The translations under genes and the position numbers were made by a program. 42,397 nucleotides of DNA from an uncultured Lachnospiraceae bacterium (GTDB lineage: Bacteria; Bacillota; Clostridia; Lachnospirales; Lachnospiraceae): the NCBI GenBank assembly GCA_902781655.1, contig CACZJZ010000024.1:2030-44426 (forward strand), written 5' to 3'. The notes under the pieces were generated by a model, which was not told where the DNA came from, made no database searches, and saw only the letters and a program-made list of their open reading frames with translations. Position 1 is the first letter of the stretch. Each line of letters opens with the position of its first letter. Positions 1 to 42,397 of the stretch are shown here, in pieces.

Positions 1-1890
1 TGCCGGAATCGTACCGGTTTCCATGACATAGCCGCACTCGGTGCATTCCTTATGCTTCGTACCGGTTGTGGTAGACGTTGCTGCGGTGTCGGTGATCCAG
101 TCGCCGGCGGTATGTGCTGCTTCCTTGGACTTTACGCCGCAGGCACATTCAAGCCAGTGCTTATCAGCACCGGACTTCCACTCGCTGCCATAGCTGTGGG
201 TATGATCGCTGCCGGTCGCAGGGATCGTATCGGTTTCCAGTACGCGCTCGCAGACGGTGCATTCCTTATGCTTCGTACCGTCAGTGGCAGCCGTTGCAGC
301 GGTGTCGATGATCCAGTCGCTGGCGGTATGAGCGGCCTTAGTGTTCCCGAGAATCGCCCTGCAGCCATTCACTTTGCATACTTTCCAATGGTTAGATGTA
401 TCAGACTTCCACTCGCTGCCTGCAACATGGGTATGTATCTCACCGATATGTTTATTGGACCAGTGATCTTCCCATTCGTCGCTCATCACACAGCAGCCAT
501 GGTCACAGCCTGCCGCAACGCTGTTTGCTTCACAGCAATCCTCGCACAAACCGCAGAATTCGCAGATCGTACCGCATTCGGAGCAGGCCTGACAGCACTC
601 CATACAAATAGCCGCGCAGTTTTCGCAGGTGTCGCAGCTTTCACACAGGGTAGCGCAGTCGGCGCAATATTCCTGACAATTCTGGCACAGGGTCGTGCAG
701 TCACCGCAACGCCCGCAGTCATGGCACAGCGCGGTGCAGTCTTTACAGGTGCCGCAATCGGGGCAGAGCACGCCGCATTCACTGCAGTGGGCGCCGCAGC
801 TTTCGCAGACGGTCACGCAATCTCTGCAGTATTCTTCGCACCCACCGCACAGCGTTACACAGTTTTCACAATAACCGCAATCCTGACACAGCTTGGCGCA
901 GTTTGCACAGGTGCCGCAATCGGGGCAGACGGTACCGCACTCACTGCAGGCACTGCCGCAGATGGGGCAGATCTCAGCGCAGGATGCACAGTAATAGCAG
1001 GTCTTGCAGAAACTCTCCGCCTGCTCCAGACATTCCTCACATCCGGGGCAGTGCTTGTTCTGATCGAGGGCGCATTCAACGCACATTTCACATTCATCGC
1101 ACCATTTGTCCGCGCACTCACCGCAGCGTCCGCAGCCGCCGGGACAGGGCTCATAATCCACAAAGCAGTTGCCGCATTCAACGCAGTGACAGCCGTTGTC
1201 TTTGGCACAGTCGATGCACATTTTGCAGTCTGCGCAGATATCACTGCCTGCACAGTCGGCACACAGTAGGCATTCCTGGCAGTAGACGGAATCATCGTTT
1301 ACATAGCAGGCGCCGCATCCCTCGCAGGCTGCACTGTTTTCTAAATGGCAGCTCAGGCAGAGATCGTCACAGCCTGCGTCGCACATGCCGCCGCAGTCAA
1401 AGCAGCGGTAGCAAACCAGGCAGCCAGCACTTGCGGTACATTTGTGGCAGTCCGGACAATGCTTATTGGCGTCTATGCCGCAATCAACGCACATTTCGCA
1501 TTCGTCACACCAATCAGAGGCGCAATCGCTGCAGGTCTCGTTACAACGCGGACAAGGGGTCACGTCGTCAAAGCAGGCGCCGCAGTTGGAACAGTGGCGT
1601 CCTTCATTTTGGGCACATTCAATGTGCATATGGCAGTCGCCGCACCAATCGTCGTCGCGGCAATCACCACAGACCTGGCAGTGGTTTTCATCGTAACAGT
1701 CGGTGTGGCCGCTGCTCTCACTGCAGTGATTGCCGCCGTCGCAGATCCAGTCATCAGCGATAAATTCATGGCAAAAATCGCACTCTGACTCCGTATCCCA
1801 TGCATAGGCATGCGTGGGAAGCATTCCTACAAGCATGATGCAGCACAGCAGCACGCTCAGCAGCTTATGCAGTCTTATTCTTGCTTTCAT
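1..1890 (-). CDS. Secreted cysteine-ladder protein (3' end outside window)
   Basis: The minus frame is open from ATG at 1890 to the window edge (630 codons, no stop) with an AAGGAGG site 8 bases upstream. Residues 1-30 form a signal peptide: basic start, hydrophobic core, then HAYA before Trp31. Residues 37-468 hold about 112 cysteines, roughly every fourth residue, spaced C-x2-C and C-x3-C. An early segment is duplicated: WCDECEMC with downstream NKHCPxC occurs near residues 127 and 263. After residue 470 the cysteines thin out and a 77-residue repeat begins (GSEWKS at 491 and 568; AAHTA-DWI-DTAAT; GTKHKEC; TIPATG), a type common in surface proteins of gut Firmicutes. The protein is therefore probably exported and cell-surface or extracellular. 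Function is unknown: disulfide ladder or metal binding are possible. A C-terminal anchor would lie outside the window. Reading frame and export signal are seen directly; the role is not. Confidence 0.85.
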   Translation of the reverse strand, partial: MKARIRLHKLLSVLLCCIMLVGMLPTHAYAWDTESECDFCHEFIADDWICDGGNHCSESSGHTDCYDENHCQVCGDCRDDDWCGDCHMHIECAQNEGRHCSNCGACFDDVTPCPRCNETCSDCASDWCDECEMCVDCGIDANKHCPDCHKCTASAGCLVCYRCFDCGGMCDAGCDDLCLSCHLENSAACEGCGACYVNDDSVYCQECLLCADCAGSDICADCKMCIDCAKDNGCHCVECGNCFVDYEPCPGGCGRCGECADKWCDECEMCVECALDQNKHCPGCEECLEQAESFCKTCYYCASCAEICPICGSACSECGTVCPDCGTCANCAKLCQDCGYCENCVTLCGGCEEYCRDCVTVCESCGAHCSECGVLCPDCGTCKDCTALCHDCGRCGDCTTLCQNCQEYCADCATLCESCDTCENCAAICMECCQACSECGTICEFCGLCEDCCEANSVAAGCDHGCCVMSDEWEDHWSNKHIGEIHTHVAGSEWKSDTSNHWKVCKVNGCRAILGNTKAAHTASDWIIDTAATAATDGTKHKECTVCERVLETDTIPATGSDHTHSYGSEWKSGADKHWLECACGVKSKEAAHTAGDWITDTAATSTTTGTKHKECTECGYVMETGTIPA

Positions 1891-2034
1891 AAGCAATTCC
1901 TCCTTGTTTCTTTTCGGTATTTCGCCGGGTGATCTGAGCGTGTGAGTTGATTTATCGGCTCTCCCACACGGCAAAGAGAGCGTCCGCCATTGCCTATCCG
2001 TTCGGAGAACGAAGAAGCGTCAAATACATTCATA

Positions 2035-2133
2035 TCATTCCATCACCACCTTCTCGGGATCAAACCGGCGAAGGGCTTCGGCAACCGCATCTGCAAACAG
2101 GGCGTTCTGCATATCGATCACTACTCTCCGCAT
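2035..2133 (-). pseudogene. Truncated start of a response-regulator-like gene
   Basis: A good ribosome binding site (TTGGAGGTG) precedes ATG at 2133 and a 32-codon frame starting MRRVVIDMQNALFADAVAEA and ending at TGA 2035. The beginning resembles the first residues of a Clostridia family of NarL/FixJ-type regulators, which would normally continue for about 200 residues. Here the frame stops almost at once and the next gene on the strand is the cysteine-ladder protein. It may be a deletion remnant, or it may still be translated as a short leader. The family assignment rests on memory of the N-terminus only. Confidence 0.4.
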
Positions 2134-2168
2134 TTGCCTCACCTCCAAGTTCTCTTTTTTACGCACTG

Positions 2169-2196
2169 ATGATATTTGCAGTAACCCCATAATCAA
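2169..2196 (-). promoter_or_regulatory. Possible promoter toward the cysteine-ladder gene
   Basis: On the minus strand TTGATT (2196-2191) and TATCAT (2174-2169) are separated by 16 bases, a fair match to a housekeeping promoter. It would drive the 32-codon remnant and, without an obvious terminator between them, the cysteine-ladder gene. Prediction from sequence only. Confidence 0.3.
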
Positions 2197-2238
2197 CCAT
2201 ATAGTACCGGATCGTTTTTCAAAACATACCGTCCCTAA

Positions 2239-2532
2239 GTACAGTATTGCAGGAATTTTTTCAAAAAAAATACTCGGTCTCGCATCGGAAACCGGGTATA
2301 TCGGGCTATTCAGTTTGTTTTACGCGATGGGAAGATCGTCCTCGTCATCGGTATTGTCAAGCAGCTTTGGAATAATGAGGCGCTTGCCTGTGACAGCAAT
2401 GGCAAGCTGGGTCTGGAAGGCGGACGGGTGGATGACATTTCCCTTCTTCTAAGCCTTGCGTGTGAAAAAGACGAGCGAATTCAGCAGGGACTGGATGAAA
2501 TCCGGCGAAAACTCCCTGTTGCGGAGGAATAA
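2239..2532 (+). pseudogene. C-terminal fragment of an unidentified gene
   Basis: A plus frame is open from just after TAA 2236 to TAA 2530 but contains no ATG. From about 2310 it reads like real protein: it includes RDGKIVLVIGIVKQLWNNEA and then VDDISLLLSLACEKDE, ending KLPVAEE. Charged and hydrophobic residues alternate as in a folded C-terminus, while the first 60 bases are A/T-rich and not protein-like. I do not recognise the family. The absence of a start and a family-length N-terminus suggests a decayed gene end. Confidence 0.35.
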
Positions 2533-2534
2533 TA

Positions 2535-2624
2535 ATGGTGAATGGCATAGAGGCATTCTCAGAAATGAAGGAGAGCAAATCGTCACAAGGCACAATACGG
2601 AATGGGAGCGCACCGTTGCCATAA
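2535..2624 (+). pseudogene. Short ORF, possible nucleotidyltransferase (AbiEii-like) start remnant
   Basis: Immediately after the previous fragment a 29-codon frame begins MVNGIEAF and stops at TAA 2622. The first eight residues resemble the start of AbiEii/AbiGii-type nucleotidyltransferase toxins, which are about 250 or more residues long, but the rest does not match, so this would be a truncated leftover. Evidence is thin and rests on a few residues. Confidence 0.2.
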
Positions 2625-2681
2625 GGTGTCAAAATAGTACAACTTTATCCCGGATTTCTGACATAAGAAAAAGAAAACACA

Positions 2682-2690
2682 TGATATGAT
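2682..2690 (+). promoter_or_regulatory. Extended -10 element ahead of the esterase
   Basis: TG-A-TATGAT is an extended -10 box about 75 bases upstream of the esterase start. No well-spaced -35 is seen (CTGACA at 2658 is 21 bases away). The same extended -10 precedes the GH31 gene at 9943-9951, so the two glycan-degrading genes may share promoter logic. Confidence 0.35.
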
Positions 2691-2765
2691 TACTACATGG
2701 GGTGACCGATGGGGCACTTTCGGAGACTGTCAGATGTCGGAAATTTCAAAGGGAAGGAAACCGCA

Positions 2766-4058
2766 ATGCGTTCTTATTATCAGTTTATTGAAATAACGGA
2801 TTTTGGTCCGTATGTGACAAAACTCATTCTGGCATTCCCAGATCTGGTGAAGGCAGGGGAGATCTGCACAGACCAGTTCTGCGTCTATACACGGATTCTG
2901 GACAGGGAAGGAAACCAGATCAAAATGCCGGAGAATTTCATCAGACGGGACAAGTTCGTGCCGGCGGAGGGGTATCGTGTGATCGGGGATGCGTATCCGT
3001 CTGACGCGGCGGGAAACCGGGCGGCGGAAGGGAGGTTTGTCACGCTGGAGATGAAGTACGGGCCGCTCTATCCGTGCTCCTCCGCTCTGGCGGTGGATTT
3101 TACCAACATAAACGGGCATGAGTCGTATGTGGACAGTGTCAATGTCATCACACAGACGAAGGAGATCAAGACGGCGCAGGGAACGGTACGCGGTCTGGTG
3201 TTCGATCACTGCGCACGCGTGATGAATCCGGCGGTGGACCGGTGGCTGGAGGATGTCTCGGGCGACGCGGAGATGCCGCTCCGGTATGGCTACTTTGTTC
3301 CGCAGCGCGGCATGGACAAGCGGCCGCTGATCGTGTGGCTGCACGGCGCAGGAGAGGGCGGGACGGATACGGCCATCAGCTACTCCGGGAATAAGGCGAC
3401 GGCGCTCACGGACGACGCGATTCAGAGCAGGTTTGACGGGTGCTATGTGTTCTCGCCCCAGTGCCCGACGATGTGGCTGGACGATGGAAGCGGCCAGTAC
3501 GGGACAAGCGGGCGGTCGATCTACACGAGGGCTTTGAAGGCGGCGATCGATGAGTTCATCGCCCGGAATTCTTACGGCATCGACCCTGACCGTGTCTATA
3601 TCGGCGGAGACTCAAACGGCGGATTCATGACGATGCGGATGATCGCGGACTACCCGGATTTCTTCGCGGCGGCGTTTCCGATCTGCGAGGCTCTGTACGA
3701 TGCGTCGATCACGGATGAGGAAATAGGACGGATCGCCCGGACGCCGATCTGGTTCACGCATTCCAAGGACGATCCGGTTGTGGATCCGGAGAAATATGCG
3801 GTGGCGACGTATCGGCGCCTGCTGGCGGCCGGAGCGGAGAATGTACACTTTACATACTGGGACGGCATTTATGACATGCATGGTCAGTTCCAGGATGCGG
3901 AGGGCAAGCCATTTCACTACATGGGACATTTTGCGTGGATCCCGGTGTTCAATGAGGACTGCAGAACGGATTTTGACGGCAGGCCGGTCGTTGTGGACGG
4001 GCGGGAAACGGGCCTGTTTGAGTGGCTCGCGATGCAGAGAAGGGTGTCGCAGGGGTAG
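2766..4058 (+). CDS. Ig-like/alpha-beta hydrolase esterase
   Basis: 430 residues from ATG 2766, chosen because GGGAAGGA lies just upstream; a start at 2709 would add 19 residues without a good site. The protein has an N-terminal beta-rich part (about 1-160, beginning MRSYYQFIEI) like the Ig-like domain of Thermotoga-type esterases, then an alpha/beta hydrolase with oxyanion region LIVWLHGAGEGG (about 186-197), nucleophile elbow GGDSNGG (Ser283), probable acid Asp335 in KDDPVVDP, and His372 in YDMHG. There is no signal peptide, so it is probably cytoplasmic. It precedes a GH35-type glycosidase by 40 bases, suggesting it removes ester groups (for example acetyl) from an oligosaccharide that the glycosidase then cuts. 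Fold and triad are clear; the substrate is inferred from context. Confidence 0.8.
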   Translation: MRSYYQFIEITDFGPYVTKLILAFPDLVKAGEICTDQFCVYTRILDREGNQIKMPENFIRRDKFVPAEGYRVIGDAYPSDAAGNRAAEGRFVTLEMKYGPLYPCSSALAVDFTNINGHESYVDSVNVITQTKEIKTAQGTVRGLVFDHCARVMNPAVDRWLEDVSGDAEMPLRYGYFVPQRGMDKRPLIVWLHGAGEGGTDTAISYSGNKATALTDDAIQSRFDGCYVFSPQCPTMWLDDGSGQYGTSGRSIYTRALKAAIDEFIARNSYGIDPDRVYIGGDSNGGFMTMRMIADYPDFFAAAFPICEALYDASITDEEIGRIARTPIWFTHSKDDPVVDPEKYAVATYRRLLAAGAENVHFTYWDGIYDMHGQFQDAEGKPFHYMGHFAWIPVFNEDCRTDFDGRPVVVDGRETGLFEWLAMQRRVSQG

Positions 4059-4098
4059 TGGCACGGGAATAGATAAGAATGGGAGGATAGAACGTTTT

Positions 4099-5760
4099 AT
4101 GAGTAAGCACAATATACCGCATATCAGTCAGATCAACGGCCAGCCTGTTCTGATGGTCGGGGACAGGCCTTTTATCCTCCTGGCGGGCGAGGTGCATAAT
4201 TCCGATTCTTCTTCGCCTGCCTACATGGAGAAGATCTGGGCTATCGCCGATGAGCTCGGGATGAACACGCTGCTGCTCCCGGTCACATGGGAAATGATCG
4301 AGCCGGAGGAGGGGCACTTTGATTTCTCTGTGCCTAAGGCCCTGATTGATCAGGCAAGGGAACGGGACATGCATATCGTGTTTCTCTGGTTCGGAAGCTG
4401 GAAGAACGCGGAGTGCATGTATGCACCGGCCTATGTCAAAACAGATCTTGTGCGGTTTCCCCGCGCACAGATTGAAAAAGGGAAGAATAAGGCGGGGCGG
4501 GAGATTTCGCCCTCGATCCCGGTCAAGGCGCCTTATACCACGCTCTCCTATCTGGGAGAGGAGACGATGAAGGCAGATGCCCGCGCTTTCGCGGCATGGA
4601 TGGGGTTCCTCAGGGACTACGACGGAGAACGGCAGACGGTGGCTGCGGTGCAGGTGGAGAATGAGACCGGCCTGCTCGGCGCAGCGCGGGAGGTCTCCGA
4701 TGCTGCCGATGCGCTTTTTTCTGCGGAGGTTCCTGCAGATTTTGCCGCCTATATGCGCAGCCACACCGGGACGATGACGGAGGAGATCCGGAGCGCGGTA
4801 GTGCATGGGCGGGAGAATGGAAGCTGGACAGAGGTTTTCGGCGGCGCGGCGGAAGAAATTTTCTCCGCGTATCATGTGGCACGTTTTGTCAACACAGTGG
4901 CCGAGGCAGGAAAAGCGGTTTATCCCCTGCCGATGACGGTCAACTGCTGGCTGGACAAGGGCGGCGCGCCGGGAAGCTATCCCACAGGAGGGCCGGTCTC
5001 CAGAATGCACGAGGTCTGGGATTTCTGCGCACCGTCTATCGACGCCTACTGCCCTGACATTTACGTGCCGCAGTTCAAGGAAGTATGCGACGAATACACA
5101 CGGCGCGGCGGGGCGCTCTTTATTCCGGAGTGTGCGACCCACAGCTACTGCGCGCCGCGGCTGGTTTATACCGTCGGGCACTATCACGCGATGTGCTATT
5201 CTCCTTTCGGCTTTGATGATATTGGCAAGCCCTTTACAGCTGTGCAGGGATTTCTGTTCGGAATGGATGTGAACGATCCTGCGCTCAGGACGCCGCAGAG
5301 CTTTGAGGAATATTCCGCTTTTGGCAAAATTCTGCGGGAGATGATGCCCATGCTGGCGGAAGCGTACGGCTCTGACCGGTTGCAGGCGGTCTCGGCTGAG
5401 ACAGACCCGGCGATTCCGGATCCCTCCGGCAATCCCTTCCTCGCGAAACAGCCCGCAATGGACTTCGGTGCGTTTACGGTGACAGTCGGTTTCCAGAGTC
5501 AGATCAACCCGCGCGGAGACGGCGTCTGCCTGTGCCTTGCGGTCAGCGATCATGAGTGCTGGATCGTGGGAAACGCCTGCGATATCAGGCTCAATTCCGG
5601 AAATAAGGAGCAGCCGAATCTTGACCTCCTCCTGCTGGAGGAAGGCCGCTTTGAAAACAGCCGGTGGATTCCCGGCCGCCGTCTGAACGGAGATGAAAGC
5701 GCGCGGCTCAGTATGGATAAGCCGTCTGTGTGGCACCTGAAATTCTTCACCTATCAATGA
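4099..5760 (+). CDS. GH35-type beta-galactosidase-like glycosidase
   Basis: 553 residues starting MSKHNIPHIS at ATG 4099, with GGGAGG 12 bases upstream; the open frame extends further 5' only through the overlapping esterase. A TIM barrel opens with FILLAGEVHNSDSS and NTLLLPVTWEMIEPEEG, typical of GH35/GH42-like enzymes. The acid/base is probably Glu189 in QVENETG and the nucleophile Glu344 in LFIPECATH. The C-terminal part (about 400-553) is a beta domain resembling DUF5597 found in such enzymes. No export signal is present, so it should act on imported oligosaccharides. It is probably co-transcribed with the esterase. Retaining beta-galactosidase activity is the family default; the actual sugar is not readable from sequence. 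Confidence 0.8.
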   Translation: MSKHNIPHISQINGQPVLMVGDRPFILLAGEVHNSDSSSPAYMEKIWAIADELGMNTLLLPVTWEMIEPEEGHFDFSVPKALIDQARERDMHIVFLWFGSWKNAECMYAPAYVKTDLVRFPRAQIEKGKNKAGREISPSIPVKAPYTTLSYLGEETMKADARAFAAWMGFLRDYDGERQTVAAVQVENETGLLGAAREVSDAADALFSAEVPADFAAYMRSHTGTMTEEIRSAVVHGRENGSWTEVFGGAAEEIFSAYHVARFVNTVAEAGKAVYPLPMTVNCWLDKGGAPGSYPTGGPVSRMHEVWDFCAPSIDAYCPDIYVPQFKEVCDEYTRRGGALFIPECATHSYCAPRLVYTVGHYHAMCYSPFGFDDIGKPFTAVQGFLFGMDVNDPALRTPQSFEEYSAFGKILREMMPMLAEAYGSDRLQAVSAETDPAIPDPSGNPFLAKQPAMDFGAFTVTVGFQSQINPRGDGVCLCLAVSDHECWIVGNACDIRLNSGNKEQPNLDLLLLEEGRFENSRWIPGRRLNGDESARLSMDKPSVWHLKFFTYQ

Positions 5761-5843
5761 TACTTTCCCTGCAAAGAGCAGGATGATCCCTTGGGAATGA
5801 GCCTCAACTTGTTCCCGGGGGATATTTCTGAAAGGTGTTCCCC

Positions 5844-7478
5844 ATGACGAAACAAAATCGCCAGACTAGCCTTCTTGTGGCCGCGATGATTATCTGTGCC
5901 ATTCTTCTGCGTGTCATGGCAAAGTCTGATCTATGGAGCGTTCCGGGGGGAATTGCCCGCGCGATAATCTATATCGCCCTTTATATCGGATGGGGAATAT
6001 CCGTAAGTAACCGGATCATTCAGGTGCAGGTGCGCCATTATCTGATTGCCATTTCCGGACTGATGGTTTTCTGGTTTGTCTTCCGTACAACGAAATATCA
6101 TTTTACAGCCGATGTGGCAATAAGACGGCAGCTATGGTACTGGTATTATCTGCCAATGCTGCTTATCCCGCTGTTTTCTTTGTTTGTATCCGTCTCACTG
6201 GGCAAGTCCGCGAATGCCAGATTGCCAAAATCGACGCAGGTGCTTTATATTCCCACGGTTCTCTGTCTGCTGCTGGTGCTGACAAATGATTTCCATCAGC
6301 TTGTCTTTTCCTTTCCGGAAGGAGAGATATGGACGGATGCTAATTCGGAGTATGAAGCAGGATATTATTTTGTCATCGGCTGGGAAATTATCTGTGCTTT
6401 CACGTCATTTATCATCATGCTCATCAAGTGCCGGCTCTCGCAAAGGAAAAAATATCTGCCTGTTCTGCTGTTAACATGCTCCGTCGGATATGCCCTGATC
6501 TATGCCAGCGGCGTGGAGTGGATGCAGCTGATCGGTGGAGATGTCACGGCGGCGCAGTGTCTGATGTTCACCGGAATTCTGGAGTGCTGTATTCAGTGCG
6601 GACTGATCCAGACCAATACTGGTTATCAATCGCTGTTTGAAGACGGCTCCATCGGAGCGCAGATCGCAGATGCGGACTGTCATATCCGTTATACCTCTTC
6701 CAGTGCACCGAAGCTGACGGAGGGAATGATACGTTCAGCAACGAGAGGCACGGTCATGCTGGACCGCAACACTTTGCTCAGAAGCAGCAGGATTGATGGC
6801 GGTTATGTTTTATGGCAGGAGGATATTTCAGACATCACTGCTCTGCTGGAAAAGCTGGAGGAAAACAGGAAAACCATTTCGGAAAGCAATGCGGTAGAGC
6901 AGGAAAACTATAAAACCAGGGTAAAGATCAACGCAGTGCGGGAAAAGAACAGACTATATGACCGGCTGCAGGCACAAACCGCACATCAAATCGAGCTGCT
7001 CGACCGGCTGCTGACGCAATACGAGACGGAATCCGATCCGGGAATCCGCCGCAGTCTGCTGGCAAAAGCAGCGGTGATCGGTGCATACATCAAACGCCGC
7101 GGAAATCTCATATTTATCGGTGAAAAATGTGATGTAACGGATACAGCCGAACTGTCCGCCTGTTTTGATGAGTCCTTTGCCAATTTAGAGCTGATGGGGG
7201 TGGAGTGTGCCTTCGATATTCCGGGCAAAATCAGCATCGATATCCGGGACGCGATCCGGGTATATGACTTTTTTGAAGCCGTGACGGAGACTGCGATAGA
7301 TGACATACGTTATGTCTGGCTGAAAGCCCGCAGCCTTGAAAGTGCCGTCCTCTTCTATCTGCAGGCAGAATGCGAAACCGAATTGTCGGCGCTTTCCGGG
7401 CTTGCCGACACCTGCGCCCATGAGGAAGGCGTATGGAGCTTTTCCCTGCGCATCGGAAAGGCGGGAGGACAGACATGA
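5844..7478 (+). CDS. Degenerate 7TM sensor (histidine-kinase-like, no clear ATPase motifs)
   Basis: 544 residues from ATG 5844, with AAAGGTG six bases upstream (GTG 5835 is an alternative). Residues about 8-235 contain seven hydrophobic helices in the style of the histidine-kinase N-terminal 7TM domain. A short PAS-like stretch (about 245-320) and a helical, coiled-coil-like segment (about 320-400, with REKNRLYDRLQAQTAHQIEL) follow. The C-terminal third has the position of a kinase core, but I see no conserved phosphorylation-site block, N box or glycine-rich ATP lid. It overlaps the next gene by ATGA. Inference: a membrane sensing subunit that works with, and perhaps heterodimerises with, the catalytic kinase downstream. 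Confidence 0.65.
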   Translation: MTKQNRQTSLLVAAMIICAILLRVMAKSDLWSVPGGIARAIIYIALYIGWGISVSNRIIQVQVRHYLIAISGLMVFWFVFRTTKYHFTADVAIRRQLWYWYYLPMLLIPLFSLFVSVSLGKSANARLPKSTQVLYIPTVLCLLLVLTNDFHQLVFSFPEGEIWTDANSEYEAGYYFVIGWEIICAFTSFIIMLIKCRLSQRKKYLPVLLLTCSVGYALIYASGVEWMQLIGGDVTAAQCLMFTGILECCIQCGLIQTNTGYQSLFEDGSIGAQIADADCHIRYTSSSAPKLTEGMIRSATRGTVMLDRNTLLRSSRIDGGYVLWQEDISDITALLEKLEENRKTISESNAVEQENYKTRVKINAVREKNRLYDRLQAQTAHQIELLDRLLTQYETESDPGIRRSLLAKAAVIGAYIKRRGNLIFIGEKCDVTDTAELSACFDESFANLELMGVECAFDIPGKISIDIRDAIRVYDFFEAVTETAIDDIRYVWLKARSLESAVLFYLQAECETELSALSGLADTCAHEEGVWSFSLRIGKAGGQT

Positions 7479-8803
7479 AGAGCTTATATCCTTCTACTGC
7501 TTCGGCACAAGCGACATTTTTTGTCCCTAACAAGTTTAGCTTGTTTGGGACAATTCTGCTGACCGCGCTGTTCCTTTCCCTGATTTTGTCGCTTTTTCTG
7601 CTGCTTGCGTCGTATGGCAGACAGCGCAGCAAATGGAAAGGATATCTGCATTTATCGGTATTTCTGTTCCTGTTTATCTTATTATCCGTGCTGGCGGAAG
7701 CGTTTTCAAAGATGGAAGAAGGGCTGGAGTACAAGGCATGGCTGCCTCTTCCTGTGTGGCTGCTCTGGAGCATAGTGTTTGCAGCAGATTTTCTGACGAT
7801 ATGGGAGTTTGCAGAGCTGCGGAGGATGGAAAAAAAGACGCTCAGCCGCGATTCCATCAAGCAGGCGCTGGATATGCTGCCAGGCGGAATATGCTATTTC
7901 ACACCGTCCGGGAGCGTCAAGCTGTGCAACAGGCAGATGGATGCTTTATTCCATACCATTTCACGGAGCGATCTCCAAACGCTTGCCGAGCTGCAGGATG
8001 CGCTGTCAGACTGCGATGCAGGCGGCGGAGTGACCAGGCTCTCCAAGGAGAGGCAGACCTATCTTTTCCCTGACGGCAAGGTATGGCGCTACCGGCAGAA
8101 CGAGATGAAAACGGCGGACGGCACGCTGTATACGGAAGCCATCTTTTCGGACGTCACGGAGCTGTACCATAAAAATCTCGAGCTGAAGGAGCAGATCAGG
8201 CGGCTGAATGCCATTTCCCGCGAATTAAAATGGCTTTCCGACAATGCGCTGATTCTGGCAAGAGAAAAGGAAGTGCTGTCCGCCAGGACGAAGCTGCATG
8301 ACGATATGGGAGCGGGACTGATCGCTATCCGGCATATTCTCGATCACAGTGGGACGGAGAAAACAGAAAATGCAATGAATCTGTTCCGCCAGGCCGTCAG
8401 CGCCATCAAATACGACAATGCCTGTCCGCAGGGGCGCAGCGAGCTGGACGAATTCCTGCATGATGCCGGGACAATCGGGATAACGGTAAATTTGTCCGGA
8501 GACCTGCCTGAGCAGGAGGAGCTGCGGCGGGTTGTGATTCTTGCCATGCGGGAATGTCTGACAAACAGTGTGCGTCATGCCGGAGCAACGTCCTTATACA
8601 TCACGGCAGAGAAAAAGAGAGACTGCTTTTCCGTGAGAATTACAAACGACGGGAGGCCGCCCGATACCGAGGTCGTTCCCAGAGGCGGGCTTCGCAACCT
8701 GTACCGTCATGTTCTGGACCTCGGCGGTACAATGGAAATACAGTCAAGGCCGGACTTTGCGTTAACGGTGCATCTCCCGGTGACAGGGGAGGAAATGGAA
8801 TGA
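7475..8803 (+). CDS. Membrane sensor histidine kinase (HATPase type)
   Basis: 442 residues from ATG 7475, with GGGAGGA seven bases upstream and ATGA overlap with the preceding sensor gene. Three membrane helices lie at about 27-45, 58-74 and 92-110. A PAS-like domain spans about 125-235 (GGICYFTPSGSVKLCNRQ). The phosphoacceptor is His275 in KLHDDMG, a HisKA_3-like site, and the ATPase N box is MRECLTNSVRH with Asn364. The G-rich lid is short (PRGGLRNLYRHV). It should phosphorylate the NarL-type regulator whose ATG overlaps its stop. Residues 16-27 (FVPNKFSLFGTI) are encoded by a 33-bp palindromic repeat unit (7521-7553) found in intergenic copies elsewhere in the window, so the N-terminus has probably been altered by an in-frame insertion. 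Confidence 0.82.
   Translation: MKSLYPSTASAQATFFVPNKFSLFGTILLTALFLSLILSLFLLLASYGRQRSKWKGYLHLSVFLFLFILLSVLAEAFSKMEEGLEYKAWLPLPVWLLWSIVFAADFLTIWEFAELRRMEKKTLSRDSIKQALDMLPGGICYFTPSGSVKLCNRQMDALFHTISRSDLQTLAELQDALSDCDAGGGVTRLSKERQTYLFPDGKVWRYRQNEMKTADGTLYTEAIFSDVTELYHKNLELKEQIRRLNAISRELKWLSDNALILAREKEVLSARTKLHDDMGAGLIAIRHILDHSGTEKTENAMNLFRQAVSAIKYDNACPQGRSELDEFLHDAGTIGITVNLSGDLPEQEELRRVVILAMRECLTNSVRHAGATSLYITAEKKRDCFSVRITNDGRPPDTEVVPRGGLRNLYRHVLDLGGTMEIQSRPDFALTVHLPVTGEEME
7521..7553 (+). repeat. 33-bp palindromic unit, copy 1, inside a coding region
   Basis: A single hairpin unit: outer arms TTGTCCC/GGGACAA, a T:T mismatch, inner arms AACAAG/CTTGTT and loop TTTAG. It is the most symmetric copy. 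It is read in frame as residues 16-27 of the kinase with no stop. Related units occur at 19116, 20991 and 26405. Confidence 0.9.
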
Positions 8804-9453
8804 AACGGGTTCTTATTGTGGAGGATCAGCGGATGCCCCGCGAAAACATGGAGCGGATGCTTTCCGACAGCGGCAGATACGAGCTTGCCGCCAGTCTGAG
8901 CGGAGCGGACATTGCCTTTGTGAAATGCTGCCAGCTGCACATTGATCTGATTTTGATGGATGTCTGCACTTCGGGCAGTAAAGATGGGATTGAAGCTGCC
9001 GCAGAAATCAAGGCGAAGTTTCCGGATATCAAGATCATCATTGTCACATCGATGGTTGAGGTGAGCTACCTGGAGCGCGCCAGAGCAGCCGGGGTTGACA
9101 GCTTCTGGTATAAGGATATCAGCCCGGAAGCGCTGATTGATGTGATCGACCGGACCATGGCGGGTGAGCATCTTTTTCCGAACGAGACGCCGAGGGTGAA
9201 ACTTGGACTGGCCGATAGTACGGAGCTGACGGCAAAGGAGATCGAGGTGCTGCGGCTGATCTGCGACGGATTGGAATATGATGAAATCGCCGACAGGCTG
9301 GATATTTCGGAAAGAACCGTCAAATACCATGTTTCCAACATTCTGTCAAAAACAGGATATGCCAACAGAACCCGGCTTGCGATTGCAGTGACAAACAAGA
9401 AATTTATCGTTCCGAATCTCCCCGAAGAACGGGAGTTTTTCAAAACCGAATAA
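8800..9453 (+). CDS. NarL/LuxR-type response regulator
   Basis: 217 residues from ATG 8800, overlapping the kinase stop (GAATGA), with GGGGAGG about 10 bases upstream. The receiver domain (1-120) has the acidic pocket Glu8/Asp9, phosphoacceptor Asp54 in LILMDV, Thr83 and Lys105. The output domain (about 143-205) is a LuxR-type helix-turn-helix: ELTAKEIEVLRLICDGLEYD followed by EIADRLDISERTVKYHVSNI. It is the cognate partner of the kinase upstream. Likely targets are nearby: the small peptide at 9673, the GH31 gene at 9986, or its own operon. No operator is proven. A hairpin terminator follows at 9505. Confidence 0.9.
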   Translation: MKRVLIVEDQRMPRENMERMLSDSGRYELAASLSGADIAFVKCCQLHIDLILMDVCTSGSKDGIEAAAEIKAKFPDIKIIIVTSMVEVSYLERARAAGVDSFWYKDISPEALIDVIDRTMAGEHLFPNETPRVKLGLADSTELTAKEIEVLRLICDGLEYDEIADRLDISERTVKYHVSNILSKTGYANRTRLAIAVTNKKFIVPNLPEEREFFKTE

Positions 9454-9455
9454 CC

Positions 9456-9505
9456 GAGACCTGGGCAGTCAATATAACCGAGCAGCTGAGACCTGATCAG
9501 TCAAT
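9456..9505. repeat. Imperfect 18-bp direct repeat after the regulator gene
   Basis: GAGACCTGGGCAGTCAAT (9456-9473) and GAGACCTGATCAGTCAAT (9488-9505) differ at two positions and lie 32 bases apart; TAACCGAG precedes both (9451, 9474). They fill the gap between the regulator stop and its terminator. This could be a slippage duplication or a paired binding site. Confidence 0.6.
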
Positions 9506-9538
9506 CCCGGCCCTCTTTTGGGACCGGGAATTTTTTTT
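9505..9538 (+). terminator. Rho-independent terminator of the signalling operon
   Basis: The stem TCCCGGCCC / GGGACCGGGA, with one bulged base and a short CTTTT-type loop, is followed by AA and eight T. It lies 52 bases after the regulator stop codon. Confidence 0.85.
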
Positions 9539-9672
9539 GCAAAAAATACCCCAACCTGTACCCAGGGACAGGGCGCAATGGAAAGAAATCCATTACGTTA
9601 TTTATGGTATCAATCTGCGCCGCAGAATTTTGATTCTGAATCTCATCATCAGATTAGGGGGAGGAATGGCGT

Positions 9673-9771
9673 ATGAAAGCAAACACTATATTTGCAAGGC
9701 TGTGGATTTATTTATTGTCCGCTCTGATGCTGCTCAGCGCGTTTATGATCATTGTCTATGCTGCGCCATAA
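9673..9771 (+). CDS. Small membrane or exported peptide (32 aa)
   Basis: The frame begins MKANTIFARLWIYLLSALML at ATG 9673 and ends VYAAP, after a strong GGGGGAGG site. One hydrophobic helix covers most of the peptide with a basic N-terminus, and VYAAP could be a cleavage region or simply the end. It sits alone between the terminator of the two-component operon and another terminator at 9881, so it appears to be its own transcript. Membrane-bound small peptides next to sensor/regulator systems are sometimes signals or modulators, but there is no cysteine or maturation gene here to support an autoinducer. I do not recognise a family. Confidence 0.5.
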   Translation: MKANTIFARLWIYLLSALMLLSAFMIIVYAAP

Positions 9772-9880
9772 CCGGTTTTTTCAAATTTATGAATGGAGGA
9801 AGAACGGTATCGGTATTTATGGCGGCGGAGAGATGATGTTTTGAAATAAAAGAGAATCATACAGCATGACGAAGAGGGAT

Positions 9881-9914
9881 GCGGTGTCGGTATGAATCCG
9901 GCACCGCATTTTTG
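9881..9914 (+). terminator. Rho-independent terminator after the small peptide
   Basis: A ten-base stem GCGGTGTCGG / CCGGCACCGC (one G-T pair) with loop TATGAAT is followed by ATTTTTG. It closes the small-peptide transcript before the GH31 promoter. Confidence 0.8.
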
Positions 9915-9922
9915 CCATTTCA

Positions 9923-9951
9923 TTGGTTTATTGCTGTGTCGATGATATGAT
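9923..9951 (+). promoter_or_regulatory. Promoter of the GH31 gene
   Basis: TTGGTT (9923-9928) and TATGAT (9946-9951) are 17 bases apart, and TG-A directly precedes the -10, making it an extended -10. The gene starts 35 bases downstream. Confidence 0.5.
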
Positions 9952-9985
9952 GGATGGAGCAAGAGCGCGGCACGGAGGAATAAAA

Positions 9986-12493
9986 ATGAATCAACTGATT
10001 TCGAACCCGGATGCGGTGGTAAAGGGAGATCATTACCGGATCACGGTTCTCACGCCGGAGCTTTTCCGGCTGGAGTATTCGGAGCACGGAAATTTTGACG
10101 ATGAAATGACGCAGATCGTAGTGAACCGGCAGTTTCCGGTTCCGTCGTTTTCTCTGAAGGAAACGGAAGATGAGATTCAGATCATTACGGAGAAGGCGGA
10201 GCTTCATTATAACCGTCGTCCGTTCGAAAAGTGCGGACTCTGGATTCGGATCCGCGGAAACGGCGCGAACGCCACCTGGCATTTCGGCGATGATGCCGAC
10301 AATCTGCTCGGAACGGCGCGCACACTGGATACGGCCGATGGAGACGATCTTCTTGACGGCGGAAAGCTGCCGATGGAAAAGGGACTTTTCTCATTCCGGA
10401 GCGGCTTTTCCGTGATCGACGACAGTCATTCGGTGCTGGTGCATGAGGACAGGACGGTCTCGCCCAGAACGGCGGGGAATACTGATCTGTATTTCTTCGG
10501 CTATGGGCACAATTACCGCAAGGGACTCGCAGATTACTATCATCTGACGGGACATCAGCCGCTGATTCCAAGATTTGCACTCGGAAACTGGTGGAGCCGG
10601 TATCACAAGTACACGGAGCAGGAGTATAAAGACCTGATTCAGCATTTTGAGACTGACAGGGTTCCGCTGTCCGTCGCGGTTATTGACATGGACTGGCATC
10701 TCGTCGATATTGACCCGAAATACGGCAGCGGCTGGACCGGCTACACCTGGAACAAGGATTTCTTCCCGGACTACAGGGAATTTCTTTCCTGGCTTCATGC
10801 GCACGGCCTGAAGACGGCGCTCAATGTTCATCCGGCGGACGGGGTGCGCGGCCACGAGGCGATGTACCGGGAGATGGCGGAGGCGCTAGGGCGTGATGCG
10901 GACGCGGAGGAGCCGATTCCCTTCGACATCGCGGATCCGGCATATGTAGAGGCGGCTTTCCGTTACATCTACCATCCGTATGAAGAGGATGGCGTCGATT
11001 TCTGGTGGCTTGACTGGCAGCAGGGCGGCGTCACGAAGGTGCCGGGCCTTGATCCGCTGTGGATGCTCAATTATTACCACTATGAGGACAGCAAGCGCGA
11101 TGGAAAACGTGGCCTGACGTTTTCGCGGTACGCAGGGCCCGGCAGCCACCGGTATCCGATCGGCTTCTCCGGCGATACCATCGTCACATGGAAATCACTC
11201 GCTATGCAGCCGTGGTTCACGGCGACCGCGTCCAACATCGGCTACGGCTGGTGGAGCCATGACATCGGCGGCCACATGTTGGGCTACAAGGATGAAGAAC
11301 TCACGACGCGCTGGGTGCAGTTCGGAGTCTTCTCGCCGATCATGCGCCTGCATACCTCGGACAGCGAGTATATGCACAAGGAGCCATGGTTGTTCAATGC
11401 GGTCTCAAGGGAGATCATCGAGCGGTACCTGCGGCTCCGCCACGAGCTGATCCCTTACCTCTACACGATGAATCTGCGTGCTCACAGGGAGGATTGTCCG
11501 CTCGTCGAGCCGCTTTACTACCGCGATCCGGAGAATGGCAGCCTGTATATGACATGCCGGAACGAGTATTATTTTGGCACGGAGCTTGTCGTAAGCCCGA
11601 TCACCGCGCCGCGCCAGAAGTCCGGCTTCGCCGGCGTCAAAACCTGGATTCCAGCGGGCGGCTGGTATGATATTTTCACCGGGCTTCACTACACCGGCGC
11701 CAAAATGCTGACGCTGTACCGCGATCTCTCGGATATTCCGGTGCTTGCAAAGGAGGGGGCAATTCTGCCGATGGAGGATTTCTCGGGCGACGGGTACTAT
11801 ACTGCGTCGACGGAGAATCCGGAGCATATGACGCTGAAGATCTTCTGCGGTCAGGACGGTGCGTTTTCGCTCATGGAGGACAATGGCACTGGCTCGGAGT
11901 ACGAAGAGGAGAACTGGTGCGAGACAAGGATCAGTTACTGCGAGCGAAGTGCGGGCACGGCCGGGGACCGGGCGCAGGGAAAGACCAGTCCGGACGGTTC
12001 ACCTGCGGGTGCCGGAGAGAACGCGGTTCGGAGCACAGAAATAAGCGAAATGCCTGAAAGAAAGCTGACCATCGCGCCGGCAGCCGGAAATACTTCCTGC
12101 ATTCCGAAGAAGCGCACCTGGAGGGTTGAGTTCTATGGTATATATTGGAATGGGAACGAAACGGGCCCCAGGGTTACCGTGAATGGGTCGGAGGTTACGA
12201 CAGAGTATGACGACGCAAGGAATGTGCTCTCTGTATGCGTCGGCCCCACTGATACAGACGCGCGGATCGAGATTGAGGTGCAGGGAGCGGCAGGGCGTCC
12301 GGCAGACGGAGACTTCCGCAGGAGACTAAACGAGATTCTCATGAAGGCGGAGATGGAGAATATTCCCAAGATGCAGTTCGGCGCCATGCTCGCCGGCGGC
12401 GCGGGAAAGAACGAGATTCTCTCCTCCGCACTTGCCTCTGACATGCCCTGTGAGGTCATCGGGGCCTTCTCGGAAATACTGCTGGCGGAATGA
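9986..12493 (+). CDS. GH31 family alpha-glycosidase
   Basis: 835 residues starting MNQLISNPDA at ATG 9986, with CGGAGGA seven bases upstream. The N-terminal beta domain (about 1-200) is followed by a TIM barrel (about 205-550): LSVAVIDMDWHLVD, then FWWLDWQQGG with probable nucleophile Asp343, and GFSGDT with probable acid/base Asp397. WGL-type C-terminal beta domains follow. Between about residues 650 and 700 sits a hydrophilic Gly/Ala/Ser-rich insertion (SAGTAGDRAQGKTSPDG) that looks like a linker. The WWLDWQQG form of the active site differs from that of classical maltase-type GH31 enzymes, so alpha-glucosidase, alpha-xylosidase or another alpha-glycosidase activity are all possible. No signal peptide, so cytoplasmic. 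A decayed transporter tail follows. Confidence 0.85.
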   Translation: MNQLISNPDAVVKGDHYRITVLTPELFRLEYSEHGNFDDEMTQIVVNRQFPVPSFSLKETEDEIQIITEKAELHYNRRPFEKCGLWIRIRGNGANATWHFGDDADNLLGTARTLDTADGDDLLDGGKLPMEKGLFSFRSGFSVIDDSHSVLVHEDRTVSPRTAGNTDLYFFGYGHNYRKGLADYYHLTGHQPLIPRFALGNWWSRYHKYTEQEYKDLIQHFETDRVPLSVAVIDMDWHLVDIDPKYGSGWTGYTWNKDFFPDYREFLSWLHAHGLKTALNVHPADGVRGHEAMYREMAEALGRDADAEEPIPFDIADPAYVEAAFRYIYHPYEEDGVDFWWLDWQQGGVTKVPGLDPLWMLNYYHYEDSKRDGKRGLTFSRYAGPGSHRYPIGFSGDTIVTWKSLAMQPWFTATASNIGYGWWSHDIGGHMLGYKDEELTTRWVQFGVFSPIMRLHTSDSEYMHKEPWLFNAVSREIIERYLRLRHELIPYLYTMNLRAHREDCPLVEPLYYRDPENGSLYMTCRNEYYFGTELVVSPITAPRQKSGFAGVKTWIPAGGWYDIFTGLHYTGAKMLTLYRDLSDIPVLAKEGAILPMEDFSGDGYYTASTENPEHMTLKIFCGQDGAFSLMEDNGTGSEYEEENWCETRISYCERSAGTAGDRAQGKTSPDGSPAGAGENAVRSTEISEMPERKLTIAPAAGNTSCIPKKRTWRVEFYGIYWNGNETGPRVTVNGSEVTTEYDDARNVLSVCVGPTDTDARIEIEVQGAAGRPADGDFRRRLNEILMKAEMENIPKMQFGAMLAGGAGKNEILSSALASDMPCEVIGAFSEILLAE

Positions 12494-12539
12494 CGGGAAA
12501 CTAATATTCATTCTTCGCCGGCCGCCCTGCTCCGGGAGA

Positions 12540-12737
12540 AATCTTGCCATGGCCGGCGACCTCGGGGGAAGTATAGGACCCGCCATTGTGGGAAAAGTGG
12601 CGCAGTATGCGGGAGACAGCATCCGGGCCGGAATGGGAGTGGGATTTATTTTTCCGACCGTGCTGATACTCATGCTGGCGATGATGAGCAGTAAGTATAT
12701 CGCGCTGGCTCTGGATGAACAGGGCAATCAATGGTAA
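12540..12737 (+). pseudogene. C-terminal remnant of an MFS transporter
   Basis: The frame reads LAMAGDLGGSIGPAIVGKVA, then GFIFPTVLILMLAMM and stops at 12735. This matches the last two membrane helices of a sugar-type MFS permease (GDxGxSxGPxxVG loop). The N-terminal ten helices are missing and the sequence before 12540 is GH31 3' end and unrelated bases. It suggests the GH31 gene once had a permease partner that was mostly deleted. Confidence 0.55.
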
Positions 12738-12770
12738 ACTGAAGCAAAATACAGCGCGGGGAGGTGCGTC

Positions 12771-13583
12771 ATGATTGAGACTGTGAAAACGATGGCCGAA
12801 GCGGTCAGAAAGATGACGGATTTCCGACCGCGGATTGCACTGACACTGGGGTCGGGACTCGGACATTTTGCCTCGTGTATCCGGACGGAATGTGTCATCC
12901 GTTACAGAGATATTCCGGGATTTCCGGTGTCCACAGCACCGGGACACGCGGGGAAGCTGATCTTCGGATGGCTGGACGATGTGCCGCTCGTCTGCATGCA
13001 GGGCAGAGTGCATTTGTATGAGGGATATACGCCGGAGGAAGTGGTGCGGCCGGTGCGGCTGTGCAGGGCGCTGGGCGCGGAGACGTTGTTCCTGACCAAC
13101 GCGGCCGGCGGACTGGATGCGTCTTGGGAACCGGGCACACTGGCGATGATCACGGACCATATCTCGGTCCTGGTGCGCAACCCGCTGATCGGACCGAATG
13201 ACGACGAGGAGGGTGTGCGGTTTCCGGACATGACGCACGTTTACGATCCGGAGTTGTGCGAGGTCCTCCGGGCGGCGGCGAAGGAGGAGAGCATTCCGCT
13301 CAGGGAAGGTGTATATGTGCAGTTCACCGGCCCGTCGTATGAGACGCCGGCGGAGATCCGGATGGTGAAGAGCTGGGGCGGTACTATTGCCGGCATGAGC
13401 ACAGTGGTGGAGGCGATCGCTGCAAGGCACTGCGGCATGCGGGTCTGCGCGGTGTCGCTCATCTCCAATCTGGCCGCGGGCATCTCGAAGACGCCGCTCT
13501 CGGAGGAGGAGGTCATCGCAGCCGGCGAGGCGGCGGCGCCGCGTTTCGAGCGTCTGGTGAAGGCAGCGGTCAGGAAAATGTGA
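12771..13583 (+). CDS. punA: Purine nucleoside phosphorylase (trimeric class)
   Basis: 270 residues from ATG 12771 with GGGGAGGTG eight bases upstream. It cleaves inosine or guanosine with phosphate to base and ribose-1-phosphate. Seen: GSGLGH (27-32, phosphate loop), HLYEG (81-85), TNAAGGL (109-115), GPSYET with Glu191 (base contact), GMST (208-211) and LISN with Asn233 (base contact). Length and motif order fit the trimeric PNP/MTAP family, and Asn233 points to 6-oxopurines rather than methylthioadenosine. It begins a co-directional run with four unrelated membrane or small proteins, so its link to them is unclear. Confidence 0.9.
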   Translation: MIETVKTMAEAVRKMTDFRPRIALTLGSGLGHFASCIRTECVIRYRDIPGFPVSTAPGHAGKLIFGWLDDVPLVCMQGRVHLYEGYTPEEVVRPVRLCRALGAETLFLTNAAGGLDASWEPGTLAMITDHISVLVRNPLIGPNDDEEGVRFPDMTHVYDPELCEVLRAAAKEESIPLREGVYVQFTGPSYETPAEIRMVKSWGGTIAGMSTVVEAIAARHCGMRVCAVSLISNLAAGISKTPLSEEEVIAAGEAAAPRFERLVKAAVRKM

Positions 13584-13668
13584 GGAAACCGGTCATGGCG
13601 CCGTGCAGAGCGAGCCGGACGGAACGCGTCACAGGCAGATTCCTTGCAGATTGGCAGTGGGTTGTTCC

Positions 13669-14193
13669 ATGAAGGATTGTACAGAAGCAAGAATACGGGA
13701 GAGAATTCTCCGGAAGACAAAACATAATCGTGCGTTTACGGACTGGCTCGAGCTGGTGACGGAGGTCCTTGAGATCGCCGTGGCGGTCATTGTGCTCATC
13801 GGATTTGTCCTGAGTGTCGTTCCGATTGTGCGGGATATGCCGGCGCTGCTTGACAGCACCAATGAGTACACGTTTCATATTTTTCTGGAGCACGCGTTCA
13901 ATCTGGTGATCGGGATTGAGTTTATCCGCATGTTGATCAAGCACACGCCGGGCAGTGCGCTTGAGGTGCTGCTGTTCGCCATCGCAAGGCACATGGTACT
14001 GAGCGATGACAGCGCGCTGGAGCTGGTGCTCGGGGTGATGTCGATCGCCGGTATTTTCGCCATTCGGAAGTACCTGTATGTGCATTCCTTTGAGTCGCAC
14101 GAGGACGATACATCCTTTGAGTGGTTCCGCAGTGAGACAGAGGAAAAGAAGAAAAGCAGGGAAACGGACGCAAAGTACGCGGAACGAGGATAG
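13669..14193 (+). CDS. PsiE-like membrane protein
   Basis: 174 residues from ATG 13669 (MKDCTEARIRER); no strong ribosome binding site is visible, and a GTG start at 13603 is possible. Four hydrophobic helices lie at about 31-51, 70-90, 97-112 and 121-135, with HIFLEHAFNLVIGIEFIRML and LLFAIARHMVL resembling the phosphate-starvation-inducible PsiE family. The tail (about 140-174) is charged and rich in Glu and Lys. It lies 85 bases after the phosphorylase. The molecular role of PsiE-type proteins is not established. Confidence 0.65.
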   Translation: MKDCTEARIRERILRKTKHNRAFTDWLELVTEVLEIAVAVIVLIGFVLSVVPIVRDMPALLDSTNEYTFHIFLEHAFNLVIGIEFIRMLIKHTPGSALEVLLFAIARHMVLSDDSALELVLGVMSIAGIFAIRKYLYVHSFESHEDDTSFEWFRSETEEKKKSRETDAKYAERG

Positions 14194-14196
14194 ATG

Positions 14197-14212
14197 CCCT
14201 GCCGCGGCAGGG
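14197..14212. repeat. Perfect 16-bp palindrome
   Basis: CCCTGCCGCGGCAGGG lies between the PsiE-like gene and the small basic protein. It has no T tract, so it is not an intrinsic terminator; an mRNA hairpin or protein-binding site is possible. Confidence 0.7.
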
Positions 14213-14232
14213 AGCGGAAGAAGGAGAGCAGA

Positions 14233-14349
14233 ATGAGTAAATTCGGGACGAAGAACAAGGACAGTAAGAAGGCCGAGGAGAAGAAGGTCCGGCAGCAGCT
14301 TGCAGCGCTTGAGCGGAAGAAGGCCAAGGCTGCGGCCAAGAAGAAATGA
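14233..14349 (+). CDS. Small lysine/alanine-rich basic protein (38 aa)
   Basis: ATG 14233 follows AAGGAGAGCAG. The peptide starts MSKFGTKNKDSKKAEEKK and ends in a Lys/Ala-rich helix (KAKAAAKKK). About two fifths of the residues are lysine, and heptad-like Leu/Ala positions suggest a single helix. It could bind nucleic acid or acidic surfaces. It is in line with its neighbours (39 and 36 base gaps), which supports translation. No family recognised. Confidence 0.6.
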   Translation: MSKFGTKNKDSKKAEEKKVRQQLAALERKKAKAAAKKK

Positions 14350-14385
14350 ATCCGGGGCGGATGCGGAGGAACACGAGGTAGTGGC

Positions 14386-15570
14386 ATGTCAGATGCCGAT
14401 GAAATTCTTAAATTGAAAAAGCTGCTCGATGCGGGCGTGATCACGCAGGAGGAATTCGAGCGGGAAAAGAAAATGATCTTCGACACGTCGAGGGAGCGGC
14501 GGGAAGCGGTTACGGCCTATACCCGTGCGGCCTCCGCGCGGCGCGGCACAGAAGAAAAAAGGCCGGAGCATTCCGCTGGGGATGAGACGAACCGCGCGCT
14601 GTACTCCGCCATTGCCAATGCGGCGGGCGTTATGGGAGCAGACCATTCTGCAACGAAATTTCATTCGGACAACGCAGATACCGGTTCAGATGCAGAGGAT
14701 ACAGCGAAGGAAAGGTGTACTGTATCAGGACAGCGGGAAAGAGCAGCAGACACGGAAGGTGCGGGAGGAAAGAGCAGGAAATCGGTCCGGGATGGTGCTG
14801 AGACCGCACAGTCCTCAGGGAGAAAAGAAGGGCGTTCCTCTTCCGGAGTCCGGATTCGGGCGGTTCTCTTCGCTATCTTTCTCTGGCCGGTGGGTTTCAT
14901 CTATGTGCTTCGGAAGAAGCCGTTCCGAAAGGGGAAGAACATCGCTCTTGCGGTGACCGATGGAATTTTGAGTGTGCTGCTCATCGTCGGCGTGACGCTG
15001 GGTCTGCTACTGTATCATTACAGGGCACAACTGAACGCGCTGCATGAGGCGGCGGAAGCGGCAGCGGGCGGCGCAGCGTCAGGTGCGGACACCATATCCA
15101 GTGCGGCGCAGAAGATCGCGTCGGATGCGGTTTCCGGCGGAGAGGAGTCATATGATGATTTTGTCGCCGGACTGAAGACTACGCTGGCCTCTACATACGG
15201 CGAGAATTTCAGCGTGGAGGATGACGGCAAGACGCTCACAATCTCGATCTGGCAGGACGGCGTGGCAAAGGAGGCCGCCTACATTGTGGACGGCATTGAG
15301 ACGAGTGACGATGCATGGGATAACATGAAGGCAGCGGTGCAGAACCTCGCCTCAACCTGTTTCCTTTCCGCAAATGCCAACGGCGCATCCCGGCATGTGT
15401 GTGTGAATATTTTGAACGATCAGAACCAGAGCAATGTGCTGTTGTCTTATCTGGATGGCGAGTGTATCTACGACGCGGTGGAGAGCGCGATATCCGGAAA
15501 CGGTACTGGAAGCGGGAATGAAAGCAGCACCGGAAACGGGAGCGAAAGCCAGACAGAACCAAGGGGGTGA
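14386..15570 (+). CDS. SHOCT-domain membrane protein
   Basis: 394 residues from ATG 14386. The N-terminus contains a SHOCT motif, LKKLLDAGVITQEEFEREKK (9-28). A long hydrophilic, low-complexity region follows to about 155. Two membrane segments come next (about 158-175, and 187-208 with LSVLLIVGVTLGLLLY), then an extracytoplasmic domain of about 180 residues. The last 25 residues are Gly/Ser/Asn-rich. SHOCT is normally a C-terminal oligomerisation motif, so its N-terminal position here is less usual. The stop lies five bases before the start of the coiled-coil protein, so the two are probably translated together and may form a membrane assembly. Confidence 0.65.
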   Translation: MSDADEILKLKKLLDAGVITQEEFEREKKMIFDTSRERREAVTAYTRAASARRGTEEKRPEHSAGDETNRALYSAIANAAGVMGADHSATKFHSDNADTGSDAEDTAKERCTVSGQRERAADTEGAGGKSRKSVRDGAETAQSSGRKEGRSSSGVRIRAVLFAIFLWPVGFIYVLRKKPFRKGKNIALAVTDGILSVLLIVGVTLGLLLYHYRAQLNALHEAAEAAAGGAASGADTISSAAQKIASDAVSGGEESYDDFVAGLKTTLASTYGENFSVEDDGKTLTISIWQDGVAKEAAYIVDGIETSDDAWDNMKAAVQNLASTCFLSANANGASRHVCVNILNDQNQSNVLLSYLDGECIYDAVESAISGNGTGSGNESSTGNGSESQTEPRG

Positions 15571-15575
15571 CGATT

Positions 15576-16952
15576 ATGGGAAACGACGAGAACGAAGAGG
15601 TTCGAACCGTCGACGAGGTCGTCCGGGAAGCAGCATCCGGCGTGAAGAATCCGGAGCGGGACGAACTGTCCGGAGAGGTGGACCGGATTCTCAGGGAGCG
15701 GCTGCCGGGCGCAGTCAGGGAGGAGGTCGCACGGCAGGTGCCGCAGGGCGGCGGCCACGAGGAGATCGTGAAGCAGCTGCAGGATGTCAATGACGCGCTG
15801 CTCGACATCGCTTCCGCAGAGAGAAAGCACGTCAGACAGGCAAAGCTGTCGGCGGTTGGGAGCCTGTTGCTGTTTCTGGCGTTTGCCGCAGTATTTGTGC
15901 TGATCACACCGGGTCTGTTCAGCCTCCTGCGGAATCTGAATACGACGATTGGCAGTCTGCAGACAACCATTGCGAATGCGAATGATCTTCTGACCAACGC
16001 GACCACGACGGTGAAGGATGTGAACGGCATTCTGGATCAGGCCGGCGGCATTGTGAGCGATGTCAATGATGGCATCAACACGACTTTTGACAGCGTGAAC
16101 ACGCTGCTTGAGACTGTGGACGGCGAGGTGAAGGAGGTCGGCACCGCGGTGGAAAGTCTGAATGAGGCAGCCGGTCAGGTGCAGAAGATCGTGGACGACA
16201 ATGCGGCAGGCGTGAACGAGACCATTCAGGCAATCAACGGACTGGATTACGCGGCACTGAACGATGCGATTCAGAAGGCGGATACGATCACGACGGATGT
16301 GGCCGGGGTGAGCGGCAGGCTGGGCAGCACAATTGATAATGTGAATGCCACAGTCGGCACCATCAACGGCGCGGCGTCCAATGTCAACACTGCAATCGAT
16401 CAGGTGAAGAGTACCATCTCCAATCTGGATTCCGCGATTGACAGCGCGGACACCACGATCCGGAACGCGAATTCTCTGGTGAGCAGTGCGGACGGCGTGG
16501 TAAAGAGCGCGGGAAATGTGGTGGAAAGCGCGAATGACACCGTGCGCGACACCGACAAGATGATCTCCAATGTCAATGCGCTGGCGGAGAACCTGGGCGC
16601 TGCCGTGGCGGACACGACGAAGGTGATCAGCAAGACGATGAGCACTATCAACGGGCTTGACGTCGAGTCGCTCAACAAAACGATCGCCGCGTTCCAGAGT
16701 TCCAGCAAGAAGATCACGGCGGCAGCCGATTCCATGAACGACACGGTGGAGAGCCTGCAGGATGCGGTCACGGGCACGAACGATACCGTGGAGGGGCTGC
16801 AGAAGTCTGTAGACAACACGAACAAGAGTGTCGAGAAGACGCTGAAGAATTCGGAGAAGGTGGATTACGGTTCTCTGAACGAAGCGATCGATGCGTTGAA
16901 GAATTCCGCCTCGGATCTTGCGAAGACACTGAAGAGTGTGAAGAGCAAATAG
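15576..16952 (+). CDS. Membrane-anchored long coiled-coil protein
   Basis: 458 residues from ATG 15576 with AAGGGGGTG just upstream. After a cytoplasmic N-terminus one membrane helix lies at about 93-118 (SLLLFLAFAAVFVLITPGLF). Residues 120-458 are an almost continuous helix rich in Asn, Thr, Ser, Ala, Val and Asp with heptad spacing, resembling chemoreceptor or DUF948-like rods. A motif D-(Y/V)-x2-LN-x2-I recurs at about 222-231 (LDYAALNDAI), 361-370 (LDVESLNKTI) and 430-438 (DYGSLNEAI), marking internal repeats. No chemoreceptor signalling tip or enzyme domain is seen. It is probably a structural or spacer protein facing outward. A strong terminator follows. Confidence 0.7.
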   Translation: MGNDENEEVRTVDEVVREAASGVKNPERDELSGEVDRILRERLPGAVREEVARQVPQGGGHEEIVKQLQDVNDALLDIASAERKHVRQAKLSAVGSLLLFLAFAAVFVLITPGLFSLLRNLNTTIGSLQTTIANANDLLTNATTTVKDVNGILDQAGGIVSDVNDGINTTFDSVNTLLETVDGEVKEVGTAVESLNEAAGQVQKIVDDNAAGVNETIQAINGLDYAALNDAIQKADTITTDVAGVSGRLGSTIDNVNATVGTINGAASNVNTAIDQVKSTISNLDSAIDSADTTIRNANSLVSSADGVVKSAGNVVESANDTVRDTDKMISNVNALAENLGAAVADTTKVISKTMSTINGLDVESLNKTIAAFQSSSKKITAAADSMNDTVESLQDAVTGTNDTVEGLQKSVDNTNKSVEKTLKNSEKVDYGSLNEAIDALKNSASDLAKTLKSVKSK

Positions 16953-16979
16953 AGCGGGTGCTGCATCGACGTGCGTGGT

Positions 16980-17019
16980 ACCGGCCCGGGTTTCCCGGGC
17001 CGGTATTGTTTTTTCTTTT
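16980..17019 (+). terminator. Strong Rho-independent terminator
   Basis: A perfect 11-bp stem ACCGGCCCGGG / CCCGGGCCGGT with a three-base loop is followed by ATTGTTTTTTCTTTT. It ends the transcript of the coiled-coil protein 28 bases after its stop. Confidence 0.92.
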
Positions 17020-17043
17020 AGAAATTCTTCACAATTATGTTAC

Positions 17044-17080
17044 TGACCAACGGTCATAAATATGATATGCTCCTATCATA
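17044..17080 (+). promoter_or_regulatory. Operator-like palindromes and promoter of oleate hydratase
   Basis: Two inverted repeats lie in tandem: TGACC-AAC-GGTCA (17044-17056) and TATGATA-N6-TATCATA (17061-17080, perfect). CTGACC (17043) and TATGCT (17066-17071) are 17 bases apart and could be the -35 and -10, so both palindromes would overlap the promoter. Palindromes of the TGACC/GGTCA kind are typical of TetR-family repressors, which often control fatty-acid-response genes; the repressor gene is not in this window. Confidence 0.5.
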
Positions 17081-17154
17081 AAAACGCAGGACCGCAGCGG
17101 GAAGCAGTGCTGCCTGCTGCAATTTTCAGAGAGGGTCATTACGGAGGAAACGAT

Positions 17155-19110
17155 ATGTATTATTCCAGCGGCAATTATGAAGCATTTGCCCGCCCGGAGA
17201 AACCGGAGGGTGTGGAACAGAAATCGGCATATATCATTGGCTCGGGACTGGCGGCGCTGTCCGCTGCCTGCTATCTCGTGCGGGATGCGCAGATGCCGGG
17301 GAGCCATGTGCATATTCTGGAGAAAGACAAGGTCGCGGGAGGAGCCTGTGACGGGCAGTATGTGACCGATGTCGGCTATGTCATGCGCGGCGGCCGGGAG
17401 ATGGACAACCATTTTGAATGCATGTGGGACCTGTTCCGCTCCATTCCATCCATCGAGACAGAGGGCGTCAGTGTACTGGATGAATATTACTGGCTGAACA
17501 AGAAGGATCCGAACTACTCGCTGTGCCGCGCGACGGAGCACCGCGGGCAGGATGCGCACACGGACAGGAAGTTCGGCCTGTCGGACAAGGGCTGCATGGA
17601 GATCATGAAGCTGTATCTGTCCACAGACGAGGAGCTTTACAACAAGCGTATCAATGAGTTTTTTGACGACGAGGTCTTCCGGTCCAATTTCTGGCTGTAC
17701 TGGCGCACGATGTTTGCCTTTGAGAACTGGCACAGCGCCCTGGAGATGAAGCGGTACCTGCAGAGATATGTGCATCACATCGGCGGTCTGCCGGATTTCA
17801 CCGCACTCCGCTTCACAAAATACAATCAGTATGAGTCGATGATTTTGCCGATGGTCCGGTATCTGGAGGGATTCGGCGTGTCGTTCGAGTACGGCGTCAG
17901 GGTCGATAACGTGAAATTCGACATCACGCCGGAGCGCAAGCTCGCGACGGCGATCGAGATCACCCGGGACGGACAGAAGGACACGATTCCGCTGACGGAG
18001 CAGGATCTGGTGTTCATCACCAACGGCGGCTGTGTGGAAAATGCCACGATCGGCTCTCAGAACGAGCCGGCGCCGTTTGACACCGCGATCCGCGAGGGCG
18101 GCGGCTGGGACATGTGGGAGAAGATCGCGGCGCAGGACCCGGCGTTCGGGCATCCGGAGAAATTTTGCTATGATCCGGAGCAGACCAACTGGATGAGCGC
18201 GACGGTCACCACACTGGATCAGAGGGTCATTCCGTACATCAAGAATATCTGTCATCGCGATCCGTTCTCCGGAGGTGTTGTGACCGGCGGCATCGTCACG
18301 GTGAAGGATTCCTCCTGGCTGTTGAGCTGGACGATCAACCGGCAACCACAGTTTAAGGATCAGCCGAAGGACCAATGCCTCGTCTGGGTGTACGCGCTGT
18401 TCACTGACCGCAAGGGCGATTATGTGAAGAAGACCATGCGGGATTGCACGGGCAAGGAAATCTGCGAGGAGTGGCTGTATCATCTGGGCGTGCCCGATGA
18501 CCAGATTGAGGAGCTGGCGGAGAACAGCTGCCGCACGGTCCCGGTGATGATGCCGTATATCACCGCGTTCTTTATGCCGCGTGAAGCAGGGGACAGACCG
18601 GACGTCGTGCCGGAAGGCGCGAAGAATTTTGCCTTCCTCGGGCAGTTTGCAGAGACGCCGAGAGACACGATCTTCACCACGGAGTATTCGATCCGCACCG
18701 GCATGGAGGCAGTTTACACGCTGCTTGACGTGGACCGCGGCGTGCCGGAGGTCTGGGGCAGCACCTATGACATCCGCGATCTGCTGCACGCAACGGTGGC
18801 GCTGCGCGACGGGCGGCCGCTCGACGACAATTTGAATGCGGCCCAACAGGCGGCGCTCAATACCGCTCTTCGGAAGATTCAGGGCACGGAAATCGAGAAG
18901 CTCCTGCACGAGTATCATGTCATCTCTGACAGACAGGAGACGACCTGGGACCGTGTGAAACACGACGCGCAGAAGACGGTGGAGGAAGTACAGAGTCCTG
19001 AGTTCCGCAGGAAGGTCATGGACAACAAGGGAGTCATTGCAGCAGCAGGTGCCGCGGCGGCAGCCGGTGCGGCTGTTGTGCACGGGCTGAAGAAACTGGG
19101 CAGAAAGTGA
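17155..19110 (+). CDS. ohyA: Oleate hydratase (fatty acid double-bond hydratase)
   Basis: 651 residues from ATG 17155 with ACGGAGGAAA upstream. An FAD-dependent enzyme (formerly myosin-cross-reactive antigen) that adds water to the cis-9 double bond of oleate or linoleate, giving 10-hydroxy fatty acids and detoxifying host or dietary lipids. Seen: Rossmann loop IIGSGLAALSAA (27-38), HILEKD (53-58), and RGGREMDNHF with Glu82 plus MKRYLQRYVHH with Tyr201, the positions of the family's catalytic pair as I recall them. The C-terminus has an Ala-rich hydrophobic helix and basic end (GAAAAAGAAVVHGLKKLGRK) suited to touching the membrane surface. It is monocistronic, between operator-like palindromes and a palindromic repeat. 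The assignment is firm from length and motifs. Confidence 0.95.
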   Translation: MYYSSGNYEAFARPEKPEGVEQKSAYIIGSGLAALSAACYLVRDAQMPGSHVHILEKDKVAGGACDGQYVTDVGYVMRGGREMDNHFECMWDLFRSIPSIETEGVSVLDEYYWLNKKDPNYSLCRATEHRGQDAHTDRKFGLSDKGCMEIMKLYLSTDEELYNKRINEFFDDEVFRSNFWLYWRTMFAFENWHSALEMKRYLQRYVHHIGGLPDFTALRFTKYNQYESMILPMVRYLEGFGVSFEYGVRVDNVKFDITPERKLATAIEITRDGQKDTIPLTEQDLVFITNGGCVENATIGSQNEPAPFDTAIREGGGWDMWEKIAAQDPAFGHPEKFCYDPEQTNWMSATVTTLDQRVIPYIKNICHRDPFSGGVVTGGIVTVKDSSWLLSWTINRQPQFKDQPKDQCLVWVYALFTDRKGDYVKKTMRDCTGKEICEEWLYHLGVPDDQIEELAENSCRTVPVMMPYITAFFMPREAGDRPDVVPEGAKNFAFLGQFAETPRDTIFTTEYSIRTGMEAVYTLLDVDRGVPEVWGSTYDIRDLLHATVALRDGRPLDDNLNAAQQAALNTALRKIQGTEIEKLLHEYHVISDRQETTWDRVKHDAQKTVEEVQSPEFRRKVMDNKGVIAAAGAAAAAGAAVVHGLKKLGRK

Positions 19111-19115
19111 GGGTT

Positions 19116-19184
19116 TTGTCCCTAACGAGTTTAGCTTGATTGGGACAAAAATTGTCCCAATCAAGCTAAACTCGTTAGGGACAA
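19116..19184. repeat. Palindromic repeat, copy 2 (two inverted 33-bp units)
   Basis: Unit A (19116-19148) and unit B (19152-19184) are exact reverse complements separated by AAA, so the whole can fold into one 33-bp perfect hairpin or two small ones. Each unit has ends TTGTCCC/GGGACAA and core TTTAG or CTAAA. It lies 5 bases after the oleate hydratase stop and 160 bases before the transposase remnant. Confidence 0.95.
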
Positions 19185-19230
19185 TTTCGGGAAATTCCGG
19201 TTGACCAGAATTTTGCCACAGGGTAAAGTG

Positions 19231-19272
19231 AAATGGAAATCTTCTCTTCGGGAAGGTTTCCATTTTTCTTTT
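19231..19272 (+). terminator. Probable intrinsic terminator downstream of oleate hydratase
   Basis: Arms AAATGGAAA and TTTCCATTT, extended by a CTTC/GAAG-like inner stem with a TTCG-type loop, are followed by TTCTTTT. Confidence 0.7.
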
Positions 19273-19345
19273 CCTGCGGCTTTTCCTGCCGCGGGGCAGT
19301 CATCTCTTTTATTCTGTTCATATCACATCTTGGGGGAATGAGTCT

Positions 19346-19498
19346 ATGGATCGCCGGAGACGGGAGCTGTCGGAAGCGGGAGTATATCATATCGTGATGC
19401 GGGGCAACGGGCAGGGTAGTGGAACAGTGTTGCAGGCGCATAAACCTCTCATCTGGCGTTGCACAGGGAGGAGGGTTGCGTTAGAGTATCTGCTATGA
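19346..19498 (+). pseudogene. Truncated REP-associated / IS200-like transposase (RAYT) start
   Basis: A 50-codon frame starts MDRRRRELSEAGVYHIVMRG after TGGGGGAATG. Its first 23 residues match the start of Y1 transposases of the REP-associated type (basic start, then S-x-GxYHIxxRGNxxQ). The following sequence is unrelated, so the catalytic His-hydrophobe-His and Tyr parts are missing. The remnant lies between two copies of the 33-bp palindromic repeat (19116 and 20991), as expected if this family mobilised them. Its stop overlaps the ATG of the MATE gene. Confidence 0.65.
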
Positions 19499-21000
19499 GC
19501 GCGAATCGATTATTGTGTGATCTGCGGGAGGGGAAGGCTCTTTCTTTCCGTCAGCAGCTTCTGATGATTGTTCAATTGAGTATACCGGCGATTCTTTCGC
19601 AGATTTCCACGGTGCTGATGGAGTATATTGATGCATCGATGGTGGGAACGCTGGGCGCGGATGCCTCGGCTTCCATCGGGCTGGTCGCCTCGACGACCTG
19701 GCTGGTCGGGAATTTGTGCGGGTCTGCTGCGGTTGGCTTCACAGTGCAGGTTTCGCAGTATTATGGAGCGCGTCGGGAGGCGAAGGCGCGGAGTGTTTTC
19801 CGTCAGGGTGTTGTGTGTGTGGCGGCACTTGCTGTGCTGCTGGGGTTGATCGGCATGGCGATTCATCGCAGTCTTCCGGTGTGGCTCGGCGGAACGCCAG
19901 AGATTCTCTCCGGTGCGTCATCTTATTTTCTGATCTATTCGGCGGCGGTGCCGATTGCGGCGCTTCTGAATCTGAGCTGCGGGGCGCTGCAATGTTCCGG
20001 CAATATGTCGGTGCCGGGCATGATTCTTGTCCTGATGTGCGGAATGGATGTCGGCTACAACTATCTCTGCATTTTTCCGGCGCGCCGGCTGCATGGCTTC
20101 TATATGCCGGGGCTGGGGCTCGGCGTCACGGGCGCAGCGCTTGGAACGCTGTTTGCTGAAGCTACGGCAGCTGCGATTTGTCTGATCTATATTTTGCTGC
20201 ATTCGGAGCTTCTGATTTCCCATTATTATCGCGATGCATCGGTGCGTCAAAATCCGTCCTGTCCTGAGAAGGAGGCTCTTCTCCGTGAGGAAGCGACGGG
20301 TAAGGATCAACCGTCCGGTGCCAGCACTGATTTTGACGGGAAGGCGGAGCCGTTCTTCCACCTGCACGATATTCAGATTGCCGTGAGGATTGCTCTTCCT
20401 GTCGCGCTGCAGTCGGTGGTGCAGAACGGCGCACAGATTATCTCGACGCGGATCGTCTCTCCGCTGGGAACGACGGCGATCGCGGCCAATTCTCTTTCCG
20501 TCACGGCGGAGAGTCTCTGCTATATGCCGGGATATGGCATCGGGTCCGCCGCCACCACCCTGATCGGGCAGTCGGTCGGCGCCGGCAGAAAGGATCTGGT
20601 GAAGCGGCTCGGCTGGCTCACTACGCTGTTTGGCATGGTGATCATGGCGGTGAGCGGCGCGTTCATGTATCTGTGCGCGCCGGGGATGATCGGAATTTTG
20701 ACGCCGGATCCTGCCGTGCGGAGCCTTGGTGCGGCTGTCCTGCGCATCGAGGCATTCGCCGAGCCGATGTTCGGTGCTTCCATCGTGGCGAACGGTGTGT
20801 TCCGCGGTGCGGGGGACACGCTCATTCCGTCCTGTATGAGCCTTGTCAGCATGTGGGCAGTCCGACTCCCGCTTGCCGCCTTCCTTGCACCGCGCATTGG
20901 GCTGCGCGGTGTCTGGACTGCGATGGCGATTGAACTTACCTTCCGCGGCATCCTCTACCTCGCGCGTCTCGCCGGGCGGCGCTGGACACATTGTCCCTAA
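19495..21000 (+). CDS. MATE family multidrug/cation exporter
   Basis: 501 residues from ATG 19495 (MSANRLLCDL). GGAGGAGGG lies about 20 bases upstream, farther than usual, because the transposase remnant sits directly in front. Twelve hydrophobic helices are seen with MATE features: QLSIPAILSQIS near the start, TVQVSQYYGARREAKAR in the first half, and GIGSAATTLIGQSVGAGRKD in the second. The loop joining the halves (about 240-290) is long and hydrophilic. It should export toxic cations or metabolites with Na+ or H+ import. The stop TAA (20998-21000) lies inside the first unit of palindromic repeat copy 3, so the last three residues (HCP) and the stop come from the repeat. Confidence 0.88.
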   Translation: MSANRLLCDLREGKALSFRQQLLMIVQLSIPAILSQISTVLMEYIDASMVGTLGADASASIGLVASTTWLVGNLCGSAAVGFTVQVSQYYGARREAKARSVFRQGVVCVAALAVLLGLIGMAIHRSLPVWLGGTPEILSGASSYFLIYSAAVPIAALLNLSCGALQCSGNMSVPGMILVLMCGMDVGYNYLCIFPARRLHGFYMPGLGLGVTGAALGTLFAEATAAAICLIYILLHSELLISHYYRDASVRQNPSCPEKEALLREEATGKDQPSGASTDFDGKAEPFFHLHDIQIAVRIALPVALQSVVQNGAQIISTRIVSPLGTTAIAANSLSVTAESLCYMPGYGIGSAATTLIGQSVGAGRKDLVKRLGWLTTLFGMVIMAVSGAFMYLCAPGMIGILTPDPAVRSLGAAVLRIEAFAEPMFGASIVANGVFRGAGDTLIPSCMSLVSMWAVRLPLAAFLAPRIGLRGVWTAMAIELTFRGILYLARLAGRRWTHCP

Positions 21001-21059
21001 GGAGTTTAGCTTGTTTGGGACAATTTTTGTCCCGAACAAGCTAAACTCCTTAGGGACAA
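20991..21059. repeat. Palindromic repeat, copy 3 (supplies a stop codon)
   Basis: Unit A (20991-21023) and inverted unit B (21027-21059) are separated by TTT and differ from exact complementarity at one base. TAA at 20998-21000 is the MATE stop codon. TATGCT (21060-21065) and TATGAT (21065-21070), candidate -10 boxes for the next gene, begin exactly at the right end. Confidence 0.95.
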
Positions 21060-21094
21060 TATGCTATGATCACCACAAAAGGAGTGGACGTCGT

Positions 21095-23044
21095 ATGTGC
21101 GGGATTTGCGGATATATCAGCAGGACAGTGATCGGGCGGGAGCAGCTCTCGCGGATGAATGACACGATGAAGCACCGCGGGCCGAATGACGCGGGGGTGG
21201 AGCTGTTTGAGGCGGCCGGCGGGTATACGGTTGGTCTCGCGCAGCGGCGCCTGTCGATTCAGGATTTGTCGCCGCTCGGGCATCAGCCGATGGCGTCGGC
21301 GGACGGGCGGCTCGAGGTGGTTTTCAACGGGGAGATTTACAATTTTCTGGAGCTGAAGAAGGAGCTTTCGGAGTATCCGTACCGGTCGTCATGCGACACG
21401 GAGGTGATTCTGGCGGCGTATCTCCGGTGGGGCATCGGGATGGTGGACCATCTGGGCGGGATGTTCGCCATCGCGCTGTTTGACCGGCAGGAGCAGGCGG
21501 TGTATTTTCTGCGGGACCGGATCGGGAAGAAACCGCTTTATTACACGTTTTATGACGGCGGTCTGGTGTTTGGCTCGGAGCTTAAGCCTCTGATGGCGGC
21601 GCCGGGTTTTCCGGGAGATCTGCGCCAGGACGTGCTGCCGCGGTATCTTTATCAGGGGTACATCAATGCGCCGGATACGATTTTCGCGCACACGTACAAG
21701 CTGGAGCCGGGCTGCTGGATGAAGGTGGCGCTGACAGGCGATGCGGCAAAATCCGGCCTGTCGGAGGCATCTGCAGAGCTTCACCGGTACTGGGATGTCG
21801 CGGAAGTCTATCATGCAAAATCCGCGGTTCCGATCGGGGATTATGGCGAGGCGAAGGAGGGGCTGCGCGCGGTGCTTCGGCACGCGGTGAGCGAGCGGAT
21901 GATCGCGGATGTGCCGCTTGGCGCCTTTCTGTCGGGCGGATATGACTCGTCGCTGGTCTCCGCGGTCGCGCAGGATCTGGCGATGGAGCAGACGGGCCGG
22001 CCTCTGAAGACGTTTTGCATCGGGTTTGATGAGCCGGCCTATGACGAGTCGCCGTTCGCGGAGAAGGTCGCGGCACATCTGGGAACCGACCATACGACCA
22101 TGAAAATCGGGGAGAAGGATATGCTCGATCTTGTGGAGAGTGTTCCTCGGTATTTTGACGAACCCTTTGCGGACTCGAGCGAGATCCCGACGATGCTGGT
22201 GAGCAGTCTTGCGAGAAAGCAGGTCACGGTGGCGCTGTCCGGCGACGGCGGGGATGAATTTTTCTGCGGCTACAACATTTATGCAAAGCTGCATGAGGCG
22301 CAGCGGCTGGATGCGCTCGGCGCGGCGGCACACATGGCCGGCAAAATCGGCGGCCTTGGCCGTCACTATCCGTTCCGGGTCCGGGTGATTGCGGAGAATC
22401 GTGACCCGGAGACGAAGACGCAGTTTCTGTCCGGCAATTATGTGAGCCGCGCCTATCGCATGTGCGGTGTTTCCGGGGCGGATGGGCGGGCAGTGCTGCC
22501 GGCGGGCTATCCGTTTGAGTCGCGCTACGGCGTGAAGGACTGGCAGATCCGCCGGATGCTGCTCGACATGGATACCTATCTGCCGGGCGATATTCTCTGC
22601 AAGGTGGACCGCGCGTCGATGAAGTATGCGCTGGAGACGAGATGCCCGATCCTTGATCCGGCGGTGATGGAGTATTCTTTCCGGATTCCGCATCGGTTCA
22701 AGTATGACGAGAAGGACAAGAAGCATATTTTGAAGGACCTTGCCCGCGACTATATTCCGGGAGAGCTGCTGGACCGGCCGAAGAAGGGCTTCTCCGTGCC
22801 GCTCGACAAGTGGCTCAGGGGACCGCTCCGCACGCAACTCCTGGATTTTGCGCGGGAGGAGAGACTCCGGGCGCAGGGGCTGTTCGACGCGGCCTACACG
22901 CATGCTTTTGTGGCGCAGTATCTCGCGACGGGCGACCGCGGCGCGATGTCCGGTGAGAATTACTCGAAACTGATCTGGAGCTTTTTCGTCTTCCAGCAGT
23001 GGTATGAGGCGTATCTGGTAGGTTCAGAAAGGCCAGAGGGGTGA
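21095..23044 (+). CDS. asnB: Asparagine-synthetase-type glutamine amidotransferase
   Basis: 649 residues from ATG 21095 with AAAAGGAG 11 bases upstream. The mature N-terminus has Cys2 (MCGICGYIS) as the glutaminase nucleophile, with HRGPND and VFNGEIYN of the class II amidotransferase domain (1-200). The synthetase domain has the PP-loop LSGGYDSS (Ser280-Ser285) and GDGGDEFFCGY. It transfers glutamine nitrogen to an ATP-activated carboxyl group, classically aspartate to asparagine. A second member lies at 29639 inside the glycan operon. In surface-glycan loci such enzymes can amidate uronic acid residues, so either free asparagine or sugar amide formation is possible. This copy is alone on its transcript, directly behind a palindromic repeat. 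Confidence 0.88.
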   Translation: MCGICGYISRTVIGREQLSRMNDTMKHRGPNDAGVELFEAAGGYTVGLAQRRLSIQDLSPLGHQPMASADGRLEVVFNGEIYNFLELKKELSEYPYRSSCDTEVILAAYLRWGIGMVDHLGGMFAIALFDRQEQAVYFLRDRIGKKPLYYTFYDGGLVFGSELKPLMAAPGFPGDLRQDVLPRYLYQGYINAPDTIFAHTYKLEPGCWMKVALTGDAAKSGLSEASAELHRYWDVAEVYHAKSAVPIGDYGEAKEGLRAVLRHAVSERMIADVPLGAFLSGGYDSSLVSAVAQDLAMEQTGRPLKTFCIGFDEPAYDESPFAEKVAAHLGTDHTTMKIGEKDMLDLVESVPRYFDEPFADSSEIPTMLVSSLARKQVTVALSGDGGDEFFCGYNIYAKLHEAQRLDALGAAAHMAGKIGGLGRHYPFRVRVIAENRDPETKTQFLSGNYVSRAYRMCGVSGADGRAVLPAGYPFESRYGVKDWQIRRMLLDMDTYLPGDILCKVDRASMKYALETRCPILDPAVMEYSFRIPHRFKYDEKDKKHILKDLARDYIPGELLDRPKKGFSVPLDKWLRGPLRTQLLDFAREERLRAQGLFDAAYTHAFVAQYLATGDRGAMSGENYSKLIWSFFVFQQWYEAYLVGSERPEG

Positions 23045-23125
23045 ATCCTCTGGTATGCGGTGCGTGAGCACTATTGTACAGTATCGACGCTGAAGGAAAA
23101 ACATGGGGACGAGGATAGGCCGTGT

Positions 23126-23148
23126 GGCAGGTCTTGCTATGACCTGCC
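23126..23148. repeat. Hairpin at the 3' end of the DUF3431-like gene
   Basis: GGCAGGTC and GACCTGCC form a perfect 8-bp stem with a seven-base loop. The stop codon of the minus-strand gene (23139-23137) falls in the loop. There is no T tract on either strand, so it may stabilise converging mRNAs rather than terminate them. Confidence 0.6.
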
Positions 23149-24114
23149 CAGAATTTTCCGGCCGGTCCGGCGGACGAGGCCGGGCAGACCACTGTTTCTT
23201 CTGGCGCGTTCCGCAGCCTCCAGCTGCCGTCTGGTAAGGACGGCCTCGCGGGCAGTGGCGATCTTTCGGAGAAACTGCGTCTCATCGTTCATCCAGGGAT
23301 TGACCTCATACCGCTCCGCGTAGATCACGGGGAGCATTCGCTCGATGAGGTAGGCCTCGGCCGGGAAGCCGGGCGTGAGGGTGTAATCCATCAGCCGGTT
23401 CAGATTGCGGTAGAAGACGGGCGGGTGCTGGCGGATCTGATCCCGGGTCAGAATGTAGCAGGCGCCGGGCGAGAATTCGACGTATCTTGGCAGGACCGGA
23501 TCGCGGTAGATAAAGGTCAGGAGTTCGTCGTAGGTGCCAAAATATTCCCAGAGGTGCGTCGGCTGGTCCATGTACCAGCTGGTGTTGCGCTCGAGAAAAT
23601 GGCTCTCGGTTGCCAGAAAAGCGATGGAGCAGGCATCCTGCCCGTTGCGGTGCTTATGGCAATTTGCTACAGTGCGCTGTTGTGCAGAGACATTGACTGG
23701 TATGGTCTCACTGCCGTGCCACTGCGGTGGAATAGCGGAGGGATCCGCGGATGGTTTGGCATACCTTGCGCGGGCAACCCGTTCCTCATAGAGATAAGTG
23801 AACCAGGTGTTGCCACACACGCGGTCCATGTATTCGGCCGACACATGGCGTCCAATCATGTTGCCCTTGCCGGTCAGCACGAGGGGAGGGAGCGCATCGT
23901 AGTGCGCAGCAAACCATGCAAAATAGGTGGTGATGTTGTGACCTGTGTTTGGCACAAACGAAACGCGGTACCCGCCATACTGCAGCTTCTGCGGCGTCGC
24001 GCCGTCGTCGGAGCAGTCCACGATGGCATAATTGTCCGGGCGGCAGTAGGAGAGCAGCTGATCCGGTACGGTGTTGTAATTGTGAATCAGAAAAAACGCA
24101 TCTGACTGCGCCAT
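23137..24114 (-). CDS. DUF3431-like glycan-locus protein
   Basis: 325 residues from ATG 24114 (MAQSDAFFLIHNYNTVPDQL); the open frame continues further upstream but is not protein-like there. The AAAGGA site lies 15 bases before. The pattern IVDCSDDG, VSFVPNTGHNITTYFAWFAA, YDALPPLVLTGKGN resembles DUF3431, a family with a glycosyltransferase-like fold found in polysaccharide clusters. Later conserved-looking parts are FSPGACYILTRDQI and PVFYRNLNRLMDY. No membrane segment; the C-terminus is basic. It lies downstream of the ABC exporter on the same strand and opposite to the surrounding glycan genes. Probably a glycosyltransferase or modifying enzyme acting on the ABC exporter's substrate; activity unproven. 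Confidence 0.6.
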   Translation of the reverse strand: MAQSDAFFLIHNYNTVPDQLLSYCRPDNYAIVDCSDDGATPQKLQYGGYRVSFVPNTGHNITTYFAWFAAHYDALPPLVLTGKGNMIGRHVSAEYMDRVCGNTWFTYLYEERVARARYAKPSADPSAIPPQWHGSETIPVNVSAQQRTVANCHKHRNGQDACSIAFLATESHFLERNTSWYMDQPTHLWEYFGTYDELLTFIYRDPVLPRYVEFSPGACYILTRDQIRQHPPVFYRNLNRLMDYTLTPGFPAEAYLIERMLPVIYAERYEVNPWMNDETQFLRKIATAREAVLTRRQLEAAERARRNSGLPGLVRRTGRKILGRS

Positions 24115-24241
24115 GGCAATTATTTTGGTCCTTTCTGTTATTTCCTCTATATCTGAAGGAGTCGTTCTGACTGCAATTTCCGTTTTCTGACCGTTTGTCT
24201 GACACGAATCTCTGCGGCTCCGGTCAGATGCCCGGGTTCTG

Positions 24242-25978
<1,737 letters not shown>

Positions 25979-26089
25979 CTGGATTGATTCCTTATATAAT
26001 CTTTCGCCGTATTCATGGTATGATGCCGTGGTCAACGGATGAATATCCTTGCACTGGCATCATCATATCATACTAACAGGAAAGAATTT
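25979..26089. promoter_or_regulatory. Divergent promoter region
   Basis: This 111-base gap separates the divergent ABC transporter and the 100-residue protein. It holds the palindrome CCGT-GGTCA-ACGG (26026-26038), and GTATGATGCC (26018-26027) opposite GGCATCAT (26057-26064). TTGCAC (26049-26054) with TACTAA 16 bases later could serve the plus gene. No good minus-strand promoter is seen. Confidence 0.25.
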
Positions 26090-26392
26090 ATGAAAGCAGA
26101 ATATCTGATTGTCAATCGGGAAAAAGAAGTGATCGCGGCGGTATATGAAGACCGCCGGCGCGCGGACGCCGCGCAGCTCGAGGAGGACATCCGCAGCGGC
26201 CGCGTCGAGAATCTCCACCTGGCGCAGGAAACGGAATACGTTGCCGCTCAGTACAACCTGGCGGCGGAAGAGCAGCAGGACGTGCGGATCTGGGCGGACA
26301 GCGCGCTGCCGCTGATTGAAGACCGAAGCCCGGAACCCAGCAGAACGGAGGACATCCGCTTCCTGCACATGATGAAGGATTTGAAAAACTGA
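26090..26392 (+). CDS. Uncharacterised 100-residue protein
   Basis: MKAEYLIVNREKEVIAAVYE starts at ATG 26090 after AGGAAAG. The protein is soluble and acidic, with a first half of beta-alpha character (LIVNREKEVIAAVYEDRRRA) and a Glu/Gln/Asp-rich helical second half (AAQYNLAAEEQQDVRIWADS). No cysteines, no membrane helix and no recognised domain. It is divergent from the ABC transporter and followed at once by palindromic repeat copy 4, so it is probably a single-gene transcript. Codon use resembles its neighbours, supporting a real gene. Confidence 0.6.
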   Translation: MKAEYLIVNREKEVIAAVYEDRRRADAAQLEEDIRSGRVENLHLAQETEYVAAQYNLAAEEQQDVRIWADSALPLIEDRSPEPSRTEDIRFLHMMKDLKN

Positions 26393-26404
26393 GGGCTGGC
26401 GGAA

Positions 26405-26462
26405 TTGTCCCTAACGAGTTTAGCAATTTTTGTCCCAAACAGGCTAAACTTGTCAGGGACAA
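26405..26462. repeat. Palindromic repeat, copy 4 (internally deleted)
   Basis: Unit A keeps only its first 20 bases (26405-26424), unit B is complete (26430-26462) but more diverged (AGGCTAAACTTGTCAGGGAC). The junction AATTT shows loss of the GGGACAA end of unit A. It lies 12 bases after the stop of the 100-residue protein and just before a promoter for the glycan operon. Confidence 0.9.
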
Positions 26463-26469
26463 CCCCGGC

Positions 26470-26498
26470 TTTCTTTCCATTCTGCTTTGCGGTAAAAT
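26470..26498 (+). promoter_or_regulatory. Possible promoter of the glycan operon
   Basis: TTTCTT (26470-26475) and TAAAAT (26493-26498) are 17 bases apart, beginning eight bases after the palindromic repeat. About 100 untranslated bases follow before the first gene at 26600. Confidence 0.35.
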
Positions 26499-26599
26499 CA
26501 ACTGAGCTGCATGGTTCAGCCGGTCTGCAGGAGCTGCGGGCTGGCTTTTGCTGTATCGGGAATGCGCCGCGGCGCGCAGGGCCCGGCGGAAGGACGGCT

Positions 26600-27385
26600 A
26601 TGTTTAGTTATGATGATTACCGGGAGATTCTGCGGCTGATCAAGTCGACAGGGCTTGCCGCGGATTACGGTGAGGCGATAAACCGGGATGCCTTTATTAT
26701 TATGCGCCACGATGTGGAGTATTCGGTGGACCGGGCGTACGCTCTGTCGAAGGTGGAGGAGGCGGAGGATTTTCACTCGACGTATTTCTTCCAGTGGACG
26801 AATAATTCTTATAATATTCTGTCCCGCAAGAATCGGGACATCATCACGGATATGCACGAGCGGGGGCAGAATATCGGCCTGCACTTCGCGCTGAACGGGA
26901 TGACGGATATGAATCTGATCCGGGAGCGGATCCGGCAGGAGATGGATATGCTGAGCGATATGCTCGGCTTCGAGATCCGATGGTTCTCGATTCACCGGCC
27001 TTCTCCATCTGTACTGGCGGAGAATATCAAGCTGCCGGGCATTCTCAACGCGTATCAGGACGAGTTCTTCACGTTCAATCCGAATGTCACGCCGGACACA
27101 CCGCTCAAGGTCAAGTATATGTCGGACGCCAATCACATCTGGCGCTACGGCTATCCGGACGCGGCAAACATAGGCGGGTATCGGAAGATTCAGATTCTGG
27201 TGCATCCCTTCGCCTGGACTGCGCATGGCTATGACAACGAGGAGAATTACCGCACGCTGATCGATGAGAAGTACACGGAGATGCTGGACTCGATCGATCA
27301 TGAGTGCAAGGATTTTGCCGCGGTCCGGTCAAAATTCGAGATGGTGCCGAGCGAGCTGCGCCGGCTGGCGGGTCAGAACAGATGA
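26600..27385 (+). CDS. Polysaccharide-deacetylase-like protein
   Basis: 261 residues from ATG 26600 with GGAAGGA six bases upstream. The fold looks like a NodB-type barrel: IIMRHDVEYSVD with His37/Asp38, STYFFQWTNNSYN, NIGLHFALNG with His95, FSIHRPS with His132, and QILVHPFAW with His202. The HDV motif replaces the canonical TFDDG start, as in a group of deacetylase-related proteins in surface-glycan loci. No export signal, so it would act on cytoplasmic sugar precursors, perhaps N-deacetylating a nucleotide sugar or lipid-linked sugar. It is first in a + strand run and overlaps the GT4 gene by ATGA. Confidence 0.65.
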   Translation: MFSYDDYREILRLIKSTGLAADYGEAINRDAFIIMRHDVEYSVDRAYALSKVEEAEDFHSTYFFQWTNNSYNILSRKNRDIITDMHERGQNIGLHFALNGMTDMNLIRERIRQEMDMLSDMLGFEIRWFSIHRPSPSVLAENIKLPGILNAYQDEFFTFNPNVTPDTPLKVKYMSDANHIWRYGYPDAANIGGYRKIQILVHPFAWTAHGYDNEENYRTLIDEKYTEMLDSIDHECKDFAAVRSKFEMVPSELRRLAGQNR

Positions 27386-28539
27386 CAGCCGGGCAGAATA
27401 CACCGGCAAAAAAATATCGTGCCGCGCTATATATCAGCTCCATGACGCGCGGAGGCGCGGAGCGGGTCATGGAAAATCTCCTCTCCTGGCTCAAGGGTGC
27501 CGGATGGGATGTGACGCTGGTGACACAGTACCGGAGGGAGAATGAGTATCCGGTTCCGGTCGGCGTTCCGCGCATTCTCTCGGAACTCACCCCGGAGGAG
27601 ATAGCCCGCGGGCCGCTCGGACGGCTCCTGAATCTGCGGCGCCGTATCCGGAAGCTCGAGAAAATCTGGGATCAGATCAGGCCGGATCTCATCGTCGCGT
27701 TCAATGGCAAGAACAATATTATGGCGGTCCGGACCTCGCTCCGTGGGAATTACCCGGTAGCAGTGTTTGCGGTGAGCGATCCATCCATGGAGTATCCGAC
27801 TGGGTTTGAGCAATTCGCGAGCCGCTGGGCGTACCGGCACGCCGACGGTGTGATTCTGACGACGCATCGATGTATGGAGCAGTACGACGCCGGGATCCGT
27901 GCCCGGATGACGGTTCTTCCGACGCCCCTCGCAGAGCCGTTCCTATCAAAACCCGCTCCTTGGCCGAGACAGCACCGCGTCGTCGCTGTGGGGCGTCTCG
28001 ACGACAACAAGAATCACGCCATGATGATGCGTGCCTTCGCGGAGACGGCGCCGGAGTTTCCGGGCTGGACGCTTGAAATCTATGGTGACGGCGAGGACAG
28101 GGCTAAGCTCACGGAGCTGGCTGAGCGGCTGAACCGGGAGAAGGGACAGAGGATTTTTCTCAGAGGCAGAACCAGTGACGTTCCGGCAGCAATCCGTTCC
28201 GCGGCAGTGTTTCTCCTCTGTTCGGAGATCGAAGGTATGCCGAACTCCCTGCTCGAGGCAATGTCGCTCGGTCTCGCCGTCGTTTCGACGGACTGCCCGT
28301 GCGGAGGGCCGGCGGAGGTGATCCGTGACGGGGAGAACGGCCTCCTCATTCCGGTCGGCGACACAGAGGCGCTGGCCTTGGCACTCCTTCGCCTGATGAG
28401 AGATGAACAGCTCCGTGAGAGGCTCGGCCGCGCTGCGGTGAGAATCCGGGATACCAATGCGCCGGACGTCGCCATGAAGTCGTGGGAGATATATCTTGCG
28501 GGTCTTGTGGAGAAGAACAGAAACCAGACAGATCTATGA
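27382..28539 (+). CDS. Glycosyltransferase family 4
   Basis: 385 residues; ATG 27382 overlaps the upstream stop. The GT-B fold is indicated by the N-terminal YISSMTRGGAERVMENLL, the second-domain start HRVVAVGRLDDNKNHAMMM, and the GT4 signature CSEIEGMPNSLLEAMSLG with Glu284 and Glu292 (E-x7-E) that binds the nucleotide sugar. Retaining chemistry is expected. It is cytoplasmic or peripheral and adds a sugar to the growing lipid-linked repeat unit. The sugar donor cannot be read from sequence. Confidence 0.9.
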   Translation: MTAGQNTPAKKYRAALYISSMTRGGAERVMENLLSWLKGAGWDVTLVTQYRRENEYPVPVGVPRILSELTPEEIARGPLGRLLNLRRRIRKLEKIWDQIRPDLIVAFNGKNNIMAVRTSLRGNYPVAVFAVSDPSMEYPTGFEQFASRWAYRHADGVILTTHRCMEQYDAGIRARMTVLPTPLAEPFLSKPAPWPRQHRVVAVGRLDDNKNHAMMMRAFAETAPEFPGWTLEIYGDGEDRAKLTELAERLNREKGQRIFLRGRTSDVPAAIRSAAVFLLCSEIEGMPNSLLEAMSLGLAVVSTDCPCGGPAEVIRDGENGLLIPVGDTEALALALLRLMRDEQLRERLGRAAVRIRDTNAPDVAMKSWEIYLAGLVEKNRNQTDL

Positions 28540-29639
28540 CCAGAAAACAGGCAGCGAAGACAATTGCATTCCTTGCGCTCACGCTCGCACTTCTCGTGAT
28601 GCTCACCTATATGCTGCGGACCAACGGCGCGGTGAAGGATCGTTTTGCCGGATTCTATGCGGAGAAGAAAAATTCCATCGATGTGATTATGATCGGATCA
28701 AGTCCGGTGTTTCCCTATTATTCCGCGCCACAGATGTATGGCGAGGAGGGAATCACGGCGTATCCGCTCTCCACGAATTCCCAGCGGCCGGTGGCCGAGC
28801 TCTATCTCGCGAAGGAAGCGCTCAAATATCAGCAGCCGGATCTCCTCGTGTTTGAGGTCCGTATGTATACTAGCAGCGAGCGGTATCTGACTGAGAACAT
28901 GGCCTACACCCGCGGTGTCACAGATAATCTCAGATACTCGCCGAACCGTGTAAAGACCGTTCTGGCTATGCTGGACGAGTCCGATGTGGAGGAGGGATTC
29001 GCGCCGGATGACGAAGACCGGAAGGTGTACACATATCTTTTTGACATCTTCAAGTATCACTCCAACTGGCGGTCCCTGAAGGACGCAAAACAGTGGAGGA
29101 TGGCCTTCTTCCGTCTCCGGGATCCGCTGAAGGGCTTCGAGAGTTCCGCTGAGGTAGGACCCTGTGCTCTGACGGATTATTCCGGCGTGACGGAGGAAAA
29201 GAAAATCCCGGCGACACAGGACAAACGTCTGAGCGAGCTGCTGGACTGGCTTTCTGAGAATCATCTGAAGGCCTTGTTCCTCGTCTCCCCCTATGCAGAG
29301 TCGGAGGAGGAAGCAGAGGAATTTAACTACATTGAGCGCCGCGTGACCGCGGAAGGACAGGATTTCCTCGATCTCAACGATTACTATGAGGAGATGGGTC
29401 TTGACGGCGCGGAGGATTTCAGTGATTACGGAGTCCATGTGAATGCGGTGGGATCCGGGAAGGTCACGTCCTTCTTCGGAAAGTATCTGAAGGAACACTA
29501 TGATCTCACAGATCACCGCGCAGATCCGTCGTATTCCGGCTGGGACGATGCCTATGAGAACTGGAAGAGCGACAGCGCGGAGAAAATCGCGGCGGTGAAG
29601 GAGCATGTCCGCACCGGGACATATGCGGAGGAAAACTAA
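28536..29639 (+). CDS. Membrane-anchored SGNH-type protein
   Basis: 367 residues; ATG 28536 overlaps the GT4 stop by ATGA. One membrane helix (about 8-27, TIAFLALTLALLVMLTYML) anchors an outward domain. VIMIGSSPVFPYY (50-62) provides the SGNH block I with probable nucleophile Ser56, and DYGVH (Asp297, His301) is the likely Asp/His end of the triad. The architecture resembles DltD/AlgJ-like proteins that move or remove acyl groups on surface polymers. It may O-acylate or de-acylate the exported glycan. No partner acyl exporter (MBOAT) is visible in the window, so esterase activity is also possible. Confidence 0.65.
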   Translation: MTRKQAAKTIAFLALTLALLVMLTYMLRTNGAVKDRFAGFYAEKKNSIDVIMIGSSPVFPYYSAPQMYGEEGITAYPLSTNSQRPVAELYLAKEALKYQQPDLLVFEVRMYTSSERYLTENMAYTRGVTDNLRYSPNRVKTVLAMLDESDVEEGFAPDDEDRKVYTYLFDIFKYHSNWRSLKDAKQWRMAFFRLRDPLKGFESSAEVGPCALTDYSGVTEEKKIPATQDKRLSELLDWLSENHLKALFLVSPYAESEEEAEEFNYIERRVTAEGQDFLDLNDYYEEMGLDGAEDFSDYGVHVNAVGSGKVTSFFGKYLKEHYDLTDHRADPSYSGWDDAYENWKSDSAEKIAAVKEHVRTGTYAEEN

Positions 29640-31618
29640 TGTGCGGAATAGCCGGACTTGTCGGTTTCGGCCCTGACGGGCGGCAAAATATCGAGCGGAT
29701 GAAGGCGCGGATGGCACATCGGGGACCGGACGCGGACGGGACCTGGGTCTCTGAGGATGGCAGCGTGGTGCTGGGCCATCAGCGCCTTGCGATCCGGGAC
29801 CTCTCCGCGGCGGGAGCGCAGCCATTTGTCTCTGCTTCCGGGCGATCCGTGATCGTCTATAACGGCGAAATCTATAACGGAGACGAGGTGAAACGGGCGC
29901 TTGCGGACGCCGGATGGCGTGGAAGCTTCCGCAGCACCTGCGACACGGAGGTGCTGATCGAAGCGTGCGAATGGCTCGGTGTGGAACGGGCTCTGAAACT
30001 GTGCCGCGGCATGTTCGCGTTCGGACTCTGCGACCTTGAACACGGCACGCTCACTCTGGCGAGAGACCGGGCAGGGGAGAAGCCGCTGTACTACGGCTGC
30101 GTCACAAATCCGGAGGGAAAGGCTGCGTTCGCGTTTGCATCCGACCTGGGGAGTATTGCGGCGATAGAGGGTTTTTCTGCGCCGGTCGATCGGGGTGTGC
30201 TCGACATTTATTTTGAACACGGCTATATCCCCGCGCCGTATTCGATCTATGAGGGGATCCGCAAGCTTGTTCCCGGAACCATTCTCACAGTTAAGCTAGC
30301 GGCGCAGGGCAGCGCCGCGGGGAACCCGGAGACAGCGGAGGAATGGGAGAGACGCTCTTCTGTCAGGACCTACTGGTCCATGCGGGAGGCGGCGCTCCGC
30401 GGAAGAGAACATCCCTTCGAGGGGAGCTTTTCGGAGGCATCACAGGAGCTGGAGCGCAGGCTCCGCGAAGCCATCCGCGGCCAGTCGGAGGCGGACGTTC
30501 CGCTGGGCGCGTTCCTCTCCGCCGGGATTGACAGCAGCACGATCGTGGCACTGATGCAGACCCAGTCGGAGCGGCCTGTCCGCACCTTTACCATCGGCAT
30601 GGAGGACCCCGCCTACAACGAGGCGGACGCCGCAGCCAGAATCGCACGGCCCCTCGGAACCGAACACACGGAGCTCAGAATCTCGGAGAAGGATGCGAAG
30701 AGCGTGATTCCGCTTCTCCCGAAGATGTTCGCAGAGCCGTTTGCGGATTCGAGCCAGATTCCGACCTATCTGGTGAGCCGGCTCACGAGGCAGTATGTCA
30801 CGGTTTCGCTCTCCGGGGATGCCGGCGACGAACTGTTCTGCGGATACACGACCTATGCCTCGGCGGAGAGGGTATGGAGACGTTGTCAGCGCATACCGCG
30901 TCTGCTCCGGCGGGCCGGAGGAGGCCTCGTACTGCACAGCCCGCTCCGCCGGTTCCCCGCGCTTGCCGTGGAGAGCCGTCTTCTGGCGGCGGACTGCCCG
31001 GAGGATATTTACCGGCTCTCGTTCCGGACGGATGAAAGAACCGCAGGCATCGCACTGGAGCATCCGGGATATCCGTACGCCTACACAGTGACCGGCCGGA
31101 ATGAACTCGGGGAGGTGAACAGGGACATCATGCTGATGGATGCAGACATGTACCTCCCGGACGACATTCTGGTGAAGGTCGACAGGACGTCCATGGCAGT
31201 TTCCCTCGAGTCGAGAGTTCCGATGCTGGATCGGGATGTCTGTGAGTTTGCCTGGACTCTTCCCATCGGCTATCTGCGCGCGGAGCATCCCAGCCGGGCG
31301 GACGGCACGCTTGACGCCAGAGGAAACCGCCTGGGAAAACTCGTGCTTCGGGACATTCTGTACCGATACGTTCCAAGGGAACTGGTGGATCAGCCGAAGA
31401 AAGGCTTTGCCGTTCCGCTGGCGCGCTGGCTCCGGGAGCCGGAACTGCGTCAGTGGGCAGAGGCGCTGCTCTCGCCGGAGCGCATCCGCAGGGAGGGGTA
31501 CCTCGACGCGGAGGTGGTCTCCTCTCTCTGGAATGAGTATACTGAGAGCGGAGTCTGGCGGGCGCAGATCTGGTATATTCTGATGTTCGAGGCCTGGCTG
31601 GAGAGTGTCCGGCGGTGA
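29639..31618 (+). CDS. asnB: Second asparagine-synthetase-type amidotransferase, in the glycan operon
   Basis: 659 residues; ATG 29639 shares its A with the preceding TAA (TAATG). Cys2 (MCGIAGLVG), HRGPDADG and YNGEIYN mark the glutaminase domain. The PP-loop reads LSAGIDSS (Ser294-Ser299), with Ala in place of the usual first Gly, and SGDAGDELFCGY follows. It ends GFAVPLARWLREPELR as in AsnB-like enzymes. Tight coupling to the SGNH and glycosyltransferase genes suggests amidation of a sugar carboxyl (uronamide) or supply of an amino-acid decoration rather than general asparagine synthesis, but this is inferred from context. It is paralogous to the copy at 21095. Confidence 0.87.
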   Translation: MCGIAGLVGFGPDGRQNIERMKARMAHRGPDADGTWVSEDGSVVLGHQRLAIRDLSAAGAQPFVSASGRSVIVYNGEIYNGDEVKRALADAGWRGSFRSTCDTEVLIEACEWLGVERALKLCRGMFAFGLCDLEHGTLTLARDRAGEKPLYYGCVTNPEGKAAFAFASDLGSIAAIEGFSAPVDRGVLDIYFEHGYIPAPYSIYEGIRKLVPGTILTVKLAAQGSAAGNPETAEEWERRSSVRTYWSMREAALRGREHPFEGSFSEASQELERRLREAIRGQSEADVPLGAFLSAGIDSSTIVALMQTQSERPVRTFTIGMEDPAYNEADAAARIARPLGTEHTELRISEKDAKSVIPLLPKMFAEPFADSSQIPTYLVSRLTRQYVTVSLSGDAGDELFCGYTTYASAERVWRRCQRIPRLLRRAGGGLVLHSPLRRFPALAVESRLLAADCPEDIYRLSFRTDERTAGIALEHPGYPYAYTVTGRNELGEVNRDIMLMDADMYLPDDILVKVDRTSMAVSLESRVPMLDRDVCEFAWTLPIGYLRAEHPSRADGTLDARGNRLGKLVLRDILYRYVPRELVDQPKKGFAVPLARWLREPELRQWAEALLSPERIRREGYLDAEVVSSLWNEYTESGVWRAQIWYILMFEAWLESVRR

Positions 31619-31689
31619 GCGGCAGCGGTTTACGGCGCGGAGCCGGGGCACCGTGTTGCATTTCATGAAATTCCGGGGGCGGGAGAATC

Positions 31690-32781
31690 ATGCAGAAAAC
31701 AGAATCTTATATCCCGGCTCCTATACCGGAACCGGAACAGACGGATACGATTTCGATCGCGGTGGCGGTCTACAATACAGCCCGTTATATGAAGCGCTGT
31801 GTGGAGTCCCTGCTCGCGCAGACCTACCGGAATCTGGAAATCATTCTGGTGGATGACGGAAGCACGGACGAGAGTCCGGCGCTATGCGACGCATATGCCG
31901 CAGCAGACCGCCGCGTCCGGGTGATCCACAAGAAGAACGGAGGACTTGCCTCCGGGCGGAACGCGGGAATCGAGGCGGCAACCGGAACTTACATTGCGTT
32001 TCTTGACAATGACGACTGGGTGGACGCGGACTGCTACGAGCGAATGCTCTCGGCGATCCGGACCTTTCATGCGGATGTCGCCGTGTGCCGCTACCGGCAG
32101 GTCTATGACGACCGCGTGGTGGATGAATCCCGGGATCTTGTCTATTTCGGAACCCTGGCGGATGGGCTGCGTGAATATATCTGGGAAACCCCTGAGATTG
32201 AGATCCAGAACGCAGCCTGGAACAAGCTGTACCGCAGGGATTTCCTCGGGAGTCTGCGCTTCGACGAGTCGCGCTGGTATGAGGATATCCTGTATACCAC
32301 GAAACTGCTGTCAAAACAGGGCATGATCGCGGTGCTGGATCACGCCTCGTATAACTATTACTGTACCCGGGAGGGGAGCTACATGAATCAGGGATTCAGT
32401 CCGCGGATTCTCACGGATCTCATCCCGGATTTCCGGGACCGGTCGGAATATCTGCGCGGCATCGGGAGAGAGGATCTCGCGGCAGCGGCGGATTACTGGT
32501 TTCTGAAGCGGCTTCTGATCTATTACACCGCGGCGGAGCGTTCGAATCTGCCCTCCGAGGAGAAGAGGAAGACGCTTGAGAAGCTCCGGGAGGAGATACT
32601 TGCGGAGAGACCGCATTTTGACGCGGCGTATGCCTTTCCGGAGGCCAATCCGCATGAGCGGCAGAAGATGGAACTCTTCCTCAGGTCTCCGCGTCTTTAC
32701 AGTGCCTTCATGAGCGTCAACGACCGGATCGTGATTCCCTGCAAACAGAGATTCCTGCAAAGGAGACAGAACAGAACATGA
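31690..32781 (+). CDS. Glycosyltransferase family 2
   Basis: 363 residues from ATG 31690 with GGGGGCGGGAG upstream, 71 bases after the amidotransferase. GT-A fold: ISIAVAVYNTARYMKRCVES, IILVDDGSTDESP, GGLASGRNAGIEAATG and the metal site FLDNDDWVD. Residues 260-363 are helical and basic. A probable inverting transferase adding a sugar to the lipid-linked unit. It overlaps the epimerase gene by ATGA. Confidence 0.9.
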   Translation: MQKTESYIPAPIPEPEQTDTISIAVAVYNTARYMKRCVESLLAQTYRNLEIILVDDGSTDESPALCDAYAAADRRVRVIHKKNGGLASGRNAGIEAATGTYIAFLDNDDWVDADCYERMLSAIRTFHADVAVCRYRQVYDDRVVDESRDLVYFGTLADGLREYIWETPEIEIQNAAWNKLYRRDFLGSLRFDESRWYEDILYTTKLLSKQGMIAVLDHASYNYYCTREGSYMNQGFSPRILTDLIPDFRDRSEYLRGIGREDLAAAADYWFLKRLLIYYTAAERSNLPSEEKRKTLEKLREEILAERPHFDAAYAFPEANPHERQKMELFLRSPRLYSAFMSVNDRIVIPCKQRFLQRRQNRT

Positions 32782-33746
32782 ACAGTACGCTGATCGGAGG
32801 ATGCGGCTTCCTGGGAACCAATCTCGCGGCAGCCCTGGCGGCGCGCGGTGGCAGCAGAAAAGGCGGTGCACCGGATGTCATCACCGTGGTCGACCGGAAG
32901 GAGGAGTATTTTCAGCATATTCTGGAGATGAGACTTCCGGGAGTGCGGTTCCTTGAGGGGGATTTCCGGCCTGACACGGATTTTGACAGACAGGTGAAGG
33001 GCGCGGATGTGGTCTATCATCTGGCTTGCACAACGATTCCGGGGACATCCAATCAGAATATCCCGGAGGAACTCGAGGCCAATGTCATACCCACGGCGAG
33101 GCTCCTGGACGCCTGCGTGCGGCAGCATGTCGGCAGGGTTGTGTTTCTCTCCTCCGGCGGCGCGGTCTACGGAAAGAAGGGAGCCTGTCCGGTGCGCGAG
33201 GATATGGTCACCTATCCAATCAGCTCGTATGGAATCCAGAAGGTGACGATCGAGAAGCTCTTGTATCTGTACCGCTATCAGGAGGGACTCGACTACCGGG
33301 TGATCCGGCTGGCCAATCCGTACGGGCCATACCAGAGGCCGAACGGGAGACTGGGAGTAGTGACGACGTTCATTTACCGGGCGCTGACCGACCATCATCT
33401 GGAGGTCTACGGCGACGGGTCGGTGGTCCGGGACTTCCTCTACATCGACGATGCGGTGCGGGGGATCCTGAACATTGTGGACGGGGAGAATGATCTGCGG
33501 GTCTTCAACCTGGGGTCCGGACACGGAACAAGTGTTGCCGAGGTGATCGAAGCGGTCCGCAGGACGGTATACCCGGATCTCACAGTGGACTATATCGCGG
33601 GCAGGCCCACGGACGTGCCGGCCAATTACCTTGATATCAGCAGGTATGAGAGTATTTACGGGTGTCTGCATCCGATTCCCCTGGAGGAAGGCATACGGCG
33701 GACGGCGTCATTTCTTGAGGGCAAGATCCGGAATTCTTTCCAATGA
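32778..33746 (+). CDS. NAD-dependent sugar epimerase/dehydratase
   Basis: 322 residues; ATG 32778 overlaps the GT2 stop. An extended SDR: nucleotide loop GGCGFLG (7-13), VYHLACTT, SSGGAVYG (126-132), catalytic Tyr151 and Lys155 in YGIQK, then RLANPYGPYQRP and VRDFLYIDD of UDP-sugar epimerases. It is likely a 4-epimerase acting on a UDP-hexose or hexosamine to supply the operon's transferases. The exact sugar is undetermined. Confidence 0.87.
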   Translation: MNSTLIGGCGFLGTNLAAALAARGGSRKGGAPDVITVVDRKEEYFQHILEMRLPGVRFLEGDFRPDTDFDRQVKGADVVYHLACTTIPGTSNQNIPEELEANVIPTARLLDACVRQHVGRVVFLSSGGAVYGKKGACPVREDMVTYPISSYGIQKVTIEKLLYLYRYQEGLDYRVIRLANPYGPYQRPNGRLGVVTTFIYRALTDHHLEVYGDGSVVRDFLYIDDAVRGILNIVDGENDLRVFNLGSGHGTSVAEVIEAVRRTVYPDLTVDYIAGRPTDVPANYLDISRYESIYGCLHPIPLEEGIRRTASFLEGKIRNSFQ

Positions 33747-33767
33747 GGAGCGTTACAGGAGGCGGTT

Positions 33768-34673
33768 TTGATCATTGTGCAGTTGTCGGGCGGACTCGGC
33801 AATCAGATGTTCCAGTATGCCCTGTACCTCGCGCTCGGCGCGGAGGGCAGAGAGGTCCGGATCGACGAGACAACGGAATATGGCGAGCACGAGAGGCTGC
33901 GCCATCCGGAGCTGAGGGAGGATTTCGGCGCGCAGCTGCCCTCCTACCGCGTCGCCACGCGGAGAGAAATTGTGGCGCTGACGGATTCCTACATGGATTT
34001 CCTGTCAAGGGTGAGAAGGAAACTGACCGGACGGAGGACAAAGCTCTACGCGGAGAGAAAGCCGTACGTGTTTGATCCCGCGGTTCTCGGACTCACAGAG
34101 GCATACCTCACCGGATGCTGGCAGAGCGAGCGATATTTTGCCGACGTGCGGCAGGAGGTGCGGCAGGCGTTTTCCATGGACGGCGTGCGGCTCACCGGCC
34201 GGAGGCGGGAGTATGAGAGGATGATTCTGGCCGCGGAGGACGCGCTTCGCACGGTTCCGGTCAGCATGCACATCCGACGCGGCGATTATCTGAACCGGCA
34301 GGATATCTACGGCGGCATCTGCACGGAGGACTATTACCGCAGGGCGATGGCGAAGATGGAGGAGATACTCCGGAGACGCGGAGAGAGGCCGCAGTATTTT
34401 GTCTTCACAAACGATCCCGACTGGGCGGAGGAGCACTTTGCGGGAAGCGACGCCGTTGTTGTGCGCGGGGAGGGAAAGCCGGATGGCAGCGGCATCGAGG
34501 ATATGAAGCTCATGAGTCTCTGCCGTCATCACATCATCGCGAACAGCAGCTTTTCCTGGTGGGGTTCCTGGCTCTCGCGGGAGGAAGGGCGTCTGGTGAT
34601 GGCGCCGCCGCGCTTTATCAATACGTCGGACGGCACGGATATGCTGCGGGACGATATGATCGTCATCCAATAA
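33768..34673 (+). CDS. Glycosyltransferase family 11 (alpha-1,2-fucosyltransferase-like), TTG start
   Basis: 301 residues. The start must be TTG 33768: AGGAGG lies five bases upstream and the family start MIIVQLSGGLGNQMFQYAL follows at once, with no ATG in range. The GT11 motif I HIRRGDY lies at 168-174, FTNDPDW follows, and the acceptor-side IIANSSFSWWGSWLS is complete. Length is normal. It transfers fucose, or a related 6-deoxyhexose, from GDP-sugar. No GDP-fucose synthesis genes are in the window, so the donor is made elsewhere or differs. The TTG start may limit expression. Confidence 0.87.
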   Translation: MIIVQLSGGLGNQMFQYALYLALGAEGREVRIDETTEYGEHERLRHPELREDFGAQLPSYRVATRREIVALTDSYMDFLSRVRRKLTGRRTKLYAERKPYVFDPAVLGLTEAYLTGCWQSERYFADVRQEVRQAFSMDGVRLTGRRREYERMILAAEDALRTVPVSMHIRRGDYLNRQDIYGGICTEDYYRRAMAKMEEILRRRGERPQYFVFTNDPDWAEEHFAGSDAVVVRGEGKPDGSGIEDMKLMSLCRHHIIANSSFSWWGSWLSREEGRLVMAPPRFINTSDGTDMLRDDMIVIQ

Positions 34674-34710
34674 AGAATCCCCGCTGTGACAGCTGCGGCG
34701 CCGCTTTGCG

Positions 34711-34742
34711 GGAGTGCGGATCTGTATTGGAGTGCGGATCTG
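34711..34742. repeat. Short tandem repeat in a 127-base gap
   Basis: GGAGTGCGGATCTG occurs at 34711 and 34729, and GATATGAAAATGATATGG follows. This slippage-prone segment separates the GT11 gene from the DUF5672 gene and is otherwise non-coding. Confidence 0.6.
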
Positions 34743-34800
34743 GATCATGATATGAAAATGATATGGAAATCCAGGTGTGTTTTCTGAAAGGACAGAACTT

Positions 34801-35541
34801 ATGGCGGAATACAGGAACGGCAGGCTTCAGCTGCCGAACGTGACGCTGGCGGCCATGACCAGCGTGAACATCCGGGCGACTGTGAAGGCCCTCGCATACA
34901 GCTGCAGAGGCATCGATTTTGGCGCGGTGACATTCATATGCCACAAGAAGCCGCACTTTCTGCCGAAGTATATCGAGTATCAGCATATCGACAAAATTGA
35001 TGAGATCGACAAGTTCAATTACGATATGATTTATAAGATGTACCGGTATATCCACACGGATTTCTGCCTGCTGGTGCACGCGGACGGATTTGTGGTAAAT
35101 CCGGATTCCTGGCGGGATGAATTCCTGGATTATGATTACATCGGCTCGCCGTTTCCCATTCCGCCCGCGGAGGATCTCATCACCTACCGCGACATCAATG
35201 GGGAACTTGTCCGCGTTGGAAACAGCGTTTCGATCCGGAGCAGAAGGCTTCTGGAGTATCCGGCAAAGGCCGGGATTCCCTTTGAGGCGGACCACGGGTT
35301 CTTCAACGAGGACGGATTCATCTGTGTGAAGAACCGTCACCGGTTCCTGGCGGCCGGCATGACCTATGCACCCTATGAGGTGGCAAAATACTTCGGGCAG
35401 GAGAATCATCTTCCGGACATGGACGGCATCCGGCCGTTCGTTTTTCACAAGTGGATGGGACCGAATGCGGAGTATCCGGACTGGATTCCGAAAAATTGCT
35501 ATATTAAAAAGATCTGCGACAGGCTGGATCTGATGGACTAG
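34801..35541 (+). CDS. DUF5672 protein (putative glycosyltransferase)
   Basis: 246 residues from ATG 34801 with AAAGGA nine bases upstream. The order LPNVTLAAMTSVNIRATVKA, FNYDMIYKMYRYIHTDFCLL, DYDYIGSPFP and RVGNSVSIRSRRLLE matches DUF5672, a family seen beside GT17/GT2 genes and thought to be GT-A-like transferases. HADG (about 98-101) sits where such enzymes have a metal-binding acidic pair, though here with a single Asp. Soluble. Probably a sugar transferase of the same pathway; activity not demonstrated for the family as far as I know. Confidence 0.7.
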   Translation: MAEYRNGRLQLPNVTLAAMTSVNIRATVKALAYSCRGIDFGAVTFICHKKPHFLPKYIEYQHIDKIDEIDKFNYDMIYKMYRYIHTDFCLLVHADGFVVNPDSWRDEFLDYDYIGSPFPIPPAEDLITYRDINGELVRVGNSVSIRSRRLLEYPAKAGIPFEADHGFFNEDGFICVKNRHRFLAAGMTYAPYEVAKYFGQENHLPDMDGIRPFVFHKWMGPNAEYPDWIPKNCYIKKICDRLDLMD

Positions 35542-35556
35542 GCCGGAGGTACAGAG

Positions 35557-36480
35557 ATGGTCTATGATTGTTTTCAATTTTTCAATGAGCTCGATATTCT
35601 GAAGCTCCGGCTTCATATTTTGTCGGATGTGGCAGACCGGTTTGTGATCAGCGAGTCGACGGTGACGTTCTCCGGCGAGCCGAAGCCGCTGTTCTACGAG
35701 GAGCACAAGGAGGAATTCCGAGAGTTCGCTGACCGGATCATTCATGTCGTGGTGCGGGACACGCCCATGGACTGCGACGCCTTCACGCGGGACCATCACC
35801 AGAAATGCGCGGTGATCCGCGGACTGGCGGACGCTGGGCCGGACGACATCGTGATATTCTCCGACGTCGATGAGATCCCGAATCCCGACACGCTCCGGGC
35901 GCTGCTCCCGCAGGTGGAGGACGGGCGGATCTATATGCTGGCGCAGCGGCTTTTCTACGGCTGCCTCAATCTCGAGGATATTTCCGGCAACAATCTCTCC
36001 GTCACAGGGGAGTTCGAGGGCGCTCATCCCCGCCGCTGGCTCGGGACCAAGGTGTGCCGGCGCAGCATGCTCGACATCTATACGATGGAGCAGCTCCGCG
36101 ACGCGGCGCAGAAGGCTGTCGGGGTGCGCGTGGACAACGGCGGCTGGCATTTTTCCTATATGGGCGGCGGGCGCGACGAGTCGATGGAGGAGCGTATCCG
36201 TTACAAAATACGCAGCGCCGCACATCAGGAGTTCAACAACCGCCGCACCCTCTTCGAGGTGGGCAGCAAAATCCGCAGCCGCCAGGATCTCTTCGGCAGG
36301 GACAGCCGGATTGTCGTGGCAAAGATCGACGATTCCTATCCGCAGTATCTGCGCGATCATCTGGATGAATATCGTTATCTGCTCTATCAGGAACCAAAGT
36401 GGTATCAGAAGATATGGGACAAGGTGAGCGTCGGCGCAGTGGAGACGCGCGCGAAGCTCCTCCGGAAGCGCAGAGGCTGA
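35557..36480 (+). CDS. Glycosyltransferase family 17
   Basis: 307 residues from ATG 35557 with CCGGAGGTACAG upstream. The start MVYDCFQFFNELDILKLRLH, SESTVTFSGEPKPLFY and the acidic motif VIFSDVDEIPNP are characteristic of GT17, named for the animal beta-1,4-mannosyl-glycoprotein N-acetylglucosaminyltransferase (bisecting GlcNAc); bacterial members occur in capsule loci. GWHFSYMGG (about 191-199) is also family-like. It probably adds a beta-linked N-acetylhexosamine. Complete length for a bacterial member. Confidence 0.87.
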   Translation: MVYDCFQFFNELDILKLRLHILSDVADRFVISESTVTFSGEPKPLFYEEHKEEFREFADRIIHVVVRDTPMDCDAFTRDHHQKCAVIRGLADAGPDDIVIFSDVDEIPNPDTLRALLPQVEDGRIYMLAQRLFYGCLNLEDISGNNLSVTGEFEGAHPRRWLGTKVCRRSMLDIYTMEQLRDAAQKAVGVRVDNGGWHFSYMGGGRDESMEERIRYKIRSAAHQEFNNRRTLFEVGSKIRSRQDLFGRDSRIVVAKIDDSYPQYLRDHLDEYRYLLYQEPKWYQKIWDKVSVGAVETRAKLLRKRRG

Positions 36481-36510
36481 GGTCGGAGAGGCGGCAGGAA
36501 CAAGAGACGT

Positions 36511-37605
36511 ATGATCGGAACAGAATTTTTGAAGGGGCAGGGACTGGGAAACAGGCTGTTCTGCTATGTTTCCGCAAGATGTATCGCGCTCGACCACGGA
36601 CAGACGTTCGGCACGGCGGGGCAGCAGCTTTTTCATGCGGAGCATCTGGATGTGGATCTCGGGACGCCGATCCCAGAGGAAGAGCGGAGCGCGTTCCAGC
36701 GCTATGACGAGGCGGAGGAGCGGATTATAGTCCGGGACAGCGTGCACGATCTGACGCACGGCTGCTATATCGCAGGAGCAGACCCGGCGCTGTGTCCTGG
36801 CGCCCGGGAGAGGGATGGTGTGCCGGATTTTTCGCGGGATCTTCTGATTTACGGGAACCTGCAGGACGAGTCGTATTTTGGCGCGCACAGGAAGGAAATC
36901 CGGCAGTGGCTCCGGGTGAGGCCGGCATATGAGTCCGGGGAGTATACGGCGGAGGATCTGTGTGTCATCAATGTGCGGGGCGGCGAGTACGCGGACGACG
37001 AGGCATTGTTTCTGCGTCGCAGGTACTATCTCGATGCCTGCAGACTGATGCAGGGTTATTATGAGGAGATCCGGAGCAGTCTGCCGGGCGGGACGGAGCT
37101 TCCGGAGCGCCTCCGTTTCCTGGTGGTCACGGACGACGAGGAGGCGGCGCACCGTCTGCTCCCGGGGTTCGCGGTACATCATTTCGGACCGGAGAAGGAT
37201 TATGTCACGCTGAAGAATGCCCGGTATCTCATTCTGTCCAATTCCTCCTTCGGCTTTTTCCCGGCGTACACCAGTGAAACGGTCCGGCGGATCATTGCGC
37301 CGAAATACTGGGCACGTCACAACAGCTCGGACGGTTTCTGGGCCTCCGCGCAGAATATATATCAGGAATTCCTGTATCTTGGCAGGGACGGTAGACTCTG
37401 CACGCCGGAGCAGTGCCGGAAGGAGCTGGCGGACTGGAGAAGGCGCGCGGAGGCCAAGGGGATCTTCGACCGCGCGCCTGCGGCGGAGGGGGATCCGGAG
37501 GTGGAGAAGCTGCGGAGACAGCTCGCGCGGAAAAGGCTTCTTCACAGGGCGCTCTGGAAAGCGGAGCGCACGGTGGATCCGCGGTGTAAAAAGCCGAAGA
37601 ACTGA
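36511..37605 (+). CDS. Distant GT11-like (fucosyltransferase-fold) protein
   Basis: 364 residues from ATG 36511. GQGLGNRLFCYVSARCIALD (9-28) parallels the GGLGNQMFQYA start of GT11, CVINVRGGEY (151-160) replaces HxRRGDY, and ILSNSSFGFFPAY parallels the NSSFSWW region. These suggest a GT-B fucosyltransferase fold with a changed motif I (His and two Arg lost, one Arg kept), so donor or acceptor may differ. The last 60 residues are basic and helical. It follows GT17 by 30 bases. Confidence 0.65.
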   Translation: MIGTEFLKGQGLGNRLFCYVSARCIALDHGQTFGTAGQQLFHAEHLDVDLGTPIPEEERSAFQRYDEAEERIIVRDSVHDLTHGCYIAGADPALCPGARERDGVPDFSRDLLIYGNLQDESYFGAHRKEIRQWLRVRPAYESGEYTAEDLCVINVRGGEYADDEALFLRRRYYLDACRLMQGYYEEIRSSLPGGTELPERLRFLVVTDDEEAAHRLLPGFAVHHFGPEKDYVTLKNARYLILSNSSFGFFPAYTSETVRRIIAPKYWARHNSSDGFWASAQNIYQEFLYLGRDGRLCTPEQCRKELADWRRRAEAKGIFDRAPAAEGDPEVEKLRRQLARKRLLHRALWKAERTVDPRCKKPKN

Positions 37606-37645
37606 CGATTCAGGACGTACGGGCGGCGCGGCCCGGGAGGGTACT

Positions 37646-39805
37646 ATGCCGAAGGTCAGCATCTGTATTCCCGCTTACGAAAACGCGGAGGGCATTCAGA
37701 AACTGCTCCGTTCCATTGAGGAGCAGACATATACGGACTTTGAAGTCATCGTGTCCGATGATTCCCGGACCCGGGCCGTGGAGCAGACGGTCCGTGCGGA
37801 AGCATCGCGTCTTGCCGTGCGCTATTTCCGTCATGATACGCCGCACGGCGCGGCGGCCAACTGGAATGCGTGCCTTGACGCCGCGCAGGGCGACTATGTC
37901 AAAATCATGCACCATGATGACCGGTTCACGTTTCCGGACAGCCTTGGGTCCTTTGTGCGGCTGATGGACGACCACCCGGAGGCGGATCTCGCGTTCTCCG
38001 GGTCGAGGCAGGAGGTATGGGGCAGGCGGTCCGGGGAGAGGAGCTGCGCTGGGCGGCGCGGTAATGGTGCTGAGTCCGGAACGGAGGAGCCTCTCAGGGT
38101 CTATGACCGCGCAGCCGGCGGGACCTACGTCCGGGATCTCAGGCAGGACTGGCGGCTGCCCTATGCCGTCAATCAGATCGGCGCGCCGTCCGCGGTCATT
38201 GTCCGCCGGAGCGCGGTGCGGTTCGACGAGCAGCTCACCTGGATTGTCGACGCGGAGTATTACCTTCATCTGCTGTCGGTCAATCCACACTTTGCCGCGA
38301 CGGAGCGGCCTCTCGTCACCATCGCGGAGCACGAGGGCCAGCTGACGTCGAAGGTGAGCGGAGATGCGCAGATCAACTGCCGCGAGTACGCCGCGGTCTT
38401 CGCCCGGTATCATCTCGCGGACGACCCGCGCGCCGTGCGCGCCCTGGCGGATGTCTGGGCGCGGTTCCATGCGCCGGCCGCATCTCTTCCAGATGGGACC
38501 GGACTTTCCGTGGAGGCGTGGAAGGCCGCGTACCGGGAGGCTGCGGAGCGGGAGAAGCGCGCGGCAGCGCAGCGGCGCGCCGACACCAGGAAGTATCTGC
38601 TGGACCGGGCAATTGCCTCCTTCCGCAGGGGGGCTGACAGGGCAGTGGACCGGACTGAGCCGGCGCGGAGGGTGCTCGCCGGTCCCTCCACCGTGCTCTT
38701 CTGGGCCGCGCTGCTCCTTGAACTCATGGAAGTGATCGTGGATAAGAGCAATTACACCGAGCCGTTCATCAGCCAGGTATTCCGGCTCACCTTCGTGCTC
38801 TTTTTCTGCCGTGTCCTGACGACAAAATACGACCGCAGGGAGCTGCTCTGGCTCCTGGGAGCGCTGCTGCTCGGGGTGGTTTCCTGGCGGTTCAGCGGAA
38901 GGAACGAGCTGCTGCGCTTCACGGTTTTCGTGGCGGCCTGCCGGGACATTAATAAACGGACCATTCTGAAGGTGATGTTCTGGGTGACGACGCTGGGCTG
39001 CGCGGTGCTGGCGCTTCTGTCCGTGACAGGGGTCTATGGCACTTTGAAGCTCACGGACGACTTCGGGCATGGTATGGAGACACGCTGGTGCTTCGGCCTC
39101 GGCCATCCCAACGCCTGCCACTGCATGGCAGCCATGCTCTGCATTCTCGCCCTGTATCTGTGGCAGGACAGATTCCGCTGGTTTCATTACCTGTGGTTTG
39201 CCCTGTTCAACGCCGTGCTGTATGGCCGGACAAAATCCAACACGGGATTCGCAATTCTGAGCTTTGCCCTGCTTCTCTCGGCGCTGCTGCATTACAGCCG
39301 GAGTTTCCGGGAGAGTGCGTTTCCCTATGTCTGCGCGGAGGCGGCCTTCGCGCTGGCACTGGCGTTTTCTGTCTCCGCTGCGGTTTTCGGTTTGTCCGAT
39401 CCGCTGCTTGCGCGGCTCGACGGACCGCTGACCGGACGGATCAGCGCGCTGTATGATACCATCTTCCACGAGGGGACGCTGTACACCTGGACCCTGTTCG
39501 GTGCGCGCCGGAACCAGTATTATTTTGACATGGGATGGGTCCGTGTGGTCTACTGGTATGGCGTCATCCCGGCGATTATTCTGTTCGCGCTGATCTTCGC
39601 TTTTCTCAGGCAGATCCGAAGGAACAGGGACAGCGCCGCGGTCATGATGATGACCTGTTTTATCATTTATACAGTGGTGGAGGCACATCTGGTGTCGGTC
39701 TTTCTGGCCAGAAATTATGCGCTGGTGGTATTTGCGGCGTATCTGCCGCTTCTGTGCGGCAGTGACCGCACGGTATCGGCGGCAGAGGGGGAAAAGAAGG
39801 AATGA
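37646..39805 (+). CDS. GT2 glycosyltransferase fused to a Wzy/O-antigen-ligase-like polymerase
   Basis: 719 residues from ATG 37646 with GGGAGGG four bases upstream; the open frame extends 5' but only in antisense-like sequence of the previous gene. Residues 1-250 are a GT2: VSICIPAYENAEGIQKLLRS, EVIVSDDS, ANWNACLDAAQGDYVKIMHH with acidic HHDD (89-92). Residues 285-345 are a charged Ala/Arg-rich linker. Residues 347-710 hold about ten membrane helices with FSGRNELLRFTVFVAACRDI and WCFGLGHPNACHCMAAMLCI, matching Wzy-like polymerases of Firmicutes. No stop or frameshift separates them. It would couple addition of a sugar on the inner face with polymerisation outside, or tether the transferase at the polymerase. 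It overlaps the next gene by ATGA. Confidence 0.82.
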   Translation: MPKVSICIPAYENAEGIQKLLRSIEEQTYTDFEVIVSDDSRTRAVEQTVRAEASRLAVRYFRHDTPHGAAANWNACLDAAQGDYVKIMHHDDRFTFPDSLGSFVRLMDDHPEADLAFSGSRQEVWGRRSGERSCAGRRGNGAESGTEEPLRVYDRAAGGTYVRDLRQDWRLPYAVNQIGAPSAVIVRRSAVRFDEQLTWIVDAEYYLHLLSVNPHFAATERPLVTIAEHEGQLTSKVSGDAQINCREYAAVFARYHLADDPRAVRALADVWARFHAPAASLPDGTGLSVEAWKAAYREAAEREKRAAAQRRADTRKYLLDRAIASFRRGADRAVDRTEPARRVLAGPSTVLFWAALLLELMEVIVDKSNYTEPFISQVFRLTFVLFFCRVLTTKYDRRELLWLLGALLLGVVSWRFSGRNELLRFTVFVAACRDINKRTILKVMFWVTTLGCAVLALLSVTGVYGTLKLTDDFGHGMETRWCFGLGHPNACHCMAAMLCILALYLWQDRFRWFHYLWFALFNAVLYGRTKSNTGFAILSFALLLSALLHYSRSFRESAFPYVCAEAAFALALAFSVSAAVFGLSDPLLARLDGPLTGRISALYDTIFHEGTLYTWTLFGARRNQYYFDMGWVRVVYWYGVIPAIILFALIFAFLRQIRRNRDSAAVMMMTCFIIYTVVEAHLVSVFLARNYALVVFAAYLPLLCGSDRTVSAAEGEKKE

Positions 39806-41232
39806 ACAGCGGAAAAAACCGCGTGCTGCAGACCTATGGAATGTGGCTGCTCGACATGCTCGTCATTTTTATTTCGTATATGCTGGCCATGCATATCCGG
39901 TTCAACCGCCGCAATGACTGGGGCAGCATCCGGCTGCACTATATTGTGCTTGTCATTCTGCTGCTGACGGCGACGGTCTACAACTTCTTTCAGGACTGGA
40001 ACCGGAACTTTCTGCGCAGGGGCTATTTCCGGGAGCTGATGGAGGTGCTCAAGTGCAACGCGATCCTGATGGTCACCATTTCGGTCGTCATCTTCGCGGC
40101 GCACTGGGGCATCTTCATCTCCCGCCTTGTGATTCTGTATTTTGGTCTCGTTGATTTTGGCCTGATGCTCGTGTGCCATTATCTGGCAAAGCAGCTGATG
40201 AAGCATTATCTCTCGGCAGACCACGCAGTCACGAAAGTGCTGGTGCTGTCCGGGCGCTACGAGTGCGAGAGGACGGTCCGCCGTCTCATACAGGAGATGG
40301 ACGCAAGCTACCAGATCGTGGGCGCCGCTTATGCGGAGCGCAATCTGGAGTCGTGCATCCGGGACGACAAGACCGTCGCCGGTGTGCCGTTCTTCGGCGG
40401 TATGAAGAATCTCACCGAGACGATCACGCAGGTGCCGTTCGACGAGGTATTCATCAACACGCCGGACATTTCCCAGCGCCAGATGAAGGATATCATCAAC
40501 GGGTTTGAGGAGATGGGCGTCGTGGTGCACTACAACATGGAGCTGCCGGATACGGGCCAGGCGGTCTCCAGCGTCGGCGTCTTCGGCGATTACTCCGTCA
40601 TCACCTATTCCATGTTCCGGACGAGCGCCAAGAAGCTCGTGATCAAGCGGTTTGTGGACATCATCGGCGGTCTTGTCGGTCTTGCGATCTGTGGCATCCT
40701 GACACTGTTTCTGGGTCCCGCGATCAGACTGGACTCCCCGGGACCGGTGTTTTTCTCCCAGGTCCGCGTGGGCAAGAACGGCCGTCGCTTCAAAATCTAC
40801 AAGTTCCGCTCGATGTATCAGGATGCGGAGGAGCGCCTCAAGGATCTGCAGCGGGAAAATCAGATGAATGGTCTGATGTTCAAAATGGAGGACGATCCGC
40901 GCGTCACGAAGGTCGGACACTTCATTCGCCGGACGAGCCTGGATGAGTTCCCGCAGTTTCTCAATGTGCTCAAGGGGGACATGAGCCTCGTCGGCACGAG
41001 GCCGCCGACGGAGAAGGAATTTGAGCAGTACAACGAGCATTACCGCCGCCGCATTTCCATGACGCCGGGCCTGACGGGCCTGTGGCAGGTCAGCGGACGC
41101 TCTGACATCACCGATTTTGACGAAGTGGTGAAGCTCGACCTCAAATACATCGATAACTGGAGCCTTTCCCTGGATTTCAAAATTCTGCTGCAGACCGTGG
41201 CGGTGGTGTTTACCGGGAAAGGGGCTGAATGA
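39802..41232 (+). CDS. Polyprenyl glycosylphosphotransferase (initiating sugar transferase)
   Basis: 476 residues; ATG 39802 overlaps the previous stop. Four N-terminal helices (about 12-125) and a Rossmann-like middle (about 145-260) precede the catalytic domain: KRFVDIIGGLVGLAICGILT, RLDSPGPVFFSQVRVGKNGR, FKIYKFRSMYQDAEERL, TRPPTEKEFEQYNEHYRRR and PGLTGLWQVSGRS. This is the WbaP/CpsE-type bacterial sugar transferase, which moves a hexose-1-phosphate from UDP-sugar to undecaprenyl phosphate, the first step of repeat-unit assembly. Located in the cytoplasmic membrane. Its presence confirms a lipid-linked glycan pathway. Confidence 0.93.
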   Translation: MNSGKNRVLQTYGMWLLDMLVIFISYMLAMHIRFNRRNDWGSIRLHYIVLVILLLTATVYNFFQDWNRNFLRRGYFRELMEVLKCNAILMVTISVVIFAAHWGIFISRLVILYFGLVDFGLMLVCHYLAKQLMKHYLSADHAVTKVLVLSGRYECERTVRRLIQEMDASYQIVGAAYAERNLESCIRDDKTVAGVPFFGGMKNLTETITQVPFDEVFINTPDISQRQMKDIINGFEEMGVVVHYNMELPDTGQAVSSVGVFGDYSVITYSMFRTSAKKLVIKRFVDIIGGLVGLAICGILTLFLGPAIRLDSPGPVFFSQVRVGKNGRRFKIYKFRSMYQDAEERLKDLQRENQMNGLMFKMEDDPRVTKVGHFIRRTSLDEFPQFLNVLKGDMSLVGTRPPTEKEFEQYNEHYRRRISMTPGLTGLWQVSGRSDITDFDEVVKLDLKYIDNWSLSLDFKILLQTVAVVFTGKGAE

Positions 41233-41294
41233 AGTTTCAGACAGTGCAAACCGGTGGCAGCGGATGAATGCGCCAGGAACAACAGAGGAGAGTT

Positions 41295-42332
41295 ATGGGG
41301 ACGTGCTCTGTCATTATTCCATACTGTGACGCGGCGGGAACGCTGCGGGACGCGGCGGAATCGGTGCTGCGTCAGGTGGATCCGGACTGGGAGCTGTTGC
41401 TGGTGGACAATGGCTCGCAGGACGAGGGTCCGGCGCTGGCGTCCGAGCTGGCGGCGCGGGATGAGCGGATCCGTCTGCTGACCTCGGAGAAGGGTGTCTC
41501 GCGGGCGAGAAACCGCGGACTTGACGCGGCGCGCGGCGAGTACGTCGCCTTCCTCGATGCGGACGATGCGCTGCACCCGGAATTTCTGGCTGTGCTGCGG
41601 AAGGAACTGGAACGGACCGGCGCGGATTTTGCCGGGAGCGGGTTTGCGATTGTCCGGGACCGGAGCGTGTTTTCTGCCGGAGAGCTGCCGGCGGAAGGAG
41701 CTGCCGGACAGGATGGCGCGGATCGTGCGGGCAGCTTCCAGGAGCTGACGGCGAAGGCGTTTCTAAGGGAGGGAATTCTCGGAAACGACACCCGGGTCTG
41801 GAGCAAGCTGTTCCGGCGGGAGACGGTGGCGGACACGCGGTTCCGGGAGGATCTCACGATCGGAGAGGACACGCTGTTTGTGCTGGAGCTTCTCCCCCGC
41901 GTGAGGAAAGCCGAAGTGACGCGGGAGATGCTCTACTGGTATTACGATAATCCGGGAGGGGCGATGAACCGGCCCTTCGCGGAAAGCTATTTCGACCAGG
42001 TCCGCTGCTGGCAGGAGGCGGAGCGGTTCACGGAGGAACAGTTTCACGCGCTCGCCGGCGAGCCGGAGATCCGCGCGCGGTTCGCGGCGCGGCAGGCGGT
42101 CGGGATCTGCCTTACGGCATCCAAGCTCGCGCTCGCGGACGCAGAGACCAGGAGGCGGATGGCGGACCGCACGGAGCAGATGCGCGGGCTGCTCCGGTCA
42201 TGCGCCCGCACGCCCGGGATGGAGCAGTATCTGCCCGCCGGGTACCGGCAGAAGATCCGCCTCTTTACGGGAAGCCCGGCGCTTTATTTTGCCGCGTACG
42301 GTCTGTGGAAGAGGGGACCGCGGCAGTGGTGA
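41295..42332 (+). CDS. Glycosyltransferase family 2
   Basis: 345 residues from ATG 41295 (MGTCSVIIPYCDAAGTLRDA), preceded by GAGGAGAG at short spacing; ATG 41268 would add nine polar residues. GT-A features: LLLVDNGSQDEGP, GVSRARNRGLDAARGEYVAF and LDADDALHP. WSKLFRRETVADTRFREDLT and GEDTLFVLELL in the middle are typical of capsule GT2 enzymes. It follows the initiating transferase by 62 bases and probably adds one of the next sugars. Confidence 0.87.
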   Translation: MGTCSVIIPYCDAAGTLRDAAESVLRQVDPDWELLLVDNGSQDEGPALASELAARDERIRLLTSEKGVSRARNRGLDAARGEYVAFLDADDALHPEFLAVLRKELERTGADFAGSGFAIVRDRSVFSAGELPAEGAAGQDGADRAGSFQELTAKAFLREGILGNDTRVWSKLFRRETVADTRFREDLTIGEDTLFVLELLPRVRKAEVTREMLYWYYDNPGGAMNRPFAESYFDQVRCWQEAERFTEEQFHALAGEPEIRARFAARQAVGICLTASKLALADAETRRRMADRTEQMRGLLRSCARTPGMEQYLPAGYRQKIRLFTGSPALYFAAYGLWKRGPRQW

Positions 42333-42353
42333 CCCGGCAGGGATGACAGCAGG

Positions 42354-42397
42354 ATGGGAAGAACCAGATTAGCAGCCAAAAACATATTGTTCGGATA
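42354..42397 (+). CDS. First codons of a probable Wzx-type flippase (cut by window edge)
   Basis: ATG 42354 begins MGRTRLAAKNILFG, which matches the usual start of Firmicutes polysaccharide flippases (basic RTK/RTR, then KNIxFG before the first helix). AGGGATGACAGCAGG precedes it. Only 14 full codons are visible, so the call rests on this start and on location after glycan assembly genes. Confidence 0.5.
   Translation, partial: MGRTRLAAKNILFG

Follow-up and report, generated by a model that had tools for sequence, protein, structure and literature searches.

We describe here a protein in which a putative signal peptide is followed by a domain of 112 cysteines in 431 residues (the ladder), encoded at one end of the 42,397-nucleotide stretch of DNA that was analysed (the window). 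On balance, and with a confidence slightly above even, we favour an exported surface protein in which a metal-clamped N-terminal tip would be carried by a stalk of the type present in the IgA protease of Thomasclavelia ramosa. The ladder recurs among gut and rumen Clostridia in seven more proteins, of which one is nearly identical and six are distant; these six come from five other genera and four families of one class.

Gene and architecture of the ladder protein

The gene lies on the minus strand and runs into the window edge. Its features are as follows, in window coordinates unless a locus is named.

1-1890, minus: ladder reading frame, ATG at 1890, 630 translated residues to the window edge without a stop
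1904-1899 (1899..1904), minus: Shine-Dalgarno sequence AGGAGG read 8 bases 5' of the ATG at 1890
1801..1890, minus: putative signal peptide, residues 1-30 (MKARIRLHKLL...THAYA), recognised by eye from a basic start, a hydrophobic core and AYA-W
490..1782, minus: cysteine ladder, residues 37-467 (also delimited as 37-468), 112 Cys, from the cysteine count and homologues
973..1782, minus: long-unit section, residues 37-306, an N-cap followed by long units
1453..1665, minus: 136-offset duplication, copy 1, residues 76-146, from self-comparison
1045..1257, minus: 136-offset duplication, copy 2, residues 212-282, from self-comparison
973..1104, minus: 44-residue module, residues 263-306, AlphaFold mean pLDDT 83.4
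523..972, minus: section of 13/14-residue units with four Cys each, residues 307-456, containing the 54-residue super-repeat
799..960, minus: 54-residue super-repeat, copy 1, residues 311-364, from self-comparison
637..798, minus: 54-residue super-repeat, copy 2, residues 365-418, from self-comparison
448..510, minus: C-cap GCDHGCCVMSDEWEDHWSNKH, residues 461-481, matched in homologue L198 by GCDCDDPVCINSDGWQDHFNEKH
1..435, minus: 77-residue His/Cys repeats from residue 486, continuing past the window edge, with a match to 9qa6
L003 1993-2029, upstream of window position 1: scaffold gap of 37 N within the 77-residue repeats

The frame is real, and an artefact is excluded as its source: it stays open for 630 codons behind a good Shine-Dalgarno sequence and a leader, its cysteines are kept across diverged internal copies and it has homologues, which together rule out a chance frame. 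The signal peptide proposed ahead of the ladder was recognised by eye, in the homologues as well. When the genome of origin (99.5% complete, 53 contigs) was searched with the ladder protein, this gene alone was returned, and a promoter and terminator scan stayed near chance level. Extending the contig, also suggested at the outset, recovers the stop and a putative anchor across the scaffold gap: in the assembly (G000:C24) the gene has 779 codons, the 37 N being read as 13 X, and ends, by eye, in VPQTV followed by a hydrophobic stretch and then KRKKYVK, which would represent a degenerate sortase-type anchor (VPQTG in a related locus, L005, described below). As the gap falls inside the 77-residue repeats, the repeat number of the full protein is uncertain.

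The counts agree with the earlier description of about 112 cysteines in 430 residues at nearly unbroken C-x2-C/C-x3-C spacing: among the 111 cysteine-to-cysteine spacings of the ladder, 66 are x2, 21 are x3 and 24 are others. Such density had been called extreme for a bacterial exported protein, and it is so against the rest of the window, the binomial probability of at least 112 cysteines in 432 residues being ~1e-95 at the base rate of 1.67% given by 22 other long reading frames, which come from a mechanical list and some of which are surely not genes.

The duplication at a 136-residue offset, previously noticed through its WCDECEMC motif, proved to be the top self-match of the ladder (76-146 against 212-282); the motif is common to both copies, which coincide at 15 cysteine positions and disagree at 4. 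The second-best self-match is a duplication at a 54-residue offset (311-365 against 365-419), and the two copies of this super-repeat have cysteine at 16 of 16 cysteine positions and differ in 19 amino acids elsewhere. The long-unit section opens with the N-cap EC[DE]FC...DDWxCD...HCSE, present in the window and homologue L203 and looser in L214 and L213, and proceeds in units of about 44 residues with the pattern CxxCxxCxxC - x7 - HCxxCxxC - x5-8 - CxxCxxCxxC, the AlphaFold model of the 44-residue module consisting of two knuckle-plus-helix halves. The section of 13/14-residue four-cysteine units is found in the window ladder and in L214. In the C-cap, W473, H476 and K480 (W-x2-H-x3-K) are invariant among the window, L203 and L198.

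A rare and scattered family of ladders

Besides the window protein, the members are L004, from uncultured Lachnospiraceae RUG554, and, with their genomes, L198 (G716), L203 (G1166), L208 (G690), L212 (G1422), L213 (G1382) and L214 (G1386). The lengths and cysteine counts of their ladders, with edges set by a sliding window, are given below.

Window: 431 residues, 112 Cys
L004: 203 residues, 46 Cys, cut inside the ladder by the contig end
L198: 278 residues, 64 Cys
L203: 393 residues, 83 Cys
L208: 259 residues, 60 Cys
L212: 442 residues, 93 Cys, start missing
L213: 382 residues, 78 Cys
L214: 482 residues, 119 Cys

Cysteine makes up 20-26% of these ladders, x2 accounts for 51-60% of the cysteine spacings in all eight members, and in every ladder D/E are far in excess of K/R; in the window, L004 and L153 the ladders reach densities of 16-19 cysteines per 60 residues. 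Each of the seven members with a start has, by eye, a leader directly ahead of the ladder (L212 lacks its start). Behind the ladder, L198 has four fn3 stretches, L203 a sub-threshold fn3 match, L212 a sub-threshold dockerin match (18.7 bits; cut-off 22.9) and L213 InlB-type and CBM_X2 domains, its end consisting of NTPNTG and a hydrophobic stretch; L208 and L214 gave no match above cut-off there. Since the C-terminal parts differ between members in this way, the ladder looks like a mobile N-terminal module.

The similarity exceeds cysteine spacing, as a profile of the six distant homologues scores the window far above shuffles in which the cysteines were held fixed (96.7 bits against 15.8 for the best of 300; 55.2 against -19.5 when L214 is left out of the profile). 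Without the composition correction of HMMER the margin narrows (461.3 against 448.5, and 453.3 against 425.7 without L214), which indicates that much of the raw score is due to cysteine, as expected. By BLASTP, each of the six scores against the window above all 300 cysteine-fixed shuffles, L208 narrowly (147 against 140 bits). The ladders that we group as a family stand directly behind a leader, where the start is present, have CxxC at more than half of their spacings and resemble each other beyond the cysteine positions.

The genome searches returned few of them. A scan of genome_contigs gave 16 loci, with the ladder in L004 alone and the 15 others matching solely from residue 484, in the C-terminal repeats. 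Three of 99 chosen relative genomes matched: the genome of origin, G006, in which the L004 coding sequence lies at locus L021, and one through a zinc-ribbon protein. With the window domain alone, and counting the genome of origin, some match was found in 11 of 392 genomes of the order (E up to 0.001), in 43 of 397 of the family and in 20 of 398 of the phylum (both E up to 0.01); G716 was the sole new ladder among the loci inspected, the inspection for the family having covered 31 of 46 match rows (the other 15 had E 0.0057 or more). Both genomes of the genus of G716 matched, adding G1166. A three-sequence profile (A4) matched 3 of 397 family genomes (the genome of origin, G716 and G690), one of the three genomes in the genus to which G690 belongs and, at class level, 4 of 291 (the genome of origin, G1382, G1386 and G1422). 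On these counts the ladder family is rare and patchy, yet its members come from four or more families of the class.

Most of the weak genome matches inspected were rejected as ladders, being zinc ribbons or ferredoxins, and some were cysteine-poor or out of frame. Clostridial zinc ribbon proteins, the bulk of these matches, share with the ladder CxxCG knuckles that are sometimes serial, but their CxxC pairs are separated by longer loops, and the loci seen do not exceed ~10 cysteines per 60 residues, where the ladders of the window, L004 and L153 reach 16-19. Several long frames of gut Clostridia, exported as judged by eye, also contain zinc-ribbon-like or DnaJ-like CxxC repeats (L007 from 10107 and from 11094, L009 from 6186, L018 from 480), so that Cys/His sites outside the cell may be widespread in this group.

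Nothing in the collections searched points to viruses or plasmids as the origin of the ladder. No confirmed relative was found in viral_contigs and none in phages; plasmids contained no relative of the L203 domain and one 28.5% match to the window domain, in a Streptomyces plasmid. A CxxC DNA pattern found at least 120 stretches in viral_contigs, and the 80 loci examined were mostly out-of-frame simple repeats. Two pure C-x2 ladders were seen among them, with a period of 3 and a grammar unlike that of the window ladder:

L077 513-581, minus: viral contig, 87 Cys in a 311-residue open frame
L052 9373-9441, plus: viral contig, 30 Cys in 173 residues

Library scans found the ladder family in none of Pfam, NCBIfam and PHROGs, and the window protein had no match in Pfam even with E values up to 10 admitted. 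The literature searched, covered partly through titles and abstract openings, showed no evident description of a bacterial cysteine-rich CxxC surface family. Within these libraries and this literature, the family is apparently undescribed. The earlier statement that no known family came to mind thus stands for the ladder and falls for the 77-residue repeats.

Stalk, putative anchor and apparent exchange at the locus

The 77-residue surface-type repeats reported to follow the ladder are there, with copies beginning at residues 486 and 563. Residues 486-630 match the chain of the T. ramosa IgA protease (ThomasA/IgAse, Q9AES2, PDB 9qa6) twice, at 909-980 and 1065-1131 (E 3.7e-44), and every histidine and cysteine of the window repeats faces a histidine or cysteine in both aligned stretches. 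By sequence comparison the two sets of repeats are homologous, and from a numbering offset of ~30 the matched positions would fall in the domains ZBD1 and ZBD2 of IgAse. The zinc sites predicted in these domains consist of two His and two Cys, with one site of three Cys and one His, and among the 24 cysteines of IgAse no disulfide was seen, according to the portion of PMC12237041 drawn on here. The full ectodomain is elongated by SAXS, its flexibility being ascribed to the C-terminal part (PMC12402451, in part). A signal peptide and a sortase-type end are present in IgAse (PMC12237041, PMC12402451, as excerpted), and the window protein has a putative counterpart of each, but the sequence match is confined to the repeats: the ladder has no IgAse match, and the window gene has no Pfam peptidase match.

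At this locus the tip seems to be exchangeable, because L005 (Eubacterium sp. S30_Bin6), with flanking DNA, leader and anchor like those of the window (88-94% identity), bears a different ectodomain:

L005 5706-9173: surface protein with a window-like leader and anchor and an InlB/Flg_new-type ectodomain

L004 differs from the window at 0 of 546 nucleotides in codons 1-182, though the flanking DNA differs by ~2%, and then at 60 of 174 nucleotides in codons 183-240, where one cysteine is lost; over the aligned part cysteine is kept at 48 of 49 cysteine positions. These comparisons suggest that tips have been exchanged at one locus and ladder units reshuffled. As the contig of L004 breaks off within the ladder, a repeat misassembly in L004 is possible. 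The same observations, an abrupt divergence from a protein of the same genus and a different ectodomain between similar leader, anchor and flanks, would also fit a variable surface antigen or adhesin like the variant-specific surface proteins (VSPs) of Giardia, in which recombining repeats alter the exposed tip whatever the chemistry. This proposal, which depends on a single relative of each kind (L004, L005) and for which no switching machinery was seen among the neighbours, we regard as quite improbable. The likeness to VSPs (PF03302) consists of a CxxC-rich extracellular region on gut-dwelling cells, the surface location being our inference for the window protein. The latter differs in its bacterial leader and putative anchor, in the cysteine share of the ladders (20-26% across the family) and in having no detectable homology: PF03302 gave no match to the window protein (E up to 10) or to P0003 and P0004 (E up to 1). 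The ladder protein resembles the Giardia proteins without being, by Pfam match, a member of their family.

A sortase gene lies near the L005 gene, and the similarity of the window genome to L005 ends before it. A DUF5640 gene (PF18692) lies downstream of the ladder gene and overlaps a short reading frame (L003 680-1072 and 976-1428), and its similarity to the L005 counterpart is lost at L003 1054; the short frame may represent a MetG C-terminal domain. The break at L003 1054, beyond which an L005-type sortase gene is missing, suggests a rearrangement or a misassembly. The neighbours within the window, among which the scan found no metal genes, are listed below.

2709-12493: esterase with an EstA Ig-like domain, GH35/DUF5597 protein, N-terminal region of a 7TM histidine kinase, reading frame with a sub-threshold HATPase match, LuxR-type response regulator, GH31 enzyme

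A dispersed 33-nt element with inverted ends, TTGTCCCTAACnAGTTTAGCTTGTTnGGGACAA, occurs at window 7521-7553, 19116-19184, 20991-21059 and 26430-26462; at 19116-19148/19152-19184 two facing copies form a perfect 33-nt inverted repeat. The element resembles REP or MITE sequences, and two first search patterns for this dispersed repeat yielded little.

Chemistry of the ladder and its possible meaning

Three chemistries had been offered for the ladder, namely a stacked disulfide solenoid, a metal-storing coat and, with reserve, multiple Fe-S clusters. A metal-held ectodomain is the version that we favour, metal storage being less favoured and Fe-S clusters disfavoured, because no DsbA, DsbB or VKOR was found, histidine recurs before CxxCxxC, repeats with predicted zinc sites belong to the same chain and the modelled module has a knuckle-helix form. 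The 99.5% complete genome of the window gave no match to DsbA (PF01323), DsbB (PF02600) or VKOR (PF07884), models that were positive in 8, 6 and 3 of 14 control genomes, respectively. In seven members, histidine occupies -1/-2 at the start of 30 out of 87 CxxCxxC runs, compared with 39 out of 481 for the remaining cysteines (Fisher p 1e-9, an optimistic value because the sequences are related). The dominance of CxxC is in keeping with structural Zn(Cys)4 sites, which are usually built from paired knuckles. The modelled 44-residue unit recalls treble-clef and cross-brace zinc domains (LIM, RING, FYVE), in which a knuckle is followed by a helix; the ladder differs from these in being a dense exported tandem array with no significant fold match. 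The 41 insignificant Foldseek matches to this module are by title mostly RING, LIM, PHD, FYVE and small-ribosomal-subunit entries, chains that we take to bind zinc.

The most serious competitor is a rod in which a stacked disulfide solenoid arises once the cysteines have left the cell and become oxidised, either spontaneously or through an unrecognised oxidase. The protein is exported, its strong acidity fits neutral disulfides better than thiolate-metal sites, and 112 is an even number; members with odd counts (83, 93 and 119) weigh on the other side, with the proviso that edges were set by the sliding window and that L212 has no start. The disulfide rod also leaves the recurrent histidine beside cysteine unexplained, the genome of the window has no DsbA, DsbB or VKOR match, and IgAse, with a stalk in common, has 24 cysteines and no disulfides seen (PMC12237041, as excerpted). 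Cysteine tends to be excluded from exported proteins of obligate anaerobes, some Clostridia nevertheless possessing DsbA-like proteins or VKOR (PMC12453122, partial text). We consider this alternative rather unlikely.

An extracellular metallothionein-like sponge, placed at the cell wall and buffering or hoarding Zn, Cu or Cd, would account for the very high cysteine density (20-26%) and for the acidity and repeat expansion of the ladder. We judge it improbable: the caps and non-cysteine positions are conserved and unit lengths recur, which suggests a folded architecture and not a flexible sponge, and no metal transporter or regulator was found in the scan of the six nearest window reading frames and the DUF5640 gene. 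Metallothionein is, moreover, a short protein, whereas the ladder has 431 residues, is exported and has no Pfam match. As to an extracellular protein with multiple Fe-S clusters, the window ladder contains 9 instances of CxxCxxCxxxC and each of the six other longer members has 3-7, and profiles matched polyferredoxin-like chains (E 0.0048 and 0.058). Ferredoxins, however, need a proline after this motif, and CxxCxxCxxxCP is found 0-1 times per ladder, which by motif count places the ladder outside the ferredoxin/polyferredoxin class; the leaders look Sec-type by eye, with no clear twin-arginine motif (an RR pair in L198 is in poor context). Iron-sulfur clusters are thus very improbable here.

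Returning to the metal-held ectodomain, the most likely mechanism is that of an exported, metal-clamped and exchangeable tip domain. The protein would be exported by Sec to the cell surface, where its N-terminal, outermost part (37-467) would consist of small knuckle-and-helix units arranged in an array, with CxxC pairs and the recurrent histidines clamping a divalent metal, most likely Zn(II). This clamping would yield a stiff, acidic, protease-resistant tip, possibly serving in adhesion or shielding, on a C-terminal stalk of IgAse-like His/Cys repeats ending in the degenerate sortase-type anchor, and the metal clamps would stand in for disulfides in an anaerobe with no recognisable Dsb pathway. 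We infer metal binding and the identity of the metal, as well as rigidity, protease resistance and the role of the exchangeable tip.

More tentatively, and with less than even confidence, we propose an apparently undescribed class of exported bacterial domains in which disulfides are replaced in a rod-like tip by metal ions, some 15-30 to each molecule at a ratio of one to four cysteines, an exchangeable module across several families of anaerobic gut Clostridia with recombining repeats, and an independently evolved counterpart of the CxxC coat of Giardia. Surface proteins rich in CxxC and stabilised by metal are already known in Giardia, where trypsin resistance of a VSP is lost with chelators or reductants and regained with metal (PMC6341118, in part; zinc binding appears there in the titles of cited works), and extracellular His/Cys zinc repeats have been proposed in IgAse. 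The ladder places 60-119 cysteines in one exported domain, against the tendency of anaerobes to exclude exported cysteine (PMC12453122, partial text). If held by metal, it would explain how stiff, protease-proof extracellular domains can exist in the absence of a recognisable Dsb pathway, and would provide a small, testable module. If true, this would be a bacterial parallel of the Giardia surface coat, with consequences for contact with the gut host and for metal at the cell surface.
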